From IMG/VR virus record IMGVR_UViG_3300028835_000233, positions 1-43,576 of that record: a stretch of 43,576 bases of DNA; one strand, given 5' to 3'. This document shows positions 1 to 43,576 of the stretch, piece by piece (position 1 is the stretch's first letter; every line of letters starts with the position of its first letter). The notes beneath the pieces were generated by a model. It worked only from the letters and a program-made list of their open reading frames with translations. It was not told the origin of the DNA and did not search any database. The position numbers were made by a program, and so were the translations under genes. This stretch comes from a virus.

Positions 1-255
1 CGTTTTGCGAACAAGGTCATGCCATTCGACCAAGGTCGCTACGGGCTGTGAAAGGTTATCGCCGCGAGCCGGAATCAACCCGTTTACTCCACGGGTTTTG
101 GCCGTCGCGCCGCCGGAATCAGCTACCAGAAACGTCGCTTGATTGCCCTTAATGACTGCTTCGGTTGTGACGCAATCACGCAGGAGCGACTGGAGCTGCT
201 CAAAACCTGCAATAAACTCTTGCCGGTATTGAATTTGAAAGGCAGTTTCAGCCAT
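1..255 (-). CDS. Major capsid protein, N-terminal 85 residues (cut by window edge)
   Basis: The ATG at 255 follows a strong GGAGG ribosome site. The visible 85 residues begin MAETAFQIQYRQEF and contain VADSGGATAKTRGVNGLIPA, then an EWHDLVRKT segment. This matches the start of the PF19821 type of phage capsid protein, which is expected to form the icosahedral shell with an HK97-like fold. Most of the protein lies beyond base 1. It is the last gene of the leftward head operon, downstream of the scaffold and four small basic proteins. The family call comes from remembered sequence pattern, not a search. Confidence 0.8.
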   Translation of the reverse strand, partial: MAETAFQIQYRQEFIAGFEQLQSLLRDCVTTEAVIKGNQATFLVADSGGATAKTRGVNGLIPARGDNLSQPVATLVEWHDLVRKT

Positions 256-317
256 AAGGCTATCCTCCAATTTGATGGAAAATCCGTATCCACTAAATCG
301 GGTTGGCCTGCGTGACG

Positions 318-348
318 GCCATCAGGTTAGCCAGAAGGGGCTGATGGC
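318..348 (-). promoter_or_regulatory. Hairpin in the capsid mRNA leader
   Basis: The 167 bases between the upstream small gene and the capsid start hold no convincing ORF. They contain an 8-bp perfect inverted repeat (GCCATCAG at 318-325 and CTGATGGC at 341-348) with a 15-base loop. No T-run follows, so a processing or stability structure upstream of a highly expressed gene is more likely than a terminator. The role is inferred. Confidence 0.4.
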
Positions 349-422
349 TGGTGCCGGCAGGGGCCGGTCGGGCGGCCAGGGCTCAAGGAGGTTAGCTGGC
401 CTGTGGTGAGCCGAAATCTAGC

Positions 423-611
423 TCATGATCCTGACGAGGTCAAGCCACCGGACGCGCTTTTGCCGTGCTGGAGCACATGCTTGGTGCCGCCGGTTGTGGC
501 CTTTCGCTTCTTGAAGCCACCCGTGGCGTAGTACAGGGCGACCTGCTTTTTTGTGAACTTGCGGCCTGACGGCGAGCTATACCCGCCGCCCTTGCGCTTC
601 TTGAACGGCAT
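423..611 (-). CDS. Small lysine-rich protein, function unknown
   Basis: A 62-residue basic protein containing PSGRKFTKKQVALYYATGGF followed by KKRK. Its ATG overlaps the upstream stop (TGATG), indicating translational coupling. It lies directly before the capsid leader and is one of four short basic proteins between scaffold and capsid. No enzyme motif is visible. A DNA-contacting or minor virion protein is possible from charge and position only. Confidence 0.65.
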   Translation of the reverse strand: MPFKKRKGGGYSSPSGRKFTKKQVALYYATGGFKKRKATTGGTKHVLQHGKSASGGLTSSGS

Positions 612-916
612 CAGGAGTGACGGCCGCCAGTCGAGCCAGTGGACTCAGAGCGGCTGGCCCGCGAGCGGGATCCTGACGAACGCCACGATTTCGCGGGCTT
701 TTTCATCATCGGCGTGGAACGCGCCCGCATCGTGGACTTGCCGTAGCTGTGACCCATACCTGCATCTTTGATGACTTTCATGCCGCCCTCGGTGTTGAAT
801 TTGTCGCCCTGCGGCGCGCTGTGCGAGTAATTGGCCTTCACAGACTGCGAGTGACCGCCCATCATGGCCTTCTTGATGCCGGGATCGGCCGGTGAATTGT
901 GCGATTTATACGCCAT
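611..916 (-). CDS. Small basic protein, function unknown; capsid-like sequence precedes its start
   Basis: I chose the ATG at 916 (MAYKSHNSPADPG, 101 residues) because a GGGAG ribosome site lies 7 bases upstream. The protein is rich in Lys, Arg, Ser and Gly, with an Arg/Ser-rich tail, and looks unstructured. An in-frame ATG at 961, overlapping the previous stop, would add MAETSFQTHYRGSRK, and the first eleven of those residues resemble the start of the capsid protein at 255. That extension may be a leftover of a duplicated capsid gene end, or a genuine coupled start. Function is not recognised. Confidence 0.6.
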   Translation of the reverse strand: MAYKSHNSPADPGIKKAMMGGHSQSVKANYSHSAPQGDKFNTEGGMKVIKDAGMGHSYGKSTMRARSTPMMKKPAKSWRSSGSRSRASRSESTGSTGGRHS

Positions 917-953
917 TTTCCTGCTCCCTCGGTAATGCGTTTGAAATGATGTC

Positions 954-1172
954 TCAGCCATAACTGGTGCGCAGCTTCGACTTTTCGCCGTCCTTGATGG
1001 CCTTGGCCTTGCGCCGTGGCGTCACTGTCGGCTGGCCGGTCGGTGTCGCCGTACCTGATGGCGGCACAAAGGCCTGCCCCTGACCCGGATTCACCGGGGC
1101 GCCAGATTTTCGCTTTCCGGCCAGCAAATTAAAACTCGCTGACGGTGATCGGGCGCCGAATAAGCCGCTCAT
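954..1172 (-). CDS. Small proline/basic protein, function unknown
   Basis: A 72-residue protein, MSGLFGARSPSASFNLLAGK onward, with a Pro/Thr-rich middle and a basic C-terminus (TPRRKAKAIKDGEKSK). The start overlaps the upstream stop by one base. The low-complexity composition suggests a disordered accessory protein of the head region. No family is recognised. The short coupled reading frame and consistent operon position support it being real. Confidence 0.6.
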   Translation of the reverse strand: MSGLFGARSPSASFNLLAGKRKSGAPVNPGQGQAFVPPSGTATPTGQPTVTPRRKAKAIKDGEKSKLRTSYG

Positions 1173-1390
1173 CAGTACGTCCTCGACAGTACCGTATTTG
1201 CTCCCAGGCCAGTCCTGCCACCGCCGAGATCACCGCCTCTACGGCCACCGCGGCGGCGCTCGCCTGATACCTGCGCTTGCTGCCCGCGCATCGGATCGAT
1301 ACCAGTGAGCGGCTGAGATCCCGGACCCGGAGCTGGTGCGCCGGGCGCACCTTTGCCTCTGCCGAAAACCTTCTTGACCAACTTAGACAT
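1172..1390 (-). CDS. Small Gly/Arg-rich protein, function unknown
   Basis: A 72-residue protein starting MSKLVKKVFGRGKGAPGAPA with a GERRRGGRRGGDLGGG stretch near the middle. It begins 10 bases after the scaffold stop, behind a GGAG ribosome site. It is basic and probably disordered like its neighbours, and none of the four shows a catalytic motif. An overlapping 88-residue frame on the same strand has no comparable start signal and was not chosen. Confidence 0.6.
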   Translation of the reverse strand: MSKLVKKVFGRGKGAPGAPAPGPGSQPLTGIDPMRGQQAQVSGERRRGGRRGGDLGGGRTGLGANTVLSRTY

Positions 1391-1400
1391 CGCAATCTCC

Positions 1401-2330
1401 TTATGCGGCCTGATGTTTCAGGCGAATATCGTACAGTTGTCTGAGCCGGGCCTGCGCTGGCTCGTCATTATTGTAACCCTTGCGGTCATCCTTCATGTAT
1501 TTTTCGAGCTCCGCGATCTCATCGTTGAGCGTTTGCGCCGGATCGCCGCCCTGCGCTGCGATCTGCGCCACCGGATTGACCTTGCGGCTGAGCTCAGCGA
1601 GCCCCTCGAGGACGCCCGGTATATTCATGATCGCCCGGCCCTCGGGATCACGCGCATTCAGGATAACCTCTTTGTATTCGGTGCCGAAAGTGGACTCGAT
1701 CAGGCTGCCGACGAGGTTGATATTGGCGCGGTAGTCGCCGCCCCACTGCTCTCTGAGCGCATCCTCGGTTTCCTGATGCTGCGCGGAATCCATATCCGCG
1801 AGCTGGTCCTGCTGATCCTCGGCAAAGCCGTTGTACCACTCGATCACCGCATGGCCGACCTTGGGATCGACATTCATGCCGTGCAGCACACCCATGAAAT
1901 CGCCCATGATCTCGCGATCCTCCTCACCGATCACCAGCCCATCGGGCAGGTTTTCCATGTAGCCAGCAGCCTCGGCCGGGATGCCATTGGCTGAGCGGAA
2001 GGCGGCCATATCCTCGTCAGTGGCACCCTCACCCGGCGGCTCCTTGAAGGATCCAGAGCGGATCGTGGCCTGAGCCTCACGGAATGACTTGCCCATTTCC
2101 GCAGGCGTGGAAAATCGCTCCAGCGTGGACTTGAATTTGTCATCGTCGCCAGCGTACTCGTCGCGCCAGTTACGATTGACCATGCCATCGTAGTGCTCGA
2201 AAAACGCATCCTGCGTCTCAAATTTGTTCAGGCCCTCGAGGCGCTCGATGTTGTCGCCGGCCATCCCCTCCTGCCAGGTCGGGGCGCCGTCATCGGTTAC
2301 TACGGATTGTGTCTGGTCGTCATCAGCCAT
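1401..2330 (-). CDS. Capsid scaffolding / assembly protein
   Basis: A 309-residue acidic, mostly helical protein sitting between the portal-side genes and the capsid gene, as in T7-like and related podophages. It has a charged N-terminus (MADDDQTQ), a long Gln/Glu/Asp-rich middle and a basic C-terminal helix ending in RLRQLYDIRLKHQAA. Such a C-terminal basic helix is typical for binding coat protein. Scaffold directs procapsid assembly and is then lost from the head. An alternative ATG two codons upstream (2336) is possible; the one at 2330 has the better distance to AAGG. The call rests on position and composition. Confidence 0.75.
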   Translation of the reverse strand: MADDDQTQSVVTDDGAPTWQEGMAGDNIERLEGLNKFETQDAFFEHYDGMVNRNWRDEYAGDDDKFKSTLERFSTPAEMGKSFREAQATIRSGSFKEPPGEGATDEDMAAFRSANGIPAEAAGYMENLPDGLVIGEEDREIMGDFMGVLHGMNVDPKVGHAVIEWYNGFAEDQQDQLADMDSAQHQETEDALREQWGGDYRANINLVGSLIESTFGTEYKEVILNARDPEGRAIMNIPGVLEGLAELSRKVNPVAQIAAQGGDPAQTLNDEIAELEKYMKDDRKGYNNDEPAQARLRQLYDIRLKHQAA

Positions 2331-2616
2331 TTTCATCTACCTTTCTGGTTGCTGTTTTATCGGGATCGGTCCTTACCGGTGCTGCTTTCAGCATCCATAC
2401 TATCGTAGTTCCACAAAATCTCTTGCCTTCTGCAAATGCCGTCAGGTGCTCCCCTGCCGGCCTGAATGATGTGTCGTGAGTGCCGAAGGCCCGCATCAGG
2501 AAGTCCAAGACCATACGCTGCTGGCGAGCATCGGCCTCGCCACGGTGAACGGCCCTCATCGCCTGCACTTCGGCCTCGATGTAATCGGGCCTTTCCAGCG
2601 GATCCTTGTGCGGCAT
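2323..2616 (-). CDS. Bbp19-like phage protein
   Basis: A 97-residue protein with the pattern RMVLDFLMRAFGTHDTSF then AFAEGKRFCGTTIVWML. It resembles the small Bbp19-like proteins found next to portal genes of Bordetella phage BPP-1-type podoviruses. The start at 2616 has TTGAGGA at good spacing; a longer form from 2643 would overlap the portal stop but lacks a close ribosome site. The 3' end overlaps the scaffold start. The family's role is not established; position suggests head assembly or maturation. Confidence 0.65.
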   Translation of the reverse strand: MPHKDPLERPDYIEAEVQAMRAVHRGEADARQQRMVLDFLMRAFGTHDTSFRPAGEHLTAFAEGKRFCGTTIVWMLKAAPVRTDPDKTATRKVDENG

Positions 2617-2642
2617 ACATTCCTCAATAGTCTCCCTGAGCA

Positions 2643-4301
2643 TCAGATGATTGCCGCTCCTTCACCGCCCCCGGCGGCCTCGGCCTGCGCGAAATCTTTT
2701 GCGGCGCTGCCAGCCTGCGCGGCCAGTTCAGCCTCCTGCTGTGCCTGCATTGCTGCCTGCTGCTCGGCAACCAGTTCCGCGACCTCCTCCTCGGAGCGCA
2801 TGTGCTTGAGATCCAATCCGACGCCCTCGATTGCTGACCTTAGCGTGGACTGGATATCCACGATATTGCCGGCACTCTGATCGAGCTGCATAGCGCGCTC
2901 AATGAGATCGGCAGACTCGAGGAATTCGGACGCATTCTTGCGCTCGATGGCCTCATGCAGCGGGCTGATGAATTTGAAATGCACATCCCTGCCCTGCAGT
3001 TCCCGCGGGATATCCTGCACCGCGCCGAAGTGACCGGATCGCAGCAGCGAGTCAAACGTGTCCTCGCACAGGGCGCCGTTGTATTCGTGCTCCATTGGCT
3101 CGAATAGCGGCAGTGCGGCCCGGACGTACTCCTCGACCCGCTGGCCGACCTCGAATGCCGTCATATCGCCCTCGGGCGGCGGCAGAGTCAGTTTGTTCAG
3201 GTAGAAAGCGCTGGCGAGCATCTGCATCTGCTGATCGTGGACATCGTAGCCCATCGGCAAACCGCGCCTATCCTGCGTGATAGGCCGCAATACATCGCCC
3301 TTGCGCTCGTCGTATTCGACATCGGCCCAGGTGATGCCGCCGGCATAGAGCTGCACATCGGATCGGATCGCATCCTGCGTGGCGATCATCGGCGGCCTGA
3401 CGGAAATCTCGCCGGCCTCGAGGAGCGTCAGCGTCATCGCCTGTAACAGACGCGCATCGGGCAATCCGGCAACAGTGGCGGGGGAGTATGCGTATTGGGA
3501 GCCCGATACGGTCTGCCATCTCGGCAGGATGATGCCATGAGAGAAGGTGCCCATTTCGTGAATGATGTGCTTGTTGAGCACATCCATGTAAACCAGCACC
3601 CACGGATATCCACGGCCTTGGCCCTGCTGACCCTCATAGACATCGGTGGAGATCGCAGCCCTCATGTATTGCGGGCTGACGTAGGTATCGGTCACGTAAT
3701 CGGGTTTCTTGTTGCGCTGTGTCGGGTGCAGCGCGTCCTCACCGAACTGCTGCTTGAGCTGCTTGATGGTCGGCTTCCACTTGATATAGATTTCACCGAC
3801 CGAGCCATCGGCCATTTCGTCCCAGGCCACATCGCGGAGATGCCAGCAGCGGTACAGCAGGTGTGGCTGCTCGGCGTCCCAGTTGATCTCTCGACTCAGG
3901 CAGCACTGGCCGAATGCGGCAAAATCCGCATCGCCCTCAGTGGTCGCCCGGATAAAGTGCGCATGCCGGTCATACATGGCGAATTTCATGCGCTTGGTGG
4001 CCCATTCAAGCCATTCCTTTGCATTCTTGGTGAGGCGATCCTCGTCATCGACGGTGATGCCAAACCAGTCTTTTCGACGCGGCCTGAGCATGGCGGCGAA
4101 GGCATTGCTGAGCTCGCGATGCACGATCAGGGGGTAGCTCGAGAAAAGCTGCTCAGCAAATTCCTCGCCAATATAACGGGTTAGAGTGAAGTCAGCGCGC
4201 TGCGGGTAAAAGTGCTCGGAGATTTCCTGCCACAACGTAGTGATCGCCTTACGGACGTTGAATAACGCCGTGGCGCGTTCGACCAGCTCTTGTGGCCTCA
4301 T
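2643..4301 (-). CDS. Portal / head-tail connector protein
   Basis: A 552-residue protein similar to the T7 gp8-type head-tail connector family (PF12236), judged by length, gene position after TerL, and segments such as EISEHFYPQRADFTLTRYIG near the N-terminus and LASAFYLNKLTLPPPEGDMT around two thirds along. Twelve copies would form the ring through which DNA enters and leaves the head. The C-terminal 80 residues are Ala/Gln/Glu-rich and probably helical or disordered, as in other podovirus portals. It is intact, with tight junctions on both sides. Confidence 0.88.
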   Translation of the reverse strand: MRPQELVERATALFNVRKAITTLWQEISEHFYPQRADFTLTRYIGEEFAEQLFSSYPLIVHRELSNAFAAMLRPRRKDWFGITVDDEDRLTKNAKEWLEWATKRMKFAMYDRHAHFIRATTEGDADFAAFGQCCLSREINWDAEQPHLLYRCWHLRDVAWDEMADGSVGEIYIKWKPTIKQLKQQFGEDALHPTQRNKKPDYVTDTYVSPQYMRAAISTDVYEGQQGQGRGYPWVLVYMDVLNKHIIHEMGTFSHGIILPRWQTVSGSQYAYSPATVAGLPDARLLQAMTLTLLEAGEISVRPPMIATQDAIRSDVQLYAGGITWADVEYDERKGDVLRPITQDRRGLPMGYDVHDQQMQMLASAFYLNKLTLPPPEGDMTAFEVGQRVEEYVRAALPLFEPMEHEYNGALCEDTFDSLLRSGHFGAVQDIPRELQGRDVHFKFISPLHEAIERKNASEFLESADLIERAMQLDQSAGNIVDIQSTLRSAIEGVGLDLKHMRSEEEVAELVAEQQAAMQAQQEAELAAQAGSAAKDFAQAEAAGGGEGAAII

Positions 4302-4302
4302 G

Positions 4303-4542
4303 TCAGCCTCCGAGTGTATCCGTCAGCACAGTCGAGGCGCGTGAGCCGACGACACCAGCCTGTTTGCGCCTTGCCCGCCTGCGACCCTCCTCCTCATCCG
4401 GGATCTGACCGGCGCCATAAATGGCATCCAGCCTGCTCTTTTCCTGAGCCGCTGCCTTGGCACGGCGCTCGCCCTTGGTCGAGTAGCCCTTGCCGGTCGA
4501 GAAGCTAATCATGCGTTTTGCCGTGTTTTTCAGTCCACTCAT
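4303..4542 (-). CDS. Small protein between terminase and portal
   Basis: A 79-residue basic protein ending in QAGVVGSRASTVLTDTLGG. Short proteins with a similar glycine/arginine/serine/threonine end are common next to terminase or portal genes of podophages. The start overlaps the TerL stop (ATGA). No enzyme motif is present. It could act in head-neck assembly or packaging; this is inferred from position only. Confidence 0.65.
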   Translation of the reverse strand: MSGLKNTAKRMISFSTGKGYSTKGERRAKAAAQEKSRLDAIYGAGQIPDEEEGRRRARRKQAGVVGSRASTVLTDTLGG

Positions 4543-6131
4543 TTCCGTCTCCTTGGTCCGAAGTTGACTGCCGGGTGCTTCTTGCCGCCCGGAATCTTAC
4601 CAACTCGCTGATCCGGCCGCCATTCCTGCAGATGTGTGGTTGCTTTCGGCCCTGCCACCCACGCCATGACAATAGCATCGCCCTTGTCCGGGGAGCGGCC
4701 AAGCATCTTGATGACATCGGCCTTGGTTGTGGCCTTGATGCCCTGCGGGGTTAAGCTCCAGCGCGGTGCGGTCAGGTCCGATACGATCTCGGGATCATCC
4801 GGCAGCGCTATCGGTGAGCCACCATCCTGCCCCGGATCCAGCGCCTCGCGGAATTTCCACAATACCTCGCTGCGCTTGTTGAAAAATCCAAGCTGGCGCT
4901 CGGCGGTGCGCGATGTCGATTTATCCATGCCGATATGCTTGCGTACCTCGACGCCGTTTTCCTTGCAGTGCCCATAGGCCTGAGCGCCGTTTGTCTCACC
5001 ACAGTCGAAAATCACTATCGCCTCATGGCGGCGATGCTTCATGACCAGTGCAGCGACATCCGAGCCGTGCGGCGTATCCACACCGGGCACCACGATCAGC
5101 GGCGCATACCAGCCATCATGACGCGGCGCCAGCACCGTTTTGTCCTTCTGGCGGGCAGCATCGACGCCCATTGCGCACATCGGCACCCCGTAGGGAGGAT
5201 CGACCTGCCATCGATTCTGCGCCCGGCGTACCCATTCAGTCGGTATGAGCTGGTCAGCCTCGTCCTGGCGGGCTGCCATGAAATTGCCATCGCGGATTGC
5301 CGATCTCAGCGGCTCAGGCAGAGCATCGAGCTGCGCGGCATATCCGGTATTGGCCAGAAACGGATTGTCAGAGAGATGCGCCGGAATGAAGGTCCGAGAC
5401 ATCGGCCGCTGTACCTTACCGTTAATTTCGACAGGCTCGGGCCCATCGACCCACATATCGCGGCCATCCTTGTCGGAAACCACGTAGCGGAGCTCGCCGT
5501 GCTTGGCCGGATTCGGATGCCGCGGATCCAGCCACGGCGCGAACATCGGGATAATCCAGTCGCCGGCCGGATCGGTGGGCGGGTTTGAGGCAAAAATCAC
5601 GCGGCAGCGCTGGCCCGGATTGGTGCTCCTGACCCATCCCATGAGAAAGCGAATCTGCGCCTCACGATTCTGCACGACCTCATCGACAGCGAGGAGATCA
5701 TGCGGCTGGCCCTGCCAGTGCGCCTCATCTCCGAGCTGTGCCAAGCCGCCGAAATCGATGATCTTGCCGTTGACCGTTTTCAGCCTTGGCGGGATCGAGC
5801 CCTTGAATCCCTTGTCGGTGCCGTTTATTTCCTTGGCCCGATCCATGATCGCGGTCAGATCGACGTAATGCTTGCGGATTATGAGCGCTCGCTGATGCTG
5901 CTCGAATGCGCAGCCCAGTATCAGATCGGTTTTGCCGCCGGCCGCCTCACCGCCGTAGAGCAGAACATCAGCCTTGCAATCCACAGCCGAGAGCTGCGGG
6001 CCGACAGTCGGGAACCATAAATGCCCCGCTGACTGGTCCTCGACAAACTGATCGAGCTCGGCGCGCTTGTCCTCGGGCAAGGCCTGATATTTCTCCATCA
6101 GGTCATCGATCAGTGCCGATTCTCTACTCAT
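4539..6131 (-). CDS. terL: Terminase large subunit (packaging ATPase and nuclease)
   Basis: A 530-residue DNA-packaging motor protein. Walker A is GGEAAGGKT at about residues 60-68. Walker B is DLLAVDEV with D150 and E151, and RCRVIFASNPP follows as the coupling motif. The C-terminal RNase-H-like nuclease shows MGVDAA (D324), FDCGE (D376) and a late GDAIVMAW acidic motif. It cleaves concatemers and pumps DNA through the portal. The start at 6131 overlaps the preceding small gene. Length and motifs are complete. An N-terminal acidic helix precedes the ATPase domain. Confidence 0.95.
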   Translation of the reverse strand: MSRESALIDDLMEKYQALPEDKRAELDQFVEDQSAGHLWFPTVGPQLSAVDCKADVLLYGGEAAGGKTDLILGCAFEQHQRALIIRKHYVDLTAIMDRAKEINGTDKGFKGSIPPRLKTVNGKIIDFGGLAQLGDEAHWQGQPHDLLAVDEVVQNREAQIRFLMGWVRSTNPGQRCRVIFASNPPTDPAGDWIIPMFAPWLDPRHPNPAKHGELRYVVSDKDGRDMWVDGPEPVEINGKVQRPMSRTFIPAHLSDNPFLANTGYAAQLDALPEPLRSAIRDGNFMAARQDEADQLIPTEWVRRAQNRWQVDPPYGVPMCAMGVDAARQKDKTVLAPRHDGWYAPLIVVPGVDTPHGSDVAALVMKHRRHEAIVIFDCGETNGAQAYGHCKENGVEVRKHIGMDKSTSRTAERQLGFFNKRSEVLWKFREALDPGQDGGSPIALPDDPEIVSDLTAPRWSLTPQGIKATTKADVIKMLGRSPDKGDAIVMAWVAGPKATTHLQEWRPDQRVGKIPGGKKHPAVNFGPRRRK

Positions 6132-6270
6132 CGTCGTTTGCCACCGCCTGCTTTAATTCGTGAATCTGCGCCAGCGCCGGCAGCTCGCCGGAAGCGACAA
6201 AGGTCAGCCGAGAGGGATAGTCGGCAATGTTCCACCGGTATTGGCCCCACAAAAAGCTGTCCTCGGGCAT
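6124..6270 (-). CDS. Small 48-residue protein upstream of TerL
   Basis: I chose the ATG at 6270 (MPEDSFLWGQYRWNIADYPS) because it overlaps the upstream stop as TGATG and the longer version starts inside that gene. The aromatic N-terminus and the ELPALAQIHELKQAV helix look like a folded small protein. Translation is coupled to TerL downstream (the stop overlaps the TerL start). No family is recognised. Confidence 0.55.
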   Translation of the reverse strand: MPEDSFLWGQYRWNIADYPSRLTFVASGELPALAQIHELKQAVANDDE

Positions 6271-6485
6271 CAGGCATCTACCTTGTAGCTGACCCAGATG
6301 GTGCGATTGCAGGCGCATCGATAGCCGCGCCCGCCCTGCGAATCAGTGCCAAACTGCTCCCAGGCCTTGAGACAATACTCGCATTTGCCGTCATTCCACT
6401 TGGCCTTTTCCCGCACCCTGGCATGCCACAGCGCAAAAACCAGCACTGCGGCGAGGAGGATGACGGCGATTGTGAGATTGCCCAT
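6270..6485 (-). CDS. Small membrane protein with a zinc-knuckle-like end
   Basis: A 71-residue protein with an N-terminal transmembrane segment (residues 3-20, rich in Ile, Leu, Val and Ala) followed by a soluble part with CEYC and CAC cysteines, which could bind a metal or form a disulfide. It is the first gene after the terminator at 6504-6543. Function is not recognised; an inner-membrane anchor with a short cytoplasmic or periplasmic domain is all that can be said. Confidence 0.6.
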   Translation of the reverse strand: MGNLTIAVILLAAVLVFALWHARVREKAKWNDGKCEYCLKAWEQFGTDSQGGRGYRCACNRTIWVSYKVDA

Positions 6486-6503
6486 GTGATCGGATCACAC
6501 CTG

Positions 6504-6543
6504 AAAAAAAAGGGCAGCCCCGAAAATAACGTCGAGACTGCCC
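6504..6543 (-). terminator. Rho-independent terminator before the TerL genes
   Basis: On the minus strand GGGCAG (6543-6538) pairs with CTGCCC (6517-6512) and is followed directly by eight T residues. It lies just after the 181-residue virion-like gene. Since the downstream head genes have no obvious promoter of their own, it may be a partial terminator that sets different expression levels. Confidence 0.85.
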
Positions 6544-6565
6544 AAGAGGAACGAGCGATGCCCGT

Positions 6566-7111
6566 TTACGATACCAGCGGGCTGAGATCGATCACACGAT
6601 ACTGCACATCGACCACCAGATCGCTGCCATCAGCTATATCGCCAGCCAGCAGTTGAAATTCGATATTGTCATTATCGAGATTGGTGAGATCGACCGAATC
6701 GAGGCCAGATGCCGCGGCCACGCGGAATGCAAGGCGCATCTCGTCGGTAGTCTGATCTAAAAATCCCGTGGTTTCGATATCGCCCAAAGGCTGCCCGCCA
6801 GCGGTGCCGTAGGTGATTCTGATGTCCTCACCGGCGGCAATGCCGGTGTAAGCGGCGCCAGCAGCTTTCGATACCGTCGCCTCCATCAAAACCAGCGCTT
6901 TACCGACTCCAGGGGCCGGGACCAGCTCGACTGGCGTCGAAAATGCTGCTGCAGCCAGCGCAGCCGCAATGGTCGCCGTGTCGCGGGCTTGGGGCTCAAT
7001 AACGGCGTTTTGTAAGCCGGCATTGGCGTCATTAACGATCAATTCGGATCTGGGGCCCAGTCCAAAGCGTCGTCCGTGAATACTCGTCTGAATTGAAGGT
7101 TTACCTGCCAT
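6566..7111 (-). CDS. Probable structural (decoration-like) protein
   Basis: A 181-residue protein, MAGKPSIQTSIHGRRFGLGP onward, rich in Ala, Thr, Val and Asp and with predicted beta character toward the C-terminus (VVDVQYRVIDLSPLVS). No catalytic motif is visible. It has its own GGAGATAGAG ribosome site and is followed at once by a strong terminator. Both suggest high expression, as for a capsid decoration or head-fibre protein. The structural role is inferred, and mass spectrometry of virions would settle it. Confidence 0.6.
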   Translation of the reverse strand: MAGKPSIQTSIHGRRFGLGPRSELIVNDANAGLQNAVIEPQARDTATIAAALAAAAFSTPVELVPAPGVGKALVLMEATVSKAAGAAYTGIAAGEDIRITYGTAGGQPLGDIETTGFLDQTTDEMRLAFRVAAASGLDSVDLTNLDNDNIEFQLLAGDIADGSDLVVDVQYRVIDLSPLVS

Positions 7112-7154
7112 CTCTATCTCCTTATGGGTTGCATTGCTGTAGAGAACGGGCTGA

Positions 7155-7319
7155 CTATACTCCGCGAGCTGCGATCTTGCGAATATGCTCGCCTATGGCG
7201 CTCAGCTCCACTTTTGGAGCTTTCGGGCGGGGCCCACCAGCCTCAGACTTGATGTATTGCCGGCTGCGGTGAACGTCCTGCTTGTAGGCCTTTCTGGTCC
7301 GATACCGGCCGCGTTTCAT
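7155..7319 (-). CDS. Small 54-residue basic protein
   Basis: A short gene starting MKRGRYRTRKAYKQDVHRSR and ending in GEHIRKIAARGV. The ATG overlaps the stop of the upstream gene (ATGA), and the frame fills the gap before the next gene. The strongly basic N-terminus suggests nucleic-acid contact. Function unknown. Support comes from coupling and from the frame filling a gap in an otherwise gapless operon. Confidence 0.55.
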   Translation of the reverse strand: MKRGRYRTRKAYKQDVHRSRQYIKSEAGGPRPKAPKVELSAIGEHIRKIAARGV

Positions 7320-7609
7320 CGCTCGATCCGGCCGGAATGGCGCTTAATCATGTCAAAAGCCTTCTTGTCGATCTCGGCGCCCCGGACCTCGATATCGAAA
7401 AACGCCGGAATCTGAGTTTTGCCACCACCGCGGCCACCAGCAAACATCCAAGTGACACCATCCTCGACCCACGCCAAACGGCCCTCCGGGATGAAAATTT
7501 TGCGGCTCGGAATCGAAATCAATTTCTGACCGGGCACCCACAAGCCCTCGGCAGTGACAATCGCACCAGCCGCCATCGCTCCAATAAACTGCCGCCTGCT
7601 AATCTCCAT
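7316..7609 (-). CDS. Small protein with a twin-arginine signal-like leader
   Basis: A 97-residue protein whose N-terminus MEISRRQFIGAMAAGAIVTA fits the Tat consensus (S-R-R-x-F followed by an Ala/Gly-rich hydrophobic stretch). It continues with WVPGQKLISIP, a segment I recall from many phage proteins encoded near head genes and annotated only as twin-arginine proteins. Whether it is exported by the host Tat system or the leader is a membrane or virion anchor is not known. The C-terminal half (FAGGRGGGKTQIPAFFDIEV) is not recognised. Confidence 0.65.
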   Translation of the reverse strand: MEISRRQFIGAMAAGAIVTAEGLWVPGQKLISIPSRKIFIPEGRLAWVEDGVTWMFAGGRGGGKTQIPAFFDIEVRGAEIDKKAFDMIKRHSGRIER

Positions 7610-7697
7610 CCGGGAACTCCGAAAAATAAAAAACCGCGATCACGCCGAAAACCAACAGCACCGCGATCAGAAAAGGCCAGAAAAATATCTCAGCCAC
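7599..7697 (-). CDS. 32-residue single-span membrane peptide (GTG start)
   Basis: A short frame, MAEIFFWPFLIAVLLVFGVI onward, ending EFPDGD. About 20 residues are hydrophobic, flanked by an acidic N-terminal residue and an acidic tail. The GTG overlaps the preceding stop and the TAG overlaps the next ATG, so it sits exactly in the gap between two coupled genes. Function unknown. It is small enough that the hydrophobicity could be chance, but the coupling at both ends supports it. Confidence 0.5.
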   Translation of the reverse strand: MAEIFFWPFLIAVLLVFGVIAVFYFSEFPDGD

Positions 7698-7959
7698 CCT
7701 CGCGGGCCCTCCGATCCCTCATGTACTGCTTCATGTACTCCGAGCGCTTACGCTTTCCGGCCAGCAGCTCGTCCACAATCTGCTCCAGGGCAGTCACCCG
7801 ATCCTGCAAAGGCAACTGATCCGCGGGCCGCATGACCCGTGGGGCATTCTCCGACTTGGCGGGCACTCTTTCCGTTTTCGACGCGCTGCGGCTCGTCGCG
7901 CATTCCCCGTAGTGACGCTTGCCACAGCTCGGGATGTTTCTGCACTTCGGGGCATCCAT
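7690..7959 (-). CDS. Small Cys-containing protein with a basic C-terminus
   Basis: An 89-residue protein: an N-terminal MDAPKCRNIPSCGKRHYGEC segment with three cysteines, a helical middle (VTALEQIVDELLAG), and a basic end (SEYMKQYMRDRRAREGG) of a type common in phage DNA-binding accessory proteins. It is the first gene after TerS, and the start lies 3 bases from a tandem repeat. Two overlapping frames on the same strand (stops at 7748 and 7794) are less protein-like. Function not recognised. Confidence 0.55.
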   Translation of the reverse strand: MDAPKCRNIPSCGKRHYGECATSRSASKTERVPAKSENAPRVMRPADQLPLQDRVTALEQIVDELLAGKRKRSEYMKQYMRDRRAREGG

Positions 7960-7961
7960 CC

Positions 7962-7993
7962 GTAAACACTAACACGGGCTGTAAACACTAACA
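7962..7993. repeat. Tandem 13-bp direct repeat in the TerS downstream gap
   Basis: GTAAACACTAACA occurs at 7962-7974 and again at 7981-7993, 19 bases apart (nearly two helical turns). The 157-base gap after TerS also holds a seven-G run around 8056-8063. Protein binding or a packaging-site function is possible; neither is shown. Confidence 0.5.
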
Positions 7994-8116
7994 ATAGCGC
8001 GTGGAAATTCTCAAAAAAATGGATGCGGTCGCCCCTACTAGGCCGAATCTTTTCGCTATGGGGGGGCATGGGGGTCCGGGCATGGCCAGGACAATACCTC
8101 GATGAAATGGCCGAGC

Positions 8117-8722
8117 TCATTCCTCGGTTGAGTGCTCGGGCTCCTTGTCTGCAGGGATCGGCTCGCTCTCGCCGTCTATCACAGTGCCACCGCCGGGCGA
8201 GCGCAGCAGGAACAGGGCCAGCCGCCGAACCTTTTCCTCGTCCGTTATATGGTGTCGGTGATCCACTGCCCCGGAGTGCTCCACTTCCATGTGGTCGCCG
8301 TACTGGCCGGGGTTCAGCTTGGACAGCAGCCAGCGCCGGGTATCCACTCGCAGCCGGCTGCGCTGTATGTGCTCCTGATCGACCGCCTCATACTCGGCAC
8401 CGTTGCGGCCGGTCTTGGTGATGTAGTCCGTAGTCCCATCATCAGCAATGTCAATGATCTCGTCGGCCCATGCCTCGACAAGGGCCTCCCGCGCCAGCGC
8501 GTACTGGTCCGAGAACCGAGGATTTTTGCTTAGCCACCGATAGACCGTACTCCTCGCCGGCATGGCCGGATCCCGGCATATCTGTCTGAGTGTTTCCCCC
8601 TCCGACATCCTGCCGCATATCTGATCGGCCACCGTCTCGTTGAACTTGACCAGCGCGCCCCGGAGACGAGGGCGGGATTCTGGCGCAGTGGGTGTGCTCT
8701 CTGCTTGGGTAGGTTCGCTCAT
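8117..8722 (-). CDS. terS: Terminase small subunit (Sf6-like)
   Basis: A 201-residue packaging-initiation protein. After a disordered Pro/Ser/Thr N-terminus, residues 28-75 form a helix-turn-helix region (ADQICGRMSEGETLRQICRD, then AMPARSTVYRWLSKNP) typical of Sf6-type small terminases. The middle (SRLRVDTRRWLLSKLNPGQY) matches the same family. It recognises the phage DNA packaging site and recruits TerL. It is the first gene of the leftward head operon, divergent from the plus-strand operon starting near 8842. Confidence 0.88.
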   Translation of the reverse strand: MSEPTQAESTPTAPESRPRLRGALVKFNETVADQICGRMSEGETLRQICRDPAMPARSTVYRWLSKNPRFSDQYALAREALVEAWADEIIDIADDGTTDYITKTGRNGAEYEAVDQEHIQRSRLRVDTRRWLLSKLNPGQYGDHMEVEHSGAVDHRHHITDEEKVRRLALFLLRSPGGGTVIDGESEPIPADKEPEHSTEE

Positions 8723-8778
8723 TGCCTGCAGTATCCATTGCCTGCCAAGGCGCCGATTCTACCCGGTCCCTGATGGAG

Positions 8779-8807
8779 TTGACACCGGGCCATTGGTCCG
8801 GTATCGT
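8779..8807 (+). promoter_or_regulatory. Promoter of the rightward accessory operon, with operator-like palindrome in the spacer
   Basis: TTGACA (8779-8784) and TATCGT (8802-8807) are separated by exactly 17 bases. The spacer, CCGGGCCATTGGTCCGG, is a near-perfect inverted repeat, so a repressor bound there would block RNA polymerase. A similar half site CCGGTCC lies upstream at 8763-8769. Transcription would start near 8814, about 28 bases before the first gene. Confidence 0.65.
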
Positions 8808-8841
8808 CGGAGACGATTTTCACAACTTGGACGGCAAACCC

Positions 8842-8979
8842 ATGACAGCACACGACTACATCACCCTACTCGGCGGCACATTCTGGCTGGCCATTCTGGT
8901 CATCCGGCAGGCCGTCGCCTACCGCAGTGTGATCCGATCACACCGCACCCACAGCAGCGAGGAGAGAAGCCATGACTAA
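8842..8979 (+). CDS. Small 45-residue membrane protein, first gene of the accessory operon
   Basis: I chose the ATG at 8842 because it lies just behind the promoter and a GGACGG-type ribosome site whose context (GGCAAACCCATGAC) recurs at the 9470 start. The protein, MTAHDYITLLGGTFWLAILV onward, has one hydrophobic span followed by an Arg/His/Ser-rich tail. It overlaps the next gene by eight bases. Function unknown. In-frame starts further upstream would begin before the promoter and are rejected. Confidence 0.55.
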   Translation: MTAHDYITLLGGTFWLAILVIRQAVAYRSVIRSHRTHSSEERSHD

Positions 8980-9400
8980 TGGCCTACACGTTTCAGTCCA
9001 CGGTACGGACTGCACGGCGCACGGCGTCACATCAGGCCGCAAGTACGTCACCCTGATCGGTGACGGCATTGCCGGCGTATTCGAGCCGGGCGATGACGCC
9101 CCGGCGATCTTTCTGGAATATGACCTTGAGCCCAAGGGCGCAGCAGCCGGGCAGCTCAGTGTGGCAACGCCTGAGTGGCTGGCCAAGGTCGCCAACGGCA
9201 AGGGCACCCGCAGCCCTTACGAGTGCTTGGAATCCGACTGGGCCAGCAGGCACCGGATTGTCCGAGTGGTAGGGCGGCCAGTCGATGCTGACGGCAACCC
9301 AAGGCGCGGCGGGATGTTTGGCGGTCACTACATCAGCACCAGTGACAGCCGTTTCCCGGTGACTTCACCGATCCCGGTACACGACCGCTTTGAGCGGTAA
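8972..9400 (+). CDS. Hypothetical protein of the accessory operon
   Basis: A 142-residue protein with a good GAGGAGAG ribosome site. It starts MTNGLHVSVHGTDCTAHGVT and has a mixed, soluble composition with several glycines and a late NPRRGGMFGGHYIS stretch. No family or catalytic motif is recognised. Its stop is followed at once by the first copy of the two-hairpin RNA element. Confidence 0.65.
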   Translation: MTNGLHVSVHGTDCTAHGVTSGRKYVTLIGDGIAGVFEPGDDAPAIFLEYDLEPKGAAAGQLSVATPEWLAKVANGKGTRSPYECLESDWASRHRIVRVVGRPVDADGNPRRGGMFGGHYISTSDSRFPVTSPIPVHDRFER

Positions 9401-9407
9401 TTCACGG

Positions 9408-9444
9408 GCTGCCGTGTCAGAGACGGCAGCACGGGACTTATCCC
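9408..9444 (+). ncRNA. Two-hairpin leader element, copy A
   Basis: Hairpin 1: GCTGCCGT (9408-9415) pairs with ACGGCAGC (9423-9430) around the loop GTCAGAG. Hairpin 2: GGGA (9433-9436) pairs with TCCC (9441-9444). It lies between a stop and the GGAGGG ribosome site of the next gene. Copies B and C (10827, 13808) share the layout with different but still paired stem bases. A cis-acting RNA (riboswitch-like, protein-bound or processing site) is inferred. Confidence 0.6.
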
Positions 9445-9469
9445 AAACGTCACAATGGAGGGCAAACCC

Positions 9470-9877
9470 ATGACGACAACAAAACGACAAGCACCGTGGA
9501 GCATCAGCGAGAACGCCGCGCTGGTATCGCTCTACTTCGACATGCTCGACAGCGCCCTGATCGGTGCGGCCTACAACAAGGCCGAGATGATCCGGCTGGC
9601 ACGGCATGAATACGAGCCGACACCCGGCAGCGATGTCATTTTCACCGGCTCGATGCCTGACTGGGCTTGCTGCCTGCAGGACCGCAGCAAGGGCAGCATC
9701 GAGGCCAAGCTGATGAATGCCAGCGCAGCGCACCGCGATGTCAGCGCTGAGTCAGGCGGCAACGCCACGACAATGGACGGCTACGGCTACCGCTGCCTGA
9801 GCAACTACCAAGCCACGCTCAAGGTCGCCATGACCGCAGGGCTCAAGGCTCGCGAGCTGCAGGGGCAAGTGGCATGA
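9470..9877 (+). CDS. Protein with a nuclease-associated N-terminal-type domain (RSKGSIE motif)
   Basis: A 135-residue protein; the ATG at 9470 is preferred over 9455, which lies inside the ribosome site. It begins with WSISENAALVSLYFDMLDSA and contains RSKGSIEAKLMNASAAHRDV, then a GYGYRCLSNYQATL stretch. This pattern resembles the small domain often found N-terminal in HNH and other restriction-type endonucleases (RS-x-GS-E-K-x-x-N with a later GY-x-x-x-x-NYQ). Here it stands alone, without any catalytic domain. It may be a DNA-binding or anti-restriction component. The resemblance is from memory. Confidence 0.55.
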   Translation: MTTTKRQAPWSISENAALVSLYFDMLDSALIGAAYNKAEMIRLARHEYEPTPGSDVIFTGSMPDWACCLQDRSKGSIEAKLMNASAAHRDVSAESGGNATTMDGYGYRCLSNYQATLKVAMTAGLKARELQGQVA

Positions 9878-10815
9878 CTGTCATAGCCCTGCCGCAGCTC
9901 GATGTCACCCGGCTGGCCGCAGATTATTCTGCGGCTGTCCGGGAGTCGCTGACTGACTCCCAGATGCTCAACGTCAGAAACGGTGACGCCGTCGCTGACG
10001 ACTACGACGATACCAGCGAGATGCTTGCGGAGGCATTCCACAAGCAGATGCCGGGCGCCGATCTTGAGCACTACGGCGATGACATTGTGATCGCCGCCGA
10101 GCGCGCCGAGGCTTCCGGCTACCGGCTGAGCCGTGTACTGGTAGCCTGCGAATTCTCAGGGACCGTGAGAGACGCCCTGACGGCTCGCGGCCATTCAGCC
10201 ATGTCCTGCGACATGCTGCCCACCGATACACCGGGACAGCACCATCAGGGCGATGTCAGGGAGATTCTGGGCGATGGCTTCGACATGATGATCGCTCACC
10301 CGCCCTGCACCTATCTCGCCGCCAGCCAGCTATGGCGCTGCCAGCCAAAGCATGACAAGGATTTCCCGGCACGGCAGCAGGCCAGTGACGAGGCGCTCGA
10401 ATTCGTGCGCGACCTGATGGCCGCACCGATCCCACGGCAGGCCATCGAGAACCCGGTCAGCCGTATCGGCACCGCCATCCGGCCAGCCAGTCAGTATGTG
10501 CAGCCGTACCAGTTTGGCCATGACGCCAGCAAGAACACCGGCCTATGGCTTGAGAACCTGCCGCTGCTGCCCGTGCCGCATGAGTCCGAATGGATCCCGC
10601 CGCGCATGGTCCGGTATCAGGGCAAGCTGGTAAAACGGTGGGCCAATCAGAGCGCCTGCGGCGCCGACAACAAGAGCCCCGGCCCTGATCGCTGGAAGCT
10701 GCGCAGCAAGACATTCCAAGGCATAGCCGACGCGATGGCCGACACTTGGGGCGGCATCAGTCAGGCCGTCACCCCGGCACCGGTCAGGGAGGCCGCACAG
10801 CTCGCGCTGTTCTGA
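9874..10815 (+). CDS. DNA cytosine methyltransferase-like protein
   Basis: A 313-residue protein with a C5-cytosine methyltransferase core from about residue 85: motif I VLVACEFSGTVRDAL (88-102) for S-adenosylmethionine, motif IV HPPCTYL with the Pro-Cys catalytic pair at 144-145, and IENPVS (191-196) in the place of the ENV motif. The target-recognition region is very short for the family. The first 80 residues are an extra domain of unknown role. It probably modifies phage DNA or counters host restriction; a changed reaction is possible. It overlaps the previous gene by four bases. Confidence 0.75.
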   Translation: MTVIALPQLDVTRLAADYSAAVRESLTDSQMLNVRNGDAVADDYDDTSEMLAEAFHKQMPGADLEHYGDDIVIAAERAEASGYRLSRVLVACEFSGTVRDALTARGHSAMSCDMLPTDTPGQHHQGDVREILGDGFDMMIAHPPCTYLAASQLWRCQPKHDKDFPARQQASDEALEFVRDLMAAPIPRQAIENPVSRIGTAIRPASQYVQPYQFGHDASKNTGLWLENLPLLPVPHESEWIPPRMVRYQGKLVKRWANQSACGADNKSPGPDRWKLRSKTFQGIADAMADTWGGISQAVTPAPVREAAQLALF

Positions 10816-10826
10816 GTGCTTCACAG

Positions 10827-10866
10827 GCTGCCCGGTGGAGGGCGGGCAGCATGGGACGCATTCCCA
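10827..10866 (+). ncRNA. Two-hairpin leader element, copy B
   Basis: GCTGCCCG (10827-10834) pairs with CGGGCAGC (10843-10850) around an 8-base loop. TGGGA (10852-10856) and TCCCA (10862-10866) form the second hairpin. CTACGAGGATAT and the ATG at 10885 follow. Same architecture and place as copies A and C, with a different loop. Confidence 0.6.
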
Positions 10867-10884
10867 CAACTACGAGGATATGAC

Positions 10885-11238
10885 ATGACCACAGACACAC
10901 AGAAATTTGAGGCCGCAATCGCGCACCACTGCGATGGCCTGCACATCGCGACCGGCACAGCAGCCTGCTGCTCGGAGTGCCTGAGCGAGAATGACATCGA
11001 GGATACGGGCGACATTGACGCCATGCAGGAGGAGCTCTACGCCATCCCTGACGAGGGCAATTTCAGCAGCGCCCAGTGCGATAGCTGCGGCAGCAACCTA
11101 GCCGGCGACCGGCACACGGCGCACGGCTGGCGGCAGGAGGAGAAGCTCGACAGCGACAGCAACCTGTACCACTTGACCATTTGCGTGGACTGCCTGCTAT
11201 TTCACGCGAATGGCGACCTGCCCGAGACATGGCAATGA
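10885..11238 (+). CDS. Small zinc-ribbon protein
   Basis: A 117-residue protein beginning MTTDTQKFEAAIAHHCDG. The start was chosen for its TACGAGG ribosome site; the longer frame would run through the leader hairpins. It has ACCSEC, CDSCGS and ICVDCL cysteine pairs, suggesting one or two zinc sites. It couples by ATGA to the first PP-loop enzyme, so it may work with it, as zinc or iron-sulfur partners often do. This is an inference from the neighbourhood; no named family. Confidence 0.6.
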   Translation: MTTDTQKFEAAIAHHCDGLHIATGTAACCSECLSENDIEDTGDIDAMQEELYAIPDEGNFSSAQCDSCGSNLAGDRHTAHGWRQEEKLDSDSNLYHLTICVDCLLFHANGDLPETWQ

Positions 11239-12083
11239 GCACCAGCAAGAGAAACGGGCGACAGATCGGCGGCCAAGGCCAGGGTACAGCCGCCGAGATC
11301 CAGCGGCTACTCAATGCCGGCGCCCACTTTTACCACTCGATGTCAGGCGGCAAGGATTCGCTGGCCAGCTACGCGCTGCTATGCGACACGGTGCCGAGTG
11401 ATCGGATCACCGTAGTCCACGCCAATCTGGGCGAGGTCGAATGGGACGGCATTATCGAGCATATCGAGGCCAACATCAGCCACCCGCTGACGGTAGTCTC
11501 GGCAGTGTTCAAGGATGGCAGCCCTAAGACCTTTCTGGAAATGGTGCGGCGCCGGCACCAGTCGCGACCTGATAGCCCGTGCTGGCCGAGCCCGAAATAT
11601 CGGACCTGCACCAGCGACCTGAAAGTGGCGCCAATAGACAAATTCATCAAGGCCGACATGAAACGGCGCGGCATCAAGCTGGCCGTCAATGTCATGGGCC
11701 TGCGGGCCGAGGAGTCCGAGAGCCGAGCCGGCAAGGATCCGCTGACACTCAATGCCCGATTCACTACCAAGACACTGGGCCGCGAGGTTTACGACTGGCT
11801 GCCCATTCACGACTGGCCCGAGGCCCGAGTATTCGAGGCCGTCGAGGCGGCCGGCATGAAACAGCACCACGCCTATGCCGATGGCAACCAACGGCTGAGC
11901 TGCCAGTTCTGCATCATGGGCTGCCCCGGCGACCTGCAGAATGCAGCGCGCCAGCACCCCGAGCTCGCACAGCAATATATCGACATGGAGCAGGAGACTG
12001 GTTTCACGATGTTCGCAAGCGGATCACTGGCCGAGAAGCTGGTCACGGCGCCGGCTGGCCCGCAGCAAAGGGAGCTATTCTGA
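11235..12083 (+). CDS. PP-loop enzyme 1, PAPS-reductase / DndC-like
   Basis: A 282-residue adenosine-nucleotide PP-loop enzyme. SGGKDS is at residues 37-42. Downstream come YRTCTSDLKVAPIDKFI, GLRAEESESRAG and the cysteine motif SCQFCIMGCPGDL, a layout of the phosphoadenosine phosphosulfate reductase superfamily that includes DndC of phosphorothioate DNA modification. The conserved cysteines could hold an iron-sulfur cluster. It activates a substrate by adenylation or transfers sulfur; the target is unknown. The start at 11235 overlaps the previous stop (ATGA); ATG 11229 is also possible. Confidence 0.8.
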   Translation: MSTSKRNGRQIGGQGQGTAAEIQRLLNAGAHFYHSMSGGKDSLASYALLCDTVPSDRITVVHANLGEVEWDGIIEHIEANISHPLTVVSAVFKDGSPKTFLEMVRRRHQSRPDSPCWPSPKYRTCTSDLKVAPIDKFIKADMKRRGIKLAVNVMGLRAEESESRAGKDPLTLNARFTTKTLGREVYDWLPIHDWPEARVFEAVEAAGMKQHHAYADGNQRLSCQFCIMGCPGDLQNAARQHPELAQQYIDMEQETGFTMFASGSLAEKLVTAPAGPQQRELF

Positions 12084-13081
12084 TGGAGCAGTTCAACCTA
12101 TTTCGCAAAGCCGGCGCCATCGAGCTGCCTGATGTGCCGCTGATTGTGGCCTACGGCGGTGGCGTCGATTCGACCGCCATGCTCATAGCATTGTGGCGGG
12201 CCGGGATCCGGCCGGATGTAATCACGTTCGCAGATGTCGGCGCCGAGAAGCCCGAGACTTACGAGACGGTGCGCCGCATGAATGACTGGTGCATCAGCGT
12301 AGGCTTTCCGGCGATCACGATTGTCAAACTCAATACGATGGCCACCACGCCCTACGACAACATCGAGGGCAATCAGACCGCTAACGAGACGCTGCCGAGT
12401 ATGGCCTTTGGCAAAAAGGGCTGCAGCGTGAAGTGGAAGCATGTCCCGCAGGACTACTACATCACGGGAGTCGGCGGGCAGGTCAATAACTGCGAGCCGC
12501 ACCCGATATGGCTCGAATGCCAGGCCAAGGGCATCAAGCCGTGCAAGCTGCTCGGATTCGACGCCGGCCCGGCCGACATCCGGCGCACCAGCAAAACCGA
12601 GGATAAGAATTTCACGTATTGCTACCCGCTGCAGATGCTCGGCTGGCAACGCGGTGACTGCATTGCCGCCATCATCGAGGAGGGGCTGCCCGTGCCGATT
12701 AAGAGCGCGTGTTTTTTCTGCCCCGCCAGCCAAAAGTGGGAACTGTGGTGGCTGGCCGGCAAGCACCCGGACCTGCTAGAGCGGGCCCTTGAGATGGAGC
12801 ACATCGCCATGCTCGGCAAGCACAGCCGATGGGGCAGCGATGAATGCACCTATGGCAAAGACTGGGAGGAATTTGTAAACAAGCCGGCCGATCAGTGGCC
12901 GACTACATCGATCACGGTAGGCCTCGGCCGCTCATTCGCTTGGAACCACTGGGCGAGAGTGAACGGGGTCTGCACTGAAAATGGCAAGGTCATCGCGGAT
13001 CCTGAGCGGTACTTGGCCAAGGCAGCAGAGCTCAAGGGCGACGGTGGCAACGCCGCCGACGCCGTGAGGCCCTGCGTTTAA
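12083..13081 (+). CDS. PP-loop enzyme 2, PAPS-reductase-like
   Basis: A 332-residue second PP-loop protein with IVAYGGGVDST (GGGVDS at 25-30). It also has GCSVKWKHVP in the middle and SACFFCPASQKWELWWL as a Cys-x2-Cys motif near residue 213. It lacks the GLRAEES motif of its neighbour, so the two are distant relatives, not a recent duplication. The start overlaps the previous stop (TGATG), implying linked expression and perhaps a two-enzyme complex. Related genes in other phages are annotated only as PAPS reductase family. A role in DNA or RNA thiolation or in making a modified base is inferred. Confidence 0.78.
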   Translation: MEQFNLFRKAGAIELPDVPLIVAYGGGVDSTAMLIALWRAGIRPDVITFADVGAEKPETYETVRRMNDWCISVGFPAITIVKLNTMATTPYDNIEGNQTANETLPSMAFGKKGCSVKWKHVPQDYYITGVGGQVNNCEPHPIWLECQAKGIKPCKLLGFDAGPADIRRTSKTEDKNFTYCYPLQMLGWQRGDCIAAIIEEGLPVPIKSACFFCPASQKWELWWLAGKHPDLLERALEMEHIAMLGKHSRWGSDECTYGKDWEEFVNKPADQWPTTSITVGLGRSFAWNHWARVNGVCTENGKVIADPERYLAKAAELKGDGGNAADAVRPCV

Positions 13082-13096
13082 CTACGAGGTAATGAC

Positions 13097-13597
13097 ATGA
13101 ATATCGAGAACCAAAACTATGACCCGCTGATTGTGAATCACAGCAACGGCGACAAACCGAGGGCCGACATCCCGATCAAGGATATTAAGATCCCGGATTG
13201 CTGGCACGTTTCAATGCGGGCCCATGATGCCGGCGACCACAACGGCAAGCGCGCCATTCTGGACTGCTGGCACTTGGCGCACGATCTCCACGACAAGCTG
13301 CTGCGACTGGGCGAGCAACCGGCGCGCATGAACCGGCTCATTGATGCCGGCTACGGCGCCAGCGATGCGCAGCGCATTGTGGACATTCTCGACGGCACGG
13401 CCAAGCAGGCCGAGGTCGAGGAGCAGAATCAGGCGCACGGCAAGCACCCGGATCAGGGATACATCGAGGCCGCGAAAGCTGGCAAGTACAGCAGCGAGAT
13501 CGAAGTGGACGAGGGCGCCAAGGTATCGCACGGCGACGAGCCGGGCGCTTACGTGCAGGCCTGGGTGTGGATCCCTGACGAGGAGGCTGCGCCATGA
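13097..13597 (+). CDS. Hypothetical protein
   Basis: A 166-residue soluble protein, MNIENQNYDPLIVNHSNGDK onward, with a helical middle (RAILDCWHLAHDLHDKLLRL) and an acidic C-terminus (WVWIPDEEAAP). It follows the second PP-loop gene by 15 bases with an ACTACGAGG ribosome site like other genes of this operon. No family is recognised. Confidence 0.65.
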   Translation: MNIENQNYDPLIVNHSNGDKPRADIPIKDIKIPDCWHVSMRAHDAGDHNGKRAILDCWHLAHDLHDKLLRLGEQPARMNRLIDAGYGASDAQRIVDILDGTAKQAEVEEQNQAHGKHPDQGYIEAAKAGKYSSEIEVDEGAKVSHGDEPGAYVQAWVWIPDEEAAP

Positions 13598-13800
13598 ACT
13601 GCCCCGAGTGCGGAAGCAGCGACACATACGAGCAGGAGCTCAGGCCACCGATGCCGGGCACCAAGGCATACCAGTGCGTCGAATGCGAGGCCGCATGGCT
13701 GAGCGATGACGGCCAGAAAGCCGAGGCCGTCGCCAGCGGCGAGGATCGGCGGCGATTCAGGGCCCGCATGGATCAGGCCACTGGCGACCTATTCGGGTGA
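13594..13800 (+). CDS. Small zinc-ribbon protein
   Basis: A 68-residue protein starting MNCPECGSSDTYEQE with a second YQCVECEAAW pair, a complete CxxC...CxxC zinc ribbon. A basic helix follows (EDRRRFRARMDQATGDLFG). It overlaps the previous stop by ATGA. Such proteins often bind nucleic acid or partner proteins; here the partner is unknown. The stop at 13800 is directly followed by copy C of the RNA element. Confidence 0.65.
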   Translation: MNCPECGSSDTYEQELRPPMPGTKAYQCVECEAAWLSDDGQKAEAVASGEDRRRFRARMDQATGDLFG

Positions 13801-13807
13801 CGCACGG

Positions 13808-13844
13808 GCAGCCGGGTCAGAGGCGGCTGCACGGGAATCATCCC
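13808..13844 (+). ncRNA. Two-hairpin leader element, copy C
   Basis: GCAGCCG (13808-13814) pairs with CGGCTGC (13824-13830); the loop holds GTCAGAG as in copy A. GGGA (13833-13836) pairs with TCCC (13841-13844), followed by ACTACGAGG. The third base pair is A-T here and T-A in copies A and B, a compensatory change that supports an RNA fold. Confidence 0.62.
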
Positions 13845-13862
13845 ACTACGAGGAGAACAATC

Positions 13863-14756
13863 ATGAGAGAGTTAAACGAGTACCAAAAACGGTGTAATGC
13901 CGAGGCGGTGCAGTTCCATGAGCTGCTGCAGCCTATCGTGGATCAGATGCCCGAGGGCTGGAGTCTCAAGCCGATCCACATAGACGACGAGGGCCACGCA
14001 TGGCGCTGCCAGTACATCAAGAACGTCGCCACCGGGCTGGAAATTATGGTCCGATACAACGAGTATGATATTCGCGGCAAGTTTGAATTCACGGCGATCC
14101 AATGGCCCGAGTACACCGACGAGAACGGCCACAAGGGCACCAGCGACCCGAGTAACTGCTACAACCCACGGGAGCACAGGCCGAGCACCAAGGCCACCGC
14201 CGGCCGTGAGCCCAAGGCCATCGCCAAGCAGATCGAGAGCAAGATAATCCCGGAGTATGAGCGCATATATGAGCGCTGCCAGGGCCTCGCTGCTGACTCG
14301 CAGAAGTACCACGACGCCACCGCCGAGGCGCTCAAGCAGTTGACCGAGGCCACTGGCGACGACCGGCACAGCGCCGGGAACAGGCGCTCAGGCTGGTATC
14401 TGCAGGACTATCCCGGATCGCAGAGCGTGGAGTTCAATTCTGTGGGCGATGTCAGGATCCGGCTGTCGGTTGCCGACATGCTCGATGTGATCGACATGCT
14501 GTACCGCAAGCACACCGGCAAGCGGCGCACCGCTCAATGGTTCAGCGCTTGCCCAGAGTGCGGCTGCACAGATGTCGAGGTCGGCGCTTGGGTAGTTGAC
14601 AACACTGAGGAGGTCGCCGGCACCGGGCAGGAGGGCGCGAGCGATAGGGCATGGTGCCCGCAGTGCGAGCATGATGGCAATGACGGCAGCATGGACGGCT
14701 GCAGATACCTGACGACGAGCGAGGAGCGCAAACCATTCACAGAGGAGGGCGCATGA
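13863..14756 (+). CDS. Hypothetical protein with a C-terminal zinc ribbon
   Basis: A 297-residue protein beginning MRELNEYQKRCNAEAVQFHE; the start has an AGGAG site and lies after the hairpin element. A mixed N-terminal domain is followed by a helical stretch (residues 115-175) and a C-terminal zinc ribbon (ACPECGCTDVEV and WCPQCEHD). No family is recognised. It may contact nucleic acid. The overlap with the next small gene (ATGA) suggests co-translation. Confidence 0.65.
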   Translation: MRELNEYQKRCNAEAVQFHELLQPIVDQMPEGWSLKPIHIDDEGHAWRCQYIKNVATGLEIMVRYNEYDIRGKFEFTAIQWPEYTDENGHKGTSDPSNCYNPREHRPSTKATAGREPKAIAKQIESKIIPEYERIYERCQGLAADSQKYHDATAEALKQLTEATGDDRHSAGNRRSGWYLQDYPGSQSVEFNSVGDVRIRLSVADMLDVIDMLYRKHTGKRRTAQWFSACPECGCTDVEVGAWVVDNTEEVAGTGQEGASDRAWCPQCEHDGNDGSMDGCRYLTTSEERKPFTEEGA

Positions 14757-14944
14757 TGTACGTATATGTACTTAGCGAGCGCTGGCTGGATCTTGACCAG
14801 CAACAGCGCGAGCTGTTCACGGTCGGATTCTATAAACCGGACGGCAGTTTTGAGTCCGAATCAGATCACGGCAGCAAAGAGCTGGCAGCGGCCAGGGTTC
14901 ACTACCTGAATGGCGGCACCGGGCCGCAGGTAATCGAGCCGTGA
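14753..14944 (+). CDS. Small hypothetical protein
   Basis: A 63-residue protein, MMYVYVLSERWLDLDQQQRE onward, ending in HYLNGGTGPQVIEP. The ATGA overlap upstream and GTGA overlap downstream place it in the same coupled string. It appears to be a small mixed alpha/beta domain. Function not recognised. Confidence 0.6.
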   Translation: MMYVYVLSERWLDLDQQQRELFTVGFYKPDGSFESESDHGSKELAAARVHYLNGGTGPQVIEP

Positions 14945-15210
14945 GCCGGCGCATCAAAAGACGGTCCCGCTATCCGGGCTGGAAGGTATTCAATCCGGCC
15001 GGCGAGTATGTGGCGGCCTGCCATTATGCCGAGGATGCGGCTGCGCTAGTCGCATCCTATGGCAATGGCGCCACGATCCGGTGGAACCGCAAAACCGGCC
15101 CACTGGTCTGGACTGATGGCAGCGACGGATCGGCGGGCGACAGTTATGACTACTGCGCACTGGTCTGCAATAGGCGGCTGGACAAGGCCGCCGAGGAGGG
15201 CAAGCATTGA
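14941..15210 (+). CDS. Small hypothetical protein (GTG start)
   Basis: An 89-residue protein with a basic N-terminus (MSRRIKRRSRYPGWKVFNPA), then AAALVASYGNGATIRWNRKT. The GTG overlaps the previous stop. Mixed composition and two late cysteines; no known family. Confidence 0.55.
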   Translation: MSRRIKRRSRYPGWKVFNPAGEYVAACHYAEDAAALVASYGNGATIRWNRKTGPLVWTDGSDGSAGDSYDYCALVCNRRLDKAAEEGKH

Positions 15211-15404
15211 AACCTGACGCATCAAGATATGACCCGCGACCTGAGTACCTTGCCGAGCTGATCGGCTCGACAGGGCTCACTCAGGCCGTGCTGGCGGCGA
15301 GGATTGGAGTGGACGAGCGAACCATCCGGCGCTGGCTATCCGGCCAGCGCCAATTCAACTACCGGGATCAGTTTGCTATCGAGTGCCTAGTGCTATCGGT
15401 GTGA
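15207..15404 (+). CDS. XRE-type helix-turn-helix regulator (TTG start)
   Basis: A 65-residue protein; LTQAVLAARIGVDERTIRRW is a classic Cro/XRE helix-turn-helix. The TTG start overlaps the preceding TGA, so its output should be low and tied to upstream translation. It is the last gene of the rightward accessory operon and the only classic DNA-binding regulator in it. It is therefore a candidate to bind the palindrome in the 8779-8807 promoter; that link is inferred. Its 3' end overlaps a convergent gene by 37 bases. Confidence 0.7.
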   Translation: MKPDASRYDPRPEYLAELIGSTGLTQAVLAARIGVDERTIRRWLSGQRQFNYRDQFAIECLVLSV

Positions 15405-15649
15405 GCTGATCCCTGTGGGCCGGCTGTATCGACTTCCGTAGGCACCCGGATAATGCCGAGGCTGTCGCCCCGGAGCACAAGGCAGTCACCGGGATTCAGC
15501 CACGTATTCAAGCCACCCCATGCCTGTATCAGCAGCATGTCGCCATCTTGCGCGGCTCGGGCCTCGAATGCCTTGATAAAATCCCTGATCTCATCGAGGT
15601 TATCGACTTGCCACTGCACATTGGGCAGATCGGCCAGCTTCTTGGTCAT
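15368..15649 (-). CDS. Hypothetical protein, last gene of the leftward DNA-metabolism cluster
   Basis: A 93-residue protein, MTKKLADLPNVQWQVDNLDE onward, with a helical N-terminus and a beta-rich middle (GDCLVLRGDSLGIIRVP). The start overlaps the stop of the upstream gene. The 3' end runs 37 bases into the convergent XRE gene. No family is recognised. Confidence 0.6.
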   Translation of the reverse strand: MTKKLADLPNVQWQVDNLDEIRDFIKAFEARAAQDGDMLLIQAWGGLNTWLNPGDCLVLRGDSLGIIRVPTEVDTAGPQGSAHTDSTRHSIAN

Positions 15650-16005
15650 TAGTCCCTGCCGATCTCGCCCGCCATCAGAAACGGATCGGCCACGGCCACA
15701 CCGCCTGACTGGCGAATTCTCAGCGCTTTGAAATTGCCGGCAAAGTAATAAATGCCACCGGCTACCGTGACCAGCACCCGAGTTCCGGGCGCGGTTGACT
15801 GCTTATCCTCGAATGCAATCGGCACGGTGAATGTGGTGCCATCGAGGCTGGCCAGGGCATCCATCACACCGGCGCTGGACTGTATTGCGAATTCATTAAA
15901 CCGCTGCACATCATCCAGCTCGATGACGACAGAGGCAGCGCCAGTGCCGGGAATGCCGACGACATGGAGGGTGGTGCCGCGATGATTCGGTGCGCCTACT
16001 AACAT
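15649..16005 (-). CDS. Beta-rich protein, paralogue 1 of a tandem pair
   Basis: A 118-residue protein that aligns along its whole length with the next gene upstream. Shared features are a RGTTL N-terminal segment, LDDV-RFNEF, AG-ASLDG-TF, STPGTR-type motifs, and IYY-GN-A near the C-terminus. Its composition suggests a beta sandwich, as in discoidin-like or virion decoration domains. It sits inside a DNA-metabolism cluster, an unusual place for a structural protein. Function is unknown. Confidence 0.65.
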   Translation of the reverse strand: MLVGAPNHRGTTLHVVGIPGTGAASVVIELDDVQRFNEFAIQSSAGVMDALASLDGTTFTVPIAFEDKQSTAPGTRVLVTVAGGIYYFAGNFKALRIRQSGGVAVADPFLMAGEIGRD

Positions 16006-16007
16006 GA

Positions 16008-16358
16008 TTATCTCCCTATCTTGCCGCAGATCAGTCTGGCACCGGAAGGCCCGCCGAGGACGCCGCGCAATTCCATAGCCCTGTAATTGCCGAAAACGTA
16101 ATAGATCAGGCCAGTCGAGGCCGTGACAAATCGAGTCCCCGGCGTGGTTGAGTGCTTATTTTCGAGCGCAATCTGCGCGAACGTGACGCCGTCGAGACTG
16201 GCGAATACCTCGAATATGCCGGCGGCGCACCACATCGTAAACTCATTGAAGCGCTCGACATCATCGAGAAAAATCGACGGATTGCCGCCGCCAGGGGCAT
16301 CTACGCCGATGACTTCCAGAGTAGTGCCACGATCATTGGGAGTGCCTACGATTGCCAT
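16008..16358 (-). CDS. Beta-rich protein, paralogue 2 of a tandem pair
   Basis: A 116-residue protein, MAIVGTPNDRGTTLEVIGVD onward, clearly homologous to its downstream neighbour but well diverged, so the duplication is old and both copies are maintained. The spacing between them is two bases. No signal peptide or catalytic motif. It may form a heteromer with its partner. Confidence 0.65.
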   Translation of the reverse strand: MAIVGTPNDRGTTLEVIGVDAPGGGNPSIFLDDVERFNEFTMWCAAGIFEVFASLDGVTFAQIALENKHSTTPGTRFVTASTGLIYYVFGNYRAMELRGVLGGPSGARLICGKIGR

Positions 16359-16362
16359 AATG

Positions 16363-16509
16363 TCATCCTCGGTCTGGGTGCCAATGTGAGCCGATCAGGC
16401 GCTCGGGAGCGTCCCGATCAGTCAGGATGCGATGTACCTCGCCGCAGATCATCCAATACTTTGGCCAGACCGGATTCAGTTTTACGGATCGGCTGGTCGT
16501 GATGGTCAT
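16363..16509 (-). CDS. Small 48-residue protein
   Basis: A short gene, MTITTSRSVKLNPVWPKYWM onward, ending SHWHPDRG. Its ATG overlaps the stop of the Ref-like nuclease (ATGA) and its stop is four bases before the next ATG, filling an otherwise empty gap. Rich in Trp, His and Arg. Function unknown. Confidence 0.5.
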   Translation of the reverse strand: MTITTSRSVKLNPVWPKYWMICGEVHRILTDRDAPERLIGSHWHPDRG

Positions 16510-16940
16510 TGAGCGGTCGCATGGTTCAGTTCTATCCATTCGTTGCGTGTGTCGATTGCTACCTTGCCGGGCAGATTGTACTCAGGCCACGGATCGGCGG
16601 CAAATCGCCTGAGCACAAAATTCTGGACCGGCAGCAGGATCTTGCGCTCATCGCCAAAGAATTCCTCGAATGGTATGCGCCCGAGGGCCAGTGAGGGCCC
16701 GAATTCTCCGATCATGAATTGCCGCTCCTTACCCTTGTGGCAGTAGCCGAAATGATGCCAGCCGCACATTCCCAGGGTAGCGTGGTGCCCGATGCGCCGG
16801 CCGCGCTCGGTAATGTGCTCGATGCTGGCGTGGACATCCATCCAGCCCATGAGCAGGCAGCACAGGCAGCCGCAGTGCTTCTTGATTATCCCCATCCGGC
16901 GCTTGTCCTTGGGCCGGATCGGCTCGGTCTGGCCTACCAC
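16506..16940 (-). CDS. Ref-family HNH-type nuclease
   Basis: A 144-residue protein with GCLCCLLMGWMDVHASIEHI, then a GRRIGHHATLGMCGWHHFG segment and GPSLALGRIPFEEFFGDE. The spaced Cys, His-His and Glu pattern resembles the Ref recombination-enhancement nuclease family of phage P1, which cuts DNA in cooperation with RecA. Nuclease activity at recombination intermediates is inferred from the family. A start at the later Met (MGIIKKH) is also possible. Confidence 0.65.
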   Translation of the reverse strand: MVGQTEPIRPKDKRRMGIIKKHCGCLCCLLMGWMDVHASIEHITERGRRIGHHATLGMCGWHHFGYCHKGKERQFMIGEFGPSLALGRIPFEEFFGDERKILLPVQNFVLRRFAADPWPEYNLPGKVAIDTRNEWIELNHATAQ

Positions 16941-17152
16941 CGGGACAGCAGCGCAGTGCGCTCCATTGTAGTCAGCGGCGGTGACTGCACCGGCCGGCTC
17001 ATGCCGGCGGTCATATTCTTGATTTTGGCGATAGGCACCCCGGTTGCCTGTGATATCTGATGATAGGTCCGGGCAGTGCCGGTGAATAGCTCGATGACCA
17101 GCTCACGCTGGTCGGCATCTATCAGTTCATTGCAGGTAGTTCTGCGGCTCAT
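16934..17152 (-). CDS. Small helix-turn-helix-like protein
   Basis: A 72-residue protein; ELVIELFTGTARTYHQISQA then TGVPIAKIKNMTAG looks like a helix-turn-helix of the type used by small phage regulators. It overlaps the Ref-like gene start. The target is unknown. Confidence 0.55.
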   Translation of the reverse strand: MSRRTTCNELIDADQRELVIELFTGTARTYHQISQATGVPIAKIKNMTAGMSRPVQSPPLTTMERTALLSRW

Positions 17153-17153
17153 C

Positions 17154-17513
17154 TCAATACTCCGTTACAGGCTGGCCCATTGCATCCATGAGCGCCCGTT
17201 TTATTTTGTAAACCTCAGTCCGAAACCCGGACTGCATTTTGACATCCTCGATCACCTTGGCGCCGAGGTTCTTATCCCAGTACGCGAAGTCAGCCACGTA
17301 GGTCAGGGTGCGGCCCTTGTGGTAGCGCTTGGATTTAATCAGGATCGGCACCCCGGCAATCACAATCGGAAATCTGGGATGTACCTCGAGATCGCGGATC
17401 TCGCCGGCTCGCTCGAGCAGCTTGAGATCGTAGTAGCGGGTCAGCTCGCGCTTTGAATCCAGCACGGTCCCATCCGGGTGCTGATGCTTCTTGATGTTGG
17501 CGTATCTTTTCAT
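17154..17513 (-). CDS. DUF1064-type phage nuclease
   Basis: A 119-residue protein from MKRYANIKKHQHPDGTVLDS, chosen over a longer frame that would overlap the upstream gene. The order DSKRELTRYYDLKLLERAGE, then LEVHPRFPI, then YVADFAYWD and VIEDVK, then YKIKRALM matches the DUF1064 (PF06356) family. That family has a PD-(D/E)XK-like core (E in SKRE, D in ADF, E-x-K in EDVK) and is annotated as a phage endonuclease of recombination. Probably acts on branched DNA. Confidence 0.78.
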   Translation of the reverse strand: MKRYANIKKHQHPDGTVLDSKRELTRYYDLKLLERAGEIRDLEVHPRFPIVIAGVPILIKSKRYHKGRTLTYVADFAYWDKNLGAKVIEDVKMQSGFRTEVYKIKRALMDAMGQPVTEY

Positions 17514-17550
17514 GATAGACTGCCCTGGTCCCGGTCGCGTGACCGTCTTT

Positions 17551-17754
17551 TCATGGGTTTGCCGATTTGTGATCCACGGCTGCCGACCGGGCAATTTCCC
17601 GCTTCAACATACCCCTCACAATCGACAGTGCTTGCTGGTATTCCGGCATGGACTTTATCTCGTCGGCCGACTCACCGGTATAGAACGAATCCCGAAACCA
17701 CGGATTCAGATTGCCACCATATTTGATGATGACCACGGTCAGCAGAATGGCCAT
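17551..17754 (-). CDS. Hypothetical protein after the helicase
   Basis: A 67-residue protein from MAILLTVVIIKYGGNLNPWF, ending AVDHKSANP. The start at 17754 avoids overlap with the helicase; a longer form from 17805 (MPSGSKNKSRLAF) is possible. It has a hydrophobic N-terminal stretch and a soluble helical C-terminal part. Function not recognised. Confidence 0.5.
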   Translation of the reverse strand: MAILLTVVIIKYGGNLNPWFRDSFYTGESADEIKSMPEYQQALSIVRGMLKREIARSAAVDHKSANP

Positions 17755-17758
17755 GCGC

Positions 17759-19351
17759 TCAGCCAGAAATGCCAGCCTGCTTTTGTTTTTGCTTCCACTT
17801 GGCATAGGCGATGTTCCTCGATGTGATCCAGTTTGTTACGCGCTTATTTGGCGGGATCGCCGCCAGATTTCCCCAGTGCTGCGGCGGGTAGCAGCCTGCT
17901 TTTTTATTGAATTGTGAGCGGGCCCACCCATCCGAGTATTTTTTCTCGCGCTGCTTGTGCAGGAGCATCTGGAAAAAGACCTCATGCGATGGCCAGCCCT
18001 CGGGCAGCCGCTTGACCATGTTGCGCCCTATCGGCACCAGATCGTCCTCAGTGGCCGCGACATCGCGCTTGGAGTAAGGCACTTTCCAGCCGCATTTCGG
18101 GCATACGCGGCGCTGTGAGAACAGGTGGCCGCAATCCTCGCAGGTATGCACGGTCGGATCCGGCTCGCCTGACTCCTCGCGCTTTGACCAATTCTCGCAG
18201 GCCTTCTTGCCCTCATCGAGGCGCCAGCGGAACAGATCGTCAGCCATCCCCAGGTCGCGCACATTGCCGGCATGATCGAGCACCATGCAGATTTTGAATC
18301 TGGGATCCTTTGGATCCTTGATGACCTCGCCATCCTCATCGACCGCCGGCCTCATGCCGCGGCCAATCATCTGCAGGTGCAGCACAATGGACTTGGTCGG
18401 CCGGCATATCTGGATGCAGTTGACCGAGGGCGCATCGTAGCCGTAGCTGGCGATGCCCACGTTGACGAGAACCTGCACCGCCTGAGACTTGAATAGGTAA
18501 TTGACCTCGTCGCGCTCCTCCTGATCGAGCCGGGTGTGAAGTGCCGCAGCCGATACCCCTACAGCTTTGAAGCGGTGGGCGAGCATCTCCGCGTGAGCGA
18601 TATCGACTGCGAACACAATGGTATGGCGATCACTGGCCAGCCTGAGCCAGTTATCGACGGCGTCACCGACGAGCACGACACAGGCATCCGATAGTTTCTT
18701 GACCTCGTAATCACCGCGCCTGATCTTGATGCCGGCCATGTCCGGTGTCTTGCCACCCCAGTATTCGACCGGCGCCAGCCAGCCCTCGGCCATGAGCTGC
18801 CTGACGGTGGTGACATGCTTGATAGTGGTGTAAAAACGCCCAAGGCCCTTGCCAGTCATCCGTGCGGGAGTGGCAGTGTAGCTGTCGAGAATGGCCTTGG
18901 GCGCGTAGTGCTCGAGGATCCCCAGAATCTTGGGCGCCATCGACAAGTGAGCCTCATCGACCAGCACCCGCTTGACACTGGGAAACCAGAAATGTGATCG
19001 CTTCACTCGCGAGATCAGCGTCGGCCAGGACACCACATGGATCGGCCGATTCTGCCGCCATGATTCGCCCTCACGCTTGGCGCGCAGCACCGCCACGTTA
19101 TCGACGCCGCATACCTCGCCGGTGATGCCTTGTGTCTGAGTAAAGATTTCGTTTCGAGGCGTGAGGATCGCCGTCGAATCTCCGCGCTGCATCTCGCGGG
19201 CTGCCACCATCGCCTGAATCACGGTTTTACCGGATCCGGTCGGCGCGCAGTGGATCGGCCGCATTTCGCGGCCATGATTCATTGCATGGTTTACGTCATC
19301 GAGCTGATACGGTCGGTCCTCAATCACCGGTTCGATGCGCCAGCACGGCAT
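17759..19351 (-). CDS. DEAD/DEAH-box superfamily 2 helicase with zinc ribbon
   Basis: About 530 residues. Walker A PTGSGKT is near residue 40, the DEAH box lies in VLVDEAHLSM, motif III is TATPAR, and motif VI is QMIGRGMR. The C-terminal part has a zinc ribbon (CEDCGHLFSQRRVCPKCGW). It resembles phage type III restriction-like/SNF2-related helicases used for replication or recombination; no nuclease domain is seen. A GTG two codons upstream (19357) could also start it. The overlap with the ParB-like gene suggests coupled expression. It is the only helicase in the window. Confidence 0.88.
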   Translation of the reverse strand: MPCWRIEPVIEDRPYQLDDVNHAMNHGREMRPIHCAPTGSGKTVIQAMVAAREMQRGDSTAILTPRNEIFTQTQGITGEVCGVDNVAVLRAKREGESWRQNRPIHVVSWPTLISRVKRSHFWFPSVKRVLVDEAHLSMAPKILGILEHYAPKAILDSYTATPARMTGKGLGRFYTTIKHVTTVRQLMAEGWLAPVEYWGGKTPDMAGIKIRRGDYEVKKLSDACVVLVGDAVDNWLRLASDRHTIVFAVDIAHAEMLAHRFKAVGVSAAALHTRLDQEERDEVNYLFKSQAVQVLVNVGIASYGYDAPSVNCIQICRPTKSIVLHLQMIGRGMRPAVDEDGEVIKDPKDPRFKICMVLDHAGNVRDLGMADDLFRWRLDEGKKACENWSKREESGEPDPTVHTCEDCGHLFSQRRVCPKCGWKVPYSKRDVAATEDDLVPIGRNMVKRLPEGWPSHEVFFQMLLHKQREKKYSDGWARSQFNKKAGCYPPQHWGNLAAIPPNKRVTNWITSRNIAYAKWKQKQKQAGISG

Positions 19352-20015
19352 GGGCACACCATGTCGAGATGTATTCCAGATCGGCTACATCATCAGGCGT
19401 GAGCTCGAGATGGATAGTTTCCTCGCCACCATAGGGCAAGGCCTTGACCAGTGATGCGGCCTGCCTGAGCTCGCCGCGCTCGACCTCCTCCTGTGTCGGC
19501 TCGGGCTTGGTCGCCCGGACATTCTCGGGCTTATTCTCCTCGGACTCGCCGGGCTCGCCGTCAACATCCTTGGCAGCGTCCAGGGTATCTCGCCGGCTGA
19601 TCCGATTGACCGCCTCGCGGGTGATGCCGACGATATCAGCGATCTCCTGCTGAGTGCGCTGCGCCAGCTCAGGATCGGCCAGCGCCATCTTGACCGACTT
19701 GACCTTATCGGCATTGGTCATGCGCAGCCCGTGGGCGCGGTTCGCCTGCAGGGCAAACTCGAGCGCATCGTGCATGTCGCCTACGCGCAGATCGACCTCG
19801 ATCTCCTTGAGATCAGCGTGGATGTGGGCATACAGCCTGTGATGTCCGTCAGCCAGAATGTAGCGCTGCGAACCATCCTCCGCGAACACGACGACAGGTG
19901 GCATCTCGGCGCCGGTTTCGATCTCCTCGCGATACTGGTCAATGGTTTCCTTGTTCAGTCGTGCCCGGACCTGCGTGGCCTCGGTCGCCTCAATGTTGTC
20001 GCAAAACATTTTCAT
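19320..20015 (-). CDS. ParB/Srx-type protein with helix-turn-helix
   Basis: A 231-residue protein. The N-terminal ParB-like fold (about residues 10-95) contains ILADGHHRLYA, where related proteins bind nucleotide or have nuclease activity. A helix-turn-helix follows (QEIADIVGITREAVNRISRR), then a charged disordered tail. The family includes plasmid partition proteins and phage regulators. There is no ParA here, so regulation or DNA organisation is more likely than partition. The start overlaps the previous stop. Confidence 0.78.
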   Translation of the reverse strand: MKMFCDNIEATEATQVRARLNKETIDQYREEIETGAEMPPVVVFAEDGSQRYILADGHHRLYAHIHADLKEIEVDLRVGDMHDALEFALQANRAHGLRMTNADKVKSVKMALADPELAQRTQQEIADIVGITREAVNRISRRDTLDAAKDVDGEPGESEENKPENVRATKPEPTQEEVERGELRQAASLVKALPYGGEETIHLELTPDDVADLEYISTWCAHAVLAHRTGD

Positions 20016-20287
20016 TTCGGCTTCCCCTTGCCGGCCTTCTCCTCCGGGAGGAGCTCCTGCTGCTGATTGAAAAATTTCTCGAGCTCGCGCTCCTTGTGGT
20101 CGGTGATCTTAGTGACCAGCGCATGCTTGAGCGTATTGTTGCGGCCACCGGCTGCCATTTTCAGCAGCTCATTCGGCCGGATGCCGTCAATACCCTTGAG
20201 CTGCTCGGTGGCTGTGATCCAGCACTCGTTTACCATCTGATCCAGCGCGGCCTCGGCCTTATAGCGCAATTTTGTTCTTAGACTCAT
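20012..20287 (-). CDS. Hypothetical basic helical protein
   Basis: A 91-residue protein, MSLRTKLRYKAEAALDQMVN onward, helical throughout and ending in a basic tail (EEKAGKGKPK). It sits directly upstream of the ParB-like gene and overlaps it by ATGA. A helix around LLKMAAGGRNNTLKHALVTK could contact DNA. No family is recognised. Confidence 0.6.
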   Translation of the reverse strand: MSLRTKLRYKAEAALDQMVNECWITATEQLKGIDGIRPNELLKMAAGGRNNTLKHALVTKITDHKERELEKFFNQQQELLPEEKAGKGKPK

Positions 20288-20296
20288 CTCAGTTCC

Positions 20297-20614
20297 TCAT
20301 CGAATGTAATAGACCGGTGTGCGGCGGGCATGGCTTTTGACAGTCTGCATCGCCCGGTGCTTGCCAGTCGGTGTGATTAAATCGTGCGTGATGGCGGCCT
20401 TGATTAGGGCGCCCCAAGCATTGTGATGGTGCGGATTGCCGACACGGTCGGCCACTCGCAGCCGGATATCCTCGCCAGTCAGCTCAAAGCCGCTCCTGAG
20501 CTCGCCAACGGCCACCAGTGCATTGTCCATCCATGTGCCAGTATTGCCGGCCACCCTGTTGAGCGCGTCATCTCGCGCCTGCTTGGCTCCGAATAAATCT
20601 TGTTGTTCACTCAT
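20297..20614 (-). CDS. Hypothetical protein, winged-helix-like end
   Basis: A 105-residue protein, MSEQQDLFGAKQARDDALNR onward. The C-terminal half (WGALIKAAITHDLITPTGKH, then SHARRTPVYYIR) has the pattern of phage proteins that end in a small winged-helix-like domain. GGGAGTG gives a usable ribosome site. Probably DNA-related; the exact role is unknown. Confidence 0.6.
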   Translation of the reverse strand: MSEQQDLFGAKQARDDALNRVAGNTGTWMDNALVAVGELRSGFELTGEDIRLRVADRVGNPHHHNAWGALIKAAITHDLITPTGKHRAMQTVKSHARRTPVYYIR

Positions 20615-20633
20615 TTTACGCGCACTCCCGGCC

Positions 20634-20671
20634 CTTCCCGCATCGGAGCGGTAGGCTCCCCTTCTCGCATC
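20634..20671 (-). repeat. Repeated motif and hairpin in the leader of the leftward genes
   Basis: On the minus strand GATGCGAGAAGG and GATGCGGGAAGG occur 26 bases apart, flanking a small hairpin (GGAGC/GCTCC). The repeat is just upstream of the 20614 start. It may be an RNA structure that affects translation of the next gene. The rest of 20615-20783 holds nothing else I can support. Confidence 0.35.
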
Positions 20672-20783
20672 TATGCCGTATCGGGACCGGAATCAGACGG
20701 TCGGCCGTTGGACCTAACCCGGATTTTTCTCGGTCTGAGTTTCGGTAAGACCTCTCAAAAACACCGCTGATTGCGGCAGGGTC

Positions 20784-20885
20784 TTGGCAGAAGCACAACA
20801 TCTTGTGATAAGGTGCGCGCATCTGGAGAGACTGGGTAGCCGAACCAGATATTGAAGCCCCGGACTTGCAAGGGTCCGGGGTTTC
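20784..20885 (+). ncRNA. Candidate small RNA with its own promoter (transcript about 20819-20885)
   Basis: On the plus strand TTGGCA (20784-20789), a 17-base spacer and GATAAG (20807-20812) with an extended TG form a promoter. The transcript would begin near 20819 with a stem (ATCTGG 20821-20826 and CCAGAT 20845-20850, loop containing GGGTAGCCGAA). It would then reach a GC-rich hairpin (CCCCGGAC 20858-20865, GTCCGGGG 20874-20881) followed by only three T. There is no ORF on this strand. The size and layout recall phage C4-type antisense RNA, but I cannot confirm that. Confidence 0.45.
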
Positions 20886-20901
20886 CGCGTTTGAGAGTAA
20901 G

Positions 20902-21099
20902 CTAATCCCCTTCACCGATCAACGCCTTTCGCTCATCGCACCACTGGCACTGCTCGGCTTCCCATTCACCCTCGGCAACCTGCACGGCAGTAGCTCCTGA
21001 GCCGTCACAATTCGGGCATTTGGCGAAGGCCAGCAGCTCCCTGCCCTTGATGATCTCCCGGCGCATTTCGCCGGCACTCATGTATTCCACAGATTTCAT
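20902..21099 (-). CDS. Small zinc-binding protein (DnaJ-like CxxCxGxG motif)
   Basis: A 65-residue protein, MKSVEYMSAGEMRREIIKGR onward, then CPNCDGSG and CQWC, giving one four-cysteine zinc site like a single DnaJ repeat. The strong GGGAGGAG ribosome site and ATGA overlap fix the start at 21099. Function unknown. Confidence 0.6.
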   Translation of the reverse strand: MKSVEYMSAGEMRREIIKGRELLAFAKCPNCDGSGATAVQVAEGEWEAEQCQWCDERKALIGEGD

Positions 21100-21347
21100 A
21101 GGTTTTTCTCCTCCCACTGGCACTTTTCGCAGTGGCCGCAATTATTCCCGAGCGCCTTGCTACCGCGGCACCACGGTTTTTTGAATGTCTCGAATGGCGG
21201 CCTGAGCCGCGCCTTGTCCGGGTTATAAAACGAGTGCTTGGCGGCCTCGGTACATCGCAGCTCCTCGCGCTCAGTCATGTCGAGATCATGTACCTTGAGG
21301 CAGGACACCCACGCCTCATGCCAGATGCCGAAAAACGGGACGCTCAT
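21096..21347 (-). CDS. Small Cys-rich protein
   Basis: An 83-residue protein with FFGIWHEAWVSCLKVHD at the N-terminus and NCGHCEKCQWEEKNL at the end. Seven codons from its end it carries a Cys cluster that could bind zinc. Coupled by overlap to both neighbours. No family recognised. Confidence 0.6.
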   Translation of the reverse strand: MSVPFFGIWHEAWVSCLKVHDLDMTEREELRCTEAAKHSFYNPDKARLRPPFETFKKPWCRGSKALGNNCGHCEKCQWEEKNL

Positions 21348-21496
21348 AACGGGATCCCCTTTTTCGTGGCCTGAGCCCGGATGTGATTGGTCAGCCAGGA
21401 CGAGGCACTCACGCCATCGCGCTGAGCCAGCTTATACAGGGCCGCCAGCTCCCCCGGAGATAGTCGCATCTGAAACTTCTTGGATTTCGTTTTCAT
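21344..21496 (-). CDS. Ribbon-helix-helix-type regulator
   Basis: A 50-residue protein from MKTKSKKFQMRLSPGELAAL, continuing KLAQRDGVSASSWLTNHIR. The KFQMRLS strand followed by two helices fits the Arc/MetJ-type ribbon-helix-helix fold. The first gene of the leftward cluster, it begins only about 14 bases from a perfect palindrome inside two divergent promoters. Autoregulation and control of the rightward recombination operon is the natural inference. A TTG start at 21532 would run through the palindrome and is less likely. Confidence 0.68.
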   Translation of the reverse strand: MKTKSKKFQMRLSPGELAALYKLAQRDGVSASSWLTNHIRAQATKKGIPL

Positions 21497-21500
21497 GCCC

Positions 21501-21529
21501 TTGACTGTACTGACAAATGTCAGGACAAT
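21501..21529 (+). promoter_or_regulatory. Divergent promoters sharing a perfect palindromic operator
   Basis: Rightward: TTGACT (21501-21506), 17-base spacer, GACAAT (21524-21529). The spacer contains the 14-bp perfect palindrome CTGACAAATGTCAG (21510-21523). On the minus strand, TTGATT, a 17-base spacer and TACAGT overlap the same stretch and would start the RHH gene almost without a leader. A repressor on the palindrome would block both directions. Confidence 0.68.
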
Positions 21530-21598
21530 CAACCTTATGTACGCGAGGGAAAAAGTTAATGCCCGATTCAGAAAATCAAACCTACGAGGAAGCGCACC

Positions 21599-22624
21599 AT
21601 GAGCAATGAAATCCCCACAGACTATGACTCAGGCGATGCCATCGCCACCACCCCCAAGCATGTTGTCGAGTACAACATCACCGATACATTTCTGGCCGAG
21701 CTGGCCGAGCGCTACAAAGATGTTGATGCTTACAAGGATCACGATGTCGCCAAGGCAGCGGCCAAGGAATGCCAGCAGCTCCGCAAGACGCTCGAGGAGA
21801 AGCGCGTCGAGCTCAAGAAGGATGCCCTGGAGTATGGCCGCGCCGTCGATGGCGAGGCCAACAGGATCAAGGCCGCTATCGTCAAGGTAGAGGATCCCAT
21901 CAAGACACAGCTCGATGAGATCCGGGACGCCGAGAAGATCAAAGAGCAGGCGCGTGTCGATGAGATCGAATCACAGCTCGCGGTACTGCGAGCCTATGGT
22001 CAGGAGACTGACGGCAAGACGCTGGCCGAGCTGCAGGAATGGCAGGACAAGCTCAACGAGCTCGAGATCACCGAGGAGGTTTTCCAAGAGTTTCGCGAGC
22101 AGGCAATCGGCGCCAAGGCAGAGAGCGAGAGCCGCCTGCGCATCGCCATCGGCCACAAGCAGGCCGCCGAGGAGGAAGCCGCCAAGCTGGAACAGCAGCG
22201 CAAGGAACAGGAGGAGGAGCAGGCCAAGCTGGATGCTCAGCGCGAGGAAATCGAGGAGGGCCAGCGCAAGCTGCGCGAGCAGCAGGAAGCCGCCGAGGCC
22301 AAGGCCAAGGAGGAGCAGGAAACCAAGGATGCCGAACGGCAGGCCGAGCTCGATGCTCAGCAGGCTGAGATCGACAAACAGAATGCCGAGAAGGAGGAGC
22401 AAGAACGTAAGGAGCGAGAAAAAGCAGAGGCCGAGGCAGCGGCAGCTCGCCAAGCAGAGCTGGCGCCGGATAAGGAAAAACTTGAAAGGCTGGCCAACAT
22501 AATCGAGGCGACCGAGCTGCCCACGGTTGCCTCGCAACAAGCAGAGGATGTCATCAGCTACGTGAAATCAGAAATCAAATCGATAGCCAACAACATCCGG
22601 CACTACGCAGGAGAAATGGAATGA
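21599..22624 (+). CDS. Coiled-coil protein of the recombination operon
   Basis: A 341-residue protein. Residues 45-95 and 195-300 are strongly heptad-like and very rich in Glu, Lys, Gln and Ala (for example KLEQQRKEQEEEQAKLDAQR). It sits directly before an ERF annealing protein, the same place where many phages have a DUF1351-type or similar coiled-coil accessory. It likely forms a long helical oligomer that helps the annealing protein. The ACCTACGAGG ribosome site resembles those in the accessory operon. Confidence 0.7.
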   Translation: MSNEIPTDYDSGDAIATTPKHVVEYNITDTFLAELAERYKDVDAYKDHDVAKAAAKECQQLRKTLEEKRVELKKDALEYGRAVDGEANRIKAAIVKVEDPIKTQLDEIRDAEKIKEQARVDEIESQLAVLRAYGQETDGKTLAELQEWQDKLNELEITEEVFQEFREQAIGAKAESESRLRIAIGHKQAAEEEAAKLEQQRKEQEEEQAKLDAQREEIEEGQRKLREQQEAAEAKAKEEQETKDAERQAELDAQQAEIDKQNAEKEEQERKEREKAEAEAAAARQAELAPDKEKLERLANIIEATELPTVASQQAEDVISYVKSEIKSIANNIRHYAGEME

Positions 22625-23472
22625 CTGAGGAACTTTCAAACAGGCCTGACGATCAGGCACCACCGTACAGCGAGATGTCACCCACCGACGCCCCGCCGCC
22701 ATCCGAAATGCTTCACAGGATCATGCTCGATGCGCCCATAGATCGCAGCGCGCTATACACGGCGCTCGCAGCAGCTCAGGGCGAGATCACGGCAGCCGAG
22801 GCCACGCAGACCGCCGACGCCGGCAGCTACCAGTTCAAGTATGCCGATCTGGCAGCCTGCCTCGAGGTAATCCGCAAGCCGCTGTCGAATAACGGGCTGT
22901 GTCTGATACAGCTCCCATCGCTGATCGATGGCGAGGTACACATGGAGACGATACTGGCCCATGAATCCGGCCAGTCGATCTCATGCGAGATGTCGATGCG
23001 CCCGGACAAGGGCGGGCCCCAGGCTATCGGCGCCACCATGACATACCTGCGCCGCTACAGTCTGTCGGCCATGCTCGGTGTCGCCCAGTACGATGACGAC
23101 GCCGCCAGCGCCACCAAGGGCGCCGACGAGTATGACCGCCTGAGCCCGCGGGACATTGACGAGATCCTGCAGAAGGCTGACGAGCTGTTCGATGACAAGG
23201 CAGATTTTGTGATCGAGCAGATGGTGACGCTGGTATTCAACGTGAAGCATCTGGCTGATGTGCCGGGCGACCAGCTCAAGACGGCGCTTAGCCGGCTGCA
23301 GAATACCTACAGCCGGGAGCAGAAAAAGGCCAAGGATGCCGAGAAGGCGCCAGTCGCCAAGCCGAAGGCCAAGCCCAAGCCGAAGGCCAAGCCTGAGACA
23401 GATCAGGACGGCCTGCCCCCGACATCACGACAGGACGCCGACGAACGGGAGCCCGGATCGGACGATGAGTAG
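22621..23472 (+). CDS. ERF-family single-strand annealing protein
   Basis: A 283-residue protein. SYQFKYADLAACLEVIRKPL, NNGLCLIQLP, then GGPQAIGATMTYLRRYSLSA followed by MLGVAQYDDDAA are hallmark segments of the ERF family (PF04404). It anneals complementary single strands during phage recombination and genome circularisation. The C-terminal 60 residues are Lys/Pro-rich (KAKPKPKAKP) and disordered, a likely interaction tail. The ATGA overlap with the coiled-coil gene and the adjacency to YqaJ form an exonuclease-annealing pair. Confidence 0.88.
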   Translation: MTEELSNRPDDQAPPYSEMSPTDAPPPSEMLHRIMLDAPIDRSALYTALAAAQGEITAAEATQTADAGSYQFKYADLAACLEVIRKPLSNNGLCLIQLPSLIDGEVHMETILAHESGQSISCEMSMRPDKGGPQAIGATMTYLRRYSLSAMLGVAQYDDDAASATKGADEYDRLSPRDIDEILQKADELFDDKADFVIEQMVTLVFNVKHLADVPGDQLKTALSRLQNTYSREQKKAKDAEKAPVAKPKAKPKPKAKPETDQDGLPPTSRQDADEREPGSDDE

Positions 23473-23725
23473 CTTCAATCATCGAATCGCTCGCCTTAAC
23501 GGCATTGATCGTGGCTGGCGTGGCGCTTTCGGTGAAACCTGCCGGCATGGCCGCAACCGCAAGAGAAATCCTGATGGTTGCGGCAAGCCGGTCGAGTTTG
23601 TCGTGATGTATGACTACGTGACTGGCCGAGCCGGTCGCGTCACTGATTCGCAGCGTGGCAAGTGCCGAGAACACGCGGAGCAGTTTGCCAAAAAGCATGA
23701 CTGCCCCATGCCGGCAGACACCTGA
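23465..23725 (+). CDS. Small Cys/His-rich protein between annealing protein and exonuclease
   Basis: An 86-residue protein from MSSFNHRIARLNGIDRGWRG, with CRHGRNRKRNPDGCGK and later RGKCREHAEQFAKKHDCP. The cysteines and histidines suggest one zinc site. The start at 23465 overlaps the ERF stop; a longer upstream frame lies inside ERF and is rejected. Role unknown. Confidence 0.6.
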   Translation: MSSFNHRIARLNGIDRGWRGAFGETCRHGRNRKRNPDGCGKPVEFVVMYDYVTGRAGRVTDSQRGKCREHAEQFAKKHDCPMPADT

Positions 23726-24396
23726 TGGAATGCCGCATAGTTCAGGTCGAGCAGGGATCTGACGAGTGGCTGGATCTCAGGCGCACCCGAGTAACGGCCT
23801 CCTGCCTGCGCAAGGTCATGGCCAAGAAAGACACCAAGGCCTACACCAAGTACAGGCAGGAGATCGTGCTCGAGCTCCTCGGGCACAAGAACGTCGAGGA
23901 GACGCCTGAGTGGGCCCGTGAGGGCCGGGAGCATGAGCCCAAGGCCTTGGCCGGCTACCAGTGGAGATTCGAGCAGGCAGTCGAGCACAACATTTTCCTG
24001 ATCCATAAGCAGTACGACTGGCTGGCGGCCTCGCCTGACTTCTTGCATATCAACCCGGACGCCCAGTATGACGAGGGCGGCGAGATGAAAATTCGCAAGC
24101 TGTATAAGAACTATCGCAAGGTAGTGGCCGACGCCGACATCCACAAAGGAAAGACCCGGTGCATCCCTGCAGCCGACCGGCATCAGGTTCAGGGCGCGAT
24201 GTGGCTGACTGGCTATGCCTTCTGGTGGTATGTTAATTATTACATCGGTGACGATCTCGAGGGCGGCCAGGTGCAGAAAATTCACCGCGTACCAGTGCCC
24301 CGAGATGACGAGCTGATCGAGCGCATGGAGGAGCGCTGCATCGAATTCATGAAGGAATGTTACGAGCGAGCGGAGCTGGAATATGAGTCAAGATAA
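23725..24396 (+). CDS. YqaJ-like (lambda-exonuclease-type) recombination nuclease
   Basis: A 223-residue exonuclease of the YqaJ viral recombinase family. QGSDEWLDLRRTRVTASCL starts the fold, EGREHEPKALAGY follows, and the PD-(D/E)XK active site is D104 in ASPDF with E119 and K121 in GEMKIR. It processes double-strand ends to give 3' single strands for the ERF protein. The insertion between D104 and E119 is typical. Overlaps its neighbours slightly. Confidence 0.86.
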   Translation: MECRIVQVEQGSDEWLDLRRTRVTASCLRKVMAKKDTKAYTKYRQEIVLELLGHKNVEETPEWAREGREHEPKALAGYQWRFEQAVEHNIFLIHKQYDWLAASPDFLHINPDAQYDEGGEMKIRKLYKNYRKVVADADIHKGKTRCIPAADRHQVQGAMWLTGYAFWWYVNYYIGDDLEGGQVQKIHRVPVPRDDELIERMEERCIEFMKECYERAELEYESR

Positions 24397-24691
24397 ACCC
24401 GGAACAGAGATCGATCCCGAGACGATGCTGCCACGCGGGCAGCAGCCCGAGGATGATGGCGTCGAGCGTATCCATCTGGAGCCCTGCCCCTGCGGCAAGA
24501 CGCCGACGATGCTGATGGTCGAGCTGGAGACTAACAAGAAGCGTGGCCACACATTCGGAGATTGCTGCGGCGAATGGATGATCGAATTCAACAACAACTA
24601 CAACGTGGACAAAGACAAGATGGCAGAGCGGGCCAAGGTCGCGTGGAACCGAGCCACGCGGCGCCCTTGGCGCTTACCGATTTCCTCGTAG
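24383..24691 (+). CDS. Lar-like restriction-alleviation zinc-ribbon protein
   Basis: A 102-residue protein. LEPCPCGKTPTMLMVELETN then FGDCCGEWMIEF, then a helix ending VAWNRATR, is the layout of Lar-type restriction alleviation proteins (PF14354): two cysteine pairs and a WN-x-R end. In some phages Lar counters host type I restriction. The PC-x-CG first pair is slightly degenerate. Last gene before a strong terminator. Confidence 0.62.
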   Translation: MSQDKPGTEIDPETMLPRGQQPEDDGVERIHLEPCPCGKTPTMLMVELETNKKRGHTFGDCCGEWMIEFNNNYNVDKDKMAERAKVAWNRATRRPWRLPISS

Positions 24692-24735
24692 GAAACCGGC
24701 CCTCGCCAGCCGGCTGCTGAAATGGCGGGAGGAAA

Positions 24736-24761
24736 GGGCGCATACCTGCGCCCTTTTTTTT
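24736..24761 (+). terminator. Rho-independent terminator of the recombination operon
   Basis: GGGCGC (24736-24741) pairs with GCGCCC (24748-24753), loop ATACCT, followed by eight T. It ends the operon 45 bases after the Lar-like gene. Confidence 0.9.
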
Positions 24762-24768
24762 GCGCAAC

Positions 24769-24783
24769 TGTAACTAAGTTACA
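24769..24783. promoter_or_regulatory. Perfect 15-bp palindrome, operator candidate
   Basis: TGTAACTAAGTTACA reads the same on both strands about its central base. It lies just after the terminator and 70 bases upstream of the next promoter. Binding of a dimeric regulator is inferred. Confidence 0.45.
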
Positions 24784-24851
24784 CCTGCAGGCCAGTGAGC
24801 TCGGTCGAGCTCGAGGCCAAAAACTCACGTAAGAGTATGAAAAATAAGGGA

Positions 24852-24895
24852 TGTTATACTATGTGGGCAGTAGAAACCCCGGCATGGGGCCGGGG
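24852..24895 (+). promoter_or_regulatory. Extended -10 promoter and leader hairpin of a one-gene unit
   Basis: TGTTATACT (24852-24860) is an extended -10 element; no good -35 is seen. About 17 bases downstream of the likely start CCCCGGC (24877-24883) pairs with GCCGGGG (24889-24895), loop ATGGG. The leader then reaches an AGAGGAG site at 24914-24920. The hairpin resembles the one in the candidate small RNA at 20858 and may attenuate or be bound. Confidence 0.55.
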
Positions 24896-24926
24896 CTGTG
24901 TTCTGGCTTCCCAAGAGGAGATCAAG

Positions 24927-25145
24927 ATGTATGAATCCACGGGAAAACCAAGTGTAGCAAAATTCCGCGCTCGCTTGGAAGTTATACGCAAGGCCTCGGC
25001 ATCAGGCCACGCCCTTGCGATGCGGTGGAACCCGAAAGGGCGCTACTACCAGATGCAGCGCGAGCTGATCGCGCTATTCAAGGCGAACGAGGAAGTAGCG
25101 AAGGACTGGCTTGCCTACATTGATGCCGGGAGGAGACGGCGATAA
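24927..25145 (+). CDS. Small hypothetical protein, monocistronic unit
   Basis: A 72-residue basic helical protein, MYESTGKPSVAKFRARLEVI onward, ending YIDAGRRRR. It has its own promoter, leader hairpin and terminator, so it is expressed separately from all neighbours, like a moron gene. No family or motif is recognised. A small regulator or host-interaction protein is possible. Confidence 0.62.
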   Translation: MYESTGKPSVAKFRARLEVIRKASASGHALAMRWNPKGRYYQMQRELIALFKANEEVAKDWLAYIDAGRRRR

Positions 25146-25152
25146 ATAAATT

Positions 25153-25177
25153 GGGCGCCTTCGGGCGCCCTTTTTTT
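25153..25177 (+). terminator. Strong terminator between convergent operons
   Basis: GGGCGCC (25153-25159), TTCG loop, GGCGCCC (25164-25170), then seven T. The T-run runs into the stop codon of the convergent minus-strand gene. On the other strand the stem is followed by AATTTATTT, so it may work in both directions. Confidence 0.9.
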
Positions 25178-25493
25178 ATGGATTGTCAGGATCGCGACCA
25201 AGCAGGACGGCAAAGGCCTGCTCGACCCGGCGCTCGTTATCCGCGATGTCCTCGGCATTCTCCTCACCAGTACGCTTGTTGTCTGCGATGTTGGTATCCA
25301 TCGACACGATCTTGGAGTCGGTGCCGATATCCTGAGAAGCCAGGGCTGACTCCACATTGACCGATACCCGCCAGTCGAGGATCAGGTAGCCCACCGTGGA
25401 CACGGCAGCAAAGACCGCTGCCATTGCAACGATCAGCGTTTTGAATTCGCGGATCACATCTGCGAGTTTTGGTTTACCGGTTGTGTCATTCAT
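25176..25493 (-). CDS. Membrane-anchored coiled-coil protein, end of the lysis cluster
   Basis: A 105-residue protein from MNDTTGKPKLADVIREFKTL, chosen for the ATGA overlap with the upstream gene. Residues 18-37 form a transmembrane helix (IVAMAAVFAAVSTVGYLIL). The rest is charged and helical. It may be a second holin-like or membrane accessory of lysis, or an unrelated inner-membrane protein; the sequence does not decide. Confidence 0.6.
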   Translation of the reverse strand: MNDTTGKPKLADVIREFKTLIVAMAAVFAAVSTVGYLILDWRVSVNVESALASQDIGTDSKIVSMDTNIADNKRTGEENAEDIADNERRVEQAFAVLLGRDPDNP

Positions 25494-26241
25494 TTTTCGG
25501 CCGTCCCTTGGCTTGCTGAATGTACTCCCAAGCCCGCTGCTTGTCCTCCTCGCTGATGCCCGGCTCCTGCTGGACAATCACCGGCGCGGGCCGCTGCGCG
25601 AGGCGCTCCTCATACTGGGCGAGCTGCTCGAGTATCTGGGCCTGCTGCATCTGCACCACTTCCAGCTCCTCGTCATGCTCATCCTCGATGACCTGATGCT
25701 CCTCATAGCGGGCAGCCTGATCGTACAGCTCGGCCAGCTCAGGTGGATTGACAGTAGGCGTCAGCTCTTGATCGAGCCAGCACTCCTCGGCGGTCAGGTA
25801 TTTGTTGCTGATTTCCTTGATGTCGCAGCGCATCTTGGCAGCAAAATCGTGCTTGCCATTCAGCTCGTAGAATAGGGCAGCGCACCAAGGATTTAGTTCA
25901 TTGGTCTGCCGGCTGACGACGAACGTGCCCCACTGCTCGGAGCCCATGCAATTCTGGCCCTCATTGATATCAACATCCCCCAGGCTATGCGAAAAAGCAT
26001 AGGCCCGATTGCTACCAGTGTTGATCGAGGTATCGCCACCGATCATGTCACCACCGATCAGATCACCAGTGGCAGCCGTGGCCGTGGCCCCGGCATTCGC
26101 CGCAGCATCAGCGGCCGCAGTCGCAGTCGCGGTCGCGCCATCGTCATCGTCACCGCTTGCCCAGACCGGTGCGGCAAACAGGAACAGCATTGCCACCGCC
26201 ATCAGGAAAACGAACAGTTTTACATGGATCCCCAGTTTCAT
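25486..26241 (-). CDS. Secreted protein with signal peptide, unknown function
   Basis: A 251-residue protein. Residues 1-29 form a clear Sec signal peptide ending in VWASG. An Ala/Thr repeat-like stretch follows (ATATATAAADAAANAGATAT), then GDLIGGDMIGGD, a central cysteine-containing domain (MGSEQWGTFVVSRQTNELNP then WCAALFYELN), and a Gln/Glu-rich helical C-terminus with coiled-coil character. Similar secreted proteins occur in phage lysis regions in my memory, without known role. It follows the spanin genes directly. Confidence 0.65.
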   Translation of the reverse strand: MKLGIHVKLFVFLMAVAMLFLFAAPVWASGDDDDGATATATAAADAAANAGATATAATGDLIGGDMIGGDTSINTGSNRAYAFSHSLGDVDINEGQNCMGSEQWGTFVVSRQTNELNPWCAALFYELNGKHDFAAKMRCDIKEISNKYLTAEECWLDQELTPTVNPPELAELYDQAARYEEHQVIEDEHDEELEVVQMQQAQILEQLAQYEERLAQRPAPVIVQQEPGISEEDKQRAWEYIQQAKGRPKNE

Positions 26242-26672
26242 AGCGCTAACCCCGCCGCCAGCAAGACAATCAAAACATTCCGCATCAGATTATCCATCAT
26301 GTGATCCTGCCGCTCCTGCTCGAGCGACTCCTCACGGACCTCCATCCAGATGCCTGCATAGCGGGCGCATTCTATCAGCTCGGTGACTTCCACGTTGCGC
26401 GCCTCGAGCGCCGCAGCATTCTCCGAGGCAACACGCTCATTTGTCACTGCAGCTACACGTACCTGCGTGAGCTGGACGATACCGGCGCGGTCGAAGGTCG
26501 CACTGGCCTGAGTGCTCGATGTCTCTACGGGCATCTCAGGGACGCTCACGGGCTGGCCGACTTCGGGAGATGGTCCCGGAATTTCGCAGGTCGGGAGCTC
26601 AGTCGGCGTCGAGCTGCACCCCATCAACAGGCTTGCGCCAAGAATCCAGCAGATCAGCCATCGATTCGTCAT
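26238..26672 (-). CDS. Outer-membrane lipoprotein spanin with C-terminal transmembrane segment
   Basis: A 144-residue protein with a lipoprotein signal ending in SLLMGC (Cys19), so it should be lipid-anchored to the outer membrane. The last 15 residues (MRNVLIVLLAAGLAL) form a hydrophobic segment that can sit in the inner membrane. Lipobox plus C-terminal span is the topology of a single-protein spanin like phage T1 gp11, which bridges both membranes and fuses them at lysis. Its first 25 codons overlap the upstream gene, as an o-spanin does with its i-spanin. Confidence 0.68.
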   Translation of the reverse strand: MTNRWLICWILGASLLMGCSSTPTELPTCEIPGPSPEVGQPVSVPEMPVETSSTQASATFDRAGIVQLTQVRVAAVTNERVASENAAALEARNVEVTELIECARYAGIWMEVREESLEQERQDHMMDNLMRNVLIVLLAAGLAL

Positions 26673-26910
26673 TGGTCCCTACCTTGTCCATGATTTTCTT
26701 GCCCTGCTCGCCGGCCACCACGGCATTGCGCTGGTGCTTGTCGGCTTTGATGCCGGCCTTGTGCGCCTTGGCCTTGGCCCTGCCCGAGCCCTCGAGGATC
26801 AGGTCGTCACGCTGCTTGCCTGCTTTGACAGCAGCTCGGGAGGGCCCGCCGAGGATGTAGAACGCGAACAGCGCCAGCAACCCCGCGGCTGCGTACAGCC
26901 ACTTTTTCAT
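26599..26910 (-). CDS. Inner-membrane spanin candidate
   Basis: A 103-residue protein with an N-terminal transmembrane helix (residues 4-21) and a positively charged, helical periplasmic part (GSGRAKAKAHKAGIKADKHQ). It overlaps the lipoprotein gene by 74 bases in another frame, the classic Rz/Rz1 arrangement. If correct, it would pair with the lipoprotein. The helical part is less coiled-coil-like than in Rz, so a small membrane protein of other function remains possible. Confidence 0.58.
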   Translation of the reverse strand: MKKWLYAAAGLLALFAFYILGGPSRAAVKAGKQRDDLILEGSGRAKAKAHKAGIKADKHQRNAVVAGEQGKKIMDKVGTNDESMADLLDSWRKPVDGVQLDAD

Positions 26911-27164
26911 TTCGCGACACCGCCCAGGCTATTGGCCATGTACCCCGCCATGAATGCCGAGGCGTAGCTCAGCTCGCCGGCTGCCATGAGTCCGAGGAAG
27001 CCACCAGCGCCAGCCAGCACGGTGAGCGCGGTGCGATACGGGTACTTGGTGAGCCAGTCTTTGAGCTGGTAGTCCTCATCGGTTTTGCGAACCTCCACCA
27101 CTTTCTTGATGATGTGCGCAAACGTGCCGACGAGCAGTGCGAGTATCAGGTAAACGTATTCCAT
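26907..27164 (-). CDS. Holin
   Basis: An 85-residue protein with two hydrophobic segments (about residues 2-20 and 45-75), a charged loop (KKVVEVRKTDEDYQLKDWLT) and a small C-terminus. Size, spans and position between endolysin and spanin genes fit a class II-like holin, which opens the inner membrane at a set time. The ATG at 27164 has the better AGGAG spacing; a GTG one codon earlier would also work. No second short start for an antiholin is evident. Confidence 0.68.
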   Translation of the reverse strand: MEYVYLILALLVGTFAHIIKKVVEVRKTDEDYQLKDWLTKYPYRTALTVLAGAGGFLGLMAAGELSYASAFMAGYMANSLGGVAK

Positions 27165-27250
27165 CACGATCTCCTATCCTGAGCAGCCCGATCCATTTCT
27201 CTGCGGCCGACCGGGCGGTGGCCTGTTACACGGTGGATCCGGGCATGGCC

Positions 27251-27601
27251 CTACGGCAGGGACACAGAAAAACCTGTAGGTGCCTCCGGTTTGGACGGAT
27301 CGACAGTAAAATTTACGCTGTTGCTGGCATCAGACTCCTCGCCGTTGACCGCGACCGTGGTCGCGTGGCAGTTGTAGGATCCGGCCGGCAGTGGCGGTGA
27401 TGTCCACGTATCGGTGCCGCCTGTATTCGGCACATTGCCGAGCAGTACGGCATTGCAAAAGATGTTGTAGCTGGCGATGTCGCCGTCAGGCAGGGGAGTG
27501 CCATCGGTATTCTGAGTCGGCGGTGTCCAGTCGAATGTTTTGGGCTCGACCGCAAATACGAGCGGGGCACAAAGGATCAGGCAGTACAGCAGTTTCCTCA
27601 T
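27251..27601 (-). CDS. Secreted fibronectin-type-III-like protein
   Basis: A 116-residue protein with an 18-residue signal peptide (MRKLLYCLILCAPLVFA) and one FN3-type beta-sandwich domain: FDWTPPTQNTDGTPLPDGDI, SYNIFCNAVLLG, and GSYNCHATTVAVNGEESDAS. Single FN3 domains in phages usually decorate virions or bind surfaces. Here it lies between endolysin and holin and is exported, so a periplasmic or surface role late in infection is more likely. Function not shown. Confidence 0.65.
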   Translation of the reverse strand: MRKLLYCLILCAPLVFAVEPKTFDWTPPTQNTDGTPLPDGDIASYNIFCNAVLLGNVPNTGGTDTWTSPPLPAGSYNCHATTVAVNGEESDASNSVNFTVDPSKPEAPTGFSVSLP

Positions 27602-28047
27602 GTCAGTCTCCTCACACCGAGCAGGCGATCCGCAGGATACCGCGAAACCTTGACGGTGTCAGATTGATTGCCGCCCAGTACCTCGATGAAGTCACCGAAT
27701 TGGCCAGCATAAAAACCTACGTGGCCGGGTGCCTCGATCACTTCGGGCCCCGGCTGCTCACCCTTGCCGCGCTTGAGCACCACGACATCGAAACCTACCT
27801 TGGCCTCATTGAGCGGGATCCCCTTGCCGATCTCCAGCCATGACCGGGCGCGCAGGCTCTTGGACCGCGGCAGCCGCAGCAGCTTGGCGACAAAGTTCAC
27901 GAATGCACTGCACCACGGAACCTCGTCATCCTGTGGCCAGTCGTTGTCAGTTTTGAGCATGGCCAGGATCAGCGGATTGTCGAGGCCGCCGCCCATTTCC
28001 TTCTCGCCAGTGAATACTTGTGCGATGTCGAATGCTGTTACGTTCAT
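27598..28047 (-). CDS. Endolysin, TIGR02594 / NlpC-CHAP-type peptidase
   Basis: A 149-residue cell-wall peptidase. VPWCSAFVNFVAKLLRLPRS carries the catalytic Cys46, GHVGFYAG carries the catalytic His109, and ends in EVLGGNQSDTVKVSRYPADR then LLGVRRL, hallmark of the TIGR02594 family. It cuts peptidoglycan stem peptides to release virions. No signal peptide, so it needs the holin. Tight junctions with both neighbours. Confidence 0.86.
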   Translation of the reverse strand: MNVTAFDIAQVFTGEKEMGGGLDNPLILAMLKTDNDWPQDDEVPWCSAFVNFVAKLLRLPRSKSLRARSWLEIGKGIPLNEAKVGFDVVVLKRGKGEQPGPEVIEAPGHVGFYAGQFGDFIEVLGGNQSDTVKVSRYPADRLLGVRRLT

Positions 28048-28427
28048 GGTTGTCCGATCCTGTTCCTGATGTTGGAGTTTACCGTGCCGAAATTGAGCAG
28101 GGGCATCCCTGCATTGGCCCGGATGTCATTGAGCTGATCGACCATCTCCTTGATGATCGCGGTGACAATCGAATCATCATCGAATTCGTCCTTGGACTCA
28201 TCGAGGGCCACATCGGCAACGTGATCGGCATAATCCTGATGCACCGTAGCGATGTCGGCTGCATAGTCGATGGCCTTCTGGTCGAGCGCGGCCTGACTGA
28301 TGACGCCCTCATCGACACCGAATTCGTTGCCGGCCTCCATCTGAGCGAAGCCGTGTTCATTGCCAATAAACCAGTTAAAGGCCCTTACGCTGTTGCCTAC
28401 CGGCAGTATTACAGTCCTGAGTGCCAT
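28044..28427 (-). CDS. Hypothetical protein downstream of tail fibre
   Basis: A 127-residue acidic, helical protein (MALRTVILPVGNSVRAFNWF onward, with DVALDESKDEFDDDSIVTAI). It may be a chaperone or small tail component from its position between a tail fibre and the endolysin. No family recognised. Overlaps its neighbours by 1-4 bases. Confidence 0.6.
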   Translation of the reverse strand: MALRTVILPVGNSVRAFNWFIGNEHGFAQMEAGNEFGVDEGVISQAALDQKAIDYAADIATVHQDYADHVADVALDESKDEFDDDSIVTAIIKEMVDQLNDIRANAGMPLLNFGTVNSNIRNRIGQP

Positions 28428-30028
28428 TATCCTAACAACCTAAATTCAGCCCAGAAGCCATTGGCCGGCGTGTCTCTGCTACCTGCTTGGGTCAGGATCA
28501 GTACCTCTACATAATCGCCGGGGTCCATGTTGACAAGGCCTGAATACCAGTGCTGCATACCAGCCTCGCCGGTCGCCGCACCTGATTGATTGGTGCCACC
28601 ACCATTGTTGTCCGAGTTCCACGGCTCCCATGAGCCTACCTGCACGGTATCGACAGCGCCATTGGTGATGCCATTCCTGCGCAGACGAACGTGCCCCAGG
28701 CCAGACTGAGCGGTGCCGAATGAGTCCAGCTTGTAGCCGATAATCATTTCAAACTTGCTGAAACCGACCGGCATGTGCCAGCGGGTAGGGTTTACCCCCG
28801 TGTCGTGGATGGCATTGGATTCGGTGTCATACACGGTGCTATTGAAATCGAGAATCTGCTCGCTGGTCCCGGTGCCCGAAGGGATCAGGAAATCAGGCAA
28901 GTCATTGCGCGGCCATGCGATGAATCCAGTTTTCACAGCCTTGGTGCCGCGGAGCGCACCAAGAGCACCGCCGCCGCCTGCGCCTGAGACATCGAAAACC
29001 CGCCGCCAATTTACTGACGGTATGGAATTGCTGACCGCAAGAAAATACGCGCTGCTACCGGCCGCCAGTGTGACCGGCGCATCTTGGCCGGCGCCGATAT
29101 CTTGGTTGACTGTCGGGAACATCTGCAGCTCATTCGCGCCGTCATTGATAATCAACATGCGGCGACCCTGATTGAGCGTTTGGAATGCAGTCGGAATTCG
29201 CACGGCATCGCCGGCATTCGCGACAGTCGCAATCTGATTGTAAGACGACAGCAGCTCCAGGGCACCGCCCTGCGTCTGCGTGGTGCTGGCCGTCAGGCCT
29301 ACGTGCGCCTCACTGGTCACGATTACATGGTCGCTGCGCTCGCGGTAATTGACGGCAGTAAACCCGCCGACCACATGCCACATTGAATCCAAGCTGGTGA
29401 CGACGCCGCTATCAGGATCAAGATTATTAAACAGTACATTCGGCGCCCCGATACTGCCGTTTGCATTGATGATCCTCGGCGCCCCGAGCACAGGCATCTC
29501 GATATTGCCATTGATTGTTAGATCGACGCCGTCCCACTGCAGGTCGCCAAGGGTGCAGACCAGCACCCCGCCTGACCAGTACATCAGGTCATTGTCGGTG
29601 CAGCCAGCCGTATCGACATCAGCCAGATCACCGATATTGTTATTCAGGCTGAAAAATACGGCAAAGGCCATAGGATCGGTGCCGATCACGGGGTTATCGA
29701 ATGACACCCCGGCATTTGTCTGCACGTAGGAAGTGATCGAATTCGTGGGCACATTGACGTTGACGATGGTGCCCTTGGCCACATCGCGGTTGCCGTCGAA
29801 GTCTGCAGTGCGCTGCCATTCCCCGGTGCTGGCGCAGTAGATACCGTTATCAATCGGATCAGCCTGCGCTGCCACCAGTACCCGGTCGCCCTCGACCACC
29901 GAGATGGTGTCAACAATCTGCTCACCCTCGAGCGTAATAGGGCCGACCGCGCTGACCGCCTTGCACGGTGCCTTGATGGCGAGCGATGCCACTACGCCGT
30001 TAAATCGATCCTCTGATAGCTGTACCAT
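28427..30028 (-). CDS. Tail fibre / appendage protein, copy 1 of the shared N-terminal module
   Basis: A 533-residue protein from MVQLSEDRFNGVVASLAIKA (start at 30028; the longer frame runs back into the neighbour). Residues 1-115 are the module shared with two other genes here (EDRFN, APC, DRVLV-A, NGIY, DFDGNRD). The middle is beta-rich. The C-terminal 150 residues look like a C1q/TNF-type or similar receptor-binding head (VGFSKFEMIIGYKLDSFGTA, later DPGDYVEVLILTQAG). Probably a trimeric receptor-binding fibre. The shared module would attach it to the virion. Confidence 0.78.
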   Translation of the reverse strand: MVQLSEDRFNGVVASLAIKAPCKAVSAVGPITLEGEQIVDTISVVEGDRVLVAAQADPIDNGIYCASTGEWQRTADFDGNRDVAKGTIVNVNVPTNSITSYVQTNAGVSFDNPVIGTDPMAFAVFFSLNNNIGDLADVDTAGCTDNDLMYWSGGVLVCTLGDLQWDGVDLTINGNIEMPVLGAPRIINANGSIGAPNVLFNNLDPDSGVVTSLDSMWHVVGGFTAVNYRERSDHVIVTSEAHVGLTASTTQTQGGALELLSSYNQIATVANAGDAVRIPTAFQTLNQGRRMLIINDGANELQMFPTVNQDIGAGQDAPVTLAAGSSAYFLAVSNSIPSVNWRRVFDVSGAGGGGALGALRGTKAVKTGFIAWPRNDLPDFLIPSGTGTSEQILDFNSTVYDTESNAIHDTGVNPTRWHMPVGFSKFEMIIGYKLDSFGTAQSGLGHVRLRRNGITNGAVDTVQVGSWEPWNSDNNGGGTNQSGAATGEAGMQHWYSGLVNMDPGDYVEVLILTQAGSRDTPANGFWAEFRLLG

Positions 30029-30039
30029 GTCCTTGGCCT

Positions 30040-31575
30040 TTACTGTATTGGATAGAAGCAGGTCCGTGGCGTGAAGGGCGCAGTATATCGCGCCAGTCCC
30101 TTGGTGATCCTGATAGCGCCAATCGATCCATCCGTAAATTCTGCGAGCCCATCCTTTGAGCCGATCCGCAGGAGCGCCGCGCTCCCTGATATATCTGTCG
30201 AGTCGCTGACCGATCCTAGCACCACCCCCTCCTGATAAACGGTCAAGGTAGTGCCCTGCCTGACTATCGCTATGTGCTCGAGCACCCCGGCAGTGGTGGG
30301 CACAGTCCAGCTCAGGGTCATCAGCGCCGAGGCGCCATAGCCCACTACAAATTTCTGCCCCCCAGATGACAGGCTTTGAATCCACCAGCCATCTGTCGCG
30401 CCATCGAAATTCGATAGCATCGTCACCGTGGTAAGGACATCAAGCTGCAGGCCGAATTCAATGGTGAAATCATCGGTATCGAATTCCCAGTCAGGACTGG
30501 TGGGGTATGTGACCTCGTCACCGACACCATCAAGCAGCAGGGTATTCGCGCCAAGGTGCCTGTGAGCGGTATTGACCTGAGCATTGCCTTGGAATGTCTC
30601 GATGTGCCCGGAATTCGACAGGTCGATGATGGCCTGGGCGCCATCGGTGCCCTCGAAATCCAGCAGCAGCACTACGTCAGTGAAATCGGGATCGACCTCA
30701 CCAGTTCTGTCCTCGCCGCTCCAACACCTGACCCGGTAATTATTCTGATCCCCGAACATGACGAGATCGCCGGTATCCGGCCTGACATTCAGGCCCCTCG
30801 AGATGCCTAAGTGATTGACGCCCTCGGGCAGCGCGTTAATGTTGGGACCAGTCTGGAAGTTGAACGGTGCCGAGATGTCATCAGGCGCCGTCAAGTCAAA
30901 CGTACAGATCAGGCCGACCTGAGTCACCGAGTACATTCGCGTGTGATCTGTCGAGAAAACCATGTGATTCATTTGGCAACTGAACGGAGTCGCGTCGAAT
31001 GTGGCTATCGGCGTCAGGCTCATGGTTGAAATGTCATGCGGCACACTCAGCGGGTAGGCGTTGAGGATGAATGCAAGCCGACTGACAAAAGCAATCGAGC
31101 CATCGAGGCTCATCCGAATCAGGAACTCATTGCCCGGTATCCCTGTCCTTGAAGCAAAGACCGGCCCTTTAACGGTGATGTCATACGGAGTCGCTGACTG
31201 ATCCCAAGTATCGATGCGCCGGAAACTGCTGAACCACCGCCTGAGAAACGTGAGCTTTTTGCCATCATCGTGCCACTCCATCGACCGATTGAGCGTGTCA
31301 GCCCCGTATTGCTGAGAGGCACTGGACACCCACCCGAAAAGCTGCCACGGAACAGGTATATCGAATTGAAATGTATCGTGAAAAGACGGGTGATTTACCC
31401 CACCGTGATGAGTCCACGCACGTAGGCCATCAGGCCTGATCCACACCATATATCGAAATCTGAGATTCGGGCTGGCAGGGCTCGGGCCATCGAATTTGAC
31501 AGTCATTGAGCAGGGAGACACCGGTGGAGCAATGCCGGCGCCCTGCGGAATGTGATGGCCAAGAGCAAGGCCCAT
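30040..31575 (-). CDS. Virion appendage protein with C-terminal LamG-like domain
   Basis: A 511-residue protein. The first ~310 residues are beta-rich, perhaps a propeller (FSTDHTRMYSVTQVGLICTF, LNVRPDTGDLVMFG). The last ~200 residues resemble a laminin-G/concanavalin-like lectin fold (DFTDVVLLLDFEGTDGAQAI, WEFDTDDFTIEFGLQLD, GSIGAIRITKGLARYT). Such a domain often binds surface sugars. It does not share the N-terminal module of its neighbours, so it may dock to them or use its own anchor. Confidence 0.72.
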   Translation of the reverse strand: MGLALGHHIPQGAGIAPPVSPCSMTVKFDGPSPASPNLRFRYMVWIRPDGLRAWTHHGGVNHPSFHDTFQFDIPVPWQLFGWVSSASQQYGADTLNRSMEWHDDGKKLTFLRRWFSSFRRIDTWDQSATPYDITVKGPVFASRTGIPGNEFLIRMSLDGSIAFVSRLAFILNAYPLSVPHDISTMSLTPIATFDATPFSCQMNHMVFSTDHTRMYSVTQVGLICTFDLTAPDDISAPFNFQTGPNINALPEGVNHLGISRGLNVRPDTGDLVMFGDQNNYRVRCWSGEDRTGEVDPDFTDVVLLLDFEGTDGAQAIIDLSNSGHIETFQGNAQVNTAHRHLGANTLLLDGVGDEVTYPTSPDWEFDTDDFTIEFGLQLDVLTTVTMLSNFDGATDGWWIQSLSSGGQKFVVGYGASALMTLSWTVPTTAGVLEHIAIVRQGTTLTVYQEGVVLGSVSDSTDISGSAALLRIGSKDGLAEFTDGSIGAIRITKGLARYTAPFTPRTCFYPIQ

Positions 31576-31577
31576 CT

Positions 31578-32321
31578 TTACCCCCCGTGATTTTCAGAGA
31601 AGGTGCCGAGCCATTCGGCACCGGCGAGAGTCGAGCGCAGATGTACCTGAGTGATGCTGTCGGCCGTCGAGATATCGGGCTCGATGCTCGACGGAAACTT
31701 GACCGAGGCTGGCCATACGATTGTCCAGGCCGGATTATCCTGCCGGATGTCCAGCTCGAGCTGTGTCACATTGGCGCCGGCCGGCACATTTATGAAAACG
31801 ATACTGGTGATGTCCTCCTGCATCAGCACCGTGACGCCTTGGCCGAGCTCGTAGTCGATGGTCAGGACGCCACCGATGCTGGCGAGCACCTGATTGACAA
31901 TCGTAAACCCTTCTGGATTCAGCGGGCCACCGGGCTCGATGACCTCAGACCGATAGTAGAGCCGGAAGTTAATCGGATCGACACCGATCTCAGGGTCAGG
32001 AATATCTGTGACCTCATAGACTTCTGAGGCGGTATCGAAGCGCTGCACGTTGACAGTGGTGCCCCGTGTTACATCGCGATTGCCGTCGAAGTCTGCGGCC
32101 CGCTGCCATGCTGATGTTTTGACGTTATAGATCCCATTGTCCACTGGATCTGTCTGGGCGATGACCAGCACCCGATCCTCGCAGACTACCGGGATGCCCT
32201 CGACAGTTTGCTCGCCTGACAGCACGATAGGCGCGGCCTGCGAGAGGGCCACACATGGCGCCTTGATCGCCAGCGCGGCAACAACTCCGTTGAATCTATC
32301 CTCTGATTGATTGAGTCCCAT
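31578..32321 (-). CDS. Tail fibre / appendage protein, copy 2 of the shared N-terminal module
   Basis: A 247-residue protein beginning MGLNQSEDRFNGVVAALAIK. Its first ~115 residues align with the fibre genes at 28427 and 33131. The remaining 130 residues are beta-rich, with an AWTIVWPASVKFPSSIEPDI segment that also resembles the C-terminus of the 33131 gene (ARTITWPGSVLWMNGVEIDI). It is shorter than its relatives and may be a fibre base or adaptor. Confidence 0.74.
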   Translation of the reverse strand: MGLNQSEDRFNGVVAALAIKAPCVALSQAAPIVLSGEQTVEGIPVVCEDRVLVIAQTDPVDNGIYNVKTSAWQRAADFDGNRDVTRGTTVNVQRFDTASEVYEVTDIPDPEIGVDPINFRLYYRSEVIEPGGPLNPEGFTIVNQVLASIGGVLTIDYELGQGVTVLMQEDITSIVFINVPAGANVTQLELDIRQDNPAWTIVWPASVKFPSSIEPDISTADSITQVHLRSTLAGAEWLGTFSENHGG

Positions 32322-32333
32322 AGTCCCTTGACC

Positions 32334-33131
32334 TCATGAATCAAAACTTTTCCACCGGGCGCTGACGGAGAAACTGCTTGTGCCCTCAAGTATCGACAAG
32401 CCCCAGTTGCCTGTCGGTATGCCGGGATTGCCGACTGCCGATATCTTGTATCCAAAGGCTGCCACTGCACCCTGACCAAATCCATTATCGACATAATTGC
32501 CAGCACCGATCAGCACGATGGTCGGCTGGCCCGGATCGACGCTAACGATGGCACCAGCGGCGCCGATAGTAGCCTTTTTCGCCGTGGCCCATACATCCAG
32601 CAAGTGATTGTGTCCATTGGCGGGCGCGTCCTCGCGGAACATTGATGGATCAACCCCCAGTTGACTGTTTTCATTGTCGGCGGTGATGCTGCCCAAGCCA
32701 CCGGTCCATGCGTTTGTGAATAGCGCCATCTGCAACATGACCGGCCAGCCGCCAATGCCATCCATCGCGACGTTGTCTGATATCGTCCCGGTCGCAATGC
32801 GTGGTGCAATTTGCAGAACGATACGACCAACTCCGGGATCAAATTGTGAGATGCCGCCTGTAGTTGACCAAGCAGCAGCAAAGCCCCCAGTGCCCTCGCG
32901 TAAGAATATGCCCGACTGGCCGCCATAACCGGGACCAGCCATCGCCCAAGTGACCAGCAGATCACCCGGTACTCTGCCGGCTGGAGCATTCACCGTGTAT
33001 GGACCCGGCGGCGCACTGCCGCTGCCCTGTGATAAAACGCTGGTGGCGCCACCGAATGAATAGCCTGCAGGAGCGCCGCCGCCCCCCTCGGCATCGTCGG
33101 AGCCCAAGAGGGTATTGAGTATCAGGCCCAT
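32334..33131 (-). CDS. Virion appendage protein, hypothetical
   Basis: A 265-residue protein from MGLILNTLLGSDDAEGGGGA, whose ATG overlaps the preceding stop (TGATG). A Gly/Pro/Ser-rich linker is followed by a beta-rich domain (VPGDLLVTWAMAGPGYGGQS, ISAVGNPGIPTGNWGLSILE). The pattern recalls phage collar or fibre domains that present a jelly-roll. Likely a tail or head appendage from position; no named family. Confidence 0.62.
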   Translation of the reverse strand: MGLILNTLLGSDDAEGGGGAPAGYSFGGATSVLSQGSGSAPPGPYTVNAPAGRVPGDLLVTWAMAGPGYGGQSGIFLREGTGGFAAAWSTTGGISQFDPGVGRIVLQIAPRIATGTISDNVAMDGIGGWPVMLQMALFTNAWTGGLGSITADNENSQLGVDPSMFREDAPANGHNHLLDVWATAKKATIGAAGAIVSVDPGQPTIVLIGAGNYVDNGFGQGAVAAFGYKISAVGNPGIPTGNWGLSILEGTSSFSVSARWKSFDS

Positions 33132-34072
33132 CAGGCGAACTCCCTGGCGTAGGTCGCCAGCCATTCAGTGCCACCATCGATAGATCGAAAGTGAATTACG
33201 TGCTTGCTATCGACTGTCGATATATCGATCTCGACGCCATTCATCCATAGCACCGATCCGGGCCATGTGATTGTCCGGGCTGGATTGTCCTGCTCCAAGT
33301 GCATCTCGAATTGAATCAGGACGCCTGATGGTGGCAGATTGGTGAAATTGACCGTGACGACATTCTCGGTCAGCGCGAAAAATATATCCTGCCCAAGCTC
33401 ATGGTCGAGCGTGATCTCGTTGATGCCACCGCTGGTAATGACCTGATGCAGCACCGTCCAATCCTCGAAAGGATTCTGCGCGCAGTCGATGTTGACGCCC
33501 ACATACATGAAATCATGCACCGGGTTTACGTCGAGCAGGTCAGCGAACATATCGACGCCGCCGCTGGTGATCGTGATTAGCTTGGTTGCACCGCCGCCCG
33601 ATGCCACGACGCCCGCCCCCACAAAATTCAGAACGCCGGCTATACCGACAAGCGGCACCCCCTCATCCTCAACCCTGACACCGATGCCGCCAGCGGCAGA
33701 GTCATACCACAGTCGGAAGTTGATCGGATCGACACCGATGACAGGGTCGGGAATGGTGATGACCTCGTAAACCGCTGATGTGCCGACCGAGCGATCCACG
33801 TTGATGACGGTGCCCCGCGTGATGTCGCGATTGCCGTCAAAGTCAGGAGTGCGCACCCAGTCAACTCCCTCACGGACAGAGTAGATGCCATTATCGACGC
33901 CGCCCGCTTGGCCAATGACCAGCACCCGGTCATGCGACTGCAGCGAAAAGCCATCGACGGTCTGCAGCCCGTTTAATACGATCTGCGATGTGGCCACCGC
34001 CACGCAGGGCGCCTTGATGGCAAGGGTAGCGATCACTCCATTGAATCGATCTTCTGATACTTTCATTATCAT
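33131..34072 (-). CDS. Tail fibre / appendage protein, copy 3 of the shared N-terminal module
   Basis: A 313-residue protein starting MIMKVSEDRFNGVIATLAIK; the ATG at 34072 follows GGGGCGAG. The N-terminal ~115 residues are the third copy of the shared module (DRVLVIGQ, DNGIYSV, DFDGNRDITRGT). The middle differs from its relatives, while the C-terminal ~110 residues resemble those of the 31578 gene. This mosaic pattern suggests domain exchange among fibre genes. It follows the giant virion protein by two bases. Confidence 0.74.
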   Translation of the reverse strand: MIMKVSEDRFNGVIATLAIKAPCVAVATSQIVLNGLQTVDGFSLQSHDRVLVIGQAGGVDNGIYSVREGVDWVRTPDFDGNRDITRGTVINVDRSVGTSAVYEVITIPDPVIGVDPINFRLWYDSAAGGIGVRVEDEGVPLVGIAGVLNFVGAGVVASGGGATKLITITSGGVDMFADLLDVNPVHDFMYVGVNIDCAQNPFEDWTVLHQVITSGGINEITLDHELGQDIFFALTENVVTVNFTNLPPSGVLIQFEMHLEQDNPARTITWPGSVLWMNGVEIDISTVDSKHVIHFRSIDGGTEWLATYAREFA

Positions 34073-34074
34073 GG

Positions 34075-37000
34075 CTACTCGCCCCTTACGCCTGTGAGCC
34101 ACTCGTAGAATTCGACCTCGTCCTCGGCCCAGTAAGCATCCAGCAGGCGGTTTGTCTGGCTGCTCGGATAGTGGAACAGGGTGCCTCCAACATTGTTGAG
34201 ATTCTTGAGCAGGGCCTCATCGACCTCGCCCTGCTGGATCTGCTGCCCGAGCGTGTAGATGTCATCGCCCAGTGAACCGATTGCCGTGTTGCCGCCACCG
34301 AATCGGGCCGCCGGGATCTCGCGCACGAACGGGATACCTGACACCGCGGAATCGACAGTCGCCTTGGCCACCCACCAGCCCCATCCCTCATCGTCATCCT
34401 CATCCGGCCACTGGTCGTAGATGATGGCAGCGGCGATGCCCTCCATCGTGTAGAGCAGCATCAGGTCAGTGGCGAAATATACGGCGCCCTTGAGTGTCGG
34501 CCTGCGCTTTAATGCGACCCCCTTCTCGTAGGCGATGTTGCTCTTGGCCAGCATGTAGGAGATCAGGGTCGTCCAGATCCGTATGAATTGCGACTGCCGG
34601 TTTTTCTTGGTGCCGGTCGTGCCGCGCTCGAGGCCCGAGCGATCCGAATAGAAGCCTGACGTTTGTGCATTCTCGACCTGCACATCAGCGTAGATGATCG
34701 CGTCAGCATCCGACAGATTCTTGACGTTGCGGCCTTTCCAGTAAGCACCGAGCCAGGTCGTCACATCGACTAGCGACTGAGCCTTGGCAATCGGATAGAA
34801 AAAAGTAGCCGAGGCTGCTTTCGACCACGTTTTCAGTCTCGTCGGAGCGGCGCCAAAGACTGAATTGAGATGCGCCTGCGTGTCCAGTACGTCCTTGTCG
34901 AATGCGGTCGAATCGATGTAGCGCGTGTGCATAAAGGCCGACTGCTCCATGACGAATTTATACATCTTGACCGGATTCTGCAGGAATTTACCGAGGCCCA
35001 TGCCGTAGGCCTGTGATCCGATCACAGCGATAGTCTGGAAAATGCCCGTGAACTGCAGCAGCGTGGTCATCAGGTTCCAGCCGAGCTTGGCCTTGACGAA
35101 CCCGGTGCGGATCCACGCCACGCTTTGCTCGACCACGCCCTCGGCCGGGAGCTCGCCCACAGCAGCATCGGTCAGCCACAGATTCAGCGCCTCGAGCGCC
35201 GTGTCGTTGCCGGTGTTGTTGAAGGCCGCCCGTATTTCCTTGTCATTCAGCAGGCGCTTGATGAAATTGACCTCGTCGCCAATGGAGATGTCGCGCACCA
35301 CTTCGCGCAGATGCAGGTCGATGGTATGCAGGCCGAGCCGTACCACCATGCCGTGATTCTGCACCCGCTCGAATGTCGAGCCGGATCTGGTTTGCGCCGT
35401 GATAAACACGCCGTTGCCCATTTTCTTGTAGAGATCCTGCAGCTCCACATCCTTGACGCGCTCGGAGTGCCGGCGGTCATACGCCAGCGGATAGTAGCCG
35501 CCCTTAGCCGTGAGCTCCTGCCCATCTCTGCCCTTGAATGTGAACGGCAAGGCTTCCACTTTCTGCGGTGCGATACCGCGGCGACGTTGCTCGGCCTCAC
35601 TGAGCGCTGGCCAGTAGGAATCGAGGTATGCCCAGATGTCATTGATGAAATCCACATCGCGGGCATCGAGGGTCTGCAGCACTGCCTGTATGCCCTGCTC
35701 GGTATAAGCCGGCGAGCCGTCGCGCTTGATACCACCGAGCATCGCTGCGCGATTGCCGGCGTTGCCCCAGTTCAGCGCGATTGAAAGCAGGTCAGCCTTG
35801 GACAGACTCTCGCCCATCGCTTCCACGTATCGCTTCTTGTGCATGTCACCGAGCTCGGACTTGCTGTAGTGCTTGAGGTACAGATCCGAGACATCCTTTT
35901 GGGCCTTCTTGAGCCCCGGTATCAGCTTTTCAGCATAGGCCCTGCGGATCGGCACGATGACCCTGCGCGTGAGCGCTCCGAATCCTGACTGATCGAGCAC
36001 CCGTGCGATGGAGCTGGCGCGCAGCCAGGCCATGACGCCCTGCTTGAGCGAGCGCTTACCCTTATCGCTGAGTGAGGGCTCGCTGACGCCGGCCGGCACA
36101 AATTTATTATTCTCGAGGATCTGATCGGCTACCTCATTGACCGCATCCTGCAGCAGTACCTTCTCGCCATTGAGTACGCCCTCGGCCAGCGTCTTGGCCT
36201 TGTGCTCGAGCTGGCGCACGATGTCGCGCATGTCGCGGAATTCGTCAACCGTCAGGTCTTTCCAGTTGGTGCCCATGTCGCGCAGTTTGTTCAGGGTGGC
36301 GGGCGGCACTACCAGCCGGCCATCCTCAACAGCCTGCAGCATCTCTGCCATAGCAGCATTGCGATCTACCTGCGCCAGTGACACGGTGCGGAAGTCAATA
36401 CCCTCGATGACAGCGAGTATCTGATCCAGCATCCCGGACTTGCCGAGCCGTTGCTGCACCGTCTTTGACTCGAATTTCTTGAGGTATTTCTGTGTCCTGC
36501 CTGACTCCTCCTTGGCCCGAGTCGCAGCCCGGAACAGCTCATGATTCCTGATCTGCTTGAGCTTCTCCTGATAGGCGGTCTGATAGTCACCCTTGGCCGC
36601 AGCATTGAACGCCTTGCGGCCAGCCTTCTGTTCCGCGATCCGGTATTTATTCGGATTCACAGCCCGGATGCGCATGGCGTCGATCTCGTCCCTGACCAGC
36701 TTTTTGATAATCGCGAGCTCGCCACGATTGGGCAGCATCCCGGCATTGGCCGCCCTTGCTTCTCGGTCAGTTCTGGCGCTCTCACGGCTCACTGCTGAGA
36801 CGATCTTTTTATCTTGGCGCATCTGCTTGCGCAGGGATCGCAGCTCGGCAGCGAGTAGCTGAGCGCGCTTCTCGTTATGCACGACAGTCACCGCATCGGC
36901 GGCCAGGGTGCCATCGACCAGCGGATCCGGGAAACGCTCGCGCATGCGCAAATCAGTCTCGGCCTCGATGACAGCGTCCATCTTGCCGACGCGCATCATC

Positions 37001-40000
37001 TCCTGAATCATCTCATCAGCACTGGAGAATCCGAATATCGCGGCAGCGACATCGGCATCGACACCGCGCTTGATGGTGTAAACCCACGGCTTCGGCAGGC
37101 CCTTGATGAATTCCTTGCCGTAGCGCCTTATCAGGTCATCCTTGCCGAGCTTGAAAATAGCGCGATCCGGCGTGGTGCCATCGGGATTCTCACCGCGCTG
37201 GAACATGGCCAGCGCCCGGTACACCGGTTGCGCCCATACCTCTGCCTGTACCTCGGCCAGCACCTTCTCGCGCTCTGACTGCCACCACACCTTAGCCTCG
37301 CGCTCGAGATACGCGAGCATTTTCTTGGCCTCTTTGTCGAAAGCATCCTGATGCGCTCGGGAGATCAGATCCTTGTAAACCTCGAATCGCTCCTGACTGA
37401 CACCCATCTCCTCGGCGCTCGAGTAAAGCGGCCGGAATTCCTGTGTGTTTTCAGCAGATGTGATCGCCTCATCCGTTGCCAGCATGCGATCCATGACGCC
37501 CCGGATCTCGTCATTCATATCAAAGCCAGCGTAGAGCACCAGCTTGGCGTAAATCTTGGTCAACCACTGGGCGAATGCAGCGAAAACACCCTGCAGATCA
37601 GCAGACGGCGCCTTGCCTTCTGCCAGATAACGCTCGAATGCCCTCGCCCACTTCTCATGGTGCTCGCGGGTGATTTCCCGGCGGCTGTTGACCTCGAGGA
37701 ATTCAAGTATTTTCTGGTAGTCGGCAATGACCTGACGCGGGCCAGTAGCCTGCTCAGCGAGATCGCCCATGATCTCGAGATACAGATGGCCAGACTCATG
37801 CAGGAACGTGGACAGATTGCTGGCCTTGCCCAGTCGGATGACGGCACGATTGTCGGCATCGAACGTGATCGAGCCCCGGTGCTTATCCTGAAACAAGGTC
37901 ATCCCAAGCATCGCCATTTCGCGAACTTTGGGAGTGATGTCCAGGGCATGCACTTTCGGGCCGGGCACTTGCTGAGCCTCGGCCTGCTTGATTGTCTCAA
38001 CGTGATTATCGAAATTCTGGCGGTGGAAAGTAGCCTGCTCATGCTGGCCCAGATCCCTCGCCTGACTGAATGAATCCCACGCCATGTTTGCGAGGCGTCT
38101 GGCGTCGAGGAGCCGCTCAAGCTGCGCCGCTGCATCCGGCAGCTCTTGGCCTTTCCACTTGACCTCGGCCTCGGGATCGAGCTTGCGCGCAGCCCTATTG
38201 GTCATATTGACGAGTGTCTTATCGTAGAAATTCAGCATCTTGGTGCCACGGGTAGTCGTGACATGCAGCCCCATACCCTCCAACTTCGGCAGGCTGTCGA
38301 AATCCTCGTACAGATCATTTTCCAGCCACTCAGCCATGTACTCGCGGTTTTTCGAGACGAGGATATTGCCGTTGCGGTCACGCCTGTACTCGCCATTGAT
38401 GTCGATGGCGACAAACAGATCGCCGGCCTCGGCTTCATTCTTGAGAAACTCCGAGGCAGCTTGCTCACCCTTGTCGTAGAGGAGCTGGATAAGATCCTGA
38501 TTCGCGCTGAATTCTATGTAGTCGATGAATGACGGATTTTCGTTGACGATGTCAGATTCCACGCCACCTATAACGTCATAGCGATTGGCATGCTCACTGA
38601 CCTGATCCTGTATTTTTTGGAGATTCTCCGCGCCGATGTAATCGGAGAGAGACTGGTCATCCATAGGCCCGTGATCGAGCTCGGTGCCTTGCGCATCGTA
38701 GGTGTAAACATCTGCATTCCGAGGGTCGTACACGATCTTGTCGATGTCCTGCACAAAATTGCTGCGGGTGTTGATGATGTCGCCCGTTGACCATGCGAGC
38801 TGATCGTAGCCTTGCTCGGCCGCCAGCCTGATAGCGCGCTTCATGGCCAGCGTGACCCACGCATTGCCGCGGAACGGGCCGGCAGGAACGCTCGACAGGT
38901 TCGCTGCTACGGCTTCCTGATGCAGGGTGCTCAGGTGATTGGTGAGGTAATCCCTTGCCGCCACCTGCGAGCGCAGCGTGTCGTCAACCGGGGATTTATC
39001 CATAGCCCCGTAACCGACCACACCCTTGCCGACTGCGATCTCACGCGGCTGGCCACTTTGCAGCTTGCCGTATGAGATCGGTTCCCTGGTAGCAGGATCG
39101 ACTGCTACCCACTGCATCTCAGTCTCCTCGACCTCGAATGCCGGAATATCCGGCACTGGCATGGCATAGCCAAAGCGCTTGCCGCGCTGGTGCCAGTCAG
39201 ATTGGACCTCCTCGAGGAACAGGATGCGCTCACCATTCGGGCCTATGCGATCAGTCGCCAAGAAAAAGGCGATGATATTTTTCTCGTCATGGTGGCCGGC
39301 TTCAAAATCGACCCACTGGAATGGCCTGCCCTCCGGTGGCACCGGTGGCATGTGCAGGATGACCTCGCGGAAATTGGTGCCGCCGTCGATCTGCTGGCCG
39401 ACATTCTCTGCAACCCGGTCGAATTCGACCCCGCCGCTATTCTTGAAGATGTACGCCTCAATCGCATCCTCGGCATGCACCCGTGTCTGCTCGTTGATCG
39501 GCGCATCGATCTCGAGCCATGTCATGCCGTCATCAGGAGTTACCGCGACATTGCCGGCGTCCATATCCTCGATAATCTGGAACGTGAAATCACTGTGAAA
39601 ATCGCTGACATCCCAGATGGCATTGCGGCTGTAGAGGTACTCATCCTCGTAGATGTCCTCCATGCCGTATTTTTCAAAAGCCTCGAAATCGCTATTGATG
39701 GTTACGGTCAGCTCAGGCTGCGGGACGAATTCCCCGCCGAGCTGTGTCTCGACCACTTCAATGCCATTGGCCATGATGTAGGCGACGAGCTCATCCTTTG
39801 TGAGCTGCTCATCGCCCTTGGCTTCAATGAATCCCGGCACATCGAGCGCCTCGAGCTCGAGGCTTGAGGCACCGGGCATTTTCCGCAGGCGGCCGAGCAT
39901 GTCCTTGGCCGGCGCCTGCTCGAGATCCAGTGCCCTGGCGGCATTCAAAAGCCCGGATGTAAAGCCGATCTCTGACTGGAACAGGGTGCGCTCGCCGGCC

Positions 40001-43000
40001 TGACTGAGCTGCTGCTGCAGCTCATTGGTTGCATTGGTGCGATTCTGGCGGCCCTCTCTGCCGAGCTGATATTCTTTGTAAACAATGCCATGTTTGGCGA
40101 GGATCGCCCGTGTAGCAGGGCTGGCGTCCATCGGAATGACCGCCCCTGAGAACTCACTCAAGTCCACCGCTCGCTGCGGCTTGGCCTCGAAATACGGCAC
40201 CGGCGCCTGCACAAAAGCAGCAATCGCATCTAAGCCCTGCTCGATTATGTGGTCAGGAAACGGGCCCTCGAATCCGGCGCGGGTCAGGCCAGCCTTGAGC
40301 GCCTGAGCATCAGTTCCCTTGTACCCCGGACGGTTGAAGTTTTGCACCGTGTAGGCCATCGCCTCGCGAGCTGCATCAGTGGAATGGTCGTAGATGCTGT
40401 CAGCGGAAATGAATGGCCACCAGCCGGCCATCTCTGTTGTCCACGAAAACACCATGCGCTGCGCTGCCTCGCGAGCTGTATCTACCTCGTCGGGTGTGCC
40501 GATCTGCTCAATCGCCCGCCGTCTGGCCTCGGGCATGCTCTTGATTCTGGCAGCCGCCTTAGCCCTGAGCATGCCCTCGCTCGGGAAAAAGTCCTCGGTG
40601 CCCCTGAGCTTGCCCTTCATTTTGCGCACGATATTGGCCAGCGTGTAGGGCTCCCACCGGCCGCTGATCTTGATGCGCGGATCACCCATGCGGCTCCTTA
40701 TTTTGCGCTCGGCCCATATCTTGTAATCATTCTCGGCACGGAGCGCCTGAATCCTGCCGTCGAGGTAGGTCTGAGTGTCAACGTCATTGATGTTCTGGCT
40801 GCCCTTGCGCTCCACATCGCGCTTGAGCCGGTCGTAAACCGAGATCACAAGGCTGCCATCCTCATTCATGATGCCGGCGCGATGGATGAAATCTGTCGCA
40901 CGGGCATAAATTCGCTCAGCTCGCGCAGCCTCCTCGAGTGGCCCGGCCTCTGCAGGAATCTTGGGCTCCCTGCCAATGAAATACTCACGGATTGCATTCC
41001 TGACCGCCTCGCCAGCTTTTCTCATGTGCCGCTGGCGCGACAGGTGCTCCCACTCGAGATTTTCAGCGCTGAGATCGCCGGCAAAGAATTTCAGGATCCG
41101 CGGCGACCAGCCCCACACGTAGCCCGGCCGCACATCATCGAGCCTCGCCTGCGGAGTATCGTTATAGACCTCCTTCAGAAACCACGCCTTAGAGGTATTG
41201 TCAGTCAGCATGTGCTGGATCAGGCGGTCAGGATCCGGGTGCCGGCGCATGTGCTCCCACAGGAAATCGGGCAGGCCGCTGTATTTCGAGCCGCCGATAG
41301 CCTTGGCAATATCCTCGACCTCCGCGAGCAGCTCAGTCACGATGTCATGCGCCGAGGGCTTGTAATTCGCTTTAGGAAATCTGACTGCGTAGGCATCAGC
41401 ATCGAATAGCGGAACCTGCTGCGGATCCCCGAGCTCGCGAGTACCGATCAGGGTGATCTCACCAAAGCCCTGGATGTCCTTGCCCTCGGGCATAACTGCA
41501 ATGGACGGCACGGCAAGGCCACCGAGCTTGTCGGAGAATTCCAGATTCTCGGAAGTCAGGTTATGGAGCGCCTGCAGCTTGGGCTCTTGTGACTGGTAAA
41601 ACGTAGTGCCACTCACCGGCGGCCGGCGGCCGAAGTCCGAGACAGTCTGGATCTCGCCGGTGCCACCCTCTCGAATGAAATGATCGAGGATTCTGAATTC
41701 ATTGGCATTGGCCCAGAAGCCCATATTTTCGGTGATCGCAGGATCATCGGCCTTGGTGAAAACCATAGCCGCGCCACCGCCGAGCTCGCTGAATGCCTGC
41801 AGTAATCGCTGGTGGCCTCGAGTAGTTTTGAGGGACCGCATCTGATCGGGGTCCATCGACAGATAGCCCAGTGGCCTGTGGCGGTTATCCAAGATCAGGA
41901 CGCCATCAGGCGGGTCCATCTCGGTCAGCAGCGCCTTCACTTCTGTTGGACCGTGGAGTGTATCGAGCTCATCGACACGCGCCCGCAGGATGCGCTCGGT
42001 GATAGGCACCTCCATGCGTCTGGGCAGTGGCTTGAATGGCCTTGCCATGCCGATTGCCCTGCCATCTGGGCCGAGCTCACTGTATCCGGCAGCGCCACTG
42101 CCGATCACAACATGCCCGGCGACGGTGACATCCGTATTCTCGAGCGTAGTCGTGAGCTTTTGCGTAATCATCTCATCTGCCTGAGATGGCTGTGCGACAC
42201 CTGATGGATGATTGTGCGCAAACCAGACCTTAGTGGCGCCCGGAGTGGTTAGAATGGCGCCGGCCATAACGCTCGGATAGACGCTGGTGCCGTCATACGT
42301 GCCCTTGGAGTGGCGCACGACACTGAGGACTCGATTATTCTGATCCAGTACCAGTGCCCACATACCCTCCTGAGCCTGCCGGCGAATCGACGCCATGACA
42401 TGCGCAGCATCGTCGGCATTGTTGACGACATTCAGCCCGGTCGGCAGGGTGCCAGTCTCCTCCTGCCTGACCCGCACCTTGTAATTTGCTACGGCCTCAA
42501 CGGCCTTCTGTGACTGGGGCACATCGGCATCAGCAAACAAGTCGCCCTGATCGCGCCCTGGCGGCCTGATCGGCTCCATGATGATGTAATTGCCACGCTG
42601 ATCTCGGGCCTCGTTGCGACGTTCCCCGTGGAACACTGTGCGGATCCGATCATCGATGTTGCGATTCTGCTCATCCAGAGTGCGCAGTCTGGCATGCAGC
42701 CCGTGGGCTTTATCCCGCAGTGCCGTGAAACTTTTAACCAGTTCCATTGGTGTGTTGCCCTTGAGGCCCAGTCGGCCGGCTTGCAGCATCGGGCGCTGGT
42801 CAGGGTCAAACAGCATCGGGCTCAATATGGCCGCCAAATGCTGATCGTTGTCGATGTCGATATCCTCGGCAACAAAAAAGCCACGCCTACTGGGATACTC
42901 AGCTACAAAATTCTCGATGGCTTCGATGTCCTGTAGCTGCTCCGTTACCTCACCCATCTTGCGCTGGACCGCGGCGCGCTCCACCTGCAGCTTTTCGAGA

Positions 43001-43236
43001 TTGCGCATCTGAATCTCTCGGGCATCGACCAGAGCATTCGGACGCCGCTGGATCTCGCCGCCAGCAAGCTGCACCTTGGAAACGATATCGAGGAGCTCCT
43101 GATTCGATTCGCGGAGCGTGAGCCTGACGGCCTCGACTGGCGTGATGCCCGCTAAGATATGGGATTCAATGAGCTGGCGGTCAGCCTTGCTGATCGCTCT
43201 CCCTAACTTCCTGAAACAGTCCCTTATGCTCGCCAT
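34075..43236 (-). CDS. Giant polyvalent protein (3053 residues), probable internal virion / ejected protein
   Basis: The start at 43236 (MASIRDCFRKLGRAIS) avoids overlap with the gene before it. Visible parts in order: N-terminal helices; a RadC/JAB-like domain near residues 260-400 with HNHPSG at about 340; a domain around 1010-1060 (AKPQRAVDLSEFSGAV); a block near 1340 (ILFLEEVQSDWHQRG) typical of large polyvalent protein-associated domains; a zincin-like HESGH at about 1815; long helical regions (1980-2300); and hydrophobic helices near 2720-2745 and 2925-2945. This is the polyvalent-protein type described for phages and conjugative elements, thought to travel with DNA into the host. It uses over a fifth of the window. 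Confidence 0.82.
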   Translation of the reverse strand: MASIRDCFRKLGRAISKADRQLIESHILAGITPVEAVRLTLRESNQELLDIVSKVQLAGGEIQRRPNALVDAREIQMRNLEKLQVERAAVQRKMGEVTEQLQDIEAIENFVAEYPSRRGFFVAEDIDIDNDQHLAAILSPMLFDPDQRPMLQAGRLGLKGNTPMELVKSFTALRDKAHGLHARLRTLDEQNRNIDDRIRTVFHGERRNEARDQRGNYIIMEPIRPPGRDQGDLFADADVPQSQKAVEAVANYKVRVRQEETGTLPTGLNVVNNADDAAHVMASIRRQAQEGMWALVLDQNNRVLSVVRHSKGTYDGTSVYPSVMAGAILTTPGATKVWFAHNHPSGVAQPSQADEMITQKLTTTLENTDVTVAGHVVIGSGAAGYSELGPDGRAIGMARPFKPLPRRMEVPITERILRARVDELDTLHGPTEVKALLTEMDPPDGVLILDNRHRPLGYLSMDPDQMRSLKTTRGHQRLLQAFSELGGGAAMVFTKADDPAITENMGFWANANEFRILDHFIREGGTGEIQTVSDFGRRPPVSGTTFYQSQEPKLQALHNLTSENLEFSDKLGGLAVPSIAVMPEGKDIQGFGEITLIGTRELGDPQQVPLFDADAYAVRFPKANYKPSAHDIVTELLAEVEDIAKAIGGSKYSGLPDFLWEHMRRHPDPDRLIQHMLTDNTSKAWFLKEVYNDTPQARLDDVRPGYVWGWSPRILKFFAGDLSAENLEWEHLSRQRHMRKAGEAVRNAIREYFIGREPKIPAEAGPLEEAARAERIYARATDFIHRAGIMNEDGSLVISVYDRLKRDVERKGSQNINDVDTQTYLDGRIQALRAENDYKIWAERKIRSRMGDPRIKISGRWEPYTLANIVRKMKGKLRGTEDFFPSEGMLRAKAAARIKSMPEARRRAIEQIGTPDEVDTAREAAQRMVFSWTTEMAGWWPFISADSIYDHSTDAAREAMAYTVQNFNRPGYKGTDAQALKAGLTRAGFEGPFPDHIIEQGLDAIAAFVQAPVPYFEAKPQRAVDLSEFSGAVIPMDASPATRAILAKHGIVYKEYQLGREGRQNRTNATNELQQQLSQAGERTLFQSEIGFTSGLLNAARALDLEQAPAKDMLGRLRKMPGASSLELEALDVPGFIEAKGDEQLTKDELVAYIMANGIEVVETQLGGEFVPQPELTVTINSDFEAFEKYGMEDIYEDEYLYSRNAIWDVSDFHSDFTFQIIEDMDAGNVAVTPDDGMTWLEIDAPINEQTRVHAEDAIEAYIFKNSGGVEFDRVAENVGQQIDGGTNFREVILHMPPVPPEGRPFQWVDFEAGHHDEKNIIAFFLATDRIGPNGERILFLEEVQSDWHQRGKRFGYAMPVPDIPAFEVEETEMQWVAVDPATREPISYGKLQSGQPREIAVGKGVVGYGAMDKSPVDDTLRSQVAARDYLTNHLSTLHQEAVAANLSSVPAGPFRGNAWVTLAMKRAIRLAAEQGYDQLAWSTGDIINTRSNFVQDIDKIVYDPRNADVYTYDAQGTELDHGPMDDQSLSDYIGAENLQKIQDQVSEHANRYDVIGGVESDIVNENPSFIDYIEFSANQDLIQLLYDKGEQAASEFLKNEAEAGDLFVAIDINGEYRRDRNGNILVSKNREYMAEWLENDLYEDFDSLPKLEGMGLHVTTTRGTKMLNFYDKTLVNMTNRAARKLDPEAEVKWKGQELPDAAAQLERLLDARRLANMAWDSFSQARDLGQHEQATFHRQNFDNHVETIKQAEAQQVPGPKVHALDITPKVREMAMLGMTLFQDKHRGSITFDADNRAVIRLGKASNLSTFLHESGHLYLEIMGDLAEQATGPRQVIADYQKILEFLEVNSRREITREHHEKWARAFERYLAEGKAPSADLQGVFAAFAQWLTKIYAKLVLYAGFDMNDEIRGVMDRMLATDEAITSAENTQEFRPLYSSAEEMGVSQERFEVYKDLISRAHQDAFDKEAKKMLAYLEREAKVWWQSEREKVLAEVQAEVWAQPVYRALAMFQRGENPDGTTPDRAIFKLGKDDLIRRYGKEFIKGLPKPWVYTIKRGVDADVAAAIFGFSSADEMIQEMMRVGKMDAVIEAETDLRMRERFPDPLVDGTLAADAVTVVHNEKRAQLLAAELRSLRKQMRQDKKIVSAVSRESARTDREARAANAGMLPNRGELAIIKKLVRDEIDAMRIRAVNPNKYRIAEQKAGRKAFNAAAKGDYQTAYQEKLKQIRNHELFRAATRAKEESGRTQKYLKKFESKTVQQRLGKSGMLDQILAVIEGIDFRTVSLAQVDRNAAMAEMLQAVEDGRLVVPPATLNKLRDMGTNWKDLTVDEFRDMRDIVRQLEHKAKTLAEGVLNGEKVLLQDAVNEVADQILENNKFVPAGVSEPSLSDKGKRSLKQGVMAWLRASSIARVLDQSGFGALTRRVIVPIRRAYAEKLIPGLKKAQKDVSDLYLKHYSKSELGDMHKKRYVEAMGESLSKADLLSIALNWGNAGNRAAMLGGIKRDGSPAYTEQGIQAVLQTLDARDVDFINDIWAYLDSYWPALSEAEQRRRGIAPQKVEALPFTFKGRDGQELTAKGGYYPLAYDRRHSERVKDVELQDLYKKMGNGVFITAQTRSGSTFERVQNHGMVVRLGLHTIDLHLREVVRDISIGDEVNFIKRLLNDKEIRAAFNNTGNDTALEALNLWLTDAAVGELPAEGVVEQSVAWIRTGFVKAKLGWNLMTTLLQFTGIFQTIAVIGSQAYGMGLGKFLQNPVKMYKFVMEQSAFMHTRYIDSTAFDKDVLDTQAHLNSVFGAAPTRLKTWSKAASATFFYPIAKAQSLVDVTTWLGAYWKGRNVKNLSDADAIIYADVQVENAQTSGFYSDRSGLERGTTGTKKNRQSQFIRIWTTLISYMLAKSNIAYEKGVALKRRPTLKGAVYFATDLMLLYTMEGIAAAIIYDQWPDEDDDEGWGWWVAKATVDSAVSGIPFVREIPAARFGGGNTAIGSLGDDIYTLGQQIQQGEVDEALLKNLNNVGGTLFHYPSSQTNRLLDAYWAEDEVEFYEWLTGVRGE

Positions 43237-43237
43237 G

Positions 43238-43576
43238 TCAATCCAAATCTTCAAACATCGCGTGAGTGGCGGCGATGACTATAGCAAGGATGTCATCGTC
43301 ATCTACCTCGAGTGCCTCGCGGTACTGCTCCTCGCGACTCTTGGCCCTTTCCATATCAGTGGTCGGCGGTATCGAGATGACATTGCCCTGCGATGTCGGC
43401 TTTTTGATCGACGGTGAGCCACTGGCCTTGATGATCCTGCGAGCTGTGCCGGCAGACGTAGGCTTGGTGATCTCAGGCGTCCCGGTCGCCGTGATCTTGC
43501 GTATCGCGGAGCCTGCCGCCGTGGGCTTGGTGATCGACGGTGTGCCGGTCGCCGTGACAATGCGCCGAGCTGCACC
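43238..43576 (-). CDS. Repeat-containing virion-region protein, C-terminal 112 residues (cut by window edge)
   Basis: The visible end contains at least three tandem repeats of 21 residues with the pattern TATGTPxITKPTxAGxAxRxI, then an acidic C-terminus (EALEVDDDDILAIVIAA and MFEDLD). The repeat unit is 63 bases. The N-terminus lies beyond the window. Its place directly before the giant polyvalent protein suggests a virion or tail-related protein; the repeats look like a fibrous or linker region. Not recognised. Confidence 0.62.
   Translation of the reverse strand, partial: GAARRIVTATGTPSITKPTAAGSAIRKITATGTPEITKPTSAGTARRIIKASGSPSIKKPTSQGNVISIPPTTDMERAKSREEQYREALEVDDDDILAIVIAATHAMFEDLD

Follow-up and report, generated by a model that had tools for sequence, protein, structure and literature searches.

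A recurrent hairpin element between operon genes of an uncultivated BPP-1-like phage as a possible portable junction in polycistronic phage mRNA

What a repeated, RNA-like element does in front of three different genes of one phage operon is the question raised by the locus considered here. The window, i.e., the whole stretch of DNA analysed, comprises the 43,576 bases of an IMG/VR virus record. Its terminase has about 42% amino-acid identity to the terminases of Limnohabitans phage DC33 and Bordetella phage BPP-1, and a head-tail adaptor gene is also present; because of these two features the window phage is most likely an uncultivated BPP-1-like podovirus. Limnohabitans phage DC33 itself (GenBank PQ492659.1, L160 in our set) is filed as Inoviridae despite its 39 kb and a tailed-phage terminase, which is probably a misclassification. 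On the minus strand (34075-43254) the window encodes a 3059-aa protein with RadC and PBECR5 domains that resembles the large injected polyvalent proteins of podoviruses. Hairpin promoters of the N4-type virion RNA polymerase were considered in connection with this protein and dropped in view of its domains.

The window contains exactly three copies of the element (A, B and C), all in one plus-strand operon of small accessory genes. Between 8773 and 14944 adjacent genes overlap or are hardly separated; the exceptions are three gaps longer than 50 nt (54-69 nt), each of which contains one copy. Each copy separates a stop codon from the next gene's ribosome site, at the positions given in a preliminary description of this DNA, and the genes served are indeed different genes of one operon, as had been proposed there. 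The parts of the operon and of the copies are as follows.

8779-8807, plus strand: promoter-like site TTGACA-17-TATCGT at the operon head, with a similar site in six relatives
9396-9444, plus strand: copy A (covariance model, 76 bits; folding)
9396-9400/9438-9442, plus strand: outer stem of copy A, with the stop codon TAA (9398-9400) inside the stem
9408-9415/9423-9430, plus strand: inner stem of copy A, with the loop GTCAGAG at 9416-9422
9433-9436 (GGGA)/9441-9444 (TCCC), plus strand: competing local hairpin of copy A
9457-9472, plus strand: ribosome site GGAGGG and start codon ATG (9470-9472) after copy A, from sequence
10814-10865, plus strand: copy B (covariance model, 63.6 bits; folding)
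10814-10819/10858-10863, plus strand: outer stem of copy B; stop codon TGA at 10813-10815
10827-10834/10843-10850, plus strand: inner stem of copy B
10853-10856 (GGGA)/10862-10865 (TCCC), plus strand: competing hairpin of copy B
10874-10887, plus strand: ribosome site GAGG and start codon ATG (10885-10887) after copy B, from sequence
13796-13844, plus strand: copy C (covariance model, 75.8 bits; folding)
13796-13800/13838-13842, plus strand: outer stem of copy C; stop codon TGA at 13798-13800
13808-13814/13824-13830, plus strand: inner stem of copy C
13833-13836 (GGGA)/13841-13844 (TCCC), plus strand: competing hairpin of copy C
13850-13865, plus strand: ribosome site GAGGAG and start codon ATG (13863-13865) after copy C, from sequence

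Several other features of the operon were recorded. A dyad, CCGGGCC...GGTCCGG, lies between the hexamers of the promoter-like site (window 8779-8833) and is common to several relatives. The ATG near 8833, and not 8773, is probably the start of the first operon gene. The leader GGCAAACCCATGAC (window 8820-8846 and 9450-9474) precedes two different operon genes and the same genes in relatives. At 11229-13081 there are two adjoining overlapping genes, the first of which matches PAPS reductase; the second looks related (GGxDS-type motif, Cys residues) and has no Pfam match.

RNA folding gives one hairpin of about 50 nt as the minimum-energy structure of each copy, with z-scores against dinucleotide shuffles of -3.3 (A), -3.8 (B) and -3.1 (C). 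This extended hairpin starts at the stop codon, about 12 nt upstream of where the element had first been placed. From the inside out, a loop of 7-9 nt closed by a 7-8 bp inner stem is followed by a 2-bp step bounded by a G.A and an A.G mismatch, 1-2 pairs, a further mismatch and a 5-6 bp outer stem, whose 5' strand overlaps the upstream gene's stop codon. The GGGA-N4-TCCC stem shares bases with the extended hairpin, and the two are mutually exclusive; in the predicted folds the two-hairpin state lies on average 3.4 kcal/mol above the extended one. Masking the 5' arm, to mimic its occlusion by a ribosome at the stop codon, lets the local GGGA/UCCC hairpin form in 33 of 40 elements; this hairpin is kept in every copy compared.

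The preliminary description had folded the element as two separate hairpins. Its inner stem stands, together with the T-A/A-T swap at the third pair and the loop common to copies A and C, and GGGA...TCCC occurs in all three copies as stated. What does not hold is the GGGA-N4-TCCC stem as the second stem of the ground state: it represents a competing state, and two separate hairpins as the ground state were rejected on the minimum-energy fold and on the lack of double changes in that second stem.

Relatives of the window were obtained through a methyltransferase-like gene and a motif scan. The resulting type-1 set comprises 19 distinct copies from eight phage contigs (the window with the near-identical G001, G002, G003 with the near-identical G004, G005, G009, G010 and G011). 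Among these copies, 94.4% of the cells of the extended hairpin pair, and double compensatory changes occur at 8 of its 17 pairs. The covariation score of the extended hairpin is 0.308, compared with 0.129 +/- 0.015 after shuffling and at most 0.05 in slid versions. Under the two-hairpin model the covariation comes solely from the inner stem. In the GGGA/TCCC stem changes affect a single side, with zero double changes; the stem is conserved, its pairing is putative, and a protein could read these bases. The covariance model R1 scores the copies at 60-79 bits, and its other matches in 838 kb are the reverse strands of the copies themselves (up to 26 bits) and one marginal match. Thus, the further covarying copies in related phages on which the functional-RNA claim depended are present, and compensatory change in a structured element is upheld, with the covariation outside the inner stem belonging to the extended hairpin that includes the stop codon and not to the proposed second stem. 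The element is almost certainly a structured RNA.

Identity between copies is about 80% within and between genomes alike, and concerted evolution within a genome was accordingly not seen. The 49 pattern matches in host genome contigs look like GC-rich chance, and none has the shared ribosome-site layout. The methyltransferase gene also led to Rhizobium phage Pasto, which had no copy in the stretch searched.

More distant phages were found by alignment of the RSKGSIE protein, and their gene gaps carry elements with unrelated inner stems set in the same frame. Scanning 2.9 million viral contigs for the motif GAGTGA...GGGAATCATTCCC returned 12 stretches, 10 of which have the element in place, the exceptions (L188 and L190) being identical in sequence. 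In total, about 40 distinct elements were compared; the element lies on the coding strand of one operon, with 1-6 copies per contig. The divergent versions retain the outer stem, the core GGGAAUCAUUCCC, a start codon downstream and, at their 5' edge, the stop codon; several of them were found by exact motif, so this invariance is partly by construction and not independent evidence, and the independent sets are the type-1 copies and the loci reached through the protein. Both strands of the outer stem vary (GGUGA/UCAUC, GAUGU/ACAUC, GAGUGC/GCAUUC, GAGUCA/UGAUUC), and where an additional outer-stem pair appears or disappears, the two strands change in concert. In 39 of 41 elements the stop codon of an open frame falls between -7 and +3 nt of the point where the outer arm begins, and the start codon follows the element usually by 16-26 nt and by up to 43 nt.

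Two further scans added little. The pattern GTGAC...GGGGAATCATCCC gave nine matches, of which only L199, from the same contig as L166, was a real copy, and among the matches to GAGTGC...GGGACGCATTCCC only L208 was new and real. The L208 copy (57-110) has the GAGUGC/GCAUUC outer stem and lies on a 101-kb contig; therefore, the element may occur beyond small podoviruses. In one divergent group an extra hairpin, GGTCCCAATGCGGGACC, directly follows the element (L157, reverse complement, at about 9060 and 10090; L173 at 11555; L177 at 9251; L182 at 12424). The distant AT-rich phage L184 has seven intergenic repeats of another kind (10267-15321), with two competing hairpins before AGAGGG ribosome sites; in one example TTGATA pairs with TATCAA as against a local GATATC hairpin. 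These repeats possibly follow the same principle with an unrelated sequence.

Comparison across phages reveals that similarity repeatedly stops on one side of the element and that the element itself stays similar. Copy C and the G002_x copy have the upstream gene in common (93%) and not the downstream one; copy C and G010_C have the downstream gene in common (82%) and not the upstream one. Between copy C and G010_q, and between G010_C and G009_z, the element alone is common, at 100% over 50 nt. Gene-family maps contain single genes flanked by two elements (families f16, f18, f13 and f14), and in G003 and G005 the genes that flank the g8972-element A unit of the window adjoin directly. Neighbours are conserved across element boundaries in 12 of 34 comparisons and in 74 of 113 where there is no element, counts that come from few related genomes with hand-curated gene calls and do not amount to a formal test. 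The best reading of these patterns, which the preliminary description had missed, is that the element marks a mosaic or shuffling boundary of gene cassettes.

Several known systems resemble the element in part. The RNase III sites of T7 early mRNA are irregular hairpins of about two helical turns, located between early-operon genes just before ribosome sites. The element is likewise an irregular hairpin of about two turns between genes and just before a ribosome site, and it has the double strand of about 20 layers or more that marks an RNase III site (type 1 has 17 pairs and additional mismatches, and the other types are longer). Unlike the T7 sites, it has strong sequence conservation, a stop codon at the stem base and a competing second hairpin. 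Integron attC sites are imperfect hairpin repeats in one orientation between single-gene cassettes, with GTTRRRY/RYYYAAC core boxes. The element shares this arrangement and orientation; it differs in the ribosome site directly after it, and the GTTRRRY/RYYYAAC boxes are absent from copies A-C.

The closest layout is that of the ESAS repeats of cluster K mycobacteriophages (PMC12699233). As with ESAS, several copies per phage lie in one orientation (with rare exceptions in ESAS) in the gaps that precede the start codons of non-structural genes of different families, and an inverted repeat is followed by a ribosome-site motif, sometimes with the upstream stop codon inside. The inverted repeats of SAS/ESAS stand upstream of the start in gaps longer than about 50 nt, as do those in the 54-69 nt gaps here. 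The 13-bp SAS motif GGGATAGGAGCCC lies within a few nucleotides of the start codon in cluster K mycobacteriophages (PMC3203893); it is absent from copies A-C and their leaders. RNA pairing in ESAS is not supported according to its authors (PMC3203893), and its function is still open. Unlike ESAS, the present element has covarying pairing and a different consensus, and the phages are unrelated. In its shuffling role the element comes closest to the PeSL (promoter-early stem-loop) cassettes of T4-type phages, intergenic stem-loop repeats associated with gene shuffling (Arbiol 2010, Comeau 2014, as cited in PMC4503421), since it too borders gene shuffling between related phages. PeSL units have an early promoter beside the stem-loop; copies A-C have no promoter, have a ribosome site, and carry the stop codon built into the fold. 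The element lacks a defining feature of ESAS and of T4 PeSL alike. Rfam (release 15) gave no match above the gathering threshold in the window or five relatives, a permissive Rfam scan of the operon gave no match on an element, and no similar DNA was found in named phages. The element appears to be a previously undescribed portable linker.

The reading that fits best with the anatomy, about two helical turns of double strand that open at a stop codon into two hairpins, is a cis-acting RNA junction in the polycistronic phage mRNA, cut or opened between translation blocks, with each resulting end capped by a hairpin (probability of roughly 0.45). In the intact RNA the extended double strand would mark the border of two translation blocks. 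Either the ribosome terminating at the stop codon would open the outer stem or an RNase III-like enzyme would cut it, and the element would separate into two hairpins. With the inner hairpin capping the 3' end of the message upstream and the GGGA/UCCC hairpin capping the 5' end of the message downstream, just ahead of its ribosome site, each gene block would be insulated and translated from its own start. A block of this kind, insulated and self-starting, would work together with its element wherever recombination places it. Between nuclease processing and a purely ribosome-driven switch the balance is roughly equal. That the element affects message processing, or insulation and re-initiation of translation, rather than acting as an operator stands at about even odds. 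The element may be the 'control device' suggested from the sequence in the preliminary description. A more specific form can be put forward tentatively: a portable two-state RNA linker, of a class not yet described in phages, in which the terminating ribosome flips the long hairpin into two short ones and resets the expression of the next block.

The main alternative, doubtful overall, is a translational operator, by which a phage or host RNA-binding protein would read the A.G/G.A steps, the loop GUCAGAG and GGGAAUCAUUCCC and repress or activate the downstream block, with one regulator for several genes. Multiple copies per operon ahead of different genes agree with it. So does conservation beyond the needs of pairing: TCCC is invariant though its last bases are unpaired in the extended fold, the A.G and G.A mismatches are invariant, and the loop is conserved. 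RNase III substrates usually have no need for such conserved sequence, and on this point a protein-binding site fits better than the junction. Against the operator, the inner stem and loop differ wholly between element types, two of which occur in one phage (L157, L195), the ribosome site is left open in the predicted folds of copies B and C, and no candidate binding protein was identified. A DNA operator, whose dyads would be read by a dimeric DNA-binding protein as proposed for the ESAS repeats, is very unlikely. The whole element has dyad symmetry and its core GGGAATCATTCCC is a near-perfect palindrome; however, the non-Watson-Crick cells of type 1 comprise 19 G.U and only 3 A.C on the coding strand, where the copies lie, which argues for pairing in the coding-strand RNA. 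The coding strand also folds better than its complement in 32 of 40 elements, only one orientation was seen in the operons examined, and no promoter-like site was found at copies A, B and C.

An intrinsic terminator or attenuator between genes is hardly tenable: a GC-rich hairpin does lie downstream of a stop codon, but no T-run follows the stem at any of the three copies, no terminator-like site was found there, and a ribosome site and start codon come directly after it. A recombination border alone, i.e., a repeat of about 50 bp that supplies homology for single-gene exchange like the T4 PeSL units and has no role in expression, would account for the one-sided loss of homology at the element in most pairs, for identical elements between unrelated genes and for the neighbour counts. 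It is nevertheless distinctly unlikely, as compensatory stem changes indicate selected pairing where homology would favour sequence identity, and the position between stop and ribosome site is fixed. Shuffling is more likely a second property of the element than its whole function. The best reading remains a portable stop-hairpin-ribosome-site junction in polycistronic mRNA that doubles as a shuffling boundary.

Small genes come and go in phage early operons, and a question worth pursuing is how a newcomer comes to be correctly expressed where genes are so tightly packed. A junction with its own stop, fold and ribosome site, present with unrelated inner sequences in several phage groups and located at points of gene exchange, makes this question testable by simple reporters. 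If the two-state linker were true, the stop, the switch and the ribosome site would travel together, so that a gene dropped between two linkers would be correctly terminated and expressed, and the element would be an RNA-level counterpart of the integron cassette border. The junction itself offers synthetic operons a compact natural linker, and its covariance model could locate variable cargo regions in phage metagenomes.
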